From contig NZ_HF545616.1 of the NCBI RefSeq assembly GCF_000723465.1, positions 1,612,001-1,676,000 of the forward strand: a DNA stretch of 64,000 nt, written 5' to 3'. The notes beneath the pieces were generated by a model, which worked only from the letters and a program-made list of their open reading frames with translations, was not told the origin of the DNA and ran no database searches. Positions 1 through 64,000 of the stretch are shown here, one piece after another. The stretch's first letter is position 1. The number at the start of each line of letters is the position of its first letter. The translations under genes and the position numbers were made by a program. The stretch is from Ruminococcus bicirculans (ex Wegman et al. 2014). Its GTDB lineage: Bacteria; Bacillota; Clostridia; Oscillospirales; Ruminococcaceae.

Positions 1-109
1 TGAGGAAAACAACAATATGCACGGAGCTGACGAGCATATTTCCATGGAAACTTTCAAAATAAATCTGAATATGTACGCAAACGCTATTGCAGAGCTTTGC
101 GGTGAATAA
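1..109 (+). CDS. M20-family dipeptidase (PepV-like), C-terminal end only
   Basis: The frame that starts at base 2 is open from the window edge to a TAA at 107-109 and gives about 35 residues. It contains HGADEHI followed by a helix-like stretch METFKINLNMYANAIAEL. This His-Gly-x-Asp-Glu arrangement with a following aliphatic helix is the usual C-terminus of PepV/Sapep-type M20 metallopeptidases, where the histidine is a metal ligand. Only the tail is seen, so the exact substrate class is an inference from family knowledge. It is followed closely by the tyrA promoter, so it ends an upstream transcription unit. Confidence 0.55.
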   Translation, partial: EENNNMHGADEHISMETFKINLNMYANAIAELCGE

Positions 110-126
110 TTGGGTGTGCATGGCTC

Positions 127-155
127 TTGACAAAGTGTGATTTTAGTGGTATACT
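127..155 (+). promoter_or_regulatory. Sigma-A promoter of tyrA
   Basis: TTGACA at 127-132 and TATACT at 150-155 are separated by 17 bases. Transcription would start near 162, leaving a leader of about 45 bases before the ATG at 206. Confidence 0.8.
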
Positions 156-205
156 TTATTACATAAAAGCTTAAAAGCGTAAAAGCAAAGGGAGCATGAC
201 GGACA

Positions 206-1042
206 ATGAAGATTTGTATAGTTGGACTTGGACTTATAGGCGGTTCGCTTGCCAAGGCAATAAAAAAGAACACTCATGAGAGCTGTTTCGGTATAGATAT
301 TGACAGGGGAACGATAGCAGGGGCGCTGGCGCAGGAGGCTATCGACGGTGAAATGACCATTGACGACCTTGCAGGCTGTGACGTTGTTATCGTGGGACTT
401 CACCCTGAGGCTACCATAAAATTCATCACGGAGAATGCAGGTAAGTTCAAAAAGGGCGGTATCGTTCTTGACACCTGCGGTGTAAAGGGCGAGATAGTCA
501 GAGCTGTAGAGGGCGTTTGCATTGAAAACGGCGTAAACTTTCTCGGCTGTCACCCTATGGCTGGACGTGAATTTTCTGGCTTTGCTTACTCGGTGGACAA
601 TCTTTTTGAGAAAGCAAGCTTTATAATGACGCCTACTGACAGAACGCCTATGAGGGTGGTGCAGGATATATCAAGGCTTGCATATAACATAGGTTTTGCG
701 AAGGTCGTTGTATCAAACGTTAAGGAGCATGACAGCGTTATTGCGTTCACTTCTCAGCTTGCTCATGTTGTATCAAGCTCCTATGTAAAAAGCCCTAGTC
801 TTTTAAAGCAGGCAGGCTTTTCGGCAGGATCATTCAAAGACCTTACGAGAGTGGCTAAACTCAACGAGGATATGTGGACGGAGCTTTTCCTTATGAACCG
901 TGGTCCACTGGTGGACGAGATAGAGCATATAATCGCAAGATTAACGGAGTATCGTGATGCTATTGCAAATAATGACGCTCAAAGGTTGCATGACCTGCTT
1001 AAAGAGGGTCGAGAGCTTAAGGAATTGTCTAATAATAGCTAA
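206..1042 (+). CDS. tyrA: Prephenate dehydrogenase
   Basis: This 278-residue protein is the NAD(P)-dependent enzyme that oxidatively decarboxylates prephenate to 4-hydroxyphenylpyruvate in tyrosine synthesis. The N-terminus has the Rossmann dinucleotide motif GLGLIGGS (residues 7-14). The catalytic region contains GCHPMAGRE near residues 114-122, the typical TyrA motif with the active-site histidine, and a C-terminal helical dimerisation half follows. The length fits the stand-alone TyrA without ACT or chorismate mutase domains. The ATG at 206 follows a GGGAG site at 190-194. No other aromatic pathway gene is adjacent, and the gene has its own promoter and terminator, so it is probably monocistronic. 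Because the ACT domain is missing, tyrosine feedback through such a domain is not expected. The assignment to TyrA is firm; arogenate use cannot be excluded. Confidence 0.9.
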   Translation: MKICIVGLGLIGGSLAKAIKKNTHESCFGIDIDRGTIAGALAQEAIDGEMTIDDLAGCDVVIVGLHPEATIKFITENAGKFKKGGIVLDTCGVKGEIVRAVEGVCIENGVNFLGCHPMAGREFSGFAYSVDNLFEKASFIMTPTDRTPMRVVQDISRLAYNIGFAKVVVSNVKEHDSVIAFTSQLAHVVSSSYVKSPSLLKQAGFSAGSFKDLTRVAKLNEDMWTELFLMNRGPLVDEIEHIIARLTEYRDAIANNDAQRLHDLLKEGRELKELSNNS

Positions 1043-1056
1043 ATAAGAAAACAAAG

Positions 1057-1092
1057 CGGTGTCAGAGTTTCAATTCTCTGCACCGATTTTTG
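1057..1092 (+). terminator. Rho-independent terminator after tyrA
   Basis: Arms CGGTG.CAGAG and CTCTG.CACCG flank a short loop and are followed by ATTTTTGTTT. It lies between the convergent tyrA and the cohesin-like gene. Confidence 0.75.
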
Positions 1093-1093
1093 T

Positions 1094-2296
1094 TTATTCT
1101 TCTGTGTCCGTATCGTCGTCTGTATTATCAGTTTCTTCCTGCTCTTCATTTTCGTCAGGTTCGTCAGGCTCGGACAAATTGGTATCGTCGCTTTCGTCTG
1201 TATCGTGGATATCTTTATCATTATCCTTGTTGGCTGACTTATTGTCGCCTACTGTTTTGTTTTTCACTATCATAAGATATTCAGCGGCAATAAGAGCTAA
1301 GCACAAAACGCAGACCACACCAATAATAACGCCCATTGATGAACCGCTCTTTTTTTCCGACACCGGACTTGCGGCTTTTGAGGTCGCTTCTGCTTCTGAG
1401 CTTTCAAGCTTCACGGCTTCAGGTTCTTTTATCACTATTTTAAAATGCCCTACTGAGCCGTCCTTATAAACAATATCTATCTTTGTTTCGCCTGTGCTGA
1501 GGGTCTGGAACTTGCCGTCCTCGAATATAAGCACTTCGCCGTTGGCTACTGTTACGCTGTCAACATCTGTAAGTCCTATATCCTCAGGAGCGATAGGGTA
1601 CTTGGAATAGTCAACGTCTATTTCGATGTAATCGCTGTCGTCCTGCTGAACGTCTGCAGCGTCCTGATACTTGACGATACCGTTCTCTACCTGATTTGAT
1701 ATGGCATTGAGGTTTTCGTCATCAAGGGAATTTACTGTGAGATAAAGCACTGTTGAGGTGAGCTTTTCGTCTGCGACTTTGAAATGGAGGGTCGCATAAT
1801 CACCGTCAAAGTCTGTGCCGTCTGCGTTCACATAGTTATATACAAACTTACCTGCAAAGGCATTGTCTACTGCCATGCCCCCTGCTTTATCATTGGTTTC
1901 GCACTTTTCAAACTCTACAAGGCTATCGTCATAGCCCACGGAGATAGAGGCGTTTGAGATAAGGTGGTCGCACTGGATATTTATTTTCGCTGTGAACTTT
2001 TTATCCTTTACCTCGCTGACCACAAGCTTTACAACTGTCGGCGTAGAAGTCGGAGTGTCCGGAACATAGGAATAAGATGTGGTAGTTCCCCATGTGGTGG
2101 TTTCCCATGTCTGAGCTGTGGTAGTTGTAGTCGTTTCAGTGTCCTCCCACTGAGGCTGAGTGGTAGTGGTTGTTTCCGGTACAGGATCTGTGGCTGGCAC
2201 ATCGGTTGTCACAGGCGTTTCGGGATCAGCGAAACACACTGAGGTCATTGCCATGACCGCTGCAAAAAATCCCACTGTTACTTTTTTGAAATCCAT
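1094..2296 (-). CDS. Secreted, membrane-anchored protein with cohesin-like domain and acidic cytoplasmic tail
   Basis: This 400-residue protein opens with a signal peptide (about residues 1-23, ending SVCFA). A Thr/Pro-rich linker (about 24-85) follows, then a domain at about 88-210 with cohesin-like signatures: ASISVGYDDSLVEFEKCE and a GDYATLHFKV strand, as in cohesins and related beta-sandwich modules. A second small beta domain (about 215-295) may be an Ig-like module. A transmembrane helix (SSMGVIIGVVCVLCLALIAA) comes next, followed by about 55 residues dominated by Asp and Glu. In cellulosome-forming ruminococci, cohesins hold dockerin-bearing enzymes; this one would be fixed in the membrane rather than by sortase, since no LPxTG is seen. 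The RBS AGGAGAG lies upstream of the ATG. It is downstream of the cyclophilin gene on the same strand, with a hairpin between. The cohesin call is by eye; a dockerin partner is not visible in this window. Confidence 0.6.
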   Translation of the reverse strand: MDFKKVTVGFFAAVMAMTSVCFADPETPVTTDVPATDPVPETTTTTQPQWEDTETTTTTTAQTWETTTWGTTTSYSYVPDTPTSTPTVVKLVVSEVKDKKFTAKINIQCDHLISNASISVGYDDSLVEFEKCETNDKAGGMAVDNAFAGKFVYNYVNADGTDFDGDYATLHFKVADEKLTSTVLYLTVNSLDDENLNAISNQVENGIVKYQDAADVQQDDSDYIEIDVDYSKYPIAPEDIGLTDVDSVTVANGEVLIFEDGKFQTLSTGETKIDIVYKDGSVGHFKIVIKEPEAVKLESSEAEATSKAASPVSEKKSGSSMGVIIGVVCVLCLALIAAEYLMIVKNKTVGDNKSANKDNDKDIHDTDESDDTNLSEPDEPDENEEQEETDNTDDDTDTEE

Positions 2297-2331
2297 TATT
2301 TACTCTCCTGATATTTTTTTGCCGTAAACAA

Positions 2332-2358
2332 GGGCTGCCGCCATAAAGACCGCAGCCC
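2332..2358 (-). terminator. Hairpin after the cyclophilin gene
   Basis: GGGCTGC and GCAGCCC arms sit 16 bases downstream of the cyclophilin stop on the minus strand. The U-tract is poor, so it is probably a partial terminator or processing site, with read-through into the cohesin-like gene that lacks an obvious promoter. Confidence 0.5.
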
Positions 2359-2374
2359 ATGATTTTACTTTTTA

Positions 2375-2851
2375 TTAGTCCTCAATAAGAGTTACTTTCT
2401 TCATGACCTGATCTACAAGCGGCTTATCGTTGAAATTTACGTCAACTGCTGCGATCTCGTCAACAACGTCCATGCCCTCGACTACCTTGCCGAATGCTGC
2501 ATACTGTCCGTCAAGATGAGGAGCGTCCTGGTGCATGATGAAAAACTGTGAGCTTGCTGAATTTGGCATTGCTGAACGTGCCATTGAGATAACGCCTCTT
2601 GTATGCTTGAGGTCGTTACGAACACCATTGGCAAGGAACTCGCCCTTTATCTTCTCTTTTGCACCGCCCATGCCTGTTCCCGTCGGGTCGCCGCCCTGTA
2701 TCATAAAGCCTGAGATAACTCTATGAAAAATAAGTCCGTCATAAAAGCCCTCTTTAACAAGCTTCTCAAAATTTGCAACTGTGATAGGTGCAACATCAGG
2801 ATAAAGCTCGATCTTGATATTCTTTCCGTTTGCCATTTCTATATTTACCAT
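2375..2851 (-). CDS. Peptidyl-prolyl cis-trans isomerase, cyclophilin type
   Basis: This 158-residue single-domain cyclophilin catalyses cis-trans isomerisation of X-Pro bonds. The active-site region FHRVISGFMIQGGDP (about residues 42-56) carries the catalytic arginine, and SQFFIMHQDAPHLDGQYAAFGKVVEG (about 101-126) holds the substrate-binding Phe, Leu and His positions. There is no signal peptide, so it acts in the cytoplasm. The length is that of bacterial PpiB-like enzymes. It begins 36 bases after the stop of the unknown gene at 2887-3396 and is on the same strand as its neighbours, so it may be part of a four-gene run. The assignment is secure; the specific gene name is not. Confidence 0.9.
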   Translation of the reverse strand: MVNIEMANGKNIKIELYPDVAPITVANFEKLVKEGFYDGLIFHRVISGFMIQGGDPTGTGMGGAKEKIKGEFLANGVRNDLKHTRGVISMARSAMPNSASSQFFIMHQDAPHLDGQYAAFGKVVEGMDVVDEIAAVDVNFNDKPLVDQVMKKVTLIED

Positions 2852-2886
2852 GTTAATACTCTCCTTATTATCTGTTAATACAAAAT

Positions 2887-3396
2887 TTACTTGGATTTTG
2901 GCAGCTCGCCACGTTTATTTTTCTCCATAAGATCATTGAAATACAATGTGACAGGAGTTGGAACTTTCTTGAAAAGTCCCTTTTTCTCAACCTCGTCACA
3001 AACGATATAATCTCTTTCACCGTCATTATTTACGCAATAGAGCCTGTCTGTTTTATAGAAGCCGCCGTTGCCGTCATCTCTGTTCTTATCAAAACAGCCG
3101 AAGATATCCTTTGCCATAAGCTCGCAAAGTCTGAGTATCTTCTCATAGTTGGTATGCTCGCTCCACTTTTCAAGCTCTTCATGGAAAAACTGCTGGACAG
3201 GAACGTCATTGACTTCCATTTTTCTTATTATTCTCGCAAGGCATATAGAAGCGTCCTGATCGGTAAGCTTATCAAGTCTTGCATTCTTATAATCAAGTAT
3301 ATACTCATTTAATGTAGCATAAAGCAACTTATCATACTGAAACGGCTTGCCTTTGCCTGAAAACTTTATGATAGGGTTATCGGTATTGATCTTCAA
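2887..3396 (-). CDS. Hypothetical protein, 169 residues
   Basis: I do not recognise this protein. It is a soluble, mostly helical 169-residue chain with no signal peptide and no membrane segment. The middle has an aromatic/acidic helix (PVQQFFHEELEKWSEHTNYEKI) and a cysteine-containing stretch (LRLCELMAKDIFGCFDKN). The C-terminal part, with KTDRLYCVNNDGERDYIVCDE, looks like a small beta hairpin. It lies 59 bases downstream of the 234-residue unknown gene and 35 upstream of the cyclophilin on the same strand, which suggests an operon from the promoter at 4232-4260. Its coding character is good: a long open frame, a GAGAGA site before ATG and conserved gene spacing. Confidence 0.7.
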   Translation of the reverse strand: MKINTDNPIIKFSGKGKPFQYDKLLYATLNEYILDYKNARLDKLTDQDASICLARIIRKMEVNDVPVQQFFHEELEKWSEHTNYEKILRLCELMAKDIFGCFDKNRDDGNGGFYKTDRLYCVNNDGERDYIVCDEVEKKGLFKKVPTPVTLYFNDLMEKNKRGELPKSK

Positions 3397-3455
3397 TTTT
3401 ATCTCTCCAATTCAATTTATTCTGGCAATACCCCTAATTACTGCCTTTACCCCGA

Positions 3456-4160
3456 TCATCTGCCATATTTTTCGTTAAATTCTTTCACCTTCTGCGCCAA
3501 AAACTCTTCCGATACTGAGCCGATAGCGTCGTCGTCCTCGCTGTGGTCAACAGAGCCAAGACCCTCCACAAGAGCCTCATCGACGGATATTCCCTTTATA
3601 TCCTTATACTCTGCATAGTCCTCAGGCTTTTTTGCATAAGGAAGCTCAGCCACCTTTGCGGCTGTAGTTTCTGCACTTATGGCTTCGATATTGCCTGTAT
3701 CACGCTTCTCCTGAGCCACTTTCTCGTCATGTATCCTATATATCTCCTCAAGCTTTGAGTCGATACCCTCAACGGACGCCACGCTTATATCCTCTTTATG
3801 AGAAGCTACAAATCTTGCGTGTTCCTCCTCATAAAGCTTTTCATACTCGCTCTGGGCATCGGTTATCTCAGCCTGTCCTACCGGGTTCACGTCGTAGTCG
3901 GCATAGGTCTTTACGGGATCGTTTTTCTTTTCAGCCAGCTCTTTTTCAAGCTGCTCCATCTTGCTGCGGATAGTTTCCGGCTCTATGGTATCGGTTATCT
4001 TCTCGGCGTGTACCTTATCGCTGCTGGACTCCTTCACAAAAGCCGTATCTCCGCCTGCTCTCTTCACAGGCGTGTTCCATATATCATCAGCATTTATCTG
4101 CTGCTTTTTAGGCTGTGTCGATGTTTTGGGCTCGGAGCTTTTTCTGCTGAACAGACCCAT
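3456..4160 (-). CDS. Hypothetical charged protein, 234 residues
   Basis: I do not recognise this protein. It starts MGLFSRKSSEP, a short basic N-terminus often seen on proteins that touch membranes or nucleic acid. It continues as a highly charged, low-complexity chain rich in Glu, Lys, Asp and Ala, with probable coiled-coil stretches (EQLEKELAEKK and SEYEKLYEEEHARF). No catalytic motif, signal or membrane segment is seen. A GGGGGAG ribosome site precedes the ATG. It is the first gene after the minus-strand promoter at 4232-4260 and is divergent to the tail-anchored protein at 4559. Both proteins contain long disordered regions, so a joint role in a scaffold is possible, but that is only inference. 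Confidence 0.7.
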   Translation of the reverse strand: MGLFSRKSSEPKTSTQPKKQQINADDIWNTPVKRAGGDTAFVKESSSDKVHAEKITDTIEPETIRSKMEQLEKELAEKKNDPVKTYADYDVNPVGQAEITDAQSEYEKLYEEEHARFVASHKEDISVASVEGIDSKLEEIYRIHDEKVAQEKRDTGNIEAISAETTAAKVAELPYAKKPEDYAEYKDIKGISVDEALVEGLGSVDHSEDDDAIGSVSEEFLAQKVKEFNEKYGR

Positions 4161-4231
4161 AAGATCTCCCCCTTTTTATTGGCATGATGATCTGATATCG
4201 GCTTTTTATGCCTGACATCTTATACTTATTT

Positions 4232-4260
4232 ATTATACAATATTTTCACCAAAATTGCAA
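4232..4260 (-). promoter_or_regulatory. Sigma-A promoter for the 4160-1094 gene run
   Basis: Read on the minus strand, TTGCAA (4260-4255), 17 bases, TATAAT (4237-4232). The remainder of the gap 4261-4540 is extremely A+T-rich, with several TATACT-like sites that may serve the gene at 4559, but no single convincing pair. Confidence 0.7.
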
Positions 4261-4558
4261 ACCTTTTGACAGTTACTTTTTGTACGATTTTTTAAACTCT
4301 TTTTGTGCATTTTGTTTTGTATTAATATAATATAAATATAAAATTCACGCTTAGTTAATGTAATCTATACTAATATTTGCTATACTATATTTGTTAAGTT
4401 ATTTATTTTGTTAATTAAAAACAAAAAACAAATTAGTTTAAGAAAACTATTTTGGCATAAAAATACACAAAAATACCCGATCGTGAAGAAGATAACACGA
4501 ATAAGAAGGGTAAAAGCTTAAGTATATATGAAGTAAATTCATGGAGGAGGATCTATTT

Positions 4559-6433
4559 ATGACAAGACCGTCACTTGGGATAACAGCAATGGAACTTTTT
4601 GCCTGCAATCCTTTCAGGGTGCTCGGCATAGCCGTTGACACTCCTACTGCTGATGTCACGCTCACATACAAAAAGTTGCTTGATATGGCGGCTAAAGGTG
4701 ACACGGCTGATTATGAAACGCCTTATGATTTTGATTTTCTGCCGCCTTTCTCCCGTTCTGAAAAGGATCTGAAAACGGCTTATGCAAAGATTGCCAGCAA
4801 CGGATACAGATGCTTCGCATTCTCTGATCCTATATTTTCGGCTTCCCTGAACATTGATGACGTTATGCTCAACCTCAGAGATATCTCATGCTATGACTGT
4901 TTCCTCAGATGTTATATGTGGCTCATCACCAATGACAGAGATTTTGAAGAGCCTGAGCTTTGGATACCACTTTGTCAGTACATAGACAAGATGATAATGT
5001 CAAGCCCTGAGCAATGGGATAAGTATTTTGACCATCGTTTTCCGCAGGATATGCTTGACAGCTCAATGTCTGCGCTGAGGTCTTTCTATGCCACATTCTG
5101 CGATATAATTCTGCTTCCTATCAAGGAAATGGTAAGAGGCTCTATGAAGTGCAGATCCGCAATGGAGATACTTAAGATCGCAAAGGTGGACGTTAACGAG
5201 GTATTCCCTGACATTGACATTCCACAGGCTAACCTGCCTAAGAGGGGCGAGCCTGCGCCGAAGCTCAAGATCGCTGTCAAGGACGGCGAGGAATACTATG
5301 ATGTTACAACAGGCAAAATGGTAAACTTTGAGGGCGACGAGGACTCTGCTATCGAGAGCAACGATTTCTCTGCGGCTGCAAGCTCCATTTCTGCTGACGC
5401 TATCGTTGGCGAGGACGGTCCTGACAGCGAGCCTATACCTGACGAGCCTGAGGAAAATCCTGAGCTTAAGGTAGTTCCGCCTCCAGCTCCCGTTCAGCCT
5501 GAGCCTGCACCAAAGCCAGAACCTATCCCAGAGCCAGAGCCTATACCAGAGCCACAGCCTGCTCCTGCACCGACGCCTACAGAGGACATCCAGTCTGCTT
5601 CTGTATTCAACACAAAGCCGATGGCTCAGAGCGGTATTCCCGGCGAGATAAACGCACCTATAAGAAAGAGAAAGATCTTTATTCCGGGACACGAGGGCAT
5701 TTCAGGCTCTGCACCTGCAAGCCAGCCTGTTACTGCTCCTGTTCCGCCAGTTTCACAGCCTGCACCTGCTCCAACGCCTGTTCAGACAGCACAGCCTGCA
5801 CAGCAGACAGTTTCAGCACCTGTGTACAGCCAGCCTGCTCCACAGCCTGCGGCGGAAGCTCCGAAGCCTGCGGCTAAAAAGCCATACAAGAAGGCAAACA
5901 AGGGACTTACTTCCCTTATCGATACAGTTGACGAGGCGATAAACGACACCTCGGACATAATCCTTACTGACGAGGCTGAGGAAGAGGAAAACCTCTACAC
6001 GGACACTCTTATCAAGATGCTGAGGGCAAACCGCTCAAACAATCAGCTTATGAAGAGCGTTGACACAAAGCATATTTACGACAATGGTGACAGCCTTGGC
6101 AGACCTGAGGAAGCAGAGCTTTCTATGGACGCTATCAACATGAAGAAAATGGACAAGAGCCTGCTCAATTCTTCATATGATAACATCAGCACCAAGGAGA
6201 CCGATCCTAAGAAGCTTCGTGAGGAAAAATACCGCAACATCAACATCAATGATATGCTCAATCCAACAGTAGGAAGCCAGATGCACAAAGAATACACTCC
6301 GGACGCTATCGAGGAATTTGTTAAAGCTAAAAAGCAGGAAAAGTCCGCCATAAAGGGTATTTGGAAGCTTCTTGGCGTTCTGTCGCTTTTGTTGATCATT
6401 TATCTTATACTGCTTTACACGGGGCTTATTTGA
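4559..6433 (+). CDS. Tail-anchored protein with J-domain-like N-terminus and Pro/Ala/Glu-rich linker
   Basis: This protein has 624 residues. The ATG at 4559 is preferred over the in-frame ATG at 4541 because the latter overlaps the GGAGGAGG ribosome site. Residues about 10-60 (NPFRVLGIAVDTP and a following helix) resemble the first helices of a J domain, but no HPD tripeptide is seen. A helical region with several Cys and Trp runs to about residue 235, then a long low-complexity stretch (about 270-460) of Pro, Glu, Ala and Gln repeats. A charged region follows, and finally a hydrophobic C-terminal helix (KLLGVLSLLLIIYLILLYTGLI) ends the protein. There is no signal peptide, so the chain should sit in the cytoplasm, held by its last helix. 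This topology is rare in bacteria. Function is unknown; it may be a chaperone-like or scaffolding protein. Confidence 0.75.
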   Translation: MTRPSLGITAMELFACNPFRVLGIAVDTPTADVTLTYKKLLDMAAKGDTADYETPYDFDFLPPFSRSEKDLKTAYAKIASNGYRCFAFSDPIFSASLNIDDVMLNLRDISCYDCFLRCYMWLITNDRDFEEPELWIPLCQYIDKMIMSSPEQWDKYFDHRFPQDMLDSSMSALRSFYATFCDIILLPIKEMVRGSMKCRSAMEILKIAKVDVNEVFPDIDIPQANLPKRGEPAPKLKIAVKDGEEYYDVTTGKMVNFEGDEDSAIESNDFSAAASSISADAIVGEDGPDSEPIPDEPEENPELKVVPPPAPVQPEPAPKPEPIPEPEPIPEPQPAPAPTPTEDIQSASVFNTKPMAQSGIPGEINAPIRKRKIFIPGHEGISGSAPASQPVTAPVPPVSQPAPAPTPVQTAQPAQQTVSAPVYSQPAPQPAAEAPKPAAKKPYKKANKGLTSLIDTVDEAINDTSDIILTDEAEEEENLYTDTLIKMLRANRSNNQLMKSVDTKHIYDNGDSLGRPEEAELSMDAINMKKMDKSLLNSSYDNISTKETDPKKLREEKYRNININDMLNPTVGSQMHKEYTPDAIEEFVKAKKQEKSAIKGIWKLLGVLSLLLIIYLILLYTGLI

Positions 6434-6498
6434 TGACGATATAAAGTATGGCAGACTATCCGCAACGTGGTGTAACGAAAAAGAATAAGTAAACAAAA

Positions 6499-6652
6499 CG
6501 TCGGGCAAGCGGGACGTCACATTTCTGCAAAGCAGAAATTGCACCGTTTCCCTACATGGTTTATGAAAACGTCAGCATTTTGCGAGTAACACAAGTTTAT
6601 TCGGCAATTAATCGGGCGAGGAAGCGGGACGTCGAGGGCGCCGTCCCCTACA
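6499..6652. repeat. Two degenerate copies of the interspersed palindromic repeat
   Basis: The segment between the tail-anchored gene and glpK contains AAGCGGGACGTC twice (about 6509 and 6618), each followed by a C-rich CCCCTACAT-like end (about 6549 and 6642). The first copy encloses a perfect hairpin, ATTTCTGC-AAA-GCAGAAAT (6521-6539). The second contains GAGGGCGCCGTCCCCTAC. They belong to the same family as copies near 15.5, 21.7, 33.4 and 40.9 kb. No gene is seen in 6434-6762. Confidence 0.55.
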
Positions 6653-6719
6653 TTATAATGTGATGCGAAATTTTGTAGGAAAATAAACAGTGTTAGAAAT
6701 TTAGATAACAGATTTATAA

Positions 6720-6744
6720 GGGGTGGGATTTCCGCCCCTTTTTT
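6720..6744 (+). terminator. Terminator hairpin directly before glpK
   Basis: GGGGTGG and CCGCCCC arms with a 5-base loop are followed by six T. It ends only about 7 bases before the glpK ribosome site AAGGAGA. It may end the upstream transcript or act as an attenuator in a glpK leader. Confidence 0.75.
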
Positions 6745-6762
6745 GCAATAAGGAGAAATTTT

Positions 6763-8244
6763 ATGAAAGAATACATACTCTCTTTAGATCAGGGAACGAC
6801 TTCCTCCAGAGCGGTGCTTTTTAACGCAAAGGGTGAAAAGGTTGCGAGCGTACAGAAAGAATATCCGCAGATATTTCCCGGCAACGGCTGGGTGGAGCAT
6901 GACCCTATGGACATACTGGAAAGTCAGCTCAGTTCTGCTCGTGAGGTCATTGCAAAGGCTGGGATAACAGCGGAGGACGTGGCGGCTATCGGCATCGCCA
7001 ACCAGCGTGAAACGACGATACTTTGGGACAAGAACACCGGCAAGCCTGTTTATAATGCTATCGTTTGGCAATGCAGAAGGACTTCTGAGGACTGCGCACG
7101 AATGGAAAGTCAGGGCTTACAGAAGTTTTTCAAGGACAAGACGGGACTTCTTATCGACCCTTATTTCTCTGCCACAAAGATAAAGTGGATACTTGAAAAT
7201 GTTGAGGGCGTAAGGGAGCGTGCAGAAAAGGGGGAGATACTTTTCGGCACTGTGGATTGCTGGCTCATATGGAATCTGACAGGGGGAATGGTACACGTTA
7301 CGGACTACTCCAATGCTTCCAGGACTATGCTTTTCAACATTCACACCCTTGAATGGGACAGGGAGATACTGGGACTTTTGGGCATACCCAGCTGTATGCT
7401 CCCTGAGGTCAAAGAATGTTCGGGTGACTTGGGCGAAACTGAGGAGAACATTTTCGGAAGCAGGATAAAGATCGCAGGCTGTGCAGGAGATCAGCAGGCG
7501 GCACTTTTCGGGCAATGCTGTTTCCGTGAGGGCGATGTGAAAAACACCTACGGCACTGGCGGCTTTCTGCTTATGAACACGGGAGAAAAGCCTGTGGAAA
7601 GCCGTCATGGACTGCTCACGACTATTGCCTGGGGCATAGGCGGAAAGGTGAATTATGCTCTGGAGGGGTCGGTATTCGTATCGGGTGCGGCTGTAAAATG
7701 GCTTCGTGACGAGCTTTGCATAATACGCACAGCGGCAGAAACCGAGGAGCTTGCAAGGAGCGTTGAGGACGCAGGGGGAGTTTACTTTGTGCCTGCATTC
7801 GTGGGACTTGGTGCGCCATACTGGAAGCCTGAGGCAAGGGGCATGATAACAGGGCTGACAAGGGGCACGAACAGATGCCACATAGTCAGGGCGACACTGG
7901 AGGCGATGTGCTATCAGACCTATGACGTCCTCAGAGCAATGGAGGAGGACGCTGGGGCTATCGGAAGCATAAAGGCTGACGGTGGTGCGGCGAGCAACGA
8001 TTTTCTTATGGAATTTCAGGCTGATATATTGGGTCACTCGGTCATAAGGCCTTATAACGTGGAATCCACCGCAACAGGTGCGGCATATCTTGCAGGGCTT
8101 GGCTGTGGGCTTTGGGGCAGTATGGAAGAGCTTGTTGGCGTTTCGGATAAGTTCAGGGAGTTTATTCCGTCTATGAGCGAGAGTAAACGCAGTGATCTGA
8201 TAAGTGGTTGGAAGAAAGCGGTCGGGGCGGCTATTAGGGAATAA
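6763..8244 (+). CDS. glpK: Glycerol kinase
   Basis: This 493-residue FGGY-family enzyme phosphorylates glycerol to glycerol-3-phosphate with ATP in the cytoplasm. The N-terminus [12 protein letters not shown] (residues 8-19) is the phosphate-binding motif of the family. Other GlpK hallmarks are ANQRETT, the [12 protein letters not shown] segment, [13 protein letters not shown] and [15 protein letters not shown], with [21 protein letters not shown] towards the C-terminus. The length matches the family. The RBS AAGGAGA lies 6 bases from the ATG, just behind a terminator-like hairpin. No glpF or glpD is adjacent, so the gene stands alone. Regulation could act through that hairpin, but no known antiterminator site was recognised. 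Confidence 0.95.
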
Positions 8245-8258
8245 AGGTAAAAAAAATC

Positions 8259-8285
8259 GGGCGACCTTGGGTGGGTCGCCCTTTC
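8259..8285. terminator. Bidirectional terminator between glpK and folC
   Basis: GGGCGACC and GGTCGCCC arms have T-rich sequence on the right and an A6 run on the left, so it can end transcription from both convergent genes. Confidence 0.8.
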
Positions 8286-8287
8286 TG

Positions 8288-9580
8288 TTACATATCTTTC
8301 ATTTCATTAAGCACCTGGGCACATAGGAAAAGCGAACCGCATATAAGATTTACTCCGTGAGGATTCTCGTTTATTAGCTGACGTGCCATTTCAAGGGCAG
8401 GCTTTGGACTTTGCTCTGCCCTGCCGCCTGCGTTGGTTATGATGTCGGCAAGGTCAGAGGCAGTTTCGGCTCTGTCGCTGAAACCGTCAACTGTGTAGAA
8501 TTTGTCTACATACGGTATGAGTTTCTTTACAGCCTCGGTGATGTTTTTATCCCTGCACATTCCCATAACGGCGTAACATGGGTGTTTTTCACAATGCTCC
8601 AATACGCCTGCCAAGGCTGACAAGCCGTCGGGATTGTGTGCTCCGTCAAGTATCAAAAGTGGCTCACGGCTGAGTATCTGCACTCTGCCTTGGAGCTGGG
8701 CTTTTTTGATGCCCTCAAAAATTTTATCCTGGGGAATTTTCAGGGTATCGTTTATAAGACGTATACCACTTATGACGCTCATGGCGTTCAGTACCTGATG
8801 TGCGCCACCCATTGTGACTTCATAATGCTGTCCCTTGAACTCAAACTTTGAGCCGAAAACGTCACAGCTTATAAGTTTGAGCTGATTGATGTCGGGGATA
8901 ACGAGCTGAGAAAGATTTTTTACTGCCTGCTCACGGACAGTGCGGATAACTTTCATGTCGTTGCCTGCGCTCAAAACGCATGGGCAGTGGGGTTTTATAA
9001 TGCCTGCTTTCTGATAGGCTATTTTCTCAAGGGTGTCACCTAAAATGGCGGTGTGGTCGAAATCAACTGAGCCTATGACTGTGAGGACAGGCGTTTTTAT
9101 AACGTTGGTGCTGTCCAAAAGTCCCCCAAGACCTGTTTCGAGGACGACTATATCGCAGTTTTCCTCGGCAAAATAGAGGAAAGCTATGGCGGTGGTTATT
9201 TCAAACTGAGAGAAATTTTCACGGTCGCAGTGCATATCGGTGACGGCTTTCACACGCTTTGCCATTTTCGCAAGGGCAGGCTTTGGGATATCAATGCCGT
9301 TTATTTTTATCCTGTCGGTATAGCTTATTATATAAGGCGATGTGAAAAGACCTGTTTTCAGCCCTGCGCACTGAAATACCTCGCTGAACATCTGCGCCAT
9401 TGAACCTTTGCCATTGGTGCCAGCGATATGGACGAATTTAAGGCTGTCCTGCGGGTCGCCAAGGTCGGAAAGCAAGGCTTTTATTCTGGACAGGTCTTTC
9501 ACGGGCTTGCCTGAATGGGAAAAGCTGTTTATAAATTCAAGCTCGTCTATGTCTTTGGTATTTTCTATCAATTCTATCAC
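8288..9580 (-). CDS. folC: Bifunctional folylpolyglutamate synthase / dihydrofolate synthase
   Basis: This 430-residue Mur-ligase-family enzyme adds glutamate to dihydropteroate or to reduced folates with ATP. The P-loop is AGTNGKGS (about residues 53-60), followed by GLFTSPYI with the folate loop, and DFDHTAILGDTLEKIAYQKAGIIK with the metal-binding and carbamylated-lysine region. The C-terminal ligase domain contains LILDGAHNPDG. The start is a GTG at 9580; the uvrC stop TAG and this GTG share one base, so translation is probably coupled. The uvrC-folC pair would be one operon, read towards the terminator at 8259-8285. Confidence 0.93.
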   Translation of the reverse strand: MIELIENTKDIDELEFINSFSHSGKPVKDLSRIKALLSDLGDPQDSLKFVHIAGTNGKGSMAQMFSEVFQCAGLKTGLFTSPYIISYTDRIKINGIDIPKPALAKMAKRVKAVTDMHCDRENFSQFEITTAIAFLYFAEENCDIVVLETGLGGLLDSTNVIKTPVLTVIGSVDFDHTAILGDTLEKIAYQKAGIIKPHCPCVLSAGNDMKVIRTVREQAVKNLSQLVIPDINQLKLISCDVFGSKFEFKGQHYEVTMGGAHQVLNAMSVISGIRLINDTLKIPQDKIFEGIKKAQLQGRVQILSREPLLILDGAHNPDGLSALAGVLEHCEKHPCYAVMGMCRDKNITEAVKKLIPYVDKFYTVDGFSDRAETASDLADIITNAGGRAEQSPKPALEMARQLINENPHGVNLICGSLFLCAQVLNEMKDM

Positions 9581-11421
9581 TACATTTCGTCTATTATTTC
9601 TTTAAGCTCTCTTGCGGTGTCTATATTTACACCTGCGGTCTTTGCAAGCTCCTCTACTGTGGCTTTTTTGAGAGCCTCTTTGGTTTTATACTCGGTTATT
9701 AGCTTGGCGGCTTTTTTATCGCCTATGCCTTTGACCTTGGTTATTTCAAGTCGGTGGGCATTCTTTTTATGTTTCTGTGCCTGATAGGTTATGGCTACTC
9801 TATGGACTTCGTCCTGAATGGCGGTAACAAGATTGAATGCCGCTCTGCACTTTGCAAGGCTTATTTCTCCGCCCCCTGTGGCAACTGCTCTTGTGCGGTG
9901 CTTGGAGTCTTTCACAAGTCCGAACAATGGGCAGGTCACACCCATTCGCTCTAAGACAGGCTCAACAGCATTGACGTGGCCGTTTCCACCGTCAAGCAAG
10001 ATAAGGTCGGGCATAATGGAAAAGCCCTCGTCTGTTTTCTCAAAGTAGTTTCTAAAGCGACGTTCTATGACCTCCTGCATACAGGCATAGTCATTTTGCT
10101 CTGCAACTGTTTTGATAGAAAACTTTTTATAATACTTCTTGCATGGTCTGCCGTTTTCAAAGACCACCATGCCTGCCACCATATTTGTAGAGGCGAGGTT
10201 TGATATATCGTAGCACTCGATATATTTCGGGGTCTTGGGAAGTCCCAATGCTTTGGCAAGCTCCTCAAGGGCGGTTATCTCACGGCTCGTTCTGCCGACT
10301 TTTATGGAGAGATACTCGGTGGCGTTGCTTTTGGCAAGGGTGGTAAGGCGGAGAAACTGTCCTCTTTTCGGAGTAGAGATATTCACGGCATGGTCATACT
10401 TCTGGCGGAGAAATTTCTCTATTATCTCGCCGTTTGTGATATCCTCGTCAAGGAGGATATCTTTCGGTATGCTGTCTTTGGAGGAATAATACTGCATGAG
10501 AAAATCTTCACGCATTTTTACGCTGTCGTCTTTTTCCCCAAGGAAATAGGAAGCCTTATCAAAAAGTCTGCCCCCACGATACATTATAACGCTTGCACAC
10601 GCCATTTCGCCATTTTGAGCAATGGCGATTATATCAGTGTCATGAATATCGTCATTAATTATCTTCTGACTTTCAGCGGCTTTTTGTATGGCTTGGATAC
10701 GGTCACGAAGCTTTGCGGCAAGCTCAAAGTCAAGCTCCTCAGCGGCTTTGTTCATTTCCTCGGTGAGTCTTTCAACTGAATCTGACGAGCCGTTTCGGAT
10801 ATAGTCCACCGCCTGACGGACTATAGAATTATACTCCTCTTTGGAGAATTTCCCTGTGCAAACGCCCATGCACTGCTTTATGTGCATATTAAGGCAGGGA
10901 CGCTGTTTTCTGAAATCCTGCGGAAATTTTCGGGTGCAGGTAGGGAGCATAAAGACTTTATTGGCTTCGATAACGGCTTGTTTTACTGCAAACGAGCTTG
11001 TATAAGGTCCTATATACTCTGCTCCGTCATCGTATTTTTGCAGGACGGCTTGCAAACGTGGATAGTCCTCATTTGTGACCCTGATATAGCTATAGCCCTT
11101 ATCGTCTTTCAGCAGGATATTATACTTCGGGGTATACTGCTTTATAAGAGAACACTCCAGCACCAGGGCTTCAAACTCAGAGTCGGTGACGATAAAGTCA
11201 TAGTCATAGACGTGGGACACCATTTTCCACACCTTTGGCAGGTGATCCTGACACTTTCTGAAATAAGATGTCACACGGTTGCGGAGATTTTTCGCCTTGC
11301 CGATATATATTATCTTTTTCATTTTGTCTTTCATTATATAACAGCCCGGTGAGGTGGTGAGCTTTGAAGTTTTATCACGCAGAAATGGCAGGCGTGGGTT
11401 GTCTTCATCTGTAATGTACAT
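9580..11421 (-). CDS. uvrC: Excinuclease ABC subunit C
   Basis: This 613-residue nuclease makes both cuts around a lesion in nucleotide excision repair together with UvrA and UvrB. The N-terminal GIY-YIG domain is visible (GCYIMKDKMKKIIYIGKAKNLRNRV, about residues 26-50, given here in part). Next come a cysteine-bearing region, a UVR motif (KLRDRIQAIQKAAESQKII), the RNase H-like endonuclease domain with CYDISN and LLDGGNGHVN, and C-terminal helix-hairpin-helix motifs (KVKGIGDKKAAKLI). The length is normal. The RBS AGGAG precedes ATG at 11421. It ends in a one-base overlap with folC. No uvrA or uvrB is in the window. Confidence 0.95.
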   Translation of the reverse strand: MYITDEDNPRLPFLRDKTSKLTTSPGCYIMKDKMKKIIYIGKAKNLRNRVTSYFRKCQDHLPKVWKMVSHVYDYDFIVTDSEFEALVLECSLIKQYTPKYNILLKDDKGYSYIRVTNEDYPRLQAVLQKYDDGAEYIGPYTSSFAVKQAVIEANKVFMLPTCTRKFPQDFRKQRPCLNMHIKQCMGVCTGKFSKEEYNSIVRQAVDYIRNGSSDSVERLTEEMNKAAEELDFELAAKLRDRIQAIQKAAESQKIINDDIHDTDIIAIAQNGEMACASVIMYRGGRLFDKASYFLGEKDDSVKMREDFLMQYYSSKDSIPKDILLDEDITNGEIIEKFLRQKYDHAVNISTPKRGQFLRLTTLAKSNATEYLSIKVGRTSREITALEELAKALGLPKTPKYIECYDISNLASTNMVAGMVVFENGRPCKKYYKKFSIKTVAEQNDYACMQEVIERRFRNYFEKTDEGFSIMPDLILLDGGNGHVNAVEPVLERMGVTCPLFGLVKDSKHRTRAVATGGGEISLAKCRAAFNLVTAIQDEVHRVAITYQAQKHKKNAHRLEITKVKGIGDKKAAKLITEYKTKEALKKATVEELAKTAGVNIDTARELKEIIDEM

Positions 11422-11448
11422 AAATTCTCCTAACTGAAACTAAAAGCA

Positions 11449-11477
11449 AAGGCAATACGAGTTGTCCGTATTGCCTT
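11449..11477 (-). terminator. Terminator after the L,D-transpeptidase
   Basis: An 11-base perfect stem, AAGGCAATACG / CGTATTGCCTT, is followed on the minus strand by a T-rich TTGCTTTTAGTTT. It lies between the L,D-transpeptidase and uvrC. Confidence 0.75.
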
Positions 11478-11488
11478 GCTATTATCTC

Positions 11489-13285
11489 TTACCAATACAT
11501 AAATACAGGAGTACCCATATCTATTTTGTCATAAACGTATTTTGCTTTATCTAAAGGCATATTTATACAGCCGTGTGAGCCCCATGTGCTTGACTTATAA
11601 CGGCTGCCGCCAAAGTTGCCGTTCTGCCATGATGCGTCGTGAAGTCCTATGCCGATAGTGGAAACGTTGTTCCAATAGTCAACATATGAGGCATAAGACT
11701 GTCCGTCTGCTGAGCCTCTGAGGGTCTTGCCCTTTTCCTTATACCAAAGCTTATAAACACCGCCAGGGGTATTTCTTGACTTGCTTGGATAGCCTGAAAC
11801 TATATCAGACTCCATTGCGAGCTTTCCGTCTTTATAATACCACAAATGCTGTGCGGTGAGGTCTACCTCGATATAAGTGTTGCCGTAATCCTTATCGGCT
11901 GTACGCCAATCCTTATTGCAGGTGTACTCATAGGCTGAGTCAGGGTTTACATAGTAGACAGGCTCAGTTTCGGCAGACTCTCCCTTTTCAACAAGGTCCA
12001 CGATAAGGTCGCAGGTCTTTTGCTGGTCTATCCACCAGCCGTAACAGCCCTGGCCCTCGGAGATAGTGATAGTTCCACGCTTTGTGGTCTTGAACTCTCT
12101 GTCCTTGCCATAGGTATCATACTTATCTGCAAGGTCTTCAACATATGCCATTGCCTTATCTTCATCAACTGTATAGCCGGCTTCGGCGTTATCCTCGTCA
12201 AAGGTTATCCAATCCATGATAGTATCACCCGTGAGAGTTTCGGTGGTGTAGATAAAATCGAATGTTATTTCGATATCGTTAAGGTTATTGAGCTTCTTGC
12301 AGGTCTCTTCAAGCATATCCGCTGTTATGGCAGGCTTTTTATAGCAATCTGCCTTTGAGATATCAACGTCAAAGCTACCGTCGTCAATCTGATTTTCCAC
12401 ATAGGAATAAAGCTCGTCTATCTTATTCTCCTCCACAGCGTCGCCCGTGGTTTCTTTTACCACAACATAGCTGTTGTCGTCGCCTTTTTTGATATAGGCG
12501 TCCTCAGGATCTTTTGTGCTTTGGGAGTCAAGCACCTTTCTTTTCAGCACCTTTTCAAGCTTAGCCTTATCGTACTTGAACTTAGATTCAAAAGTGAAAT
12601 CCGTACGCTTCATGGCAGAAGAGAACCATGAATAGTGGTTTTGCTGAGTATAATACTGTGTGATAAGGTTTTGAGTATTATCGTTATAGCCTATTTCAGA
12701 CAGCTTTATGGAAAATGTTGTGCCGTCTTTCTTTGTAACGGTGATGGCTTCGGGGATAACAGCCTGCTCGCTTACGAGCTTATAGGCTTCCGCCTTGGTC
12801 TTTCCGCTGACCTCGATGCCGTTTATATATGTATTTCCAAGAAATCTATCCTTATACGAATTCATGCCCCAGAGATAGAAGCCACCTGCGGCGACTATCA
12901 TAACACCAACAACTGAGCATATTGCTATTGCGACAGTCTTTCCTGACGAGGACTTCTTTTTCTTCTTTTTTCCATTCTTTGAGCCGCTCTTTGAAGTCTG
13001 CTTTGATGCAGGCTTTGCATTTTTACTGCGTGTTTCAGTTGTTTTGGGCTTTTTAGGCTTGATAGTTTCCTCGCCAAAGTCTGAAACTCCTCTTACGGGA
13101 GTGATAGGCTCGTCAAAGCCGCCGTCCTGCATTGCCATATTTTTAGCGATCATTCTTGCCATATCCTCATGGCTCATAGGGCGGTTCTGCGCCTGCGGCT
13201 TTGCGGCTTCATCGCTGTCGAGGGTAAGACCTTTCATATCAAGATCTATACCAAGCTCGTTATCCTTTCTTTCTCTATCGTTCAT
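11489..13285 (-). CDS. L,D-transpeptidase (YkuD) with N-terminal membrane anchor
   Basis: This 598-residue cell wall enzyme forms L,D-cross-links in peptidoglycan or attaches proteins to it. Residues 1-120 are cytoplasmic, low-complexity and end in a lysine-rich block. A single transmembrane helix follows (TVAIAICSVVGVMIVAAGGF, about 122-141), which puts the rest outside. The region about 150-330 looks like the repeated peptidoglycan-binding domain that often precedes YkuD (NTYINGIEVSGKTKAEAYKL). The catalytic domain at the end has GIGLHDASW with the conserved histidine and SHGCINMP with the catalytic cysteine. The gene has a consensus promoter and its own terminator. The domain order matches Firmicutes L,D-transpeptidases. 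Confidence 0.9.
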   Translation of the reverse strand: MNDRERKDNELGIDLDMKGLTLDSDEAAKPQAQNRPMSHEDMARMIAKNMAMQDGGFDEPITPVRGVSDFGEETIKPKKPKTTETRSKNAKPASKQTSKSGSKNGKKKKKKSSSGKTVAIAICSVVGVMIVAAGGFYLWGMNSYKDRFLGNTYINGIEVSGKTKAEAYKLVSEQAVIPEAITVTKKDGTTFSIKLSEIGYNDNTQNLITQYYTQQNHYSWFSSAMKRTDFTFESKFKYDKAKLEKVLKRKVLDSQSTKDPEDAYIKKGDDNSYVVVKETTGDAVEENKIDELYSYVENQIDDGSFDVDISKADCYKKPAITADMLEETCKKLNNLNDIEITFDFIYTTETLTGDTIMDWITFDEDNAEAGYTVDEDKAMAYVEDLADKYDTYGKDREFKTTKRGTITISEGQGCYGWWIDQQKTCDLIVDLVEKGESAETEPVYYVNPDSAYEYTCNKDWRTADKDYGNTYIEVDLTAQHLWYYKDGKLAMESDIVSGYPSKSRNTPGGVYKLWYKEKGKTLRGSADGQSYASYVDYWNNVSTIGIGLHDASWQNGNFGGSRYKSSTWGSHGCINMPLDKAKYVYDKIDMGTPVFMYW

Positions 13286-13346
13286 AACATTACCTTTCCT
13301 TATATAACCTTATTATAATATACTCGTTTTACATTTATTTTACCCT

Positions 13347-13375
13347 ATTATACAACACTATCACCTTTTTTTCAA
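13347..13375 (-). promoter_or_regulatory. Sigma-A promoter of the L,D-transpeptidase gene
   Basis: On the minus strand, TTGAAA (13375-13370), 17 bases, TATAAT (13352-13347). The leader is about 60 bases. A second TATAAT-like site lies nearer the gene without a clear -35. Confidence 0.75.
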
Positions 13376-13511
13376 GGAGTATTTCCTACAATATAAAGAC
13401 AATTTTATGACGATTTCTCAACAGTTTTCATACAGTTGTATAAAAATGCAGTTTTCAAAATGTTATCCTGCATATTTTTCCTATGACAAGGAATTTTTTT
13501 TGCAAAACCTC

Positions 13512-13540
13512 TTGAAAAAGATCACAATAAGTATTATAAT
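13512..13540 (+). promoter_or_regulatory. Sigma-A promoter of ilvE
   Basis: TTGAAA at 13512-13517 and TATAAT at 13535-13540 with 17 bases between. It is divergent to the transpeptidase promoter; the gap 13286-13598 holds nothing else that I can name. Confidence 0.85.
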
Positions 13541-13598
13541 ATATGTGGTAAAGGTTCGCTTGGCGAGCCGATCATTAATTTAAGAAAGAAGGATCTGT

Positions 13599-14669
13599 AT
13601 GTTAGATATCAAGATCGAACGTACCACTACTCCAAAGGAAAAACCGGCTGACGAAACAAAGCTTGGTTTCGGTCACATTTTTACTGACCATATGTTTGTT
13701 ATGAATTATGACGCAGGTCAGGGCTGGCATGACGCTAGGATCGTGCCTTACGGCGACCTTTCACTCTCCCCTGCTGCTATGTGCCTGCACTACGGTCAGG
13801 AGATATTTGAAGGCCTTAAGGCTTATCGTACTGCTGACGGCTCTGTTCAGCTTTTCAGACCTCAGGAGAACTTCAAGAGAATGAACAACTCTGCTGAGAG
13901 AATGGTAATTCCTAAGATAAAAGAAGAGGATATGCTCTACGCTCTGAAAACTCTTGTTAAAATGGAGCAGGACTGGGTACCTCACACAGAGGGCGCTTCC
14001 CTTTACATCAGACCATTTATCATCGCAGTTGACCCATATGTAGGTGTTAAGCCTGCTGACCACTATCTGTTCATCATTATTCTTTCACCTTCAGGCGCTT
14101 ACTATTCAACCGGTCTTAACCCTGTTAAGATCTATGTTGAGAACAAGTATGTAAGAGCCGTAAGAGGCGGTACAGGCTTTGCTAAGACAGCCGCTAACTA
14201 CGCTATCTCACTTGCGGGTCAGGAAGAAGCTCACGAGCAGGATTACGAGCAGGTACTTTGGCTTGATGGTGTTGAGAGAAAGTATGTTGAGGAAGTTGGC
14301 TCAATGAACATCTTCTTCGTTATTGACGGCGAAGTTGTTACACCACAGCTGCTTGGTTCTGTTCTCCCTGGTATCACAAGAAAGTCTGCTATCGAGATAT
14401 GCAAGAAGAAGGGCTACAAGGTAAGCGAGAGAAAGATCTCTATCGAGGAGATCGCTGAGGCTTACGACAACGGCAAGCTTGACGAGGTATTCGGCACCGG
14501 TACTGCTGCTGTTATCTCACCTGTTGGTCATCTTAAGTGGGGCGACAAGGTAATGGAGATAAACAACAACAAGATCGGCCCTGTTTCACAGATGCTTTAT
14601 GATACAATGACAGGCATTCAGTGGGGCAAGATACCAGACGAGTTTGGCTGGATCGTTAAGATCGACTAA
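13599..14669 (+). CDS. ilvE: Branched-chain amino acid aminotransferase
   Basis: This 356-residue PLP enzyme of fold type IV transfers amino groups between glutamate and the 2-keto acids of Val, Leu and Ile. Typical segments are LHYGQEIFEGLKAYR, SLYIRPFIIA, VRGGTGFAKTAANYA with the region near the PLP lysine, LWLDGVERKYVEEVGSMNIFFV and EVFGTGTAAVISPVG. It is the long group of BCATs with an N-terminal extension. The codons are very biased, as in highly expressed genes. The RBS AGAAGGA precedes the ATG at 13599, and a consensus promoter and a terminator frame the gene. Confidence 0.93.
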   Translation: MLDIKIERTTTPKEKPADETKLGFGHIFTDHMFVMNYDAGQGWHDARIVPYGDLSLSPAAMCLHYGQEIFEGLKAYRTADGSVQLFRPQENFKRMNNSAERMVIPKIKEEDMLYALKTLVKMEQDWVPHTEGASLYIRPFIIAVDPYVGVKPADHYLFIIILSPSGAYYSTGLNPVKIYVENKYVRAVRGGTGFAKTAANYAISLAGQEEAHEQDYEQVLWLDGVERKYVEEVGSMNIFFVIDGEVVTPQLLGSVLPGITRKSAIEICKKKGYKVSERKISIEEIAEAYDNGKLDEVFGTGTAAVISPVGHLKWGDKVMEINNNKIGPVSQMLYDTMTGIQWGKIPDEFGWIVKID

Positions 14670-14684
14670 TATCGTGAATAATCA

Positions 14685-14718
14685 ATGCGGTCTGTGCTTC
14701 GGTATAGACCGCATTTTT
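14685..14718 (+). terminator. Terminator after ilvE
   Basis: ATGCGGTCT and AGACCGCAT arms enclose a 12-base loop and are followed by five T. It ends just before the sirtuin ribosome site, so the sirtuin is probably expressed by read-through. Confidence 0.8.
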
Positions 14719-14734
14719 CATAGGAGTGATAAAA

Positions 14735-15445
14735 ATGGAGCTGCAGCAGATAATAGACAAGTCACACAGGATAGTATTTTTCGGAGGAGCAGGGGTATCA
14801 ACAGAGAGCGGCATACCTGATTTTCGGTCGGTGGACGGACTTTACAATCAGAAATATGATTATCCCCCTGAGCAGATACTCAGCCACACGTTTTTTATGC
14901 GGCACACAAAGGCATTTTATGATTTTTACCGTGACAAAATGCTTTGTCTGACGGCAAAGCCTAACAAGGCGCATTACAAGCTGGCGGAAATGGAGAGGGC
15001 AGGCATACTTTCTTCAGTTATCACGCAGAATATTGACGGACTTCACACGGCGGCAGGCAGCAAAAAGGTGCTGGAGCTTCACGGAAGCGTACACCGCAAC
15101 TACTGCATGGACTGCGGAAAATTCTACACTGCGGAGGATATTTTAAACAGCACAGGCATTCCGAAATGCACCTGCGGCGGAATAATCAAGCCTGATGTTG
15201 TGCTTTATGAGGAGGGGCTTGATGATAAAACTGTGACGGAGGCGGTGAGAGAGATATCTCAGTGCGACACGCTTATTATTGCAGGCACTTCTCTGACAGT
15301 TTATCCTGCGGCAGGAATGGTGAGATATTTTCAGGGGGATAATCTTGTGCTGATAAATCGGGACAAGACTTCCATGGACGGCTCCTGCGACCTTGTTATC
15401 CATGACAAGGTGGGGGAAACGTTGGATAAGATAGTGATAAAGTAA
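14735..15445 (+). CDS. NAD-dependent protein deacylase, sirtuin family
   Basis: This 236-residue sirtuin removes acyl groups from lysines, using NAD. The ATG at 14735 is chosen because the in-frame GTG at 14726 overlaps the AGGAG ribosome site. The NAD-binding motif GAGVSTESGIPDFRS lies at about residues 17-31. TQNIDGLH and ELHGSVHRN hold the catalytic histidine, and a zinc knot uses CMDC and CTC. GTSLTVYPAAG near the end closes the Rossmann fold. It follows ilvE after a terminator hairpin and is convergent with the ABC exporter genes. Confidence 0.9.
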   Translation: MELQQIIDKSHRIVFFGGAGVSTESGIPDFRSVDGLYNQKYDYPPEQILSHTFFMRHTKAFYDFYRDKMLCLTAKPNKAHYKLAEMERAGILSSVITQNIDGLHTAAGSKKVLELHGSVHRNYCMDCGKFYTAEDILNSTGIPKCTCGGIIKPDVVLYEEGLDDKTVTEAVREISQCDTLIIAGTSLTVYPAAGMVRYFQGDNLVLINRDKTSMDGSCDLVIHDKVGETLDKIVIK

Positions 15446-15479
15446 TGTTAAACAACGCAATTACAAGGTGAGATAATAA

Positions 15480-15548
15480 ACGGGCGAACACTGTTCGCCC
15501 CTACAGATGTGGATAGCCACATTTGCAGGGGGCAGTGTTCGCCCGTGT
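15480..15548. repeat. Long palindromic intergenic repeat acting as bidirectional terminator
   Basis: The outer arms ACGGGCGAACACTG and CAGTGTTCGCCCGT are perfect complements. Inside them are a second pair (CGCCCCTACA / TGCAGGGGGC) and a loop with GTGG and CCAC. TTTTT follows on the right. The copy is a member of the GGGCG...CGCCCCTAC family and lies between convergent sirtuin and ABC genes. Confidence 0.7.
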
Positions 15549-15560
15549 TTTTATGCTATT

Positions 15561-17336
15561 TTATTCGTCCATATGCTGGGCGGTATAAAGCTTGTAATAC
15601 TCGCCTTTCTTTGCGATAAGCTGGTCATGAGTGCCGCACTCGGCAATGCCTTTGTTGTCGATATACATTATCTTATCGCAGTTTTTGATAGTGGAAAGTC
15701 TATGTGCGATAATAAATGAAGTTCTGCCAACAAGAAGTCTTTGAAGTCCCTGCTGAAGGAGCTTTTCTGTTCGTGCGTCTATTGATGAAGTTGCTTCGTC
15801 AAGGACAAGTATTTTCGGGTCGGAGAGGAGCGTTCTTGCAAAGGAGATAAGCTGTTTCTGTCCGCCTGAAAGCTTTGAGCCACGCTCGTTGACTTCGGTC
15901 ATATAGCCGTCTTTCATTTCGCTGATGAACTCGTCTGCGCAGACTATCTTTGCGGCTTCTCTTATTTCTTCTTCCGTTGCGTCAAGTCTGCCGTAACGGA
16001 TATTATCGTAAATAGTGCCGCTGAAAATAAAGCTGTCCTGAAGCATTATGCCCATTTGTGAGCGGAGTGAATGCAAGGTCGCCTGACTTATATCCTTGCC
16101 GTCTATGGTTATTTTACCGCTGTCCAGGTCATAAAATCTTGACAGGAGAGAAACTACTGTAGATTTTCCTGCGCCTGTTGGTCCAACGAGGGCAACGCTT
16201 TCGCCCGGCTTAACGTCAAAGGAGATATGCTCCAAAACTGTTTTGCCTTGCTCATAGCTGAATGTAACGTCATCAAATTTTACCTCACCTGTGATATCAC
16301 CGATATCCTGAGCATTCGGCTTGTCTGCGATAGTGGCAGGCTCGTCAAGGGTTTCAAAGATACGCTCAAGGTAGGCGATATTGTTGATGAAGTTATTGAA
16401 GATGTTTGACAGGTTCATGATAGGCTGCCAGAAGCTTGAAGCATAGCTTGTCATGGCAACGATAGTTCCAAGGCTCACTGCCGCAGGGGTCAGAACCAGC
16501 AGACCCACCACGAATATTGCGGCTCTCACAAGGGTAGAAACGTTGTCGGTAGCAGGCCAAACAAGGTTAGAATATTTCACGGCGTTTATCCAGCTTTTAC
16601 GATATTTCTCGGAAAGTCTGTCGAATATCTGGGCGTTTTCTTCCTCACGGGTGAATATCTGGGTCACTCTTGCGCCTGTGATGTTTTCCTGCAAATAGGC
16701 GTTAAGGTTTGAGGATTTATTTGAAACGTCCTGCCATGCTTTACGCTGTCTTTTCTTTATCATCATCATTATGACTGCAAATATCGGCAGACCCGAAAGC
16801 ACCACCAATGACAGCTTCACATTCACAAAGAACATGAAAATCATGATGAAAAGCATATTAAGGCACTCGAGTATAACATTGATGATACCGTTTGAGAGCA
16901 TATCCGACACGGAGTTTACATAGTTTACAACTCTGATGAGGATCTTGCCGTGTGGGCGGTTATCGTAATACTCAAACGGAAGTTCCTGCAAATGCTTGAA
17001 AAGGTCGGTACGGATATCGAAGATTATATCCTGACCAACAACTGTCATTATCCTTGAACGGATAGTGGAGAATGTTATGGACACGGCTATAGTGCCGACA
17101 AATGCGAGGGTGAGCAGGACGAGCTGTCCCATATTTTTCTGGGGTATGGTATTATCAAGAGCGTACTGTGTGATGAGCGGTCCGAGAAGTCCTGATATTG
17201 CGGCGAACACGCTCAGCACAAGGGCGGTTATCATTTTGCCCTTATATTTTTTGATATACACAAAGGAGCGTTTCAGGTGGGCGAAGTCGAATGGGGTCTC
17301 AAGGACTTCGTCAACGTCATAACGGTTTCTTGCCAT
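15561..17336 (-). CDS. ABC exporter half-transporter, catalytic subunit of heterodimer
   Basis: This 591-residue protein has six transmembrane helices (about residues 30-310) fused to a nucleotide-binding domain. The Walker A is GPTGAGKST (about residue 385), the signature LSGGQKQLISFARTLL, and the Walker B ILVLDEATSSID with a normal catalytic glutamate. The ATG directly abuts the TAA of the preceding half-transporter, whose last codons contain the ribosome site AAGGAGG. The two proteins therefore form a coupled pair, as in heterodimeric multidrug or lipid exporters (BmrC/BmrD, TM287/288 type). The substrate is unknown. The transcript ends at the palindromic repeat near 15.5 kb. Confidence 0.9.
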   Translation of the reverse strand: MARNRYDVDEVLETPFDFAHLKRSFVYIKKYKGKMITALVLSVFAAISGLLGPLITQYALDNTIPQKNMGQLVLLTLAFVGTIAVSITFSTIRSRIMTVVGQDIIFDIRTDLFKHLQELPFEYYDNRPHGKILIRVVNYVNSVSDMLSNGIINVILECLNMLFIMIFMFFVNVKLSLVVLSGLPIFAVIMMMIKKRQRKAWQDVSNKSSNLNAYLQENITGARVTQIFTREEENAQIFDRLSEKYRKSWINAVKYSNLVWPATDNVSTLVRAAIFVVGLLVLTPAAVSLGTIVAMTSYASSFWQPIMNLSNIFNNFINNIAYLERIFETLDEPATIADKPNAQDIGDITGEVKFDDVTFSYEQGKTVLEHISFDVKPGESVALVGPTGAGKSTVVSLLSRFYDLDSGKITIDGKDISQATLHSLRSQMGIMLQDSFIFSGTIYDNIRYGRLDATEEEIREAAKIVCADEFISEMKDGYMTEVNERGSKLSGGQKQLISFARTLLSDPKILVLDEATSSIDARTEKLLQQGLQRLLVGRTSFIIAHRLSTIKNCDKIMYIDNKGIAECGTHDQLIAKKGEYYKLYTAQHMDE

Positions 17337-19100
17337 TTAGACCGCCTCCTTTCCGAAGCCATCGTTCTGCAGCTTGAACACCTCGTAATAGTATCCCTTT
17401 TTGGCGATAAGCTCATCATGAGTACCCATTTCGGTTATCTTGCCGTCATCGAGGATTATTATCACGTCGGCGTCCTTCGTGGAGGAGATACGCTGAGCTA
17501 TTATTATCTTTGTGCATGGGAAGTCGAGGTTTCTAAGGCTGTCCTGAATATACTTTTCTGTTTCCATATCCACGGCGGAGGTGGTATCGTCAAGGATAAG
17601 AATGGCAGGCTTTATGGCTAAGGCTCTTGCAAGGGAAAGTCTTTGCTTTTGTCCGCCTGAAAGACCTACGCCACGCTCGCCCACGATAGTTTCATAGCCG
17701 TCAGGCATTTTCTCAACGAACTCGTTTGCCGCCGCAAGCTTTGCATAGTGCTTAACGTCCTCTTCGGACATATCAGAGTCGCCGTATGCGATATTGCCGT
17801 CTATGGTATCGGAGAAAAGCAGGACGTCCTGAGTTGCCATACCTATTTGTGAGCGGAGCTGTGAGAGCTTACGCTTTCTTACATTCACACCGTCAACGAG
17901 GACTTCTCCTGAGTTGGCATCATAAAATCTTGGTATGAGGTTTATAAGCGAGGTCTTGCCTGAGCCTGTTTCGCCCATTATGGCAACTGTCTGACCTGCT
18001 TTTATCTTGAAGTTCACGTTGTCAAGGACTATATGCTTGCCAAACTTAAAGGTAACGTCCTTGAACTCGACATCTCCGTGAAGCCTTTCTGTCTGGTCAA
18101 CTGCGTCTTCACGGTCGGTGATGATAGGTCTTGCATAGTATATCTCGATGACCTTCATTGCGGAAGCCATGAACCTTTGCATATCGTTCACATAGATACC
18201 AAGGTTTCTGACAGGGTTTGCGATGCCCCAGATAAGTCCTGAGATAGCAACATACTCGCCCATTGTTATTTCCCCTTTTATAAGGAAAAATCCACCGCCA
18301 AGGAGCATTACAACTGACAAGGCGTTTGCGAAAGCTTCCATATAAGGGAAGAATTTAAGCCACAGCAGTGACGCTTTTTTGTTGGCATCAGAATATTCTT
18401 TATTGGCTTTTTGGAACTTTTCTATCTCATAGTCCTCACGGGCGAAGGCTTTTACAACTCTGTTGCCTGAAATGTTCTCCTGAGCGTCTGTATTCATTTG
18501 GGACAGCTTCTCACGGAGGTCAACGTAGACCGGCTTTGCCTTTTTATCAAGAAGCACCACCACGCCAAATATAAACGGTGTAACAGCCAGCAGAAGAAGT
18601 GCCATTTTCCAGCTTACCATAAAGAAATAAACTGATGAGGCTATAAACAGCGAACATGATTCAAGCATACCTTTAAAAACGAATGCCACTGCATGACGCA
18701 CCATATCAAGGTCACCTGTGAGTCTTGTCATAAGGTCGCCTGTTCGGTTGCGGTCATAAAACTCCATATCCTGATTTTCGATACGTCTGAAAAGGTGTGC
18801 CCTTATTCTGTATATCATGCCCTGAGATGATAATTCATAGGTCATGTTGCAGGTGTACTGACAGATAGTTCTAAGCAGGGTAAAGCCCACCATGCCTGCA
18901 AGCAGCAGCCAGAACAGCTTTCTTTCATGCTCAAGATTAAAAAGTGCGTCCTTGCTTGAAAGAAACTTATCCACAAGCTCTTTGCTGAAATAAGGTGTGG
19001 TAAGATACAAGGCGTTGCATACGATAGACAGCACAAGGGCTGTTACATAGAAATTTCGGTAGCCTTTCAGATTGTGCCATATCCATTGAAGCTGGAACAT
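17337..19100 (-). CDS. ABC exporter half-transporter, degenerate-site subunit
   Basis: This 587-residue protein has six transmembrane segments and a C-terminal ABC ATPase. The Walker A is GETGSGKTS, the signature LSGGQKQRLSLARAL. The Walker B reads ILILDDTTSAVD, with Asp in place of the catalytic Glu, which is the mark of the non-catalytic site in heterodimeric exporters. It is the first gene of the pair and is read from a consensus promoter. An inverted repeat sits right after the -10 box and may be the operator of a local or global regulator. No regulator gene is adjacent. Confidence 0.9.
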   Translation of the reverse strand: MFQLQWIWHNLKGYRNFYVTALVLSIVCNALYLTTPYFSKELVDKFLSSKDALFNLEHERKLFWLLLAGMVGFTLLRTICQYTCNMTYELSSQGMIYRIRAHLFRRIENQDMEFYDRNRTGDLMTRLTGDLDMVRHAVAFVFKGMLESCSLFIASSVYFFMVSWKMALLLLAVTPFIFGVVVLLDKKAKPVYVDLREKLSQMNTDAQENISGNRVVKAFAREDYEIEKFQKANKEYSDANKKASLLWLKFFPYMEAFANALSVVMLLGGGFFLIKGEITMGEYVAISGLIWGIANPVRNLGIYVNDMQRFMASAMKVIEIYYARPIITDREDAVDQTERLHGDVEFKDVTFKFGKHIVLDNVNFKIKAGQTVAIMGETGSGKTSLINLIPRFYDANSGEVLVDGVNVRKRKLSQLRSQIGMATQDVLLFSDTIDGNIAYGDSDMSEEDVKHYAKLAAANEFVEKMPDGYETIVGERGVGLSGGQKQRLSLARALAIKPAILILDDTTSAVDMETEKYIQDSLRNLDFPCTKIIIAQRISSTKDADVIIILDDGKITEMGTHDELIAKKGYYYEVFKLQNDGFGKEAV

Positions 19101-19168
19101 ATTCTTTCACTCTCCTTTTATTCTTCTAAACTTCATGCTCTCATAGGCACATATATAAAAATATGAAA

Positions 19169-19191
19169 CCCATACTCTTTTAAGCTATGGG
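19169..19191 (-). promoter_or_regulatory. Candidate operator of the ABC exporter operon
   Basis: CCCATA and TATGGG arms are separated by 11 bases. The site begins 3 bases past the -10 box on the minus strand, over the likely start of transcription, where a bound repressor would block it. The regulator is unknown. Confidence 0.4.
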
Positions 19192-19193
19192 AT

Positions 19194-19222
19194 ATTATAA
19201 GCCCTTTTCAAAATAAAGTCAA
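19194..19222 (-). promoter_or_regulatory. Sigma-A promoter of the ABC exporter operon
   Basis: On the minus strand, TTGACT (19222-19217), 17 bases, TATAAT (19199-19194). The rest of the gap to 19484 is A+T-rich with no gene. Short complementary GCCCTG/CAGAGC-like bases near 19405-19425 may form the end of the phosphatase transcript. Confidence 0.8.
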
Positions 19223-19484
19223 GGGGGTAAAAGCATTTAGTTTACATAAAGCAAGCTAAAAAATCAACGAAAACACGAAGCTTTTGTTGTGCTTTTTCAC
19301 AAATTATGAATATGTTGTTATCTAATGATAGTCATATTTAGAAGAAAACGTTTTCTTTAACTGTTATATTATCTTAAACTAAGGTTTCGCACAATAAAAT
19401 AACCGCCCTGAAATAACAGAGCGGATAGAGGATATTTTTGTATGCAATAATATGCGAGCGAAAAAGTCACCCTTACGGGTTTAT

Positions 19485-20192
19485 TTAATCCTGAAAAACA
19501 TCGGTGAAGTAGCCTGCGTTGGAGATAGGTTCATTGCCGCCTGCAAGGTGCTTTGTACAGCCCATGACGTGGCATCTGAAAAAGCCATAGTCGCCCTCAC
19601 GCTCCTCACAGCCGAGGACTGTCACAGATGTAGGCTGCATATTGAAGCCATGCCACATATTCATGGTGGAAATACCAAGGATATGTCCTATCATCACCAT
19701 TGATACGCCGAAGTGACAGAAGAACACAAGGGTTTCATCGCTGTGCTTTTCAATGCGGAACATACCGTTCTCGTGGATATAACCATGGTCGGCAAGAAGC
19801 TTATCAATACCCTCATGCACCCATTTAAGCTGTTCTTCAACATTGCCTGTTTGCATATAATCGGACTTGAACCAATTATTGCGGTCATAGTATATCTCTT
19901 TATCCGCCCACTCGGTGGGGTACATATCCCATGGGATACGATGGCCTCCGTCAGCGGTGGGTATTATGCCGTTAAATTCTCTCAGCCAAGGGAGAGTTTC
20001 GGCGGTATCCCCACGGAGCTTCAGGGAATATTCCGCTGTGAGCTGTGCTCTGCCAAGGGGAGAAACGTAGAACTTTGAAACGTCCCAATTCTTTACACGC
20101 TGTGCAAGAAGCTCTGCTTCACGCTTGCCCTTTTCTGTAAGGGTATCATGAACGTAATCGGGGTCGCCGTGTCTGATAAAAATAAGCCGCAT
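19485..20192 (-). CDS. Histidine phosphatase family protein (phosphoglycerate mutase-like)
   Basis: This 235-residue cytoplasmic protein of the histidine phosphatase superfamily starts MRLIFIRHGDPDY, where RHG carries the phosphorylated histidine. SPLGRAQLTAEYSL (about residues 44-57) is the second conserved block, and VFFCHFGVSM holds the second catalytic histidine. An insert of about 60 residues rich in Trp and aromatic residues separates the blocks. It follows the MATE gene by 15 bases on the same strand, so they probably share a transcript. Substrate is not predictable; the family ranges from sugar phosphates to nucleotides. Confidence 0.8.
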   Translation of the reverse strand: MRLIFIRHGDPDYVHDTLTEKGKREAELLAQRVKNWDVSKFYVSPLGRAQLTAEYSLKLRGDTAETLPWLREFNGIIPTADGGHRIPWDMYPTEWADKEIYYDRNNWFKSDYMQTGNVEEQLKWVHEGIDKLLADHGYIHENGMFRIEKHSDETLVFFCHFGVSMVMIGHILGISTMNMWHGFNMQPTSVTVLGCEEREGDYGFFRCHVMGCTKHLAGGNEPISNAGYFTDVFQD

Positions 20193-20207
20193 AAAAATAC
20201 CTCCTAG

Positions 20208-21566
20208 TTAGTCTGCCATTGGTTTTATTTCAGCGTTGTAGGCTCTTCTAAGGAAGAACAATGACGCCATGATCGAGAATATTTCGGCTATCGGGAACGC
20301 CCACCAGATAGCGTCAAGCTTGCCTGTAAGGGAAAGAAGATACGCCACAGGAAGAAGCACAACAAGCTGTCTTGTAAATGAAACGAGCATAGAGGAAAGT
20401 CCCCTGCCAAGAGCCTGCAATGATGAGATTATGATTATATCAAAGCCTGCGAAGAAGAAGTGTGTGCTGATTATACGCAGGGCTGTTACGCCTATGCTTA
20501 GCATATTATCGCTTGCGTCAAAGAGTTTCAGAAGCTGTGCAGGGAAAATCTGCATTATGATAGTGCCGACTATCATGATAGACACAGAATATATCATGGC
20601 GTATTTTATTGCACCTGTGATACGCTTTTTCTTTCTTGCACCATAGTTATAGGCAACGATAGGGATAAGACCGTTATTAAGTCCGAAAACAGGCATGAAA
20701 ACGAAGCTCTGAAGCTTGAAATACACACCGAAAACTGCGGCGGCGGTGTTTGAGAAGCCGATAAGTATTTTATTCATGCCGTATGTCATGATAGAAGAGA
20801 TAGACTGCATTATGATGGACGGCAGGCCGACAGCGTAGATCTTCTTGATTATCTTTGCCTGCGGTCTATACTTCACAAGGTTTATGGTTATCTCTTTGTT
20901 GAACTTCATATTGAAGAAAAGTCCGAAGGCTGCAGCGGTGAACTGACCGATACAGGTAGCCACAGCCGCACCTGTTACGCCCCACTTAGGGAAGAAGCCC
21001 ACGCCAAAGATAAAGCAAGGGTCGAGGATAATATTTATCACTGCGCCTATTCCCTGAGTATACATTGAATAGATAGTTTTACCTGTTGCCTGCAAAAGCT
21101 TTTCCATGGTCATCTGACAGAAAAGACCGATACTTAGCAGGCTGATGACGGTTAGGTACTGGTCGCCATATTCGATAATTATTTTGCTTGAGGTTTGTGA
21201 GCGATAGAAGATCTCGGTAAAAAATGCACCAAAAACCACGAAGATAACGAAGTTCACAAGGCAGAGGAAAATGCCGTTATTGGCGGCGCTGTTGGCTTGT
21301 TTGAAGTTCTTTTCACCAAGTGATTTTGACAGCAGTGCGTTGATACCGACACCAGTGCCTGCACCGAGGGCTATCATAAGATTTTGCACAGGGAAAGCCA
21401 GTGACACGGCAGTGAGTGCGTCCTCGCTTATTTTGGCAACGAATATGCTGTCGACGATATTATAGAGAGCCTGCACGAGCATGGATATCATGATCGGCAG
21501 GGACATTTTGAACAGCAGCTCGCCTATGGGCTGCGTTCCCATTTTATTTTCTCTTACTTCTTCCAT
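20208..21566 (-). CDS. MATE family efflux transporter
   Basis: This 452-residue membrane protein has about 12 hydrophobic helices arranged as two similar halves, typical for multidrug and toxic compound extrusion (MatE) transporters. The N-terminus MGTQPIGELLFKMSLPIMISMLVQALYNIVDSIFVA, only partly quoted in meaning here, has the family pattern P-x-x-x-x-x-L-x-x-x-x-x-N-x-x-D. Such proteins export organic cations or drugs using a Na+ or H+ gradient. It begins MEEVRENK after a G-rich leader. The downstream phosphatase is 15 bases away. Confidence 0.88.
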   Translation of the reverse strand: MEEVRENKMGTQPIGELLFKMSLPIMISMLVQALYNIVDSIFVAKISEDALTAVSLAFPVQNLMIALGAGTGVGINALLSKSLGEKNFKQANSAANNGIFLCLVNFVIFVVFGAFFTEIFYRSQTSSKIIIEYGDQYLTVISLLSIGLFCQMTMEKLLQATGKTIYSMYTQGIGAVINIILDPCFIFGVGFFPKWGVTGAAVATCIGQFTAAAFGLFFNMKFNKEITINLVKYRPQAKIIKKIYAVGLPSIIMQSISSIMTYGMNKILIGFSNTAAAVFGVYFKLQSFVFMPVFGLNNGLIPIVAYNYGARKKKRITGAIKYAMIYSVSIMIVGTIIMQIFPAQLLKLFDASDNMLSIGVTALRIISTHFFFAGFDIIIISSLQALGRGLSSMLVSFTRQLVVLLPVAYLLSLTGKLDAIWWAFPIAEIFSIMASLFFLRRAYNAEIKPMAD

Positions 21567-21708
21567 TTTACGATTCCCACCTTAGAGTTACTTTTTCTTA
21601 GAATATATACTTTAACTTTTTTATTATAGCATTTTTATACGAAAGGTGTATGAATTATTTGTTAAATCAGCACAAATCGGGTGGTGTCCTCTATGATTCA
21701 GAATTTAT

Positions 21709-21948
21709 GCAAGTTCTGAGCACGGGCGAACGATGTTCGCCCCTACCGATGTTTGTGGGGTTATCAAGGGTTGTGAGATAAACAATAATGCGAAATGTCA
21801 AGGGGGTGGGCTGTCGAGGGCGCCAGCCCCTACAATTCTGAAATTACGGCAAGTCCTGAGCACGGGCGAACTATGTTCGCCCCTACCGATGTTTGTGGGA
21901 TTATCAAGGGTTGCGAGATAAACAATAATGCGAAATGTCAAAGGGGGG
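21709..21948. repeat. Two direct copies of a 100-base unit with palindromic core
   Basis: Copy 1 at about 21709-21808 and copy 2 at about 21849-21948 are nearly identical and offset by 140 bases. Each has GAGCACGGGCGAAC..TGTTCGCCCCTACCGATG followed by TTATCAAGGGTTG.GAGATAAACAATAATGCGAAATGTCAA (read as two pieces). Between them is a further core, GAGGGCGCCAGCCCCTAC. The copies differ at only a few bases, so the duplication is recent or kept uniform. No gene is seen in 21567-22325. Confidence 0.7.
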
Positions 21949-22032
21949 TGGGCGGTGCAGATTTTGTGCTCCAATATGGGGTTTGTTTGATATATGGCTC
22001 TCGTGTGCTTTTTACACTTTAATCTGCACCTT

Positions 22033-22113
22033 GTCGGCTTACGCCGAATGAGGCTCTGCCTCAAACTCCGCTCAGGGCTTTGCCCTAAGAACCCACAAGG
22101 GACTCTGTCCCTT
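22033..22113. repeat. Array of four consecutive short hairpins
   Basis: CGGCTTACGCCG (22034-22045), GAGGCTCTGCCTC (22050-22062), AGGGCTTTGCCCT (22074-22086) and AAGGGACTCTGTCCCTT (22097-22113) are perfect stems with 2-5 base loops, set 4 to 12 bases apart. Past them, to 22235, are less regular pairs and a tandem ATTCCTC motif (about 22205-22234). None is followed by a T-tract, so they are not terminators. The role is unknown. Confidence 0.6.
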
Positions 22114-22251
22114 GACCCTGCAAGCCCTCTAACGCCGGGCTTGAGCCTGCGTTTAAGTGCTCGCTACGCTCGGTGCAGGGGCACAACTTTGGTCAGCTTT
22201 GCTCATTCCTCATTCCTCATTCCTCACTCCTCACTTAAATCGCTTTACCGC

Positions 22252-22280
22252 TTGACGAAACCACTGTAAAGTAGTATAAT
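22252..22280 (+). promoter_or_regulatory. Sigma-A promoter of metG
   Basis: TTGACG at 22252-22257 and TATAAT at 22275-22280, 17 bases apart. The leader is about 40 bases, too short for a T-box. Confidence 0.85.
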
Positions 22281-22325
22281 ATAAGAAATGCTGCTTATGC
22301 AAATTCTTTTACGGAGGTCCTTTAT

Positions 22326-24278
22326 ATGGAGAAAAAACCGTTTTATATCACTACCCCGATATATTACCCTTCCGGTAATCCTCATATCGGTCACTGCTAC
22401 ACCACTGTTGCCTGCGATTCTATTGCCAGATACAGACGTATGCAGGGCTATGATGTCATGTTCCTCACAGGCACTGACGAGCATGGTCTGAAAATCGAAC
22501 AGAAGGCTGCTGAAAAGGGTGTTACACCTAAGGAATATGTTGATGAGGTAGTCAAGACTTTCAAAAAGCTTTGGAGCTACATGAACATCAGCTATGACAG
22601 ATACATCAGAACTACTGACGATTATCACATTGAAACTGTTCAGAAGATCTTCAAGGCTCTTTATGACAAGGGCTACATTTACAAGGGCGAATACAAGGGC
22701 AAATACTGCACGCCTTGCGAAAGCTTCTGGACTGAGTCACAGCTTGATGAGAACGGCTGTTGTCCTGAGTGTCACAGAGAGGTAACAGAGGCTAAGGAGG
22801 AGGCTTACTTCTTCAAGATGTCACCATTTGCTGAGAGGATAGAGAAGCTTCTCACTGAGACAGATTATCTCCAGCCAAAGACAAGAGCCACTGAACTTGT
22901 AAACAACTTTATCAAGCCCGGTCTTGAGGATCTTTGTGTATCGAGAACTACTTTCAAGTGGGGTATTCCTGTTACATTTGATGACAAGCACGTTGTTTAC
23001 GTTTGGATAGACGCACTTTCTAACTATATTTCTGCACTTGGTTTCTGGAACGAGCAGTACAATGATTTTGACAAGTTCTGGCCTGCTGACGTTCACATGG
23101 TAGCAAAGGATATCATGAGATTCCACGCTATCATTTGGCCTGCAATGCTTATGGCACTTGATCTTCCACTGCCTAAGCATCTTGCTGTACATGGCTGGAT
23201 AACATTCAACGGACAGAAGATGTCCAAGTCTTTGGGCAACGTTGTTGACCCGTTCATTCTTGGCGAGAGATATGGTGCTGACGCTATCAGATACCACATT
23301 CTTCGTGAAATGGCTCTGGGTGCAGACAGCTCATTCTCAAATGAGATAATGATAAACAGAATAAACTCTGACCTTGCAAATGGTCTTGGCAATCTTGTTT
23401 CAAGAACTGTAGCTATGGTTGACAAATATTTTGGCGGCACGCTTCCTGCTGACAGAGAAGAGGGCGAATTTGACGCTGAGCTTATTGCTGAGGCTAAGGG
23501 ACTTGTTGCAAAGGTCGACGAGTTCATGGACAAGACTCAGATAAACAATGCTTTGGCTGAGATATTCAAGGTAGTATCCAGAGCTAACAAGTACATTGAC
23601 GAGACAGCTCCATGGGTACTTGGCAAGGACGAGAGCAAAAAGGCAAGACTTGCGACAGTTCTTTACAATCTGCTTGAAACTATCAGGATAGTATCAACAC
23701 TTCTCAGCAACTTTATGCCTACAACAATGCCAAAGGTATGGGAGCAGATAGGTGCGGCTGAGAGCGACATCACATACGAGAACGCTGGCAAGTTTGGTGT
23801 ACTTCCTGCTGACGTTACAGTTCACAGGGGTGAGATCATCTTCCCAAGAATTGACGTTGACAAGGAGATAGAGGAGCTTAACAAGATAATAGGCAGCAAT
23901 GCAGAGCCTGAGGAAAAGGCTGACGATGGATTTGAGCCTGCGCCTATAGCTGACGAGATAACCATAGATGATTTTGCAACGGTAGATCTGAGAGTTGCTC
24001 TTGTTAAGGACTGCGAGAAGGTAAAGAAGTCCAAGAAGCTTCTTTGCTTACAGCTTGACGATGGTTTTGGCGGCAGGCAGGTAGTATCGGGCATTGCGGC
24101 ATGGTACAAGCCTGAAGATCTTATTGGCAAGAAGGTAGTTATTGTAGCCAATCTGAAGCCTGTGAAGCTTTGCGGAGTTGAGTCAAACGGCATGATATGT
24201 GCGGCTGACACACCTGACGGTGCGGCAAGCGTTATTTTCCCAGATCAGGACTTGCCATGCGGAGCTAAGCTTAGATAA
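22326..24278 (+). CDS. metG: Methionyl-tRNA synthetase
   Basis: This 650-residue class I enzyme charges tRNA-Met with methionine. The catalytic Rossmann domain has YPSGNPHIGHCYTT (residues about 12-25; HIGH motif) and a zinc-binding insert with CTPC and CPEC. The KMSKS motif is in NGQKMSKSLGN near residue 300. A helical anticodon-binding domain follows, and a C-terminal EMAP-II-like tRNA-binding domain (about residues 545-650, DFATVDLRVA and GLRPV-like NLKPVKLCG) completes it. The codon choice is strongly biased. The RBS GGAGG is 8 bases before the ATG. Transcription probably continues into the tRNA gene only by read-through of the hairpin after the stop. Confidence 0.96.
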   Translation: MEKKPFYITTPIYYPSGNPHIGHCYTTVACDSIARYRRMQGYDVMFLTGTDEHGLKIEQKAAEKGVTPKEYVDEVVKTFKKLWSYMNISYDRYIRTTDDYHIETVQKIFKALYDKGYIYKGEYKGKYCTPCESFWTESQLDENGCCPECHREVTEAKEEAYFFKMSPFAERIEKLLTETDYLQPKTRATELVNNFIKPGLEDLCVSRTTFKWGIPVTFDDKHVVYVWIDALSNYISALGFWNEQYNDFDKFWPADVHMVAKDIMRFHAIIWPAMLMALDLPLPKHLAVHGWITFNGQKMSKSLGNVVDPFILGERYGADAIRYHILREMALGADSSFSNEIMINRINSDLANGLGNLVSRTVAMVDKYFGGTLPADREEGEFDAELIAEAKGLVAKVDEFMDKTQINNALAEIFKVVSRANKYIDETAPWVLGKDESKKARLATVLYNLLETIRIVSTLLSNFMPTTMPKVWEQIGAAESDITYENAGKFGVLPADVTVHRGEIIFPRIDVDKEIEELNKIIGSNAEPEEKADDGFEPAPIADEITIDDFATVDLRVALVKDCEKVKKSKKLLCLQLDDGFGGRQVVSGIAAWYKPEDLIGKKVVIVANLKPVKLCGVESNGMICAADTPDGAASVIFPDQDLPCGAKLR

Positions 24279-24297
24279 AAAAATTTATAAAAAAAAC

Positions 24298-24321
24298 AAG
24301 GAGCGGATTTCCGCTCCTTAT
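24298..24321 (+). terminator. Hairpin after metG
   Basis: AAGGAGCGG and CCGCTCCTT arms with an ATTT loop. The T-tract is short, so termination may be partial before the tRNA gene. Confidence 0.6.
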
Positions 24322-24323
24322 AT

Positions 24324-24400
24324 GCGTCTGTAGCTCAGTTGGATAGAGCGCAAGACTCCGACTCTTGAGGTCGCAGGTTCGATTCCTGTCAGGCGCACCA
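24324..24400 (+). tRNA. tRNA-Arg (anticodon CCG)
   Basis: The cloverleaf folds by hand. The acceptor stem is GCGTCTG / CAGGCGC, the D stem GCTC / GAGC, the anticodon stem CAAGA / TCTTG with loop CTCCGAC (anticodon CCG, reading CGG), and the T stem GCAGG / CCTGT with loop TTCGATT. CCA is encoded. The next few kilobases hold a phage-like module, so the tRNA may have served as an integration site, although I see no second copy of its 3' end. Confidence 0.93.
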
Positions 24401-24421
24401 ACAGGGGCGAGCCCCTGTACC
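24401..24421. repeat. Short palindrome after the tRNA
   Basis: ACAGGGGC-GAG-CCCCTGT is an 8-base perfect stem sharing the GGGGCG/CCCCTG core of the interspersed repeat family. Confidence 0.45.
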
Positions 24422-24423
24422 AT

Positions 24424-24458
24424 ATCCGCTATCATTTATGGTAGCGGATTTTTTTATT
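24424..24458 (+). terminator. Strong terminator after tRNA-Arg
   Basis: ATCCGCTAT and GTAGCGGAT arms (one mismatch) are followed by eight T with one A. It closes the metG-tRNA unit. Confidence 0.85.
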
Positions 24459-24541
24459 TCCGCCCATAGGCGTGATATACTGGGAAAGTTATATGTTCGC
24501 CGTGGCAGGCATTTAAACCTTACCTTGTGTAAGGCGTTTTA

Positions 24542-25018
24542 TTAATTGCATATTTCATTAAGGCACTTTGTCACTCGCCTGCGCAGTTCTTCTCCTCCAA
24601 AGGGAAAGCCGAACTCTGCGGCGGAGCTTCCCCACTCAGGTGGGTGCTTCTTTGAGCCGTCAAAATAGCGGCTTTTCACCACGCCACGATAGCGTTTTGG
24701 CATTTTTGCCGCAAGCTCCTCACATTCTCTCAAGCGAAGCTGCACCTTTGCAAGGTCAAGCCACAAGTCAGTAAGTTTTTTCCCTCTGTGGGCTACCCTG
24801 CCGCAATGCTCCCCCACTGCGGCAAGCTGTGAGGACATTTCGCAGATATCTTCTTTAAGCTTCCACTCCTGCCACCTTAGTTTGCGATACTGTGAAAGCT
24901 TTCGCAGTGCGGCTGTATTAACTCTGCTTCCACCGCTTCTGAAATTATATCGGCTCGCTGAGGGTGCAAGCCTTTTTATGAAATTTACCTCTACGGAATA
25001 ATCTATATTATCGTACAT
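24542..25018 (-). CDS. Phage-like protein with C-terminal helix-turn-helix-like segment
   Basis: This 158-residue basic protein has a start at 25018 chosen because AAAGGAG lies 5 bases before that ATG; an earlier in-frame ATG at 25048 has no such site. The middle (about residues 35-100) is helical and rich in Arg, Lys, Glu and Cys. The end, MPKRYRGVVKSRYFDGSK followed by a Trp and EELRRRVTKCL, resembles the sigma-region-4-like part of small phage regulators (ArpU or RinA type), where MPxxYRxVVxxRYF is common. It is divergent to the XRE repressor gene with an operator-rich region between, as in lysogeny modules. The family call is by eye. Confidence 0.6.
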   Translation of the reverse strand: MYDNIDYSVEVNFIKRLAPSASRYNFRSGGSRVNTAALRKLSQYRKLRWQEWKLKEDICEMSSQLAAVGEHCGRVAHRGKKLTDLWLDLAKVQLRLRECEELAAKMPKRYRGVVKSRYFDGSKKHPPEWGSSAAEFGFPFGGEELRRRVTKCLNEICN

Positions 25019-25162
25019 TTTTCTCCTTTCGCCTTTTTGTACAGACATTTGGACAGTTAGTATGATATACTGTAAATAAAATAAAGCAATGACATTTCAG
25101 ATAACCGTTTTCTGTATATCTCTCGGGGCGGAGATGTCAAAAAGGGGGGGCGGTTTATTCTC

Positions 25163-25191
25163 TTGACTTTTACAGGAAAATGTATTATAAT
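25163..25191 (+). promoter_or_regulatory. Sigma-A promoter for the XRE-ImmA operon
   Basis: TTGACT at 25163-25168, 17 bases, TATAAT at 25186-25191. The leader to the ATG at 25337 would be about 140 bases and contains three palindromic sites, so a second promoter nearer the gene is possible. Confidence 0.7.
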
Positions 25192-25213
25192 TATATCAAA
25201 GCCAGATTTTATG

Positions 25214-25302
25214 CAGATATCTGTACTAACGATACATACAGTATACTACAGGTTTCTGCAAAAGTCAATAGGTATTAGCGAATTTGATACAGACTTCTGT
25301 AT
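25214..25302. promoter_or_regulatory. Triple operator region of the XRE repressor (candidate)
   Basis: Three sites of the form CAG-NNNN-CTG occur: CAGATATCTG (25214-25223), CAGGTTTCTG (25249-25258) and CAGACTTCTG, which lies within the 16-base palindrome ATACAGACTTCTGTAT (25287-25302). The spacing between centres is about 35 and 41 bases. This fits a phage-type repressor binding cooperatively in front of its own gene, and is inference from layout. Confidence 0.5.
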
Positions 25303-25336
25303 TTTTGTGAAATGATCACAATTGGAGGAAGAAAAT

Positions 25337-25684
25337 ATGACTGAAATGTACAAAAGGATAAAAGAACTATGCGAGGAGAACCATATGACGGTATCGCAGA
25401 TGTGCAAGGAGCTGTCTATAACGAGGAGCTGTTTATCTGAGCTGAGCAAAGGCAGGACGGAACGACTTTCCGCAGAGAATTCTACAAAGATAGCGAACAG
25501 ATTTGGAGTGAGCGTACAATATCTTATATCTGGCAGGGAAGAAGATTTTGACACGAAGCTGAAATATGCATTATTCAACGGAACGCTTGGAGTGACGGAC
25601 GAAATGTTTGACGAGGTCAAGCAGTATGCAGAAATGGTCATGCTCAGAGAGGAAGCAAAGCGCAGAAAGGCTGGTGAAAAGTGA
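25337..25684 (+). CDS. XRE-family helix-turn-helix transcriptional regulator
   Basis: This 115-residue repressor-like protein begins at the ATG at 25337, which follows GGAGGA by 7 bases; an in-frame TTG at 25322 overlaps that site. Residues about 5-60 form a Cro/C1-type helix-turn-helix: NHMTVSQMCKELSITRSCLSELSKG, followed by NSTKIANRFGVSVQYLISG. The C-terminal 40 residues are helical and probably dimerise. It is followed after 3 bases by an ImmA/IrrE peptidase, the classic pair in which the peptidase cleaves the repressor to induce a mobile element. Confidence 0.88.
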   Translation: MTEMYKRIKELCEENHMTVSQMCKELSITRSCLSELSKGRTERLSAENSTKIANRFGVSVQYLISGREEDFDTKLKYALFNGTLGVTDEMFDEVKQYAEMVMLREEAKRRKAGEK

Positions 25685-25687
25685 GAG

Positions 25688-26092
25688 ATGACGAACATAC
25701 AGGAATTGTATGATATTTGCAGTAGAGAGAACATAACTATAGATTTTATTGATTGTCCAAAGTGCGGGGCGATATCGCTTTTTGGCGCAGGTGGCTGTGC
25801 GATCGGCATAGACAGCCAGACGCCTGCAAGGCTTTTGAAGGAGCGCACTGCTCACGAGATAGGTCACTGCGTAAAGGGTGCGTTTTACAACAGATACGCT
25901 ACGGCAGACAACATCTCACAGCATGAATACCGTGCAGACAAGTGGGCGATAGAAAATCTGATACCGAAAAGCGAGCTTATCAAAGCCATAAAGAAAAATC
26001 TGGACAGTATTTATCTACTTGCGCAACATTTTGATGTGAGCGAGGATTTTATGATAAAGGCTTGCAGGTATTATGGGGTTTATTTTGGGTAG
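25688..26092 (+). CDS. ImmA/IrrE family metallopeptidase
   Basis: This 134-residue protein carries the zinc-peptidase motif HEIGH in ERTAHEIGHCVKG (about residues 55-67), and EYRADKWA, with the third zinc ligand, about 20 residues later. This is the signature of ImmA/IrrE (DUF955) proteins, which in ICEBs1 cleave the ImmR repressor. It lies 3 bases downstream of the XRE gene, so the pair is an operon. The terminator at 26099-26140 ends it. No integrase or transfer genes follow, so the pair is either a remnant or a stand-alone stress switch. Confidence 0.85.
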   Translation: MTNIQELYDICSRENITIDFIDCPKCGAISLFGAGGCAIGIDSQTPARLLKERTAHEIGHCVKGAFYNRYATADNISQHEYRADKWAIENLIPKSELIKAIKKNLDSIYLLAQHFDVSEDFMIKACRYYGVYFG

Positions 26093-26098
26093 AAAAAT

Positions 26099-26140
26099 AC
26101 CGCCGAGGGCGATGGCGTCCTCGGCGGTGTTGGTTTTTAG
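26099..26140. terminator. Bidirectional terminator
   Basis: ACCGCCGAGG and CCTCGGCGGT arms, a 10-base perfect stem, with T-rich sequence on the right and an A-run on the left. It separates convergent immA and the glycosyltransferase gene. Confidence 0.85.
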
Positions 26141-27828
26141 TAGAGTTTTTTGGCTGTAATTTCTTTTAGTGTGCCTATTTTGTTGAAAAGGTCTTTTGTT
26201 ACATAGATGGTTATATATTGGTCATTTGTTTTAAACTTATAAGGTTTATATGCCGTGATACGCTTTACCGCAACATAATCATTTACGTCAATGTCAGGAT
26301 ACACTCTTGTAAGCTGACAGCGGTCAAGTACAACATCGGGTGGACCTTGCTCTCGCCATTTATTTATTATAGCCTCTGCCTCTTCCTCAGTTGAGGATTG
26401 ATAATACATAAAAGTTTTGTCATGGTCATCAATGTTATAATTATAAAAAATGTTGTCATCAAAGTATGGAAGAATGGCGGTAGCAAGACCTTGAAGTTTT
26501 GGATAATCACGACACGCATAAACTTCATCTATCCTCCAGCTATCATTTTCCTCACTTATCACATCTTGAGTCCATGACGACAAAATTTTATAATCATAAA
26601 GCCTATATTCTTTGATAAACTCTGCCGCTTCTTTATACCAATAATCAAAACGGATATCAATATATGAAGAATATGCGCTCCATGCAATAGGCACTATCAT
26701 AGGCAAAAAAGCTATAGCTACTACTGCTTTTTTTAAACCTCCTCTAAGGGAAGAAACCGCCTTATTTATGTACTCTGGCAACTCAATTTTGCCGTTATCG
26801 GCGAATATACCCCAAAACACAAATATCAAAAATACACCAACCATCCCCGAATGATATGGCGAAGAATAAATTAATGCCGAAAACAATCCAAAAAACGAAT
26901 ATGGTATTATAAAAGTAAGAATCTTTTTATTTTTATGCAAAATACTTAATGCAATGACAAACACAAAAACTGCGGTGATAAACTGAGGTATAATACTTGC
27001 CACATCATATGAATCCAGTTTACTGTCCGGCATTTGTATCAGAAAAGCTTCTGAAAGATACATTATATACCACATTACTTGAACATAGCTGAAAGAGAAT
27101 GAGAACAGTTCCTCTGCGTTTTCATGCCCTTGGGTATATGTGTTACTATTTGGAAAAATCTCTATAATTATAGCTATTGCCAGAACAAGCAGACCAAGCA
27201 TCATCCAACAGTGTTTGTCAGAAAATATTTTTAAAAATGTTTTTTCTTTAACATACTTGCTTATTATTTCTGAAAGCCACACCACACACAATCCACCTGC
27301 AAATATTATACCAAACGAGTGTATCATGCACATAAATGCCAATGAAAATACATACCTTAGTGGCTTTTTATTTCGTGAAGGATAAAATGCTGCTGCAAGA
27401 AAAAATGAAAGTGTCAAAACTGAATAGGGTCTGCTTACAACGCCGTACTGATAAAACAGGAAGAAGTTAAACGGCAACAGACAACGTATCAGCTTTGGAA
27501 AAGGTGACTTGAAAAGCAAGACCGCCACAGCAAGGGTCATAAAAAAAATATTGACTGCCGCAAGGGACAGCTCATAGGGTGCGCCAAGCTTTGCGAAAGG
27601 CGCCAATATCAAATGCCATAGTGGCGGGTGACCCTCATAGTGTGGTATCTCAAAAAGTATCTCCTTTATAGTTCCCGAACGTGCAATCGCCCATGACTGA
27701 GCTTCATCAAACCACGGTTCATGAAAAAACGATACAGTGCAAACGCCAAGCAGGTATATTATCAGCGTTATAACATCGCATTTTCCATGCTCTTTGCTGA
27801 ATGCCCAGCTTTTAAATTTCTCTTTCAT
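26137..27828 (-). CDS. GT-C type membrane glycosyltransferase
   Basis: This 563-residue protein has about 10-11 transmembrane helices in its first 390 residues and a soluble domain of about 170 residues outside. The first outer loop contains WFDEAQSWAIARSG and HYEGHPPLWHLILAPF, the DE-containing pattern of GT-C glycosyltransferases (PMT/ArnT, GT39-like), in which the acidic residues bind a polyprenyl-phosphate-sugar. It would transfer a sugar to an external acceptor such as a glycan or protein. The neighbours, two prepilin genes read in the same direction, raise the possibility that it glycosylates surface pilins, but they have separate promoters. The specific donor is unknown. Confidence 0.7.
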   Translation of the reverse strand: MKEKFKSWAFSKEHGKCDVITLIIYLLGVCTVSFFHEPWFDEAQSWAIARSGTIKEILFEIPHYEGHPPLWHLILAPFAKLGAPYELSLAAVNIFFMTLAVAVLLFKSPFPKLIRCLLPFNFFLFYQYGVVSRPYSVLTLSFFLAAAFYPSRNKKPLRYVFSLAFMCMIHSFGIIFAGGLCVVWLSEIISKYVKEKTFLKIFSDKHCWMMLGLLVLAIAIIIEIFPNSNTYTQGHENAEELFSFSFSYVQVMWYIMYLSEAFLIQMPDSKLDSYDVASIIPQFITAVFVFVIALSILHKNKKILTFIIPYSFFGLFSALIYSSPYHSGMVGVFLIFVFWGIFADNGKIELPEYINKAVSSLRGGLKKAVVAIAFLPMIVPIAWSAYSSYIDIRFDYWYKEAAEFIKEYRLYDYKILSSWTQDVISEENDSWRIDEVYACRDYPKLQGLATAILPYFDDNIFYNYNIDDHDKTFMYYQSSTEEEAEAIINKWREQGPPDVVLDRCQLTRVYPDIDVNDYVAVKRITAYKPYKFKTNDQYITIYVTKDLFNKIGTLKEITAKKLY

Positions 27829-27860
27829 TAATATCCTCCAAAAAAATAATTGACATATAA

Positions 27861-27889
27861 ATTATACCATTTATTAAGAAATTAGTCAA
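27861..27889 (-). promoter_or_regulatory. Sigma-A promoter of the glycosyltransferase gene
   Basis: On the minus strand, TTGACT (27889-27884), 17 bases, TATAAT (27866-27861). The RBS GGAGGA lies near 27838. Confidence 0.8.
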
Positions 27890-27949
27890 TGTTTTTGTAA
27901 AACTTTTTGCGACAAATATTGACATGATTAGACTTGTACTCAATGTCTG

Positions 27950-27993
27950 CAATAAAAAGAAATAACCGCCCCACGTCCAATAGGTCGGTTATT
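27950..27993 (-). terminator. Terminator downstream of the first prepilin gene
   Basis: AATAACCG and CGGTTATT arms are followed on the minus strand by TCTTTTTATT. It lies about 100 bases past the stop at 28094. Confidence 0.6.
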
Positions 27994-28093
27994 TCTTAAA
28001 GAAAAAACTATATTGGAGGTAAACCGCTTACAGCAGTATGCCTCTTTTTTGTTATCTTAATTATTCCACGGCAATGACAGATCGTCAATAGTT

Positions 28094-28561
28094 TCAGAAT
28101 TTAACGCCCCAACTGAAATTCTCAGGGAGATCGTCAGGTTTGTTCACAGGGTCAGGATACTGCCCTACAATGCCTTTAGACCTCGGCGAACTTGTATCAC
28201 ACCACTGTGCAAGCTTGTATCTGCCGTCCTCCCCTGCTATCCAAAAAGCATAGCCTGCATTGTCGCCATTGACGTTAAGTGCGTCATGGACGGCTTTTTC
28301 AAGCTTTTTGGATTCGTCAGGCTCTGCGGTGCAATCGACCACAGCCGTACATGACTGGACGTCGATATCTTTGCCCTCACACTGCATATCCGTCACGACC
28401 GCATTTACAGTATTGAACACTATCTTTGCATTGCTGTTTGCGCTTTTAAGCTTCGCTTTTCTGATATAACTCATCATAGTTGGTATGAGAATAGCCGCAA
28501 GCACGCCGATAATGGCAATAACGACCACAAGCTCCACCAAAGTAAAGCCTTTTCTGTTCAT
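28094..28561 (-). CDS. Type IV/type II-like prepilin
   Basis: This 155-residue protein has the class III signal peptide MNRKGFTLVELVVVIAIIGVLAAILIP: cleavage would come after Gly5, leaving N-methylated Phe1 and Glu5 of the mature pilin and a long hydrophobic helix. The rest is a small soluble domain with Cys residues (SCTAVVDCTAEP) that may form a disulfide, and a segment ending in QYPDPVNKPDDLP. It is related to the second prepilin at 28783, which shares the first 50 residues and the GQYPDP motif, so the pair arose by duplication. No assembly ATPase, PilC or prepilin peptidase is in the window. Confidence 0.88.
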   Translation of the reverse strand: MNRKGFTLVELVVVIAIIGVLAAILIPTMMSYIRKAKLKSANSNAKIVFNTVNAVVTDMQCEGKDIDVQSCTAVVDCTAEPDESKKLEKAVHDALNVNGDNAGYAFWIAGEDGRYKLAQWCDTSSPRSKGIVGQYPDPVNKPDDLPENFSWGVKF

Positions 28562-28620
28562 TTCTTTCCCTCAATTCTTTCATCAAAATATTGATCCCCA
28601 TTTAATATTTCGACAAGTAT

Positions 28621-28649
28621 ATTATACAAAATTTACCCGATTTTGTCAA
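28621..28649 (-). promoter_or_regulatory. Sigma-A promoter of the first prepilin gene
   Basis: On the minus strand, TTGACA (28649-28644), 17 bases, TATAAT (28626-28621): a perfect consensus promoter, suggesting high expression. Confidence 0.85.
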
Positions 28650-28729
28650 GGAAAAGGCAAGCTTTATTACTCAATTTTACCATTTGTACAAAAGTAAGCT
28701 ATTCTTATTGGCTATTTTATATATTTTCA

Positions 28730-28761
28730 GACAAAAAAAGAACCGCTCAAATGAGCGGTTC
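28730..28761 (-). terminator. Terminator of the second prepilin gene
   Basis: GAACCGCTCA and TGAGCGGTTC arms with a 2-base loop are followed on the minus strand by seven T. The second prepilin is thus a separate transcript from the first. Confidence 0.9.
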
Positions 28762-28782
28762 TCAAAACGCTTTAATTGTAAA

Positions 28783-29316
28783 TTAGTCACCTGCAGGTGG
28801 AGCCCAAGAATCCTTTGTGTATGCTGTATCAGCGAATGGCTTATTAGCATTGTCAGGCTTGCTACATGGGTCTGGATACTGGCCAAGAACTCCACCTGTT
28901 GGGTTCTCAACGTCAGACCACTGAGCAAATGTAACGTTACCATCATCGCCAAGAACATATACGCAATAGCCAGCGCCATCACCATTGTCCTTAAGTGCAT
29001 TCCAAACTGCAGAAGCAAGCTTAGCCTTTGCAGTATCATCAGTGCCACCAAAATTCTCCTTAATCTTGTTACCCTTACTTGATGTAACCTTCATTGAAGC
29101 ATCAGATGTTACTGATGTACCCTCAACGAGCATATCAGCAGCTTCGTTGTTTACAGTTGTGAAAACGAGCTTAGCGTTTGAGTTAGCTGTCTTGAGCTTT
29201 GACTTCTTTACATAGTTCATCATTGTAGGAACGAGGATAGCTGCAAGGATACCGATGATAGCGATAACAACTACGAGCTCTACAAGGGTGAAACCTTTTC
29301 TGTTAGATTTCTTCAT
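28783..29316 (-). CDS. Type IV/type II-like prepilin, major type
   Basis: This 177-residue protein starts at 29316 (MKKSNRKGFTLVEL); an in-frame ATG 15 bases upstream overlaps the GGAGGG ribosome site. The class III leader would be cut after Gly9 before FTLVE. The helix VVVIAIIGILAAILVPTMMNYVKKSKLKTANSNAK matches its neighbour in pattern. The soluble domain is Ala, Asp and Gly-rich and ends with DPCSKPDNANKPF and a Trp-containing tail. The codon choice is very biased, the promoter is perfect and the terminator strong, which fits an abundant structural pilin. In cellulolytic ruminococci such pilins are known to help adhesion to cellulose; that role here is inference. Confidence 0.9.
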   Translation of the reverse strand: MKKSNRKGFTLVELVVVIAIIGILAAILVPTMMNYVKKSKLKTANSNAKLVFTTVNNEAADMLVEGTSVTSDASMKVTSSKGNKIKENFGGTDDTAKAKLASAVWNALKDNGDGAGYCVYVLGDDGNVTFAQWSDVENPTGGVLGQYPDPCSKPDNANKPFADTAYTKDSWAPPAGD

Positions 29317-29440
29317 AGAAAATCCCTCCATAATAAATTAAATAAATTTGTTTATAAAAGAGCTGCAAGCCGATTTAAGCAGCTACTTTCCAATAATTAA
29401 GCGGCTTTCGGAGTTCTTTGCGTTCTCCTTATCACCATGA
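29317..29440 (-). promoter_or_regulatory. Structured leader of the major prepilin gene
   Basis: The transcript from the promoter at 29445-29473 has about 120 bases before the ATG. It can form GGAG/CTCC around AACGCAAAGAA, then a long stem AAGCCG...CGGCTT (about 29365-29408). The ACGCAAAG string recalls c-di-GMP riboswitches, but the rest does not fit. It may stabilise the mRNA. Bases 29480-29757 hold no gene, only direct repeats TGTCACACAC (two, near 29582) and A+T-rich sequence. Confidence 0.4.
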
Positions 29441-29444
29441 TTAA

Positions 29445-29473
29445 AGTATACATCATCTTGTCCAAAATGTCAA
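29445..29473 (-). promoter_or_regulatory. Sigma-A promoter of the major prepilin gene
   Basis: On the minus strand, TTGACA (29473-29468), 17 bases, TATACT (29450-29445). Confidence 0.85.
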
Positions 29474-29757
29474 TAGTTTTTCAGATTTTTTCTCAACTTT
29501 GTTCAACTTGACGAAAAACTAATTTTCAATCGGTCATTTTGACGATTGGTAACACTATGTTGACATTTTCACAAGAAATTATGTCACACACTTTGTCACA
29601 CACCATTTTATGATGTATCACCTTACATCGTCCTTAATTATATCTTAAAACAAATAAATTGTCAAGACTTATTTAACAGTTTCGTTATTTTTGTGTACTC
29701 TGTACACTTCTCATTCATTTTTGAATACAATTTGCACTATTTGTTTCGCATATTTAA

Positions 29758-31026
29758 CTATTTGTATAATTCCTTCATCTTATTATACAGATTTTCAGAA
29801 GCGTTTTCTATCTCTGCCCTGCCATAATAGAGCGACTCGGAGGTGCTTATAAAAAGGTCAAGTACCCCCTGATCTTCAAGCTTCGGGGACATTATTTCAA
29901 GCTCCTCTGAGTTTGCCATTTTCTCGTTGGCTTTATACTCTATCCCGTCAAGCATATCCCTCGCTTCAAGGGCTTCCAATGCCGCCTTTGATGCAGGCAC
30001 GCCCTTTCCCATGCCCTGCAGGAGAGCCATTTCCTCACCGTTCACAAGATAGTCAAGAAGCTTTGCGGCTTCCTCAGGGGACTTGGTATTTTTCTTTATG
30101 GCATAAACGCTAGTGGGCTTTTTATACCAACCGCTGCTCACTGCCTGCTTATGCTTTGGATAGTCGCCTATAACGATGTCAAAGCCAAACTTCTGAGCAG
30201 GCTCGCAGTAATACTCTGCGTCTGATATCCAGGAAGCCACGCCTGCTGTCAGGCACTTTTCAAGATCGTTCCTATCGAAATCCCACGCAGGCTTTGTGAC
30301 CTTTTTATTCAGCATTTCCTGATAAAAGGCGAGCATGAGCCTTACGTCCTCCGAGGTATACTGAAACTCACCGCTGTCAGATAACATTTTTCTTCCCGTT
30401 ACCTGCTCCACATACGCCACAGAGCTGAGATAAGCCGCCTTTTTCGTCATTTCAACAGGATACACCTCGTCTGACTTCATGACCTCTGCCGCATTTATAA
30501 GGTCAGACCAATTTTCAGGCAGGCTCAGACCATAACTGTCATACATGGTCTTATTATAGTAGAAGGTTATACAGTTCGTACCGGTAGGCAAGGCGTTAAG
30601 CTTGCCGTTTATAGTGCCATATGAAAGGCTGTCATCATCAAATGCTGAAAGATTTATGTATTCCGACAGCTCATTAAGGTCATAAAAGTCCTCGCCGTCG
30701 GGAGAATATTCATAGAGCCAACTGTAGTTTAACTGCATGATATCTGCGGTGGTGTCAGAGAAAAATTCCACGTCCATTCGTGTTTTGAAGCCGTCAAAGT
30801 CTGCATACTCAGGTCTTACCACAACGTCCTTATTGCTGTTCTGATAGGCTTTAAGCCCGTCGAGAGTATACTCGTTACGCGCGTCCTTGCCCCACCACGA
30901 GAAGGACACCTCGGTCTTTACTTTATGCTCCATTCTTCTTTCAAACAATGCACAGCTCGTCATGACAGTCGCTGTGCAGATCGCTGAAGCGGTCAAAGCC
31001 GCACACCTTACAATGCGTGTTCTCAA
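29758..31026 (-). CDS. Extracellular solute-binding lipoprotein (family 1, sugar type)
   Basis: This 422-residue lipoprotein has a signal peptide with a lipobox-like TSC (MTSCALF, Cys at about residue 26). Next is the periplasmic-binding fold of family 1 sugar-binding proteins: TEVSFSWWGKDARNEYTLDGLKAYQ, a region with WPEN-like LPENWSDLINAAEVMK, and PTSVYAIKKNTKSPEEAAKLLDYLVNGEEMALLQ with GKGVPASKAALE near the end. Such proteins deliver sugars to ABC importers, but no permease or ATPase gene is adjacent. The gene overlaps the end of the upstream GGDEF-like gene by 4 bases, so they are translated together. A sensory role with that partner is possible. Confidence 0.85.
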   Translation of the reverse strand: MRTRIVRCAALTASAICTATVMTSCALFERRMEHKVKTEVSFSWWGKDARNEYTLDGLKAYQNSNKDVVVRPEYADFDGFKTRMDVEFFSDTTADIMQLNYSWLYEYSPDGEDFYDLNELSEYINLSAFDDDSLSYGTINGKLNALPTGTNCITFYYNKTMYDSYGLSLPENWSDLINAAEVMKSDEVYPVEMTKKAAYLSSVAYVEQVTGRKMLSDSGEFQYTSEDVRLMLAFYQEMLNKKVTKPAWDFDRNDLEKCLTAGVASWISDAEYYCEPAQKFGFDIVIGDYPKHKQAVSSGWYKKPTSVYAIKKNTKSPEEAAKLLDYLVNGEEMALLQGMGKGVPASKAALEALEARDMLDGIEYKANEKMANSEELEIMSPKLEDQGVLDLFISTSESLYYGRAEIENASENLYNKMKELYK

Positions 31027-32513
31027 TTGCGGCTCACCTCTTCCTCTTTTTTATCATATATCACCGCTCTTGCGTCCTCACTGTGTTCTGCTTTCTCGCA
31101 GGCTTTTTCTGCCATTTCGTAAAGTTCATCATAATCATCGCTTGTTTCAGGGTAGACCGACGCACCAACTGCACATTTTATGTAGCCCCTGTCATCGTCA
31201 AGGCAGCATTCCTTCAGCTTATCGTTAAGCTCTTTAACATAAGCCCTCACATTACCATAGGCTCTCATAAGGTCAAAGTTCGTGTGGTCTGCAAACAGAG
31301 CAAACTCGCCCTCCCTGAAAATTCCGCAGATATCGCCCTCCTTGCGGTTCTCCACCAGTATTTCGGCGACCTTTCGCTCAGCTTCCGCCACTATCTCCTC
31401 GCCATAGTTGAGCCTTATAAGCTCCAGATTTGTTATTTTCACGATAATAAATGCGATAGTCGAGCCTGAGATACAAGTTTCCATTTTATCCATAATGCTG
31501 TTTTCGGTATATTCCGCAGTAAAAAGCCCTGTATTTTCGTCCACCTTTGGATATTTTCCAAACTTCGGTCCGTTCTGCGGGTCGTTATCCGCCGCCGCTG
31601 CCGCAGATATCATAATAAATATGACTGCGCAGCAAATAAAGATACCAAGGCATTTAAGCCCTGTTTTCACATAGTGACGCAAAGTGTCTGACATATCTAC
31701 GGTAGTAATGACCACCCAATCGTCACTGCAATCATCAATAGCACAGATAGTAGTCATATCCGAAACGGTGACGCCAGTGCCTCCATCAAGGAATTTAGAG
31801 AGCTTTTCATCGAGCTTTTCGCCGACAACACTTTTTCCGTCGTTAGCATAGATTATCCTGCCATCGTCATCACACAGCATGGTATTTATCTCGCTGTAAT
31901 TGTCAGAGGGCAGAAAAACAAGATCAAACTCCGTTGAAAACACAGAGGAGATAAAAATAAGATCGTCATTTATCCTGCCTGCGAAATACACTCGTCTGTA
32001 GTTATCGTCCTGTCCCGTGAACCATTTTATCTTGCTGTCACCCATAAGGTCGGAAACTCTCTTGTATATCTCATCGTCAAAGATATCCTTTGTACCATCG
32101 GTTATCTTTCCTACATTATGTTCATTACTGCTTACAATGCCAAAATCAGTATAGTTGCCCAATGTACTAAGCTCTATAAGCCTCTCAGTGAGAACATTCT
32201 CCTCATTAAGCACAGCAAATTCGCTCTTTGACGTATCCGTAGGATCATATTTCGCATAGTCCTCATTGCCCATTATAAGCTTGGCAGTGTCCTCCATTTT
32301 CTTCATAAAGGCAGCCACATTCTGGTCTGCTTCCGCATTTATAGCAGAGCAAAGCTGAGCCTCTTTCTGAAATGCATTCACACCGCTGTAATAGCAGGCA
32401 CACGCATACACAAGCAGACAAGCAACGAACAGCACTAACACGCTTGTTTTCAAAATAGATCTTCTATATTTTTTTATTTTATCATACAGTTCAAAATCAG
32501 CAGAATTTTTCAA
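31023..32513 (-). CDS. Membrane sensor protein with degenerate GGDEF domain
   Basis: This 496-residue protein has a short cytoplasmic N-terminus, a transmembrane helix (about 22-42), an extracellular domain of about 220 residues that may be of the Cache type, a second helix (about 278-300) and a C-terminal GGDEF-like domain. The domain keeps the overall pattern (FIIVKITNLELIRLNYGEEI and VGASVYPETSDDYDELYEMAEKACEKAE), but the active-site loop reads REGEF in place of GGDEF. Diguanylate cyclase activity is therefore doubtful; it may bind a nucleotide or act as a signal relay. It overlaps the solute-binding lipoprotein gene by 4 bases, and the two could form an external sugar-sensing pair. Confidence 0.8.
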   Translation of the reverse strand: MKNSADFELYDKIKKYRRSILKTSVLVLFVACLLVYACACYYSGVNAFQKEAQLCSAINAEADQNVAAFMKKMEDTAKLIMGNEDYAKYDPTDTSKSEFAVLNEENVLTERLIELSTLGNYTDFGIVSSNEHNVGKITDGTKDIFDDEIYKRVSDLMGDSKIKWFTGQDDNYRRVYFAGRINDDLIFISSVFSTEFDLVFLPSDNYSEINTMLCDDDGRIIYANDGKSVVGEKLDEKLSKFLDGGTGVTVSDMTTICAIDDCSDDWVVITTVDMSDTLRHYVKTGLKCLGIFICCAVIFIMISAAAAADNDPQNGPKFGKYPKVDENTGLFTAEYTENSIMDKMETCISGSTIAFIIVKITNLELIRLNYGEEIVAEAERKVAEILVENRKEGDICGIFREGEFALFADHTNFDLMRAYGNVRAYVKELNDKLKECCLDDDRGYIKCAVGASVYPETSDDYDELYEMAEKACEKAEHSEDARAVIYDKKEEEVSRN

Positions 32514-32599
32514 AAGCTATATCACCTCTCAGGCTAAATTACTATAATCATTATTAATTATAACACATATGCCCATAAAATAAGTGATTTTTTTGTTAA

Positions 32600-32881
32600 T
32601 TATTGCTCAATTTGTATTGTACGGTTTATATTTTTTCTGACACGGCACTGTCTGACCTTATTTGCATGGCGTTTCTTTTTGGTTTCCGCTTCAAAAAGCG
32701 ACAGTGCCGCCCATGCCGCTGTGAACACGATGCCTGCGGCAAACACTGCTCCCATGTTCCTCTCTGCCACCGCAACAAACAGGAAAAACAGCACCATTCT
32801 CATTATAGTTTTCATAAGCCACCTGTCGCCGCCTGCACCTGCCGCAACGATAAAAACATTCATCATGATTATCCATATCAT
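32600..32881 (-). CDS. Small membrane protein, hypothetical
   Basis: This open frame of up to 99 residues encodes two or three hydrophobic stretches (IWIIMMNVFIVAAGAG, MRMVLFFLFVAVAERN and AVFAAGIVFTAAWAALSLF) and a basic tail (KKKRHANKVRQCRVRK). I place the start at 32881 because GAGG lies upstream of that ATG, though at a long distance; an earlier in-frame ATG at 32899 is possible. No promoter is clear. The opposite strand has an open frame too, so coding is uncertain. The region 32900-33473 has no convincing gene: it holds a terminator hairpin near 33050, a 15-base tandem repeat near 33217-33246 and a copy of the palindromic repeat near 33420. Confidence 0.4.
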   Translation of the reverse strand: MIWIIMMNVFIVAAGAGGDRWLMKTIMRMVLFFLFVAVAERNMGAVFAAGIVFTAAWAALSLFEAETKKKRHANKVRQCRVRKNINRTIQIEQ

Positions 32882-33033
32882 TTTTACACACATCCTCATA
32901 TTTTTCTTTTTCTATTTCGGGGCTGTATGTATGATAACACAACTTGATGAATTTGAGGGGTAATTTTTTGGACAGCAAGTTTTTTGTCGATATGCACAGA
33001 TAAGAACGTTTGTTTTGATATAAATTCTACAAA

Positions 33034-33069
33034 TCCAAAAGACCCCATGGCAAAAGCCACAGGGTCTTT
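33034..33069 (-). terminator. Terminator-like hairpin
   Basis: AAAGACCC and GGGTCTTT arms, with an inner TGGC/GCCA, and TTTTGGATTTG on the minus strand side. It may end transcripts from the antiporter gene about 400 bases upstream. Confidence 0.55.
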
Positions 33070-33415
33070 CAGAGAAGTAAGAAGTATAATATGAAGAAAA
33101 AATTATGAATGGGGAATGCTAAAGTTATGTATTTTTCCATGCCATTTCACTTTTGCCGCACTCTGAAAATTCAGAGCACAGCGAGATGAAATGAAAAGAA
33201 GAATGAAGGAAAATTATATATGAAAACTCATTATATGAAAACTCATTATGAGTAATTGGTTGACGGAACTTTCATCAAGCTCTCAATGCTTTTGCCTGAG
33301 GTCTTTCTCGGTGTTCCTCTGACCTTGTATATATAATACCTGTTCAATATGATAGTTTTATGAAAAGACACTGAAAATAAGCTGATAAGAAAAGCAAAGT
33401 GGTTTTCATAATAAC

Positions 33416-33440
33416 GTAGGGGCGAACAGCGTCCGCACAC
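33416..33440 (-). repeat. Partial copy of the interspersed GGGGCGAAC repeat
   Basis: GTAGGGGCGAACAGCGTCCGC is the reverse orientation of the GTTCGCCCCTAC core found near 15.5 and 21.7 kb. Confidence 0.4.
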
Positions 33441-33473
33441 AAAACGCAAGTCAATCCGCCGCCTGCATATTCT

Positions 33474-35078
33474 CTATCCTGACGTGACTACAAGCACGTC
33501 TCCCTCTTTGAGCCGCAACCTGCCGTTTGGGATAAGTATACGCCCCTGACGTTTTATCATTACTATCAGGCTGTCCTCTGACATTGTTATCTCTGACACT
33601 TTCAGACCGCACCACTCGTGATGCTTATCAAGGTTCATTTCGCTTAGGACAAAATGGCTGTCGTCATAAAAGCCTGCCGCACTCAGCACCACAACGTCCC
33701 CTGCAAGTATCTGGGTTTTGCCTGTTGGTATTATCTTCTCCTTGCCACGGAGTATCATCACCACAAGCAGACCTCTCGGAAAAGGTATATCCTTTATCTT
33801 CCGCCCTGCCCAATTGCTGTCCGGCTGAACGGAAAGCTTTATAAACTGCACTTCCGTTTCGTCGCTGTAGTCATTGAACGTTTTCATTACGTTCTCCTCA
33901 TCGTCTATCATATCGAGCTTTTTAGCAAACAGCGGCAGAAGCGTACCCTGAATACCGATAGACATAAGCACGATACAGAAAACGATATGGAAAACGTCAT
34001 TTTTCATATATGCGTCATCAACTGTCGCCATGATAGCGAAAACAATGGAGGTCGCTCCCCTTAGTCCTGCCCATGAGATAAGGGCTATCTGCTTCCACTT
34101 TGCACCGAAAGGCTTCATGATAACAGTAACAGCCGCAGGTCTTGCAACGAATGTAAGGAACAATGCTATCGCCGCCGCAGGAAGTATTATTGACGGCATT
34201 TGCGACGGGAATGCCAAAAGTCCAAGGAGGAAAAACAGCAATATCTGTGTGAAGCCCGTTATTCCGTCAAAGAAATGCACAAGGGCTGTTTTGCCTGATA
34301 TTTTTGTGTTGCCCAGGACTATTCCCACAATGTAACAGCTAAGATAGCCGTTTCCGCCCACCGCCGAGGGCAGAGCATAGGAAAGAATAGCTATGGCAGT
34401 AACAAAGATAGCGTCAAAGCCTGCTGCGTCAAATCGCACACGTTTTATGAGATACACTGCGCCCAAAGATATAAGCGCACCGAAGCCCACACCGAAGAAC
34501 ACCTGTGCAAGCAAGCTCACAACAAAGCCTCCTGCCGTCGCACCGCCTTTCATTACTGAAAGTATTATAACCGTGAGCATATAAGCCCAAGGGTCGTTGC
34601 TTCCGCTTTCAAGCTCCAGTATTGAAGCCGTACCGTATCGCAGGTTCAGCTTTTTGCTTCTCAGCACCGAGAAAACCGACGCTGCGTCTGTGGAGCTTAT
34701 AACAGCGCCTATAAGCAGACTTTCCAGCCACTCAAAGCCCAGCACAAGCTTGCAGAATGCTCCTGTTGCAAAGGCTGTGAGCAAAACTCCTGCGGAAGCG
34801 AGTATAAGTGACTTGCCTGCCACCTTTTTGGCTTCGCTCCATTTCGTGCCAAAGCCTCCGTAGAAGATTATGAAAACAAGTCCCACCGAGCATATCTCCT
34901 CGGCAAATTTATAGTTATCGAACTCTATTTTAAAAAGCCCGTCAGAGCCGAACAACATTCCAAGGAGAATGAACGCCAGCAATGCAGGAAGTCCAAACTT
35001 GTCCGATATTTTATTGAAAAACACACAGCACAGCACTATCACCGAAGATAAAATGAGCATTGTGGTCAAGCTTATCAC
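33474..35078 (-). CDS. Potassium/proton antiporter (CPA family) with TrkA_C domain
   Basis: This 534-residue protein has about 12-13 transmembrane helices over the first 395 residues (Na+/H+ exchanger fold), including GTASILELESGSNDPWAYMLT with the conserved SxxNDP motif and ISWAGLRGATSIVFAI. The C-terminal 130 residues are cytoplasmic, with an RCK_C/TrkA_C domain (VSEITMSEDSLIVMIKRQGRILIPNGRLRLKEGDVLVV, partly quoted in meaning) that senses ligands. The layout is that of NhaP2/CvrA-type K+/H+ antiporters. The GTG at 35078 overlaps a GGGG site; TTG at 35069 or ATG at 35060 may be the real start. In Firmicutes such RCK_C transporters may bind c-di-AMP; the c-di-AMP receptor gene darA lies at 38.6 kb, which is suggestive only. 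Confidence 0.88.
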   Translation of the reverse strand: MISLTTMLILSSVIVLCCVFFNKISDKFGLPALLAFILLGMLFGSDGLFKIEFDNYKFAEEICSVGLVFIIFYGGFGTKWSEAKKVAGKSLILASAGVLLTAFATGAFCKLVLGFEWLESLLIGAVISSTDAASVFSVLRSKKLNLRYGTASILELESGSNDPWAYMLTVIILSVMKGGATAGGFVVSLLAQVFFGVGFGALISLGAVYLIKRVRFDAAGFDAIFVTAIAILSYALPSAVGGNGYLSCYIVGIVLGNTKISGKTALVHFFDGITGFTQILLFFLLGLLAFPSQMPSIILPAAAIALFLTFVARPAAVTVIMKPFGAKWKQIALISWAGLRGATSIVFAIMATVDDAYMKNDVFHIVFCIVLMSIGIQGTLLPLFAKKLDMIDDEENVMKTFNDYSDETEVQFIKLSVQPDSNWAGRKIKDIPFPRGLLVVMILRGKEKIIPTGKTQILAGDVVVLSAAGFYDDSHFVLSEMNLDKHHEWCGLKVSEITMSEDSLIVMIKRQGRILIPNGRLRLKEGDVLVVTSG

Positions 35079-35103
35079 CCCTTTTTACCTTATTATAAAA
35101 ATA

Positions 35104-35132
35104 GCGCTTTGGGTATCTTCTACTCAAAGCGC
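35104..35132 (-). terminator. Terminator between WYL regulator and antiporter
   Basis: GCGCTTTG and CAAAGCGC arms are followed on the minus strand by ATTTTTATAA. It lies just upstream of the antiporter start. Confidence 0.75.
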
Positions 35133-35264
35133 CTTTGCTTGTGTAAATATTATAACATATTCGCCCCTGTGCTGTCAACTTTTTGCCGACATCTTACGGA
35201 AATTTTACATTACCCCTTGACAATATCGAACATATGTGCTACAATCAATAGTGAAGCAGTATAT

Positions 35265-35300
35265 CCAAATAAAAAACGCCTGCCTTTTGCAGCAGACGTT
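35265..35300 (-). terminator. Terminator after the WYL regulator
   Basis: AACG.CTGC and GCAG.CGTT arms are followed on the minus strand by TTTTTTATTT, 40 bases beyond the WYL stop. Confidence 0.75.
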
Positions 35301-35341
35301 CGCCTATTTATATCTCGGCTCTTTTATCCTTGTCCAAATTT

Positions 35342-36328
35342 TTATTTGTAGCAATCGGCAATATCTGAAATAGCGTCCTTTGCCATTTCCACTGCCCTTT
35401 CAGGTCCAAGCACCTTTGCCTGTGAGCCGAACTGGAAAAGCCAGCCCCAGAATGTTGGTGCGACCTGTACCTCCTCATTTATATAGAAGGTATTGTCGGA
35501 ATTTTTGTGACATATGGTTTTCTCACCAAAACGATCCATTACAACATCTATGAGCTTATTGTCAAACTGCAATTGCAGCGTCATAAGCTCGCCGCCGTAC
35601 ATTCCGTAGATAGTCTGACGATTTGTGACCTCTGTCTTCTCCTCCTCGGAAAGCTCCCTCCTGGGGATATCTGTAACAGTGACCTGAGTCATTCTGTCAA
35701 CTCTGTAGCGGCATATCTTTTCATGCTTTTCGCAATAGCACACAAGGTAATAGTTGTCGTTTTCCCAAACCAGAGAATACGGTGAAACCGTATACACCTC
35801 GCCGCCGTGGCGAAGCTGTTTGCGTTTTTCAACGGTGTATTCGTAATACTTGAAGTGTATCTCCAAACCGCTGAAAATGCCCTCTTGTATGCTGTTTATA
35901 GCATAGTATATCTGCTCATTGAAGGTCTTTGTCCTGTTTGACACATAGACCATTCGGCGCAGATCCTTTGCCTTGTGTTCAGATGTAAGTGATTGTATCT
36001 TCTTTAACAGCTCCTTCGATTTCTTCTGTGTAAGAAACCTGCTTGAAGCAACTGCGTCTGCAAGAACATACAGCTCCTCGTCCTGAAACAGCCTTTGAGC
36101 AAGATAATAAGCGTTGGAGTGACCGTCCTTAGTTATCTCAATATCCATTCCGCTGTCGCAGAGGGTCTTGATATCGTCATAGATAGTCTTACGCTCAGCT
36201 TTTATGCCGTAGTCGCCCAGGATCTCGATAAGCCTGTTTCCTGTAATGGTGTGCTTTTCGTCTGTCTTGGTCTCAAAAAGCTTTTTCATGGTCAAAAGCT
36301 TCTGTTTCTGTCTGGAAACTCCTGTCAC
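35342..36328 (-). CDS. WYL-domain transcriptional regulator
   Basis: This 328-residue protein has an N-terminal winged helix-turn-helix (TITGNRLIEILGDYGIKAERKTIYDDIKTLCDSGMDI, about residues 29-66) and a WYL domain (about 140-230), where TVSPYSLVWENDNYYLVCYC replaces the W-Y-L pattern and KICRYRVDRM gives the R-x-D-R motif. A C-terminal extension follows. WYL proteins bind nucleic acids or small ligands and often regulate defence and stress genes. The GTG start at 36328 overlaps the TGA of the DUF896 gene (GTGA), so the two are coupled. Its target is unknown; no defence genes are adjacent here. Confidence 0.85.
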   Translation of the reverse strand: MTGVSRQKQKLLTMKKLFETKTDEKHTITGNRLIEILGDYGIKAERKTIYDDIKTLCDSGMDIEITKDGHSNAYYLAQRLFQDEELYVLADAVASSRFLTQKKSKELLKKIQSLTSEHKAKDLRRMVYVSNRTKTFNEQIYYAINSIQEGIFSGLEIHFKYYEYTVEKRKQLRHGGEVYTVSPYSLVWENDNYYLVCYCEKHEKICRYRVDRMTQVTVTDIPRRELSEEEKTEVTNRQTIYGMYGGELMTLQLQFDNKLIDVVMDRFGEKTICHKNSDNTFYINEEVQVAPTFWGWLFQFGSQAKVLGPERAVEMAKDAISDIADCYK

Positions 36329-36552
36329 TTTATTTTATCCTCCCCGCTGCGTTTCATATCCGAAACCTTAATTCTTGAGCCGTCCGGCTCAATGATCGTC
36401 GTGGCTTCAAGCTGACCTGTCAGGTTAGCTATAACGCTTCTGCGATACTCATTTCTCAAAGCCTCACGCTCAGACTTCTCCTCTGGGGTAAGCTCTCTTT
36501 TTCTCGCAATAGCAGTAAGCTCAGACAATCTGTTAAGCTTTACTTTCTCCAT
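36325..36552 (-). CDS. DUF896 family protein (YnzC-like)
   Basis: This 75-residue, highly charged protein matches the YnzC/DUF896 family of Firmicutes: NRLSELTAIARKRELTPEEKSERE and LRNEYRRSVIANLTGQLEATTIIEPDG are characteristic. It folds as two helices plus a disordered tail, and in B. subtilis a relative is SOS-linked. It has a leader of about 190 bases with a GGGCGG/CTGCCC hairpin. Function is not settled. Confidence 0.85.
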   Translation of the reverse strand: MEKVKLNRLSELTAIARKRELTPEEKSEREALRNEYRRSVIANLTGQLEATTIIEPDGSRIKVSDMKRSGEDKIK

Positions 36553-36743
36553 AAATTTTTACACTTCTCCTTAAAGCTTCACACTGCCTCGTGTTTTTAT
36601 TTTTATCCGCAGTATTCGGCTCAAAATAGAACGGGCAGCTTACACAATACCGCCCTTTTCATTCAAAAGATGTTCATATCGGCTTTTTTCTTTATTTATA
36701 TTTATAAGTCCAACAAAACACCCTCAAACAAATTTGCAGATAC

Positions 36744-36772
36744 ATTATAACACATATTTCTTTAAATTGCAA
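36744..36772 (-). promoter_or_regulatory. Sigma-A promoter of the DUF896-WYL operon
   Basis: On the minus strand, TTGCAA (36772-36767), 17 bases, TATAAT (36749-36744). The leader down to 36552 contains one hairpin (about 36627-36650) but no recognised riboswitch. Confidence 0.75.
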
Positions 36773-36852
36773 TGGTAAAATGCACAAACAGTCCGTTTAA
36801 TTTCCCACAAATTAAACAAGAATTTTGAAAATTGTGTTTGTCCAAAAATTTG

Positions 36853-36870
36853 CCCACAATATATAGTGGG
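36853..36870 (+). promoter_or_regulatory. Inverted repeat before the sigma-like gene
   Basis: CCCAC-AATATATA-GTGGG lies about 50 bases before the ATG at 36920. It overlaps the best TATATA-like -10 box and may be an operator; this is inference from position. Confidence 0.35.
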
Positions 36871-36919
36871 TAAAAAAATGGTCAGAAAACATCGAAAAAA
36901 AGATAAAGAAAGGATTTTT

Positions 36920-37234
36920 ATGCAGCACACAAAGGTATCATACGAGCTTACACAAAACTATATCCCAAGTCCTCGTGACACTGAGAAAGATAGTCCCGAC
37001 CCTGCCTCTGCCATAGAAAACAGGCTCATGCGTGAAATAGTGCGGGAAAATTTGACGAAACGGCAGAAATGTTATATAATAATGTATTATACAAAGGGCA
37101 TGACAATGCAGGAGATAGCCGACGCAGAGGGTGTTTCAAAATCCACAGTATCCAGGACTATAGGGCTTGCAAGAAAGCGGATATCCTGCGGCATGAAGCC
37201 TGCCATGCTCAAAAGCGCACTGAAAGGGAGATAG
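36920..37234 (+). CDS. Sigma-70 region 4-like DNA-binding protein
   Basis: This 104-residue protein starts at the ATG at 36920 after AAAGGA; the open frame upstream has no ribosome site. The last 60 residues are a region 4-type helix-turn-helix: LTKRQKCYIIMYYTKGMTMQEIADAEGVSKSTVSRTIGLARKRI, with the usual spacing of sigma factors and of phage late regulators. There is no region 2, so it cannot be a full sigma factor. It is followed after 2 bases by the decarboxylase gene, so both are probably in one operon. It could be an activator or an autoregulator. Confidence 0.75.
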   Translation: MQHTKVSYELTQNYIPSPRDTEKDSPDPASAIENRLMREIVRENLTKRQKCYIIMYYTKGMTMQEIADAEGVSKSTVSRTIGLARKRISCGMKPAMLKSALKGR

Positions 37235-37236
37235 CA

Positions 37237-38568
37237 TTGAACGCACCTGTGAATAAATTCGTTAGAGAATATGCAAAGTCAGGCACGGCGAGGTTTCATA
37301 TGCCCGGTCACAAAGGGCAGAAATTTCATGGTCTTGAGGCTCTTGACATCACTGAAATAAAGGGTGCGGACTATCTTTTTGAAGCCGAGGGGATCATCGC
37401 ACAGAGCGAAGCCAAAATGGCGGAAGCCTATGGCAGCAGGCGGACTTTTTACTCTGCAGAGGGGTCGAGCCTTTGCATAAAGGCAATGCTTGGCATAGTA
37501 TGTCGCAGTGGACAAGGAAAAAAGATAACTGTTGCCGCACCAAGAAACGTCCACAAGGCGTTTATAAATGCCTGCATACTCCTTGACATTGACGTGGAGT
37601 GGATATATCCAAAGGGCGAGTTTACGTCTATATGCGCAGGAAGTGTCACTCCCGAGGACGTTGAAAAGGTGCTGGCTGAAACAGAGGTGGACTGCGTTTA
37701 TGTGACCTCACCTGACTATCTTGGCGATCTCAGCGACATAAAGGGCATGAGCGAGGTTTGCAGAAAATACGGTGTGCCACTTCTTTGCGACAACGCTCAC
37801 GGAGCTTATCTGAAGTTTCTCCCTGAGAGCCTGCACCCCATGGACTTGGGGGCTGATATGTGCTGTGACTCTGCTCACAAAACGCTTCCATGCTACACAG
37901 GGGGAGCAATGCTTCATATTTCAAATCACGCCCCTGCGAATTATGATGATTGCGCCAAAGAGATAATGTCAATGTTCGGCTCAACAAGCCCCTCCTATCT
38001 TATAATGGAGAGCCTTGACCTTTGCGCTGACTATGTGAATGGTGATTTTCCTCGTGACCTTGAACGCACTGTGGAAAGGGTGAAAGTCTGTAAAGATAGG
38101 ATAACAGCTTTCGGCTGGCATACCATAGGCGAAGAGCCTATGAAGATAACCCTTGCCGCATACAAAAGCGGTATCACAGGTGACGACCTTGCAGACAAGC
38201 TGAGGGAATATGACATCGAGCCTGAATACAGCGACGCACAATATGTTGTGCTTATGCCGTCGCCTTTCAACAGCGAGGAGGACTTTTTGAAACTTGAAAA
38301 GGCGTTTTCAGAGATAAAACAGCCTAGGATAAGGCTTTTCGGTGACTTACCTGCTATACCCAAAGGGATAAAACGAATGGGTATAAGGCAGGCGGCTTTT
38401 TCGGCTCAGCACACCGTAAACGTGGAGGACGCCTGCGGTCTTATATGCGGAATGACCGTCACAAGCTGTCAGCCGTCAGTGCCTGTGGCAGTGAGCGGTG
38501 AGGAGATAACACCGCAGGTAATAAAAATTTTGAAAAACTATGGAATTGAACGCATAAATGTGCTATAA
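37237..38568 (+). CDS. Orn/Lys/Arg decarboxylase family protein (YaaO-like)
   Basis: This 443-residue PLP enzyme of fold type I starts with TTG at 37237 after AGGGAG; the open frame upstream overlaps the sigma-like gene and is not coding. FHMPGHKGQKF (about residues 21-31) is the N-terminal signature of the family, VTSPDYLGDLSDIK and LLCDNAHGAYLKF come before CCDSAHKTLPCYTGGAMLH with the PLP-binding lysine (SxHKTLP). The shorter length and the neighbourhood match B. subtilis YaaO, next to tmk, yaaQ (darA), holB and ricT. Substrate may be arginine, lysine or ornithine. Confidence 0.87.
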   Translation: MNAPVNKFVREYAKSGTARFHMPGHKGQKFHGLEALDITEIKGADYLFEAEGIIAQSEAKMAEAYGSRRTFYSAEGSSLCIKAMLGIVCRSGQGKKITVAAPRNVHKAFINACILLDIDVEWIYPKGEFTSICAGSVTPEDVEKVLAETEVDCVYVTSPDYLGDLSDIKGMSEVCRKYGVPLLCDNAHGAYLKFLPESLHPMDLGADMCCDSAHKTLPCYTGGAMLHISNHAPANYDDCAKEIMSMFGSTSPSYLIMESLDLCADYVNGDFPRDLERTVERVKVCKDRITAFGWHTIGEEPMKITLAAYKSGITGDDLADKLREYDIEPEYSDAQYVVLMPSPFNSEEDFLKLEKAFSEIKQPRIRLFGDLPAIPKGIKRMGIRQAAFSAQHTVNVEDACGLICGMTVTSCQPSVPVAVSGEEITPQVIKILKNYGIERINVL

Positions 38569-38569
38569 T
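38564..38569 (+). promoter_or_regulatory. Extended -10 promoter of darA
   Basis: TGC-TATAAT (TATAAT at 38564-38569) overlaps the stop of the decarboxylase gene. The -35 box is weak. The RBS AGGAGG follows near 38611. Confidence 0.5.
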
Positions 38570-38623
38570 ATAAGGTGTAGCTAAAAAAGCTATTATTACA
38601 TCAAAATAACAGGAGGCAAAATC

Positions 38624-38947
38624 ATGAAACTTGTCTATGCTATCGTAAACAGCGATGACACCTACGCTGTAAATAAAGGACTTCTGAAAGCCGGCATAAG
38701 AGCCACAAAGCTTTCTTCAACAGGCGGTTTTCTTATGTCAGGAAACACCACTTTTCTTATCTGCTGCCCTGATGAGCAGGTAGACCTTGTTATAGAGGTC
38801 TGCAAAAAGTATTCAAAGAAAAGAAAGCAGTTCGTTCCATCATCAACTATCATGGAGCCTGACGGTGCGGCTTCATATCCTGTTGAGGTGGCTATCGGCG
38901 GCGCAACTATTTTCGTTACTGATATCGAGCGTTTCGAGAAAGTCTAA
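38624..38947 (+). CDS. darA: Cyclic di-AMP receptor, PII-like
   Basis: This 107-residue protein is a clear DarA/PstA (YaaQ) homologue: MKLVYAIVNSDDTYAVNKGLLKAGIRATKLSSTGGFLMSGNTT is the typical opening (quoted in parts by family pattern), and VGGATIFV-like IGGATIFVTDIERFEKV the end. It is a trimeric PII-like protein that binds cyclic di-AMP; its output partner is not known. It lies 34 bases before holB, as in other Firmicutes, where yaaR usually intervenes. Confidence 0.92.
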   Translation: MKLVYAIVNSDDTYAVNKGLLKAGIRATKLSSTGGFLMSGNTTFLICCPDEQVDLVIEVCKKYSKKRKQFVPSSTIMEPDGAASYPVEVAIGGATIFVTDIERFEKV

Positions 38948-38981
38948 GGGATAGAAAATTTTCAGAAAGGGGTCTGAGGGC

Positions 38982-39977
38982 TTGATAATATACGGAAACA
39001 GTGAGCCTCGCAGGCTCGTATCTGAGATGATAAAAAAGAAACGAGAGCCGCATTCCATAATGATACACGGAGAAAAGGGGCTTGGTAAAAAGACCCTTGC
39101 ACGGTGGATAGCGGCGGCACTCTTGTGCGAACGTCAGACAGGCGAGCCATGCGGCATTTGCAGGACCTGCAGAATGATAGCCGACGGAGCTCACCCTGAC
39201 GTTATGGTGGCAAAGGCAAACAGCAACGGCAACTACATCGTGGACGATTCTATCAGACCTATAGTTGCGGAAGCTCCCGTTGCACCGAACGAGGCGAGAA
39301 TGAAAGTATACATAATTCCTGACCTTGACTTGTCGGTAAACACTGTTATTCAGGTGCAGAACATTCTGCTTAAAGTAATCGAAGAACCGCCTGAGCATAC
39401 TGCTATAATACTTACGGCGAGGAGCAAGGAAATTTTTCTGCCTACCATAATCTCACGAGTGCTTTCCCTTGGCATGACCTCTGTCACGGAGGCGGAGAGC
39501 ATGGCGTGTTTGCAGGAGAAATATCCTGCCGTTGCCCCTGCGCTCATAAGCGAAGCTGTTTCAGCAGGGCGTGGAAACATCGGCAGATGTGTCGAGTATC
39601 TTGAACACTCCCAGTTTTTTGACAGCGTGAAGCTTGCAAGAGGTCTGTGCGACGCAATGTGCGGCGGAAACGAATATGACGTTTTGAAAACGCTATTTGC
39701 GGCAGACGGCAAAAAAACGTTGCTGAGAGAGGGGCTGAGCCTTTTTCAGGAGATACTCCGTGACAGTGCGGCATTCAGGCTCGGTGGAGAAAGTGAAAAG
39801 TCTGTGAGCTGTGCGAAAGAGGGTGCAAAGACGCTCAGCAGAAGCCTTTCCTCAGATCAGGCGGTCAGGCTTTACGATATAGTTTCTGACTACATAGGCA
39901 GGATAGACGCAAACTGCAACATAAGCCTGACTATAAACAGTCTGGCAGGACAGATATATTCTGTAACAGGAAAGTAG
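38982..39977 (+). CDS. holB: DNA polymerase III subunit delta'
   Basis: This 331-residue clamp-loader subunit begins at a TTG after AAAGGGG. The AAA+ fold has GEKGLGKKTLARWIAAAL (P-loop), a zinc site with CGICRTCRM, and LLKVIEEPPEHTAIILTARSKEIFLPTIISR with the sensor and SRC-like motif (SRVLSLGM). The C-terminal half is helical. It lies between darA and ricT, the usual place in Firmicutes. The acidic Walker B is replaced by PDLDLS, as common for non-ATPase delta' subunits. Confidence 0.88.
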   Translation: MIIYGNSEPRRLVSEMIKKKREPHSIMIHGEKGLGKKTLARWIAAALLCERQTGEPCGICRTCRMIADGAHPDVMVAKANSNGNYIVDDSIRPIVAEAPVAPNEARMKVYIIPDLDLSVNTVIQVQNILLKVIEEPPEHTAIILTARSKEIFLPTIISRVLSLGMTSVTEAESMACLQEKYPAVAPALISEAVSAGRGNIGRCVEYLEHSQFFDSVKLARGLCDAMCGGNEYDVLKTLFAADGKKTLLREGLSLFQEILRDSAAFRLGGESEKSVSCAKEGAKTLSRSLSSDQAVRLYDIVSDYIGRIDANCNISLTINSLAGQIYSVTGK

Positions 39978-40018
39978 CTGACGGCAAAGCCGTGATATAT
40001 ATTTGAAAGGAAAAAGAG

Positions 40019-40882
40019 ATGTTAAAAATAATCGGAGTACGCTTTAAAAGCGTTGGCAAGATATACTACTTCGACCCAAAAGACTATGACGTTAAAATGG
40101 GCGACAAAGTTATCGTTGAAACCGCAAGGGGCGTTGAATGTGGTGAAGTTGCGCTTGTGGACAGGGAAATAGACGAAACAAGATTCACAAACCCCGTAAA
40201 AGGCATTATAAGGCTTGCCACCCCTAACGATATGAAAACTATCGAAAAAAACAGACAAAAGGAAAAGGACGCTTTCAAGATATGCGAGCAGAAGATAGCC
40301 GCTCACAAGCTGAAAATGAATCTTATCGACGTTGAATGTACTTTTGACAACAACAAGCTTCTTTTCTATTTTACCGCAGAGAGCAGAGTTGACTTCCGTG
40401 AGCTTGTAAAAGACCTTGCCGCGGTATTCAGAACGAGGATAGAGCTTCGTCAGATAGGCGTTCGTGACGAGGCAAAAATGCTTGGGGGTCTTGGCATCTG
40501 CGGACAGCCTTTCTGCTGTTCAAGATTTTTGGGAGAGTTCCAGCCTGTTTCTATTAAAATGGCTAAGGAACAGGGCTTGTCACTTAACCCTACAAAGATC
40601 TCAGGCACTTGCGGAAGACTTATGTGCTGTCTGAAATACGAGCAGGACAGCTATGAGGATCTTCTCAAGCACACACCAAAGGTGGGCGCTATCGTCAAGA
40701 CTGCTGAGGGCAGAGGCGTTGTTGAGGAAGTAAATCTGCTCACAGGCAAGCTGAGAGTTAAAATGGATAAAAACGACAATGTTGTTGTGGTAAAGAAAGA
40801 CGATATTGAGGTAATAAAGGATTCTGTTATAAGGCTCGACCGTGACGAGATAAAGGCTCTCAAGGGTCTTGAGGGCAAGTAA
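40019..40882 (+). CDS. ricT: PSP1 domain protein RicT (YaaT)
   Basis: This 287-residue protein has the PSP1 domain (about residues 60-150) and the cysteines GICGQPFCCSRFLGEF and GTCGRLMCCLKYE, which in B. subtilis ligate an iron-sulfur cluster in the RicA-RicF-RicT (Y) complex that helps RNase Y mature transcripts and affects sporulation and competence. The ATG at 40019 follows GAAAGGA. RicA and RicF are not in the window. The gene forms a unit with holB, with a 41-base gap. Confidence 0.92.
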   Translation: MLKIIGVRFKSVGKIYYFDPKDYDVKMGDKVIVETARGVECGEVALVDREIDETRFTNPVKGIIRLATPNDMKTIEKNRQKEKDAFKICEQKIAAHKLKMNLIDVECTFDNNKLLFYFTAESRVDFRELVKDLAAVFRTRIELRQIGVRDEAKMLGGLGICGQPFCCSRFLGEFQPVSIKMAKEQGLSLNPTKISGTCGRLMCCLKYEQDSYEDLLKHTPKVGAIVKTAEGRGVVEEVNLLTGKLRVKMDKNDNVVVVKKDDIEVIKDSVIRLDRDEIKALKGLEGK

Positions 40883-40918
40883 TTTCAGCGCTTTGCACGA
40901 GCGATCACCGCAACATAA

Positions 40919-40962
40919 ACGGGCTGTGGGGGGCGCCGCCCCTACACAAAATCGGCGCAGCA
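40919..40962. repeat. Interspersed palindromic repeat before radA
   Basis: GGGCTGTGGGGGGCGCCGCCCCTACACAAAATCGGCGC contains GGGGCGCC/GGCGCCCC-type dyads (split here; core GGGCGCCGCCCCTAC). It is another copy of the family. Confidence 0.5.
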
Positions 40963-41013
40963 TTTTTATATATCACCAAATCATCAGATAAATATGCAGA
41001 AAGGAACGACCAT

Positions 41014-42387
41014 ATGGCAAAGGTGAAAACTTCGTATGTGTGCAGTCAGTGCGGATATGAAACTTCAAAATGGAACGGCAAATGCCCTAACTGCGGCGAA
41101 TGGAACACCTTTGAGGAGGTCGAGCTTGCGGTCAGATCGGGCGGTGCAAAGTCTAAGCCCACGACTGTCAGGGATATTTCCGACAAGATAGTTGGCATAG
41201 ACGACGTTGACGCAAGCTACAACGAGATACGTTATGCAACGGGGCTGAAAGAGCTTGACAGAGTGCTTGGAGGAGGGCTTGTGAAAGGCTCTCTGGTGCT
41301 TCTGGGCGGTGAACCGGGCATAGGAAAATCCACAATGCTTTTGCAGATATGTCAGTATTTAGGGCAAGACCACACCATACTTTATGTATCGGGAGAGGAA
41401 TCTGTACGGCAGATAAAGCTTCGCGCAAACAGGCTTCATGTTGATTCTGAAAATCTGTATCTTCTTGCAGACAATGACTGCGAGCAGATATGCTCTGTGA
41501 TAGTAAAAGAAAAGCCTGAGATAGTCATAATCGACTCTATCCAGACCATGAACATAAGCGGGATATCCTCAGCGCAGGGTTCTGTGACACAGGTAAGAGA
41601 ATGTACAAATATGTTCATGCGCACAGCAAAGTCGGAAGAGATACCAATGTTCATAGTTGGTCACGTCAACAAGGACGGTGCTATCGCAGGACCTAAGGTC
41701 ATGGAACACATTGTTGACTGCGTGCTGTATTTTGAGGGTCAGCGAAATCTCACCTACAGGATACTGCGAGCCATAAAAAACCGTTTTGGCTCAACGAATG
41801 AGATAGGTATGTTTGAAATGGCTGACAGCGGTCTGCTGGAAGTTGAAAATCCCTCTATGATGTTTTTGGAAGGCAGACCGACAGACGCTTCGGGAACTTG
41901 CGTTGCCTGCATAATGGAGGGCACAAGGCCTGTTATGGCGGAAGTCCAGGCACTTGTGTGCAAGAGCGTGCTTGCCTCCCCAAGACGTACTGCCACGGGC
42001 TTTGACTACTACAGAATGGCGATAATAATAGCTGTGCTTGAAAAGCGGCTTGGCTATTTTTTCGGTGGGCTGGACGTTTACATCAACATTGTAGGCGGAT
42101 TAAAGCTTGATGACACTGCGGCTGACCTATCGGTGGCGTTGGCGCTCTATTCAGGGCTGACGGACAAGGTAATAAGCGACAAGCTCATTGCACTTGGCGA
42201 GATAGGCTTAGGCGGAGAGCTTAGGAGCATCTCCCACTGTGAACAGCGCCTTGCAGAGTGCGAACGAATGGGCTTTGAAACTTGTATCGTTCCTGCACAT
42301 TCGCTGAAAAGCGTTGACACAGGCAAGTTTTCAATGAAAATAATCGGTGTGCGCTCAATAAGAGAGGCGTTCAAAGCTATAGGCTGA
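41014..42387 (+). CDS. radA: DNA repair protein RadA
   Basis: This 457-residue RecA-like ATPase promotes branch migration in recombination. It has an N-terminal zinc finger (CSQCGYETSKWNGKCPNC, residues 10-27), the Walker A GGEPGIGKST (about 96-105), the RadA motif KNRFGSTNEIG, and a Lon-like C-terminal domain (LDVYINIVGGLKLDDTAADL) with GEIGLGGELRS. The start ATG at 41014 follows GAAAGGA. It ends before a strong bidirectional terminator. Confidence 0.96.
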   Translation: MAKVKTSYVCSQCGYETSKWNGKCPNCGEWNTFEEVELAVRSGGAKSKPTTVRDISDKIVGIDDVDASYNEIRYATGLKELDRVLGGGLVKGSLVLLGGEPGIGKSTMLLQICQYLGQDHTILYVSGEESVRQIKLRANRLHVDSENLYLLADNDCEQICSVIVKEKPEIVIIDSIQTMNISGISSAQGSVTQVRECTNMFMRTAKSEEIPMFIVGHVNKDGAIAGPKVMEHIVDCVLYFEGQRNLTYRILRAIKNRFGSTNEIGMFEMADSGLLEVENPSMMFLEGRPTDASGTCVACIMEGTRPVMAEVQALVCKSVLASPRRTATGFDYYRMAIIIAVLEKRLGYFFGGLDVYINIVGGLKLDDTAADLSVALALYSGLTDKVISDKLIALGEIGLGGELRSISHCEQRLAECERMGFETCIVPAHSLKSVDTGKFSMKIIGVRSIREAFKAIG

Positions 42388-42410
42388 TAAACTAATACAG
42401 AACAACACAA

Positions 42411-42448
42411 AACGGACGGAAGACCAAATCTTCCGCCCGTTATTTTTC
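42411..42448. terminator. Bidirectional terminator between radA and the GNAT gene
   Basis: AACGG.CGGAAGA and TCTTCCG.CCGTT arms, T5 to the right, TTTTGTG on the minus strand. Confidence 0.85.
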
Positions 42449-42452
42449 TGTC

Positions 42453-43037
42453 TTATGTAGAAGCCGCACGCTCTCCCATAATATCGCTTCTGAGAAGCCC
42501 ATAGATATTGAAGTCTGTATAGATGTTCACAAACTTTGCCTGACGCTTTGTTCCCTCACAGGTAAAGCCGCATTTTTCCATTACTCTGTTTGAAGCCACG
42601 TTCACCGTCATGACCTCAGCTTCAAGCCTTTGCACGCCTGTTTCCTCAAAGCAAAATCTGATTACACGCCTAAGGGCTTCGGTGACAAAGCCCATGTTCT
42701 GATACGCCGCCGAGATTCGATAGCCTATCATTGCCTGTCTGTCATTCTCGATATTGAAGAGATTTACCTCCCCTGCCAACCTATGATTTTTCTTTAGCTC
42801 TATCCCCCAGCTTATATGATCCTTTTTGCCGTTGTTAAGAGTGCGTCCGAAAAAAAGCGACGGCTCTCTTTCCTGCCTTGTCATATTTCTGCCCCAATAT
42901 TTGTAAAGGTTCTCGTCAGCCATATAGGTTTTCATATCCTCTGCGTCAGTAGCGGTCTTCGCCCTGAGTATGAGTCTTTCTGTTTCCAGCACAGGAAAAT
43001 GAGAAAAATAATAGTCCATATCCTGCAAAATAAACAC
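42453..43037 (-). CDS. GNAT family N-acetyltransferase (RimJ/RimL-like)
   Basis: This protein of up to 194 residues starts at GTG 43037, TTG 43028 or ATG 43019; GGGGAG fits the TTG best. The fold is that of acetyl-CoA-dependent N-acetyltransferases of the ribosomal-protein type: VLETERLILRAKTATDAEDMKTYM at the start, GEVNLFNIENDRQAMIGYRISAAYQNMGFVTEALRRVIRFCFEE for the CoA loop (Q-x-x-G-x-x-x-E) and NVASNRVMEKCGFTCEGTKRQA near the end. Substrate is unknown. Confidence 0.85.
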   Translation of the reverse strand: MFILQDMDYYFSHFPVLETERLILRAKTATDAEDMKTYMADENLYKYWGRNMTRQEREPSLFFGRTLNNGKKDHISWGIELKKNHRLAGEVNLFNIENDRQAMIGYRISAAYQNMGFVTEALRRVIRFCFEETGVQRLEAEVMTVNVASNRVMEKCGFTCEGTKRQAKFVNIYTDFNIYGLLRSDIMGERAAST

Positions 43038-43078
43038 TCTCCCCTGCTTATATAATAAAAATTCCCAAGTCTACTAAA

Positions 43079-43107
43079 ATTATAACATAAAATCTAGCAA
43101 AAATCAA
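43079..43107 (-). promoter_or_regulatory. Sigma-A promoter of the GNAT gene
   Basis: On the minus strand, TTGATT (43107-43102), 17 bases, TATAAT (43084-43079). Confidence 0.75.
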
Positions 43108-43129
43108 GTGTTTTTAAGCGAAATACACA

Positions 43130-43166
43130 AAAAAGCAGAAAACGCCCCGAAACAAGTTCGGGACGC
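43130..43166 (-). terminator. Terminator of the alcohol dehydrogenase gene
   Basis: GCGTCCCGAA and TTCGGGGCGTT arms on the minus strand are followed by TTCTGCTTTTTTG. Confidence 0.75.
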
Positions 43167-43189
43167 TCTCTGTTCTATAATCTGGAGAA

Positions 43190-44404
43190 TTAGAAATCAA
43201 CTTCTGTATCGTAGTAGCAGCACTTGAGGAGCTTCTCCATTTCTTCCTGTGAAGGCTGACGTGGGTTAGAACCTGTGCAAGCGTCTGCGATAGCGTTCTT
43301 AGCGATCTCAGGGAGTCTCTCAAGGAATACGTTCTCAGGAACGAATCCCTGCTCACATGGATAGCTGTCTGTACCATAGTTCTTGATGCAGTGAGGAATG
43401 TTGAGCTTGTCATTCATGCCTCTTACATACTCGATGAGGAGCTTTACCTTCTCGTCATCGTTTGAACCGCCGAGGTGCATATAATCAGCGATAACGCCAT
43501 ATCTCTTCTTAGCTGTTTCGTCCTTAGCGTTGAATGCGATAACCTTTGGCAGATACATTGCGTTAGCTGCACCATGGATAATGTGTGCACCGTAATCAGC
43601 AAAAGCAGCACCAGTCTTATGAGCCATTGAGTGAACGATACCAAGCAGAGCGTTTGAGAATGCCATACCTGCAAGACACTGAGCGTCGTGCATTCTATCT
43701 CTTGCGCCCATATTGCCGTTGTAAGAATCAATGAGATCCTTCTGGATCATTTCGATAGCATGGATAGCAAGCGGATCTGTATATGCACAGTTTGCTGTTG
43801 AAACATAAGCTTCGATAGCGTGTGTCAGAGCGTCCATACCTGTATGAGCTGTCAGCTTCTGTGGCATTGTTTCTGCAAGGTCAGGGTCAACGATAGCTAC
43901 ATCTGGTGTGATCTCAAAGTCAGCGATAGGATACTTGATACCCTTGTCATAATCTGTGATGATAGAGAATGCTGTTACCTCAGTAGCTGTACCTGATGTT
44001 GAAGAAATTGCACAGAAGTGTGCTTTCTTTCTCAGCTCAGGGATACCGAATACCTTACACATATCTTCAAATGTGCAGTCAGGATACTCATACTTGATCC
44101 ACATAGCCTTTGCAGCGTCGATAGGTGAGCCGCCGCCCATTGCTACGATCCAATCAGGCTCAAATTCGAGCATGACCTTTGCACCGTTCATAACTGTTGT
44201 TACAGAAGGGTCTGGCTCTACGCCCTCAAGAAGCTTAACTTCCATTCCAGCCTCTTTCAGATAAGCTTCTGCCTTCTGGAGAAAACCGTTTCTCTTCATT
44301 GAGCCGCCGCCGACTACGATGATAGCTTTCTTACCTTTCAGTGTTTTCAGGTTCTCCAATGCTCCCTTGCCGTGATAAAGGTCTCTTGGTAATGTAAATC
44401 TCAT
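43190..44404 (-). CDS. Iron-containing alcohol dehydrogenase
   Basis: This 404-residue group III alcohol dehydrogenase probably reduces aldehydes (such as acetaldehyde) with NAD(P)H. GGGS in AIIVVGGGSMKRNG and VAMGGGSPIDAAKAMW are the nucleotide-binding motifs. The metal ligands lie in TGMDALTHAIEAY, LGIVHSMAHKTG and YGAHIIHGAANAMYLP (Asp and three His). Codon use is that of a very highly expressed gene, in keeping with fermentation. It has a separate promoter and terminator. Substrate could also be butyraldehyde, 1,3-propanediol or others in the family; a fused AdhE is excluded, since no aldehyde dehydrogenase domain is present. Confidence 0.9.
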   Translation of the reverse strand: MRFTLPRDLYHGKGALENLKTLKGKKAIIVVGGGSMKRNGFLQKAEAYLKEAGMEVKLLEGVEPDPSVTTVMNGAKVMLEFEPDWIVAMGGGSPIDAAKAMWIKYEYPDCTFEDMCKVFGIPELRKKAHFCAISSTSGTATEVTAFSIITDYDKGIKYPIADFEITPDVAIVDPDLAETMPQKLTAHTGMDALTHAIEAYVSTANCAYTDPLAIHAIEMIQKDLIDSYNGNMGARDRMHDAQCLAGMAFSNALLGIVHSMAHKTGAAFADYGAHIIHGAANAMYLPKVIAFNAKDETAKKRYGVIADYMHLGGSNDDEKVKLLIEYVRGMNDKLNIPHCIKNYGTDSYPCEQGFVPENVFLERLPEIAKNAIADACTGSNPRQPSQEEMEKLLKCCYYDTEVDF

Positions 44405-44490
44405 TTCTAATTCCTCCTATATGTAATGTAATAATGTGTTCAAAGAGGTTTGTGTAAATCTCACACAAATTCTCTCTTTGCTTGACTTTA

Positions 44491-44520
44491 ATTATACAAA
44501 ATGTCAATGAACTATTCTAA
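44491..44520 (-). promoter_or_regulatory. Promoter of the alcohol dehydrogenase gene (candidate)
   Basis: On the minus strand, TTAGAA (44520-44515), 18 bases, TATAAT (44496-44491). TTGAC and GTCAA form an inverted repeat around the -10 box. The gap 44405-44871 holds this promoter, that of the ECF gene, and otherwise A+T-rich sequence without a gene. Confidence 0.5.
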
Positions 44521-44813
44521 CATAATCTATGAATATTCTATTAATTATTAACTTTTACATAGCATATATAAGTATGTGCATACAGCTAAATGTACATATG
44601 AATGTGTAAAACAGGTGAAAAAAATATCACAATTACATGAAAAATCACGATTTTGTTTGCACTATATGGAATTTCGCAGTGCTTATTTCGTTTTCTTTTG
44701 TTAATAAATTATACATTTGTAAGCACAGAAATATTCCTGTTTATGAAGATAAAAAAATTCATAAAAAATTTACTTAAGCTATGGAAATATGCGAAAAAAT
44801 ATGCTATAATATA

Positions 44814-44862
44814 TTGGTATTGTATTGTATCCTCCCATGATGGAGGAATAATAACAAGGAGG
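44814..44862 (+). promoter_or_regulatory. -10 box and leader hairpin of the ECF transporter gene
   Basis: TATAAT is at about 44814; the -35 (TGGAAA) is weak. The leader has TCCTCC (44830-44835), which pairs with GGAGGA (44842-44847) in a hairpin. The same TCCTCC could pair instead with the true ribosome site AAGGAGG at 44856-44862, so the leader may switch translation. Confidence 0.45.
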
Positions 44863-44871
44863 AAATTTAAT

Positions 44872-45495
44872 ATGAAAACAAAGGTCAACACAAAATCATT
44901 GGTGATACTGGGATTGATGACAGCTCTTACAATGATCTTCTCGTTCACTCCTATCGGTTCTATACCTATCGGACCGCTGGTAATTACTCTCAACGTAATC
45001 CCTATTGCCATAGCGGCTGTAACGGTAGGTCCTGTGGGAAGTGCAGTCATTGGAGGAGTTTTCGGACTGCTCAGCTTTTTGCAGTGCTTCGGAATAGGCG
45101 TGCCAAGCGGAATGGGTGCAGCACTTGTTGCGATCGATCCGGTCCTGGCTTTCGTTCAGCGATTTGTACCAAGACTTCTTGACGGCATTATCGTAGGATT
45201 TATAGCAAAAGGCATGAGCAAGGTAACAAACAATTATGTTTCATATGCTGTTACGGGCTTTTTTACTGCGTTTTTGAACACTGCGTTCTTTATGAGCGCA
45301 CTTGTTTTGCTTTTCGGCAACACCGATTATGTAAAAGAGCTTATGGGCGGAAAGAATATCATAGTATTCATCTGCACCTTTGTAGGCATAAACGCTCTGG
45401 TCGAAATGGCTGTATGTACATTTGTTACAGGTACAGTGGGTGCTGCACTTTATAAGGCAAGGTTCATACCCAGCAAAAACAAAGCGCAGGCATAA
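44872..45495 (+). CDS. ECF transporter S component, probably for pantothenate
   Basis: This 207-residue membrane protein has about six helices. The start at 44872 follows AAGGAGG; the open frame before it is not coding. The N-terminal SLVILGLMTALTMIFSFTPIGSIPIGPLVITLNVIPIAIAAVTVGP matches ECF S components (quoted in part), which bind vitamins and work with a shared energy-coupling module. The gene lies 24 bases before coaX, the pantothenate kinase, so pantothenate is the likely ligand (PanT-like). The EcfAAT module is not in the window. Confidence 0.85.
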   Translation: MKTKVNTKSLVILGLMTALTMIFSFTPIGSIPIGPLVITLNVIPIAIAAVTVGPVGSAVIGGVFGLLSFLQCFGIGVPSGMGAALVAIDPVLAFVQRFVPRLLDGIIVGFIAKGMSKVTNNYVSYAVTGFFTAFLNTAFFMSALVLLFGNTDYVKELMGGKNIIVFICTFVGINALVEMAVCTFVTGTVGAALYKARFIPSKNKAQA

Positions 45496-45519
45496 ATTCA
45501 CCGAAAGGATAACATACAA

Positions 45520-46287
45520 ATGGTTTTAGCGGTCGATATAGGAAACACTAACATAGTAATGGGCTGTTTTGAAAGCGACAGGATACTTTTTGTTGAAAGA
45601 CTTTCTACAAATCAGCAGTCCACGGCACTTGAATATGCCATAATGCTCAAGAACATTCTTGAGATACATTCTATAGATATGTCAGATTTCAGGGGCGGCA
45701 TAATCTCATCGGTCGTGCCGTCTGTTACCCTCACGATGAAAGAGGCGATGGAGAGGCTTATCAAAAAGCGCATCATGGTGGTAGGACCTGGAATAAAGAC
45801 GGGGCTTAAGATAAATCTCGACAATCCCGCACAGCTTGGAAGCGACAGAGTTGCAGACGCAGTTGCGGCGATAAACCTCTACCCTGTGCCTATCATAATG
45901 ATAGATATGGGCACTGCTACTACCATATCAGTAATAGACAAGGAAAAGAATTTCATAGGCGGAATGATAATACCGGGACTTAGAACTTCCCTCGACTCGC
46001 TTTCGGGCAAGGCTTCACAGCTTCCTTTCATCAGCCTTGTACCGCCTAAAAAGGTCATAGGCACTAATACTATCGACTGTATGAAGAGCGGTATAATCCA
46101 TAGCAACGCCGCAAGCATTGACGGCGTTATAGAGAGGATAGAAAACGAGCTTGGTGAAAAATGCACTGTGGTTTCCACAGGCGGTGTGGCAAAGATAATA
46201 GTTCCTTACTGCAAGCGTGACATCGTCATTGACGATGAGCTTCTGCTTAAAGGGCTTATGATAATCTACAATAAAAACAAACAATAA
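45520..46287 (+). CDS. coaX: Type III pantothenate kinase
   Basis: This 255-residue enzyme phosphorylates pantothenate, the first step of coenzyme A synthesis; the type III class is not feedback-inhibited by CoA. It starts MVLAVDIGNTNIVMGCFE, the ASKHA phosphate motif with the catalytic Asp. PGIKTGLKINLDNPAQLGSDRVADAVAA and IIMIDMGTATTISVI and GGMIIPGLRTSLDSL are all typical. RBS GAAAGGA. It is in an operon with the ECF S component and ends in a strong terminator. Confidence 0.95.
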   Translation: MVLAVDIGNTNIVMGCFESDRILFVERLSTNQQSTALEYAIMLKNILEIHSIDMSDFRGGIISSVVPSVTLTMKEAMERLIKKRIMVVGPGIKTGLKINLDNPAQLGSDRVADAVAAINLYPVPIIMIDMGTATTISVIDKEKNFIGGMIIPGLRTSLDSLSGKASQLPFISLVPPKKVIGTNTIDCMKSGIIHSNAASIDGVIERIENELGEKCTVVSTGGVAKIIVPYCKRDIVIDDELLLKGLMIIYNKNKQ

Positions 46288-46304
46288 TTTAAAATACAAT
46301 ACAC

Positions 46305-46337
46305 AAAGCGTCGGGTAGTTTATCCGACGCTTTTTTA
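46305..46337 (+). terminator. Terminator after coaX
   Basis: AAAGCGTCGG and CCGACGCTTT, a 10-base perfect stem with T6. Confidence 0.9.
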
Positions 46338-46413
46338 TGTCGCTTTTTATATCCATAATAGACAAACAAACAGGCTTCAAACAGTTGCAAATGCCGAAAA
46401 TGGAGCGTTTCTA

Positions 46414-46442
46414 TTGCTTCCAGGACTTTGTTATGGTACAAT
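46414..46442 (+). promoter_or_regulatory. Sigma-A promoter of the CotH-like gene
   Basis: TTGCTT at 46414-46419 and TACAAT at 46437-46442, 17 bases apart. Confidence 0.65.
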
Positions 46443-46490
46443 CATATGTGCAAAGTAAAACGTTTACATAAAACAGAAAGCAGGAAATAT

Positions 46491-48464
46491 ATGAACGCAA
46501 GAAAAATATTATGCCTTATGGCCGCAGTGCTTATGCTGTCGGGCTGTTCAAAGGGCGTGGACGGTTCACAGGCTTCATCAAAAGCGGTTGAAAGCTCCGG
46601 CAAAGCGGACAGCAGTGTTTCAGACTATGATAATACCACCACCGAACCTGAAACAGACAAGCCTGACCTTGTTATCAATGACAGCGTGGTAGGTTTTTCG
46701 CAGAAAAGCGGCTTTTATGACAGCGGTTTCAGACTTGAGCTTACCGCAAACGAGGGCGAGAAGATATACTACACCACTGACGGCACAGACCCTAGGACCT
46801 CTGCCACGAGAGAAGAATACACTGCCCCTATCGAGATAAAAGACAGAAGCAATGACCCTAATGTGGTCTCAGCCGTGCCGACAGAAATGATATCGGGAAA
46901 TTTCAATGAGTTCAGCTTTGGCGAGGGGGATTTCTGGTGCAACAAGAAAGCACCTTCTGACAATGCGGTGGACAAATGCACTGTTATAAGGGCGTCAAGT
47001 GAAAAAAGCGACGGAAGCGTTTCGCAAAGCTTCTCAGGCAGCTTTTACATAGGAAGCGCAGAGGAGCATATAAAAGGACTTAAAGAAAGCTGTGAAGCGG
47101 CTGGGCATGACCTTGCGGTAATGAACATCACAATGGACTACGCTGACCTTTTCGACAGCAAGATCGGCATATACGTCAAGGGCGATATTTTCAGCAAGGC
47201 ACTTGAGGACTATAAAGCCAGCGGAGAAAGCATAGAAAACGAAACTGCAAGACAGCTTGACGCAAACTACAAACAGCGTGGCAAGGAATGGGAACGTGAT
47301 TGTCACATCGAGCTTAACGAGATTTCAGCCGAGGGAAATGTGACGAACGCTTTGTCACAGGATTGCGGCATAAGGATACAGGGAAACTATTCACGCTCCG
47401 ACCTGCAAAAGGGATTCAGGCTTTATGCCAGAAAGAAATATGGTGAAAAGAAGTTTAATTATGAGGTCTTTGAGGGGCTGAAAAACGCGTCTGATGAAAC
47501 TATCGACAGCTTTAAGACGCTTACTCTCCGTGCAGGTGGAAATTGTGCTTTTACAGCAAAATTCAATGACACCTATTGGCAGAGTCTTATGACAGAGCTT
47601 GACGGCTCAACAAAGGCTTCACGACCATGCGTTGTTTATCTGAATGGCGAATACTGGGGACTTTATGTGCTGGAAGAGGACTATTCCGACAATTATTTTG
47701 AAAGCCACTATGGTGTGAACAAAGACGATGTGGTGGTCTACAAAGGCGACGCAGAAACCTATCAGAGCGGCTACAAGCTAGACGAGGGCAAGCTTCCGGA
47801 GGGAGAAACAGACGAAGGATATTTCTTCAAGGAGCTTACAGATTTCTTCGCTTCTCACAGAGACTTATCCGCACAGGCAGATTATGAGGAGTTCTCAAAG
47901 CTTGTTGACACCGACAGTGTGAGAGATTATTTCCTTGCCGAGGTTTGGATAAACAACAAGTGGGATTGGCCGGGCAAAAACTGGTCAATGTGGAAGGTTC
48001 AGAACACAGACAGTTCCAACGAATATGCAGACGGCAAATGGCGTTTCATGTTCTATGACGTTGAGTTCGGCGGAGTGAGCGGTGAAGGCGACGCATGGAC
48101 GAACACCATGAAAGAGGATAACTACAAGCCAAAGGGACTGCTTGACACGGACACGAAAAATCCTGCGGTTCTGAGTTTTGCTTATCTTATGTCAAATGAG
48201 AATTTCAGGAACGATTTCAATGACAGGCTTTTAAAGATGTCTGAGGGTACGTTTGAAAAAGAAAAGGCACTTGATAGGCTCGCAGAATTTGAGAGCATTT
48301 ATTCCCCTCTTTATGAGCAGTTCTTTGCAAGATACCCAGAAACAGGCTCGTCTGAAGAAGCGCTTCATGGAGGATATGCTTCATCAGATTGCATAAGAGC
48401 GTTCATTAACAAGCGTGATAAGTCTATCCAAACTATCGTGGACTGGACTAATTCGCAGTTCTGA
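46491..48464 (+). CDS. CotH kinase-like lipoprotein
   Basis: This 657-residue lipoprotein starts at the ATG at 46491 after CAGGAA; the earlier in-frame ATG at 46428 has no RBS and would bury the signal. The signal ends in LMLSGC (lipobox, Cys about residue 18). A Ser-rich linker leads to a chitobiase-type C-terminal-like domain (VGFSQKSGFYDSGFRLELTANEGEKIYYTTDGTDP, quoted in sense only), then the CotH protein-kinase-like domain (about residues 280-610): RIQGNYSRSDLQKGFRLYARKKYG, LRAGGNC, YLNGEYWGLYVLEED and FMFYDVEFG with the metal-binding Asp. In cellulosomal ruminococci, CotH proteins are common and may phosphorylate secreted proteins. The gene has its own promoter and a terminator shared with the GH5 gene. 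Confidence 0.87.
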   Translation: MNARKILCLMAAVLMLSGCSKGVDGSQASSKAVESSGKADSSVSDYDNTTTEPETDKPDLVINDSVVGFSQKSGFYDSGFRLELTANEGEKIYYTTDGTDPRTSATREEYTAPIEIKDRSNDPNVVSAVPTEMISGNFNEFSFGEGDFWCNKKAPSDNAVDKCTVIRASSEKSDGSVSQSFSGSFYIGSAEEHIKGLKESCEAAGHDLAVMNITMDYADLFDSKIGIYVKGDIFSKALEDYKASGESIENETARQLDANYKQRGKEWERDCHIELNEISAEGNVTNALSQDCGIRIQGNYSRSDLQKGFRLYARKKYGEKKFNYEVFEGLKNASDETIDSFKTLTLRAGGNCAFTAKFNDTYWQSLMTELDGSTKASRPCVVYLNGEYWGLYVLEEDYSDNYFESHYGVNKDDVVVYKGDAETYQSGYKLDEGKLPEGETDEGYFFKELTDFFASHRDLSAQADYEEFSKLVDTDSVRDYFLAEVWINNKWDWPGKNWSMWKVQNTDSSNEYADGKWRFMFYDVEFGGVSGEGDAWTNTMKEDNYKPKGLLDTDTKNPAVLSFAYLMSNENFRNDFNDRLLKMSEGTFEKEKALDRLAEFESIYSPLYEQFFARYPETGSSEEALHGGYASSDCIRAFINKRDKSIQTIVDWTNSQF

Positions 48465-48478
48465 TATTTCACAAACCA

Positions 48479-48516
48479 AAACGGCAGAACAGCTTAATGC
48501 TGAACTGCCGTTTTTA
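48479..48516. terminator. Bidirectional terminator between CotH and GH5 genes
   Basis: AAACGGCAG..CAGC and GCTG..CTGCCGTTT arms with T5 to the right and TTTTGG on the minus strand. Confidence 0.85.
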
Positions 48517-48527
48517 TATTGCTTATT

Positions 48528-50315
48528 TTATGCCGCAGGAGCGTATGTGAATGTTATTTCAAGGGTGTTTATCTTTCCTGCATAGTCAAGTATTATTGGA
48601 GAAGCCTTTGAAAGGTCACCGCCTGCTATCCTTGCGTCCTCAGGCGGTGTGGATACCCACTGGTTCACAAGATTCACTCTTGTGCAAAGCTGGTCGTCAG
48701 AGGTCGTATAGCCCTCCGCTAGGGTTTCAACAGCTTCGCCGTTTATCTTTATCTCGTCAATAGTTGCGATATAGTTCGGATAAAGCTTCTCACCGTTTGC
48801 GATACCCAAAGCCGAGAATGCAATGCCGTTGGCGTTGTTTGATGACATATCAAGGCTTACTGTGTAAGTTCCCTCACCGTCTATAACTGCGTTTTCTGCG
48901 ATAACTCCGTCGCTCTTTGAAACCGGATCATACTCGTCACCAACGCTGTAGCATACGGAAAAATCTGCACTCTGATACATTATCCATGCCACCGCTGTGT
49001 TCTCGTCAGCCTGCGGTGCGGTATCATCTGTTAGCTTTTCAGGTGCAGCCGCAAGGGTTTCATCAAGCTTCTTTACAGCAGCGGCTCTTTCCTCCTCCAC
49101 TGTCATCGAGGACTGGTTATCACGGCGTCTTTCATCAAATATCTTTGCCACAGTTTCATCACGCATTTTAAGCTCTGAACGTGAGAAGAAATCACTGCAA
49201 TCCCAAAGGAATGGTGCAAAGCCGTAGGCGTCACAGTTGTCAAGGAGGTTGTCAATAAACTTGTCAGTTCCTTTCTTTAGGTCACCGCCGTTTGTAAGCA
49301 CTGCATACTCGCCTATTATTATGCCATAGCCCTGCTCGGAATACTTTGTCATGTTCTTGAAAAGTCTGTTCTGCTCCTCATAGTCTGTCTTTGTTCCCCA
49401 ATCTGAGCGACCCTTTGTTCCGCAATAATCCCATGGAGTATAATAATGAACAGAAAGCAGGAGCTTATCCTTTGCGGTATCAGTTGGCATTTGGAACTTG
49501 TTTGAGCAGGTCATTGTGATATCGGTATTGTAGCCTGCGATAAGAAGAAAACGCTGTTCGTTGTTTCCGCCTGTTGCACGAACAGTGTCAACAAAGGTCT
49601 GATTTATCTTGTTGGCCATTTCATAGCACTCGGCTTTTGAAAGCGAGCCTGAGTTTTTGCACACGTCTGTGTCATTGAGCCTGTCACCAAGCTCTTCGTT
49701 TGCACCCTCAAATATAAGTCTGTCGGAGTATTTTTTATATCTGTTCGCTATCTGCGTCCACATGGACTTATACATTTCAAACGCCTTGTCAACGTCGCTC
49801 TGCTTGGAAGAACCGAACATTCCCCACCAGCTTCCGTCCCAGTGGTCGTTTATGATAACATACATATCATTATCCAAAGCGTAGTTTATTACCTCCTCCA
49901 CTCTGTCGAGATAGGCTTCATTTATGGTGTAATCGCCTTTTTCATACTCCATTGCGTTTGTCCATGCCACAGGCACACGGAGAGAGTCAAAACCGCTTGC
50001 TTTCATGCCCTTTATCATTTCTTCCGTTGTGACAGGCTGACCCCAGAAAGTTTCAAAGCTTTCAGGGTCGGTGTCTGCGGAATAGCTTTTATGACCGTAT
50101 GCCTCCATTGTGTTGCCAAGGTTTGTGCCGTTGCCCAGAAGTCTTGCAAGCTCGGTTGATGTAAGGTCTTTGTTTATACTTCCGTCATCAGAGGTCTTTG
50201 CGCCCTCCTCTGCCTTTGATGAAGAGCTGTCGCTTCCCTTTCCACAGCCTGCAAGCAGTGCAGTACAGCCCATGACCGCTGCAGTAAGAAGCGGGATAAG
50301 CCTAAACTTTTCCAT
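48528..50315 (-). CDS. GH5 family endoglucanase lipoprotein with C-terminal carbohydrate-binding-like module
   Basis: This 595-residue protein has a lipoprotein signal (ALLAGCGKG, Cys about residue 24), a Ser/Ala-rich linker and a TIM-barrel GH5 domain (about 50-385). GTNLGNTMEAYG is the family opening, LRVPVAW follows, INDHW, IFEGANEELG holds the acid/base glutamate, and YGIIIGEYAVLTNGGD the nucleophile. It should cut beta-1,4-glucan chains such as cellulose. The C-terminal 150 residues (AVAWIMYQSADFSVCYS to the end) form a beta-rich module of the kind that binds carbohydrate in ruminococcal GH5 enzymes; no dockerin is seen, so it is held by lipid. It is 11 bases after the GH43 gene in the same operon. 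Confidence 0.9.
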   Translation of the reverse strand: MEKFRLIPLLTAAVMGCTALLAGCGKGSDSSSSKAEEGAKTSDDGSINKDLTSTELARLLGNGTNLGNTMEAYGHKSYSADTDPESFETFWGQPVTTEEMIKGMKASGFDSLRVPVAWTNAMEYEKGDYTINEAYLDRVEEVINYALDNDMYVIINDHWDGSWWGMFGSSKQSDVDKAFEMYKSMWTQIANRYKKYSDRLIFEGANEELGDRLNDTDVCKNSGSLSKAECYEMANKINQTFVDTVRATGGNNEQRFLLIAGYNTDITMTCSNKFQMPTDTAKDKLLLSVHYYTPWDYCGTKGRSDWGTKTDYEEQNRLFKNMTKYSEQGYGIIIGEYAVLTNGGDLKKGTDKFIDNLLDNCDAYGFAPFLWDCSDFFSRSELKMRDETVAKIFDERRRDNQSSMTVEEERAAAVKKLDETLAAAPEKLTDDTAPQADENTAVAWIMYQSADFSVCYSVGDEYDPVSKSDGVIAENAVIDGEGTYTVSLDMSSNNANGIAFSALGIANGEKLYPNYIATIDEIKINGEAVETLAEGYTTSDDQLCTRVNLVNQWVSTPPEDARIAGGDLSKASPIILDYAGKINTLEITFTYAPAA

Positions 50316-50326
50316 GTCATTCCCTC

Positions 50327-51667
50327 CTATTTCATAAATACAAATTCTTCAAGTTCAAAAAGCGGCTTGTTTTTGAAATAATCTGCTATCCAATCGGCAA
50401 GTTCATCTGAAAAAGCTGTAGGCACAAAATAGATAGAATGTCTGCCTGTGAGTGACTTGACTACTCCTGTGTAAACTCCGTCGCCTGTGCCAATATCAAC
50501 ATAGCCTACAGGCTCGCTGTTCTCATAGTCATCAGCATAGACCGCCACCTTTGCAACAGTTCCCATGCCCCTGACTTTCAGGGCTATCTTCATGGTCTTT
50601 GAGGAAAAGTCCTCGCCAAAGTCAAAATACTTATAGCCTATAACATTACCCTCGGTGATGTTCACGATACTTCTTGTGAAGATGTCCTTTTCGGTGATAA
50701 AACAGCCGCCTTTCAGCACGCAGGCTATATCCGCAGGATAAGGCTTGAAAGGGTCAAGGCTGTCTTCAAAGCCAAGCGATGTCATTTCCACTGTCGGTAT
50801 CGTTCCGTCAGGGAGAATCTCTATTTTCTCAACGCAGGCACGTCTTGACATTATGGTATTGTTTGTCATTCTGTGATAAAAAATATACCACTGACCATTT
50901 ATGTTGCACACTGAGCCGTGGTCATTTCCGCCTGGGAAATCCACGCCGTTGTCTATTATATATCCACGATATTTGAACGGGCCTTGTGGCTTATCTGAGG
51001 TTGCATAGGCAAGCCTGCTTCCTACACATGGGGAATATATAAGATAGTATGTATCTCCGATTTTCCTCGGGGAGCTTGCCTCAAAGAAACGCTGTTCCTG
51101 CGGTGCGTTGTCGCTGTCATCAATGACCGCTCTTTTGTAGCTTCCCTTTTTAATGGTATACATATCCGCAGGGTCTATCTCGTTGAAGTTGGATTCTGTG
51201 AAGCCGTAATAAATATACACTCTGCCGTCATCATCAACGAGCACGCCTGCATCATTATAAATGCCGTCATCGCCTGCGTCCTCAGGGTCATATTTATACT
51301 GAGAAAGGAGCTTGAAAGGACCTTCGGGCTTATCGGACACGCCAACAACGCCCTTTGAGCCGACTATATAGGCGTAGAGATAATACCTGCCGTCTTTTTC
51401 TATAACGTCCGGAGCGAACAGCTTGCGGTCGGTCATTCCCTCGGTATCGGACTTATGGTCACGGTCATCACGGGTATGAAAGCTGTGTCCGTGACAGACC
51501 CAATTGTTAAGGTCATCAAGTGGTGCAGACCAGACTTTCAGTTTATAGTCGCAAAAGTCGCTTTGAGCGGCTCTGTCATGTGAGCCATAAAGATAAACTC
51601 TATCGCCGAAAACTCTCGGCTCGCCGTCAGGGATATACTCCCATGCAGGCAAAATGGGGTTTGGCAT
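50327..51667 (-). CDS. GH43 family glycoside hydrolase
   Basis: This 446-residue five-bladed propeller enzyme probably removes arabinose or xylose from hemicellulose oligomers. It starts MPNPILPAWEYIPDGEPRVFGDRVYLYGSHD, where the Asp in the first blade is the base. FAPDVIEKDGRYYLY gives the second acidic position, and GFTESNFNEIDPADM and FFEASSPRKIGDTYYLIYSP the catalytic Glu. The last 120 residues form a beta-sandwich like CBM6. There is no signal peptide, so it acts inside the cell on imported sugars, whereas GH5 of the same operon is outside. RBS AGGAGGAAA precedes ATG. Confidence 0.87.
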   Translation of the reverse strand: MPNPILPAWEYIPDGEPRVFGDRVYLYGSHDRAAQSDFCDYKLKVWSAPLDDLNNWVCHGHSFHTRDDRDHKSDTEGMTDRKLFAPDVIEKDGRYYLYAYIVGSKGVVGVSDKPEGPFKLLSQYKYDPEDAGDDGIYNDAGVLVDDDGRVYIYYGFTESNFNEIDPADMYTIKKGSYKRAVIDDSDNAPQEQRFFEASSPRKIGDTYYLIYSPCVGSRLAYATSDKPQGPFKYRGYIIDNGVDFPGGNDHGSVCNINGQWYIFYHRMTNNTIMSRRACVEKIEILPDGTIPTVEMTSLGFEDSLDPFKPYPADIACVLKGGCFITEKDIFTRSIVNITEGNVIGYKYFDFGEDFSSKTMKIALKVRGMGTVAKVAVYADDYENSEPVGYVDIGTGDGVYTGVVKSLTGRHSIYFVPTAFSDELADWIADYFKNKPLFELEEFVFMK

Positions 51668-51714
51668 GAAAATTTCCTCCTATTTTTTTTCATAACTTGT
51701 TTTATCATAAGATA

Positions 51715-51743
51715 ATTATAAATCATACTATTATTATTTTCAA
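51715..51743 (-). promoter_or_regulatory. Sigma-A promoter of the GH43-GH5 operon
   Basis: On the minus strand, TTGAAA (51743-51738), 17 bases, TATAAT (51720-51715). An inverted structure in the leader was not recognised. Confidence 0.8.
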
Positions 51744-51842
51744 TATCCTAACACGCTGTCAGAGGTGAAAATTTGTGCAAAATGTAAAATCGTGCAGACT
51801 GTCCAAAGGTGCAAAAAAGCCCGTTTGCGACGGCTTCCGACC

Positions 51843-51871
51843 TTGACAAAAGAGGGCAAATCGTGTATAAT
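51843..51871 (+). promoter_or_regulatory. Sigma-A promoter of greA-lysS
   Basis: TTGACA at 51843-51848, 17 bases, TATAAT at 51866-51871, perfect consensus. Confidence 0.9.
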
Positions 51872-51923
51872 ATTAAGTTGATAGTACCCGTATAAAATTA
51901 TATTGATATAGGAGTGTTTAATT

Positions 51924-52400
51924 ATGGCAGCTATTTCTAAGACTGTTTCCAAAGCAGGTTATGCTAAATTGCAGGAGGAACTTGAATACCTTATTACAGT
52001 AAAAAGACGTGAAGTTGCTCAGAAGCTTAAAGAAGCACGTTCTTTCGGAGACCTTTCCGAGAATGCTGAGTACGACGAGGCTAAGAACGAGCAGGCTATC
52101 CTTGAATCAAAGATCAATGAGTTAGAGCTTCTCATTTCAAACGCAACTGTCGTTGAGGACGATGATATTTCTGTAAACGAGATAGGCGTAGGCTCTATCA
52201 TCAAGATAAAGGATATCGAGCTTGACGAGATCGAGGATCTTCAGATAGTAGGTTCAACTGAGTCTGACCCTGACAACGGCAAGATCTCTGACGAGTCACC
52301 TATAGGCAAGGCTGCACTCAAGCACAAGGTAGGCGACATTTTCGAGGCTGAAACACCTGCCGGTCTGCTGAAATTCGAGGTCATCGACATTTCAAAGTAA
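51924..52400 (+). CDS. greA: Transcription elongation factor GreA
   Basis: This 158-residue factor enters the RNA polymerase secondary channel and stimulates cleavage of backtracked RNA. The N-terminal coiled coil contains GYAKLQEELEYLITVKRREVAQKLKEARSFGDLSENAEYDEAKNEQ (quoted in sense only), with the DLSENAEYD tip that carries the acidic catalytic residues. The C-terminal FKBP-like domain includes ESDPDNGKISDESPIGKALLG-like GKISDESPIGKAALKHKVGD. The gene is highly biased in codons and forms an operon with lysS. Confidence 0.95.
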   Translation: MAAISKTVSKAGYAKLQEELEYLITVKRREVAQKLKEARSFGDLSENAEYDEAKNEQAILESKINELELLISNATVVEDDDISVNEIGVGSIIKIKDIELDEIEDLQIVGSTESDPDNGKISDESPIGKAALKHKVGDIFEAETPAGLLKFEVIDISK

Positions 52401-52437
52401 CAGACCACTTACAAAACACACGGAAAGGAAAATATAA

Positions 52438-54009
52438 ATGAGCGAGGAAAACCGCACAAACGCTCCTGAGGAAGAGCTTACTCAGGAGGACATAAACAGC
52501 TTAAAGAAGATAAGAATGGACAAGCTTGAAGAGCTGAAAGCCAAGGGCAAGAATCCATTTGAGATAACAAAGTATGACGTTACGGCAAGCTGTGCCGAGG
52601 CTAAAGCACAGTATGAAAAGCTTGAGGCTGAGCTGAAGTCACAGGCAGGCGAGGACGAGGAAAAGCTCAAGGAGCTTCTCGAGGCAAACCGCATAACAGT
52701 AAGCGTTGCAGGCAGAGTAATGTCAAGACGTCTTATGGGCAAGGCAAGCTTTTTCGACCTGAGAGATAAGAGCGACAAGGTTCAGGTCTATCTGAGAATG
52801 AACGAGATCGGCAAGGAAGAATTTGACGATTACAAGAAGGGCGATATCGGTGATATCGTTGGCATTGAGGGCTTTGTATTCAGAACAAAAATGGGCGAGA
52901 TATCAATTCACGCTCAGAAGTTCGTACTGCTTTCAAAGTCGCTTCTGCCGTTGCCTGAGAAGTGGCATGGTCTGAAGGATCAGGACACTAGATACAGACA
53001 GAGATACACAGACCTTATATGCAATCCTGAGGTAAAGGACACATTTATAAAGAGGTCGCAGATAATCTCATCTATCAGAAGATATCTTGACAGACAGGGC
53101 TTTATGGAAGTTGAGACTCCGATGCTGGTATCAAATGCAGGCGGAGCTGCCGCAAGACCATTTGAGACACACTACAACGCACTTGACGAGGACGTTAAGC
53201 TGAGAATTTCTTTGGAGCTTTATCTGAAAAGACTTATTGTCGGCGGACTTGAAAGAGTATACGAGATAGGCAGAGTATTCAGAAACGAGGGTGTTGACGC
53301 AAGACACAATCCTGAGTTCACTCTTATGGAGCTTTATCAGGCATACACAGATTACTACGGCATGATGGATCTGACGGAGAATATGTTCAGGCACGTTGCA
53401 CAGGAGGTATGCGGCACAACTTGCGTACCTTACGGTGACGTAATGATAGATCTTGGCAAGCCTTTTGAGAGAATGACGATGATCGACGCAGTTAAGAAGT
53501 ATTCTGGTGTTGATTTCTCACAGGTAGCCACAACAGAAGAGGCAAAGGCACTTGCAGACGAGCATCACATTGAATACGAGGCAAGGCACAAGAGGGGCGA
53601 CATACTCAACCTGTTCTTTGAGGAATATGTTGAGGAGCATCTTATTCAGCCTACATTCATAATGGATCACCCTATCGAGATTTCTCCACTTACAAAGAAG
53701 AAGCCAGAAAATCCTGACTATGTAGAAAGATTTGAGCTTTTCATCACAGGCAGAGAAATGTGCAACGCATACTCAGAGCTGAACGATCCAATAGATCAGC
53801 GTGAAAGATTTGCGGCACAGGAAGAGGCATTGAAGCAGGGTGACGAGGAAGCAAACCACACAGACGAGGACTTCCTGAGAGCTTTGGAGATAGGTATGCC
53901 ACCTACAGGCGGTATTGGTTACGGCATTGACAGACTTGTTATGCTGCTGACTAACTCCCCGGCTATTAGAGATGTGCTGTTGTTCCCTACAATGAAGACG
54001 TTGGAGTGA
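52438..54009 (+). CDS. lysS: Lysyl-tRNA synthetase, class II
   Basis: This 523-residue enzyme charges tRNA-Lys. The N-terminal 20 residues are a charged extension. The OB-fold anticodon domain (about 60-180) has AGRVMSRRLMGKASFFDLRD. Motif 1 lies in RYLDRQGFMEVETPML, motif 2 in FRNEGVDARHNPEFTLMELYQAY and motif 3 in GIGYGIDRLVMLLT. The RBS GAAAGGA is 8 bases before the ATG. It ends the greA-lysS unit and marks the left edge of the defence island. Confidence 0.96.
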   Translation: MSEENRTNAPEEELTQEDINSLKKIRMDKLEELKAKGKNPFEITKYDVTASCAEAKAQYEKLEAELKSQAGEDEEKLKELLEANRITVSVAGRVMSRRLMGKASFFDLRDKSDKVQVYLRMNEIGKEEFDDYKKGDIGDIVGIEGFVFRTKMGEISIHAQKFVLLSKSLLPLPEKWHGLKDQDTRYRQRYTDLICNPEVKDTFIKRSQIISSIRRYLDRQGFMEVETPMLVSNAGGAAARPFETHYNALDEDVKLRISLELYLKRLIVGGLERVYEIGRVFRNEGVDARHNPEFTLMELYQAYTDYYGMMDLTENMFRHVAQEVCGTTCVPYGDVMIDLGKPFERMTMIDAVKKYSGVDFSQVATTEEAKALADEHHIEYEARHKRGDILNLFFEEYVEEHLIQPTFIMDHPIEISPLTKKKPENPDYVERFELFITGREMCNAYSELNDPIDQRERFAAQEEALKQGDEEANHTDEDFLRALEIGMPPTGGIGYGIDRLVMLLTNSPAIRDVLLFPTMKTLE

Positions 54010-54112
54010 TAAACCCTTGATCTTGCGGGGTTTTCAGCAGGTCTAACCGACGGCTTACGCCAATTTTACGCCAATCGGTCAGAAACTTATAAAAAAATAT
54101 GATAACATATGA

Positions 54113-54152
54113 GAGATCACTGATGTTTTGGTTCATCGGTGATCTCTTTTTT
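54113..54152 (+). terminator. Terminator after lysS
   Basis: GAGATCACTGATG and CATCGGTGATCTC arms (one wobble pair) with T6. It lies between lysS and the integrase remnant. Confidence 0.85.
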
Positions 54153-54156
54153 ATTA

Positions 54157-54285
54157 TTATTCGGCACTGCCGCCTTTGAGAAGCTTTTCAAGGGTCTGAA
54201 ATTCTTTCTTTTTGAAGTCGCTCGTGGCGTCGGTGTAGACGTTCATCGTGGTGCTGAAATCTGAATGGCCGAGGACGTTGCAATT
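54157..54285 (-). pseudogene. C-terminal remnant of a tyrosine site-specific integrase
   Basis: On the minus strand the last 42 or so codons of an integrase are intact to a TAA at 54157-54159. They read NVLGHSDFSTTMNVYTDAT followed by SDFKKKEF, which is the conserved end of Tn916/phage integrases with the active-site His (GHSDFSTT) and Tyr (VYTDAT). Upstream, the frame meets a TAA at 54286-54288 and no further integrase sequence is seen, so the gene was cut at the island junction. Its higher G+C compared with the sequence to the right suggests it belonged to an earlier element. Confidence 0.85.
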
Positions 54286-54339
54286 TTATCAATGTCTTTT
54301 CAAAAAAACAATCACTAGTCCATTTTTGTAGAAAATCTA

Positions 54340-54368
54340 TTGAATAATTCGTCAAAATGTGGTATAAT
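54340..54368 (+). promoter_or_regulatory. Sigma-A promoter of the defence operon
   Basis: TTGAAT at 54340-54345, 17 bases, TATAAT at 54363-54368, about 30 bases before the first ATG. The gap 54010-54403 holds this, the lysS terminator, the integrase remnant and a tandem TTACGCCAAT motif near 54055-54076. Confidence 0.8.
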
Positions 54369-54403
54369 TAGTTAGATTATATTATGCGAAAGGACAATGC
54401 TGG

Positions 54404-55891
54404 ATGAGTAAACCTATTACTTCTATACCGAGTGCTAATATCTTGCTTTCTTCGCTTCGCTCTGTGGGATATACTCCTGAAACAGCAATAGCAGATATTG
54501 TTGATAACAGCCTGTCTGCTAACGCTTCAGCGATTACCATAGAGTTTAACTGGCAAGAGCAAGTTATTATCATTTCAGATAATGGCGATGGTATGTCTGA
54601 GCAAGAATTACTGAAATCTATGAATATAGGTTCCTCAGATCCGCTTAATTCGAGAAGCATTCATGACCTTGGGCGATTTGGTATGGGAATGAAAACTGCC
54701 TCATTCTCTCTTGGAAAGAAATTAACTGTTCTTGCAAAGACCAGCGGTATCATTAATAATGCGAGCTGGGATTTAGACTATGTCAGAAAAGAGGATAAAT
54801 GGCAGATACTCGTTGAAGAAAGATCCTCTTTGTCTATCCAACAATTGTCAAATAGAATTTCAGAGTATGACAATGGAACTGTTGTATGCATTTCTAACAT
54901 CGATAAGGTTATATCATCTAATTCTGCTAACGAGAAGAAAAAATTCTATAAAATGATAGATAACGTGAAAAATCATCTTTCACTTGTGTTCCATAGGTTT
55001 ATGGAATCGGGGAAAATGTCTATTATTGTAAATAGAACGCCGCTAACTCCATGGAACCCCTTTATACCAGACAACAAAGCTCGTCAGGAATTAGAGCCTG
55101 AGGAAGTAAACGAAAATGGTCATAAGGTTGTGATACGCCCCTATGTCCTTCCGCATAAAACCAAATTTGCAAATGATGATGAAGTTAGAGCTGCCGGAGG
55201 ATATAAAGGTTGGCTTCACCATCAAGGCTTTTATGTTTATCGAAATAAACGCTTAATCATATATGGAACGTGGTTTGGATTATTTAAGAAGGAAATGTCC
55301 TTTAACCTAGCAAGAATACAGTTGGATATATATTCGGACAGTGACTTTGACTGGCAGATAGATATAAAAAAGTCAAAAGCTGTTCCTCCAGCTTATACTG
55401 ATGATATTATTCGGATCGCTGCTGAGAAAGCAACAAAGCAATCGGTAAAGGTATATAATTCAAGAGGTACATATTCTGATCGGAAAGGAAATGCACATGC
55501 TCCTCAGCTTAGTTATGTCTGGGAACAGCGAAAGGATTCAAGAGGTTCATATTCTTTTTTCCTTAATAAAAAGCATACTTTGCTGAATAAACTAAAAATT
55601 ACACTTTCTGCCGAACAAAAAGAACTATTAAATGCTTATCTGAACCTTGTTGAAAAATGCTCCCCTATGGAGCTTTCAGGAGTTAATGATATGTCAGTAA
55701 GCAAGGGTGTTCTGCCTGAAAATGAATACAACGAACTTGCATACCAAGCTAAACGGTTAATTTCAACCTTAACAATCAACGGCAGCTCAAAAGAAGAAAC
55801 AGGAAGCCTTTTACAACAACTGCCAGATTACTCTGCCTTGATGGACGATTTTGATAATATATATATGGAGGCCTGCAATGGAACAAAATGA
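54404..55891 (+). CDS. MORC-like GHKL ATPase of a restriction-type defence system
   Basis: This 495-residue protein begins with a GHKL (Hsp90/MutL/histidine kinase) ATPase domain: YTPETAIADIVDNSLSA (N box with the catalytic Asp/Asn pair, about residues 25-41), ISDNGDGMSEQEL (G1 box) and DLGRFGMGMKTASFSLGKKL (G2 box). It goes on with an S5-like transducer segment to about residue 330 and a helical C-terminus. The layout resembles bacterial MORC/MutL-type ATPases linked to restriction-modification genes. It would change shape with ATP to load or clamp DNA. The following gene overlaps by 14 bases. Codons are A+T-rich compared with the housekeeping genes. RBS AAAGGA. Confidence 0.85.
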   Translation: MSKPITSIPSANILLSSLRSVGYTPETAIADIVDNSLSANASAITIEFNWQEQVIIISDNGDGMSEQELLKSMNIGSSDPLNSRSIHDLGRFGMGMKTASFSLGKKLTVLAKTSGIINNASWDLDYVRKEDKWQILVEERSSLSIQQLSNRISEYDNGTVVCISNIDKVISSNSANEKKKFYKMIDNVKNHLSLVFHRFMESGKMSIIVNRTPLTPWNPFIPDNKARQELEPEEVNENGHKVVIRPYVLPHKTKFANDDEVRAAGGYKGWLHHQGFYVYRNKRLIIYGTWFGLFKKEMSFNLARIQLDIYSDSDFDWQIDIKKSKAVPPAYTDDIIRIAAEKATKQSVKVYNSRGTYSDRKGNAHAPQLSYVWEQRKDSRGSYSFFLNKKHTLLNKLKITLSAEQKELLNAYLNLVEKCSPMELSGVNDMSVSKGVLPENEYNELAYQAKRLISTLTINGSSKEETGSLLQQLPDYSALMDDFDNIYMEACNGTK

Positions 55892-56585
55892 ACTGAGAAC
55901 ATACGAAGCCGCTTTTACACTGTGCCTTGGGGAAAAAGAAAAGGGGCTTGAACCGGTTGAAGCCATTAATAAGATCGTAGATATGATGGTACCTCTTGTT
56001 TCTAACTCTGAGGATTTAAGAGAATATCTTTATAGAGAGGTTAGTTTTTCGAGTAATGACATAGCATCAATGCTTAGTGCCGATAATCGTAAAGGCAAGG
56101 ATAAAGAATGGTGGAATAGTCTCAGGCAGACTTCCGGTTTTAAAGGAACATACTGGAACAGGTATAAAGCATATTTATCCGGCACAAAGAAGTGGAGCCA
56201 AAAAACCATCGAAAAAAGTATTAACGAACCTACTGACTTTGTCATGAACTGTATCTCAAATCCAAACTCCGGCGTTCCTGAAAAATCATACGGTGCCGTA
56301 TTCGGTTATGTTCAGTCAGGTAAAACGGCTAACTATATCGGACTTATAAACAAAGCTGTAGATGCAGGATATAGAATAATAATAGTTCTCGCAGGTATGC
56401 ATAATAACCTGAGAAGCCAGACACAGATGCGTATTGACGAGGAAGTTCTCGGTTTTGAAACCTATAATGTCCCCCTTGTCAAGACACAAATGAAAAAAAT
56501 TATCGTGACAGCGAAAACTTTGTATAGCCATCCAAAAAACGTAAGCAAAATTTATGCAGCATTGCATACAGACTTGGCTTGGTAA
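55878..56585 (+). pseudogene. 5' part of Z1-domain gene, interrupted by IS3 element
   Basis: The start ATG at 55878 follows GGAGG and overlaps the end of the ATPase gene. The native sequence runs to about 56462 (195 codons); beyond that the frame continues inside the insertion sequence and stops at 56585. The fragment is helical at first and then has GYVQSGKTANYIGLINKA, a Walker A-like motif of superfamily 2 ATPases (about residues 145-162), followed by IIIVLAGMHNNLRSQTQMRID (motif Ia region). The rest of the gene is at 57800-59987. Removing 1,341 bases (element plus one 4-base duplicate) puts GFET directly in frame with SIEYLKKKSGLVPS. As it stands, the protein would be truncated and lack its helicase and nuclease parts. 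Confidence 0.85.
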
Positions 56586-57385
56586 ACCTGCACAGGCAAC
56601 TTGTAGCCAAGCGCCTGATGGGGTCTTTCGTTGTTGTAATCCTTGATGTAACTACCAATCTGCTGGCGCAGCTCTCTGGGATTGCTGTATTCATTGATAT
56701 AAATCAACTCCGTTTTCAAGCTGCGAAACCAGCGTTCAATTACCACATTATCCACCCATCTAGCTTTTCCGTCCATACTCTGGCGGATATTCTTCGCTTT
56801 CAGAAATTCAATATAGTCATTGCTTGTAAACTGGCTGCCCTGATCAGAATTGATAATTTCAGGATTGCCGTATTGTTCCATGGCATTTGTGACTGCTGCT
56901 AAAACCGGTGCAGTATCCAGCGTATCAGACAATTCATAGCCCACGATAAAACGGCTGTACCAATCAATAATCGCTGTCAGATACATATGGCTACGCCCCA
57001 TTTTGATATAGGTGATGTCAATTGACCATACCTGATTTGGTCGGTCAATTTTTAGATTTTTCAGCAGATACGGAAATTTTAAACTGTTCTTTCCGGGCTT
57101 TGAAAGATTGGATTTCGGATAAACCGGACAGATATTCATTTCCGCCATATAACGTCTGACAAGCTTTCTGCCGATTGCAATCCCGTCTTCCTGTACAAGC
57201 TTTTCTTTGATTTTCCGATGACCAATGTAGCAGAATTTTGTGTGCCAGTAGTCAATACGTGATTTGATGTATTCCTCACGCTCCAAGGCTTTTTCTGCCG
57301 GTTCAACAGGCTGATAGTACATCGAAGTGCGGTTGATTTCAAGCAGTTCACACTGTTCCTTAATGTTCAGCCTATCATTCTTCAT
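56552..57385 (-). CDS. IS3-family transposase, OrfB (DDE integrase core)
   Basis: This 277-residue protein has an N-terminal HTH_21-like region (INRTSMYYQPVEPAEKALEREEYI and YIGHRKIKEKL) and the rve DDE core. WSIDITYIKMG contains the first Asp, PEIINSDQGSQFTSNDY the second, and GKARWVDNVVIERWFRSLKTELIY the catalytic Glu. DYNNERPHQALGY is the typical end. The ATG at 57385 overlaps the OrfA stop by 11 bases and is in the +1 phase relative to OrfA. It should work together with OrfA. Confidence 0.95.
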   Translation of the reverse strand: MKNDRLNIKEQCELLEINRTSMYYQPVEPAEKALEREEYIKSRIDYWHTKFCYIGHRKIKEKLVQEDGIAIGRKLVRRYMAEMNICPVYPKSNLSKPGKNSLKFPYLLKNLKIDRPNQVWSIDITYIKMGRSHMYLTAIIDWYSRFIVGYELSDTLDTAPVLAAVTNAMEQYGNPEIINSDQGSQFTSNDYIEFLKAKNIRQSMDGKARWVDNVVIERWFRSLKTELIYINEYSNPRELRQQIGSYIKDYNNERPHQALGYKLPVQVYQAKSVCNAA

Positions 57386-57713
57386 AACCAGACTTTTCCT
57401 TCCAGTCAGGTCCGAGCACTTCTTCAGATTTTTTTTTGAGCCAGTCCACCTGAACTGTCAGGTGACCGATTTTCTGCATAAGCTTTTCTTCCCGCTTTTT
57501 TGAGTTCTCAGCTGCTCTTTTTGCTTCCTTTTCTGATTTTGAACCATTAAAGGCACGGGATGCATTCTCAAGAAATTCCTTTTTCCAATTTTTCAGCTGA
57601 TTGACGTTGATTCCTTCACGACTTGCTATCTCGCTGATCGTCTGCTCTCCCTCCAGTATTTCTATTACGATTTTTGCCTTGTACTCCGGTGTGTATGTGT
57701 TCCTCTTCGCCAT
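57375..57713 (-). CDS. IS3-family transposase, OrfA
   Basis: This 112-residue protein has a helix-turn-helix of the HTH_Tnp_1 type (YTPEYKAKIVIEILEGEQTISEIASREGINVNQLKNWKKEFL in sense) and a leucine-zipper-like helix at the end (IGHLTVQVDWLKKKSEEVLG). An A9 run codes for the three lysines, a possible slippery site. The RBS AGGAGG is 8 bases before the ATG at 57713. It binds the element ends. Confidence 0.93.
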   Translation of the reverse strand: MAKRNTYTPEYKAKIVIEILEGEQTISEIASREGINVNQLKNWKKEFLENASRAFNGSKSEKEAKRAAENSKKREEKLMQKIGHLTVQVDWLKKKSEEVLGPDWKEKSGYEE

Positions 57714-57875
57714 TATCGTGTCCTCCTGTTTCTTTCTTTTATTATACCACTGTCACGATGTTTTGGCAATTTTGTGTTCAGTTTCTAGGGTACATTATAA
57801 ACCAGTATAGAGTATTTAAAGAAAAAATCTGGTTTAGTTCCGTCAGTAATAGGTGTTGGTAATCTTAACTTTAAG

Positions 57876-59987
57876 ATGGATAAGTCAATAGAACCTCTTA
57901 CATCAAGAGATGAAAAAGGCGACTTCACAAAAAATAGAGCAAGTGTAAGTAAACTATACGAACAGCCTAAAATTTTCATTGTAAAAAAGAAAAACACTGT
58001 TTTACAATGCATTTATGATAATTTGTCAAAAAATCATGCTATTGTTACGAATCCTGACGGCAAAAAGAAATTCCCATGTGAATATTCGCTCCTTATTATC
58101 GATGACGAAGCAGATCAAGCTTCAGTAAATACAAAGTATAAAACTGATCGTAACGGTGAAATAAGTGACGAATCAGATGTATCAAGAATTAATGAATTAA
58201 TTAGAAAAATATTATCTCTTTTCTCATGCCGTTCCTACGTTGGTTATACTGCCACACCGTATGCTAATGTCTTTATTCCCCCGCAGATCAGCGATGATGA
58301 GCTTGAAGATGATTTATTCCCTAAAGATTTTATAGTATGTCTTCCGAAGCCGGCAGGTTATGTTGGAGCGATGGAGTTTTTCGGAGAAGATGAAAACAGC
58401 GAAACAATGCCTCTACGCAGAAGAATTACCACCGAACTCGATAATTTCATTGATTCTAAGACCAAGCAGATTATCTCACCGCTTCCTGACGAATTGAAGA
58501 AAGCAATTCTTTGCTTTATAATAATAACAGCTGCGAGAAATGTTAGAGGTCAGGTCTTGGAGCCTAACTCTATGCTGATTCATGTCAACAGGCTGAATGA
58601 CGTTCAGAATTCACTGAAATCAATGGTTGACGATTATTTCAGCGAAGTACAGTCATATATTAACGGCGGTGACACAGAAATAATTGATACCCTGCATGAT
58701 TTGTGGGACAAAGATTTTGTTCCTACAACAAAGAAAATGCAGCAGGACTTCTCTGCTTACATGGAGGGCGTAGACTGCTCTGATTGGAGCGATGTTGAAA
58801 CAGAGATCAAGCGTCTTATCGGCAATCACCAGATTAGAGTGTTTGAAATTAACGGAAAAAGCGATGATGTTCTCTGCTATAAAGAATTCAAAGATGAAGA
58901 CCGTCAGCTTAATGTTATTGCGATTGGCGGAGACAAGCTTTCACGAGGATTAACGCTTGAGGGATTGACAGTAAGCTTCTTTATGCGTTCTTCTCAGATG
59001 TATGATACCCTTATGCAGATGGGCAGATGGTTTGGCTTCAGGCCTAAATACACTGACCTTTGCCGGCTTTTTGTTTCTGATGAACTGTTCCGCTGGTTCA
59101 TGGTTGTTTCTTTTGCGACAGAAAACCTGCGCAACCAGATTCATTATATGAACGAATATAACCGTACACCTATGGATTTCGGTTTAAGAATTGCATCTTA
59201 CCCTGATATGCTGATCTCAGCAAGAAATAAACTTATAACAGGACAAGAGTGCACCCTTACATTCAGCAATACAGTAAGCCAAACAAGATCAATGGACAGA
59301 AATGCGGATACATATAATCTGAACTTTGAAGCGGTGGAAAGATTTATCTCCAATCTTGGAGATATTAGTTCAGATCACTGGGATAAACTTGATAGAAAAT
59401 CCGGCACCGACCATATTTTTTGGGATGATGTTGATGGAAGCCTTGTGGCTGATTTCTTGTCCGAATACAGAACATCGTCAAACGCAAGCAAAGTCAAGTC
59501 ACTGTTTTTAGCCGACTATATCCGTGACCAAATTTTGTTAGGCGGACTTACGAAATGGACAGTGTGCCTGAAAAATACTGGACGCAAAAATCCCCCTTTA
59601 ACCATTGGCGGCTGCAGTATAGGACAAGGTTTGAAAAGAAGCGAAGGTCAATATGAGGCTGATGCTTCTATATGCTCCATAAAATCGCTAAAGTCTAAGG
59701 ATGAAGAGTACCTTGACTTCTCAAAAGAGCAGTTTGAAGAAATGAAACAGATGAAAGCAAAGGGAGACAGTGACGATAAGATAAGAAAACAACTGAGAAC
59801 GAGAGACCGTGGTTTGCTTATTCTTTGTCCTCTTGATACAGAAGAAATAGCCGGATTAAAAATAGACGGACAGACATACAAGACACCTTTCGGATTTATT
59901 GCTGTATTTCCGGATAATGAAGGAAAAGGAAATGGCAGGACATACCGATTGAATCCTATCGCAATTGAAAATGGTGATGAATTTTGA
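57876..59987 (+). pseudogene. 3' part of Z1-domain superfamily 2 protein, split by IS3
   Basis: The native frame resumes at 57804 after the duplicated AACC; the first in-frame ATG is at 57876, giving 703 codons. LLIIDDEADQASVNTK is the DEAD-type motif II, CRSYVGYTATPYANVF motif III, and NVIAIGGDKLSRGLTLEGLTVSFFMRSSQMYDTLMQMGRWFGFR corresponds to motifs V and VI (quoted in parts), with the arginine finger in the last. The Z1 domain occupies the middle. Such proteins are predicted helicase-like motors of restriction systems. The restored protein would have about 922 residues. A remnant product from the ATG at 57876 would lack the P-loop and hence ATPase activity. Confidence 0.88.
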
Positions 59988-61018
59988 GTAATGCTATAAA
60001 AATATATCAGGAGATCATTGCTGACTTTAAAAAAGCAGAGAATTCCAGTTTAACTGTATTGAATAGAAGTATTCTCCTGAAAAATAAAATACGAATTGTC
60101 TATATTGTTGCTGCAAAGGATCACCAGAGAATTATTGCAGTAATGCTGCCCAAAGACTGTACTAAGGAGCCTCTGAGCCGTTTCCCCAAGTGGCACGGAA
60201 TAGAATTTGCATATGATCATATCACTGAATATCAAAATCCGAACAGTGAGAACGAGTACATAATCATTTCTCAGTCAAAGGACTACGACAGCGGCATTTT
60301 TGAAATAATAGCCAACGACATCACCGATCAGCTTGAAAAAATAAGCACTCAAAAGAAAATGATAAGCTGCTTGTCAGACACGTTAAGCAAGTGGAAAAAG
60401 TTCTTTGCACTCAATTCCGATGTTATTATGTCGGAGCAATTGCAGGAAGGTCTTTATGGGGAATTGCTTGTCCTACAAAAGCTGATATTCAATTTTGGTG
60501 ATGAAGCTGTATCATATTGGAGCGGAGCTGATAAGGAAACTCACGATTTTTATGTGAATGGATCTGCGATTGAAGTAAAGACAACATCTGCAAAATCAAA
60601 TGAAAAGATAAGGATCAGCAGTGAACATCAGCTTAACCCTAAAGATGTGGAGAACACATTGTTTCTGTATGTCAATATGGTAAGAAAGAGCCGCAGCGAC
60701 GGCACAACTTTACCTGAGATTATTAAATCTATCCATAGCGGTATTTCAGAACCATACAGATCTCTTTTTGAGGAGAAACTGTTTAAATACGGCTATATAT
60801 CTTCATGTGAAGAGCGATATACGCTGGGATTTCATCTGAGATCGTACCAAACATACAAAGTTGAGGATACTTTCCCAAATATTGTACCAGATAACCTCGA
60901 TAACGGTATATCAGAGGTAACATACTCACTTGATCTAAACGCCTGCTCAGATTTTGTAATTGAGTGGAGTGATATAATTAATACTTTGAAGGGAGGCATA
61001 TTAATTGGAGAATCGTGA
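59984..61018 (+). CDS. PD-(D/E)XK nuclease-like protein (DUF4420-like)
   Basis: This 344-residue protein starts with a TTG that overlaps the Z1 stop (TTGA), so it is coupled. The region around residues 145-205 has the restriction-endonuclease fold: EGLYGELLVLQKLIFNFG with the first Glu, WSGADKETHDFYVNGSAIEVKTTSAKS with the catalytic Asp (HDF) and E-x-K. This matches the PD-(D/E)XK motif family found in Z1/MORC operons. It would be the nuclease that cuts foreign DNA. The rest is helical and variable. It overlaps the AIPR gene by 14 bases. Confidence 0.82.
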   Translation: MSNAIKIYQEIIADFKKAENSSLTVLNRSILLKNKIRIVYIVAAKDHQRIIAVMLPKDCTKEPLSRFPKWHGIEFAYDHITEYQNPNSENEYIIISQSKDYDSGIFEIIANDITDQLEKISTQKKMISCLSDTLSKWKKFFALNSDVIMSEQLQEGLYGELLVLQKLIFNFGDEAVSYWSGADKETHDFYVNGSAIEVKTTSAKSNEKIRISSEHQLNPKDVENTLFLYVNMVRKSRSDGTTLPEIIKSIHSGISEPYRSLFEEKLFKYGYISSCEERYTLGFHLRSYQTYKVEDTFPNIVPDNLDNGISEVTYSLDLNACSDFVIEWSDIINTLKGGILIGES

Positions 61019-62771
61019 ATTAGATGATTTTAATCAGGAGTTAATAGAAGAAGTCAAGGAATATGCCTCGGAGCATTCTGAAAATACAGAAAGCGCCTTT
61101 ACAAGCGTTTTTCTATCTTATCTTGCTGATTTTGGCGAATCAAAAACTGCTGATGCAGAAGTAAGCTACTGCATGAAAGAGTCAGAAAAGTTTAAGGTTA
61201 ATGCGTATGCTTTCAGTGAATATTTTCAAAGCCTCACTCTCATAGTCAGCTGCTATGAAAAGAACGGCAAAATTGAAAAGCTAAACAAATCGGAAACAGC
61301 CAAGATATGCAGACAAGCGTCTAAATTCTATAAATTATGCTGTTCAAGCATGAGTGTTCTTGATGAAATGGAAGAATCATCAAACGAATATATGCTTTAT
61401 GAGTTCATAAAGGAAAATAAAGATAAAATCGAAAATCTTTATGTTGTTCTCCTTACTAATAAGCTTATTAACAGCGATTTGCCGGAAGATGCCATGATAA
61501 ATAAAACCACCGTAAAATATGATGTGTGGGATATTGAACGTCTTGTTCAGGCTGTCTACCAGAGGAAAGAAGCAGAAAAACTTGTAATACGTTTTAAAAA
61601 CAAATACAAGTATAGACTGAAACTCATCAAGATACCGCAGGAGAGCGATGTTTATGACTGTTATGTTGGCTACATATCAGGAGAATGCTTAGCGGAAATA
61701 TACCGTGATGAAGGTCAGCGGCTTATTGAAAAGAATGTCAGATCGTTCCTGCAAGCGACAGGAAAGGTCAATAAGGGCATCAGAGATACATTGAGGAGCA
61801 ATCCGGCAATGTTCATGGCGTATAACAACGGTATTTCTACGATTGCTGAGAAAGTTGTCATAGATGAAAATGAAAGCACCAATGATTTTATTCTCATAAA
61901 AGAGCTTGTCGGCTGGCAAATTGTTAACGGCGGTCAAACAACGGCATCAATATATGCTGCCTTTCAAAACAAAGTGGATCTTTCCAATGTTAATGTTCAG
62001 ATGAAGCTTACAGTAATTAAAGCTGATGAGCAGATGGATACCGTAATAAGCAACATATCAAGGTACGCAAACAGTCAAAACAAGATTACCATGTCTGATT
62101 TCAGTGCTAATGATGATTTCCATATTAAGCTTGAGCAGCTGTCAAGACGTGTGTTCATTCCTGTTGAAAAAGGAAAGCCTTCTCAGCGATGGTTTTATGA
62201 ACGTGCAAGAGGACAGTACAGTGTTGAAGTTAACAGACAGCTTACTGCTGCATCAAAGAGAAAATATAAAGAGCAAAATCCTAAGAATAAATGCATCTCA
62301 AAGACAGTGGCCGCTAAGTGTGCGATGTGTTGGCTGAGACACCCTGATATTGTCAGTAAGGGGTTAGAAACAAACTTTATTAGATATTCTGAAATGATAC
62401 AGTCCGGTGAAATCCAAGAGCCAGATGAAAAGTTTTATTGCAATCTTATTGCTCAGGTTATTCTTTTTCAGAAATGTGATAAAATAGTAGATGCTCAGAA
62501 TTTCGGTGGATATAAAGCTCAACTTAATTATTATACGATTGCTCTGCTATCAGAGTATTATGGCGATAGGGTTGATTTCAGCTATATATGGCAGCATCAG
62601 AACATATCTCCTGAAATATCACAGCTTATAGAAAATCTATGCTATAAAGTTTGGAATCATTTCATGAATCCAAATACGAATAACGCAAAGGGCGTTAATG
62701 TAACTCAATGGTGTAAAAAAGAAGATTGCTGGATAATGCTTAAAGAGCGTTTTCAGAACGATTCTATATAA
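61005..62771 (+). CDS. AIPR family protein (abortive infection phage resistance)
   Basis: This 588-residue protein begins with TTG at 61005, 9 bases after GGGAGG. The AIPR signature runs over about residues 240-380: LIEKNVRSFLQATGKVNKGIRDTLRSNPAMFMAYNNGISTIA and WQIVNGGQTTASIYAAF, VNVQMKLTVI and ISRYANSQNKITMSDFSANDDFH (in parts). The family was named from lactococcal abortive-infection proteins and occurs in restriction-type operons. Biochemical activity is unknown to me. An N-terminal domain of 130 residues with YCMKESEKFKVNAYAFSEYF may be a helical adaptor. It is intact here. Confidence 0.88.
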   Translation: MENRELDDFNQELIEEVKEYASEHSENTESAFTSVFLSYLADFGESKTADAEVSYCMKESEKFKVNAYAFSEYFQSLTLIVSCYEKNGKIEKLNKSETAKICRQASKFYKLCCSSMSVLDEMEESSNEYMLYEFIKENKDKIENLYVVLLTNKLINSDLPEDAMINKTTVKYDVWDIERLVQAVYQRKEAEKLVIRFKNKYKYRLKLIKIPQESDVYDCYVGYISGECLAEIYRDEGQRLIEKNVRSFLQATGKVNKGIRDTLRSNPAMFMAYNNGISTIAEKVVIDENESTNDFILIKELVGWQIVNGGQTTASIYAAFQNKVDLSNVNVQMKLTVIKADEQMDTVISNISRYANSQNKITMSDFSANDDFHIKLEQLSRRVFIPVEKGKPSQRWFYERARGQYSVEVNRQLTAASKRKYKEQNPKNKCISKTVAAKCAMCWLRHPDIVSKGLETNFIRYSEMIQSGEIQEPDEKFYCNLIAQVILFQKCDKIVDAQNFGGYKAQLNYYTIALLSEYYGDRVDFSYIWQHQNISPEISQLIENLCYKVWNHFMNPNTNNAKGVNVTQWCKKEDCWIMLKERFQNDSI

Positions 62772-62800
62772 TATGCCGTCAGAATAGGAGAATTAGTGAA

Positions 62801-64000
62801 ATGCATAAGGTAATTGATTTGTTTGCCGGTGCCGGAGGTCTAAGTCTGGGATTTAAGCAAACAGGCAAATATGAAATTGCTGCTGCATTTGAAATAAATC
62901 AAAATGCGCAGGAAACATACAAGAAAAATCATTCGGGAACAAAAGTATTTTCTGATGTGTGTTCAGCAGACTTTGTAAAACTAGGAGAGAAACTCGGAAA
63001 TATAGATGTCGTTATTGGAGGTCCCCCTTGCCAGGGATTCTCAATGGCTAACAGACAGAAGAATCGTATTATAAGCCAAAACAATATGCTTGTAAAGCAA
63101 TATGTCAGAGCTGTAAAGGAACTAAAGCCTAAGGCATTTGTCATGGAGAACGTTGAAATGCTAAAATCTGACGTTCATAGATTTTATTTGCGTACCGGCG
63201 AGACAGAGATAATCGATGAATATAACATTGAAACTACTCCATCAGAGATTCTGCTCTTGGAAGGAAAATACTTCTCAAAAGAAATATTCGAGGATATTCG
63301 CAGTCTGCATGAAGTTGAAGCAAGACTTTGGCCTGAGGAAGATTACAAGCTGCTTAACATTGCATATCGTCAGCGAAAAAACCTGAAGAAGTGCAGAGAA
63401 GCTTTATACCGCTATCAGAAAAAGTATCTTAAACTTGCAGAAAAGATAAAACAGGCTGATAATAATGGAGTATATGAATGTTTCGACGCAGCAGCAGATG
63501 CCATTTTTGACTTCTTTGATAAAATAATAGATGCAGATCAGGTGGTAAAACGCATTGAAAAAACAATTATGATTCAAAGATGTCTTTCACGAATAAAGGA
63601 AATCTATGATAATGAACTGCAAATAGATGAGATTATTTGCCAGAACGGTATTGTAGCTGTTATACAGTCATATTCTGTTCTTGAATATATCACTAAGATG
63701 CTTGGAAACTACACTTTTAACATGGGAGTACTGAATGCATTGGAATTTGGCGCGCCGCAGAGAAGAAATCGTTTTGTATTTATTGGGGTAAAGAATGAAA
63801 TTGCTCAAAACATCGAAATGCCCACAGGAACATTTACAAAAGATAATTACAATACTGTAAAAGATGCCATAAAAGATATTGAGAACGTACGAACCGTATT
63901 TGAAACATCTGAAGACAGTGGTGCAGAACTAACAGACGATTTTGAACCAACGTCGCTTACCCCTCTTCTCAGAGATAGTAAAAAGTTGTATAATCATATT
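62801..64000 (+). CDS. DNA (cytosine-5-) methyltransferase, N-terminal part
   Basis: The frame is open from ATG 62801 (RBS AGGAG at 62786-62790) for 400 codons to the window edge. Motif I is VIDLFAGAGGLSLGF (residues 4-18), motif IV GGPPCQGFSMANRQ with the catalytic Cys (about residues 73-86), motif VI MENVEML (about 115-121) and motif VIII FGAPQRRNRFVFIGV (about 315-329). The distance between motifs VI and VIII is about 200 residues, much longer than the 40 or so common in M.HhaI-type enzymes, because of a helical, Lys/Glu-rich insertion. It would methylate host DNA for self-protection. The target recognition domain is beyond the window. Confidence 0.93.
   Translation, partial: MHKVIDLFAGAGGLSLGFKQTGKYEIAAAFEINQNAQETYKKNHSGTKVFSDVCSADFVKLGEKLGNIDVVIGGPPCQGFSMANRQKNRIISQNNMLVKQYVRAVKELKPKAFVMENVEMLKSDVHRFYLRTGETEIIDEYNIETTPSEILLLEGKYFSKEIFEDIRSLHEVEARLWPEEDYKLLNIAYRQRKNLKKCREALYRYQKKYLKLAEKIKQADNNGVYECFDAAADAIFDFFDKIIDADQVVKRIEKTIMIQRCLSRIKEIYDNELQIDEIICQNGIVAVIQSYSVLEYITKMLGNYTFNMGVLNALEFGAPQRRNRFVFIGVKNEIAQNIEMPTGTFTKDNYNTVKDAIKDIENVRTVFETSEDSGAELTDDFEPTSLTPLLRDSKKLYNHI

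What the first reader, a model, noticed from the sequence alone, without database searches (positions are those of the whole stretch)
54404..64000. MORC-type restriction-modification-like operon: GHKL ATPase, Z1, PD-(D/E)XK, AIPR and cytosine methyltransferase
Five genes in one direction with overlaps or short gaps encode a GHKL ATPase (DNGDGM, GRFGMGMK), a Z1/SF2 motor (DEAD, TATP), a nuclease with HDF...EVK, an AIPR protein and a 5mC methyltransferase. This set was, to my recollection, predicted from gene context as a MORC/MutL-linked R-M system (Iyer, Abhiman and Aravind 2008), but its mechanism is little studied. The operon has its own promoter, A+T-rich codons and an integrase remnant at its edge, all signs of transfer. 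The role of AIPR in it is especially unclear.
Basis: partly seen in the sequence, partly recalled or inferred. Interest (0 to 1): 0.8.

Follow-up and report, generated by a model that had tools for sequence, protein, structure and literature searches.

The report
Broken MORC-type restriction (MZA-like) operon
A bacterial anti-virus operon of a known but barely understood kind was found with its DNA-motor gene cut in two by a jumping element; its puzzling AIPR protein looks more like a ParB/DndB-type control protein than a toxin.

The parts
54009..54278 (.). att-like direct repeat plus 3' end (antisense) of a tyrosine integrase gene: left edge of the ~15.5-kb MZA/SIR2 segment
   Evidence: 95-97% identical to L002:17800-18066, where the 3' end of an open integrase gene lies
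54340..54368 (+). candidate sigma-70 promoter TTGAAT-17-TATAAT
   Evidence: consensus match only, region weakly above shuffles
54404..55891 (+). mzaB-like GHKL (MORC/paraMORC) ATPase, 495 aa, motifs intact
55878..56462 (+). [not shown]
   Evidence: MzaC profile positions 74-197 PADLOC, 78-191 NCBIfam
56463..57799 (-). IS3-family (IS150-like by recall) insertion sequence, two transposase ORFs, 1337 bp, ends TATAATGT...ACATTATA, flanked by AACC
57800..59987 (+). [not shown]
   Evidence: MzaC profile 203-811 PADLOC, 198-794 NCBIfam
59984..61018 (+). mzaD-like DUF4420 PD-(D/E)XK nuclease; E160, D188, E197xK199, Q216 intact
61005..62771 (+). mzaE-like AIPR protein: AIPR_N (RE-fold topology, no (D/E)xK motif) + AIPR core (ParB/DndB-like) + helical C-terminus
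62801..64000 (+). C5-cytosine DNA methyltransferase (527 aa; runs past window end to 64384); Vsr follows overlapping its end (L002:12363-12782)

Best explanation
[not shown]
For: Gene families. Insertion: eight copies identical over 1337 bp, AACC on both sides here. Order B-C-D-E in 76 of 80 best-scoring genome loci, MTase in 74, Vsr in 52, median intergenic distances -4, -17, -8. Tree: window in a supported clade of 7 without sigma; 26 sigma rows need 3 changes against a shuffled mean of 23.3 (quick method). Catalytic residues conserved: MzaB 106, MzaC 104, MzaD 107, DCM 107, Vsr 66 sequences. MzaB nearest MORC in PDB. AIPR_N: (D/E)78-x-K80 in 0 of 105, and no HEPN motif in a conserved column. 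AIPR core: first four PDB fold hits all ParB-N; viral fold hits include GmrSD_N (E 7e-4) and DndB-like proteins (0.07-0.11); hhalign to DGQHR 35.5 against a maximum of 22.4 in 40 column shuffles and 21.4 with five unrelated families.
Confidence: 0.6

Rival explanations
1. The operon is an abortive-infection system: AIPR carries an N-terminal HEPN RNase or other toxin that kills the cell when the R-M-like sensor is triggered (prediction for AIPR in PMC3506569).
For: AIPR is named for abortive infection; PMC3506569 states that AIPR proteins have an N-terminal HEPN toxin domain (passages); PADLOC links MzaE to AbiU (5.5e-24); a loose R-x4-6-H string is found somewhere in 75 of 105 MzaE proteins.
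Against: The stricter R-[NDHQ]-x3-4-H string is in 16 of 105, the window's MzaE lacks even the loose one, and the only columns over half His are 373 and 448, both outside the N-domain. The model's N-domain is helix, three strands, helices, strand, not a helical HEPN bundle.
Confidence: 0.2
2. Repair-like rather than restriction-like: MzaB-MzaC-MzaD-Vsr act as a dedicated MutL-UvrD-MutH-like pathway that repairs deaminated 5mC made by the operon's MTase.
For: MutL-like ATPase, helicase, RE-fold nuclease and Vsr together with a C5 MTase; Iyer 2008 draws the parallel.
Against: No Vsr was found in 28 of 80 loci (some cut at contig ends) and the MTase moves around the core; the related mzaABCDE is called a validated defence system (PMC9523054; primary paper recalled, not read); patchy distribution: 4 of 295 genomes of the order, 3 of 29 of the genus, own included.
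Confidence: 0.1
3. The operon is only decaying baggage of an integrative element, with no function left at all.
For: mzaC and the SIR2 gene each split by identical IS copies; flanking integrase repeats.
Against: The other frames are open with conserved catalytic residues; mzaE against a 99%-identical gut scaffold shows 16 synonymous and 4 non-synonymous differences, but mzaD 1 and 5 and the mzaC 3' part 0 and 1, too few to settle it; this does not test expression after the insertion.
Confidence: 0.25

Closest known systems
[not shown]
   Same: Same set: GHKL ATPase, SF2 helicase with DThhQXuRhFG, RE-fold nuclease with E-D-ExK, cytosine methylase, Vsr, AIPR
   Different: Here the helicase gene is interrupted; no other difference was found in the parts of the paper that I read
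'Type II' putative defence system of PMC9523054 (Nat Commun 2022; section 11 read)
   Different: Exact subtype (II-A/II-B) could not be compared; this copy is broken
MZA anti-phage system (mzaABCDE; NCBIfam NF041932-NF041935, PADLOC MzaB-E)
   Same: Homologous B, C, D and E in the same order
Dnd/Ssp phosphorothioate systems (DndB, DUF262 proteins DndI/SspE)
   Same: Works-like comparison only: a ParB-fold regulatory module beside a modification-based restriction system
   Different: No phosphorothioation genes among the operon's genes; AIPR core lacks the DGQ(H/Q)R arginine

Membership tests
[not shown]
[not shown]
   DTLMQMGRWFG in the 3' part; PF10593 8e-71
[not shown]
   E160, D188, E197xK199 at 1.0 in 107 sequences; topology fits; fold search itself uninformative
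[not shown]
[not shown]
   IS at 56463-57799: a broken member
MZA (mzaABCDE) | homologues of MzaB, C, D, E in order | tested here: met
   PADLOC 1.2e-80; 5.8e-31 and 2.8e-113 for the two mzaC pieces; 8.4e-16; 4.1e-95
MZA (mzaABCDE) | scores over NCBIfam equivalog cut-offs | tested here: not met
   312.8/850; 115 and 483.6 for the two mzaC pieces/1500; 119.4/420; 407.5/1050: related, not filed as MZA proper
MZA (mzaABCDE) | sigma factor MzaA | tested here: not met
   no hit of my sigma profile in window, L002 or L003; upstream in 24 of 80 genome loci, 26 of 105 tree rows, mainly one clade
ParB/DUF262/DndB superfamily (AIPR core) | fold | tested here: inconclusive
   PDB first four ParB-N but E 0.2-0.7; GmrSD_N E 7e-4 in BFVD
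ParB/DUF262/DndB superfamily (AIPR core) | GxxR / DGQ(H/Q)R motif arginine | tested here: not met
   NGGQT, T312 invariant
HEPN RNase (AIPR N-terminus) | conserved R-x4-6-H | tested here: not met
   no conserved column; strict string in 16 of 105, loose string in 75 of 105, absent from the window's protein
Active PD-(D/E)XK nuclease (AIPR N-terminus) | (D/E)-x-K on the third strand | tested here: not met
   0 of 105
Anti-phage system | protection in a plaque assay | not testable with these tools
   needs an intact relative

The most novel reading that the evidence does not exclude
AIPR proteins of MZA-type systems, and perhaps the AIPR family at large, are ParB/DndB-fold switches without the canonical arginine, built on a dead restriction-endonuclease fold. 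They read the modification state or a nucleotide and control a MORC clamp. 'Abortive infection protein' would then be a misnomer, and MZA and Dnd restriction would share one control logic.
Probability: 0.35. Interest if true: 0.65.

Novelty: new member of a known kind. Interest (0 to 1): 0.4.

Why it matters
MORC ATPases silence transposons in plants and animals, and their bacterial relatives sit in these operons, so an R-M system that pairs a MORC clamp with a motor, a nuclease and a methyltransferase is a direct test bed for what MORC proteins first did. The survey separates the constant parts (B-C-D-E, usually with a C5 MTase) from the branch-specific one (sigma), and gives the least understood part, AIPR, a testable structural hypothesis that contradicts a published toxin prediction. 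This particular copy also shows how such a system is lost: one young IS family has split two neighbouring defence genes.

Tried and rejected
Rejected: MzaB as housekeeping MutL or gyrase. Rejected: AIPR_N as active nuclease or HEPN RNase. Rejected as evidence: direct AIPR-ParB and AIPR-DUF262 profile comparisons. Led nowhere: sequence search of PDB with MzaE (no hit up to E 10), MzaD (best E 0.03) and MzaC (best E 0.097) profiles, none meaningful; PDB fold search of MzaD, whose top hit is the chaperone ExsC at E 0.03, with one endoribonuclease (RnlA, E 0.70) among the 50 rows; MzaE scan of viral contigs, 8 candidates and none confirmed. The gut scaffold MT839664 (99% identical in DNA) begins 208 bp past the IS, at window 58008, so it cannot say whether that copy's mzaC is intact. 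I considered that the IS targets defence genes: 2 of 8 copies lie in this island, so no such claim. Target duplications: found by script in 7 of 8 copies (3 bp in six, 4 bp in mzaC), none at L008; an earlier script had read wrong flanks for the three reversed loci and was redone. Not measured: the background rate of MTase or Vsr in random 20-kb stretches.

Full report

The break. Between 56463 and 57799 lies a 1337-bp IS3-family element on the - strand (transposase families; IS150-like by recall), ending TATAATGT...ACATTATA and flanked by AACC on both sides. The two parts of mzaC match successive stretches of the MzaC profile (74-197 and 203-811). The Walker A motif is in the first part; DDEAD, TATP and QMGRWFG are in the second. 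Eight copies are in the genome, all identical over 1337 bp, with a 3- or 4-bp duplication at 7 of the 8. One of them splits the SIR2 gene downstream. So the inactivation is young, and two neighbouring defence genes are hit.

The vehicle. Window 54009-54278 repeats at L002:17800-18066 with 95-97% identity; the repeat holds an att-like stretch and the 3' end of a tyrosine integrase gene that, in the right copy, is open through its catalytic domain to a start in L003. The MZA/SIR2 segment of about 15.5 kb thus sits between an integrase remnant and a complete integrase gene. G+C is 0.36-0.40 against 0.44-0.46 over 45-54 kb, though other parts of the window also dip. MzaE relatives occur in 4 of 295 genomes of the order (own included, E up to 1e-20), MzaB relatives in 3 of 29 of the genus (own included), the two others at 35-36% identity. 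Taken together these are signs of transfer.

Catalytic residues at 90% or more. MzaB: D31, D34, N35, D59, G61, G63, G90-R91-F92-G93, G95, K97. MzaC: D101, D102, E103, D105; T150-A151-T152-P153; Q406 to G412; Walker A G..QSGKT in 101 of 104. MzaD: E160, D188, E197, K199, Q216 (1.0 of 107). DCM (107) and Vsr (66) keep their own. The window's copies hold these, for MzaC in two separate open stretches. MzaB's closest solved structures are MORC4, MORC3 and MORC2 (4.7e-11 to 1.4e-7), then MutL; the genome's true MutL is elsewhere.

The AIPR protein. An AlphaFold2 model from 74 sequences has mean pLDDT 91.4 and pTM 0.76. Its N-domain runs helix, three strands, helices, strand, the RE-fold topology, but at the place of (D/E)-x-K none of 105 sequences has it. 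No HEPN motif sits in a conserved column: the strict string R-[NDHQ]-x3-4-H is in 16 of 105, the loose R-x4-6-H somewhere in 75 of 105 but not in the window's protein, and the only columns over half His (373, 448) lie outside the N-domain. That goes against the published statement that AIPR proteins carry an N-terminal HEPN RNase (PMC3506569, passages), at least for this subfamily. The same paper says that DndB's N-terminal domain belongs to the AIPR family, and my tests point the same way: profile comparison with DGQHR proteins scores 35.5 (31.0 and 27.7 with two subsets) against a maximum of 22.4 in 40 column-shuffled controls, 15.1 reversed, and 21.4 with five unrelated families. The aligned 63 columns end before the NGGQT motif and the hhalign probability is only 10.8%. 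DGQHR in turn matches DUF262 (55.9) and ParB (40.0). AIPR against DUF262 (20.6) beats its shuffles (17.6) but not unrelated families; AIPR against ParB (16.6) beats neither. In the PDB fold search the first four hits are ParB-N domains, but with E 0.2-0.7; MspJI, Nt.BspD6I and McrBC follow at E 1.8 to 2.6, mixed with unrelated folds such as CutA. Against viral models, after an annotated AIPR protein (6e-14) and four unnamed or uncharacterised ones, come GmrSD_N proteins at 7e-4, 1.4e-2 and 3.6e-2 and 'sulfur modification' proteins at 0.07-0.11, besides others such as RNA polymerase subunit 5 at 0.04. The AIPR motif order NxR, YNNG, NGGQT, NSQN recalls ParB's box order (recalled), but the motif arginine is missing and T312 is invariant. 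As a control, the MzaD model gave no ParB hit among the 50 rows shown.

How it most likely works. Shown: gene content, order, conserved motifs, split motor. Inferred: methylation protects the host; MzaB clamps, MzaC translocates, MzaD cuts; MzaE regulates. The DndB/DUF262 analogy is the ground for the last step: DndB is described as an ATP-dependent repressor, and a DndB-like protein bound ATP and GTP (PMC12704722, passages); ATP hydrolysis by a DUF262 domain sets DndI's DNA affinity, with modification helping release from self DNA (PMC11662687, passages). Another paper leaves open that DndB is a nuclease or degrades nucleotides (PMC10853773, passages), and so might MzaE. With the motor split, restriction should be off here; whether the MTase behind the IS is still expressed is unknown.

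Verdict. The interest lies in the AIPR hypothesis and in the separation of core from branch-specific parts.

Noticed in passing
L002:13192-17510 (beyond the window end): SIR2-domain gene (PADLOC ThsA-like 4.2e-33) split by an IS copy identical to the one in mzaC, with AAG on both sides.
   Followed up: partly
L011:1501-2833 (G000:C1:271905-273237): Another identical IS copy lies between two halves of what looks by eye like a MutS-like ATPase gene (NGGKTTFA); family not tested.
   Followed up: no
L003:13823-16999: About 20 kb beyond the MTase lies an HsdR-like gene (ResIII, EcoEI_R_C) followed by an ORF that looks like HsdM: a second restriction system in the same region.
   Followed up: no
window 54494-54496 (MzaB D31): The GHKL position that is Glu in MutL (recalled) is Asp at frequency 1.0 in 106 MzaB sequences, which may mark an altered ATPase.
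   Followed up: no
L016 (MT839664) MzaD residue 159: A gut scaffold 99% identical to the window has G159W next to the invariant E160 in MzaD; mzaD shows 5 non-synonymous and 1 synonymous differences against 4 and 16 in mzaE.
   Followed up: partly
MT839664, MT836521, MT835895 (L016, L017, L019): Records named 'Bacteriophage sp.' from human faeces hold MZA-type genes; they may be bacterial or mobile-element DNA in virome assemblies.
   Followed up: no
L038 and L056: Two loci carry a second, longer MzaE-like ORF (932 and 883 aa) after the usual one.
   Followed up: no
L029 upstream of MzaB: A relative of the window's 80-aa ORF (L002:12786-13028, no family hit) lies in the Cohnella operon, hinting that it may be a minor partner.
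   Followed up: no
[not shown]
   Followed up: no
whole genome G000: Contigs of 2.24 and about 0.73 Mb resemble the two-replicon layout of Ruminococcus bicirculans (recalled, not tested).
   Followed up: no
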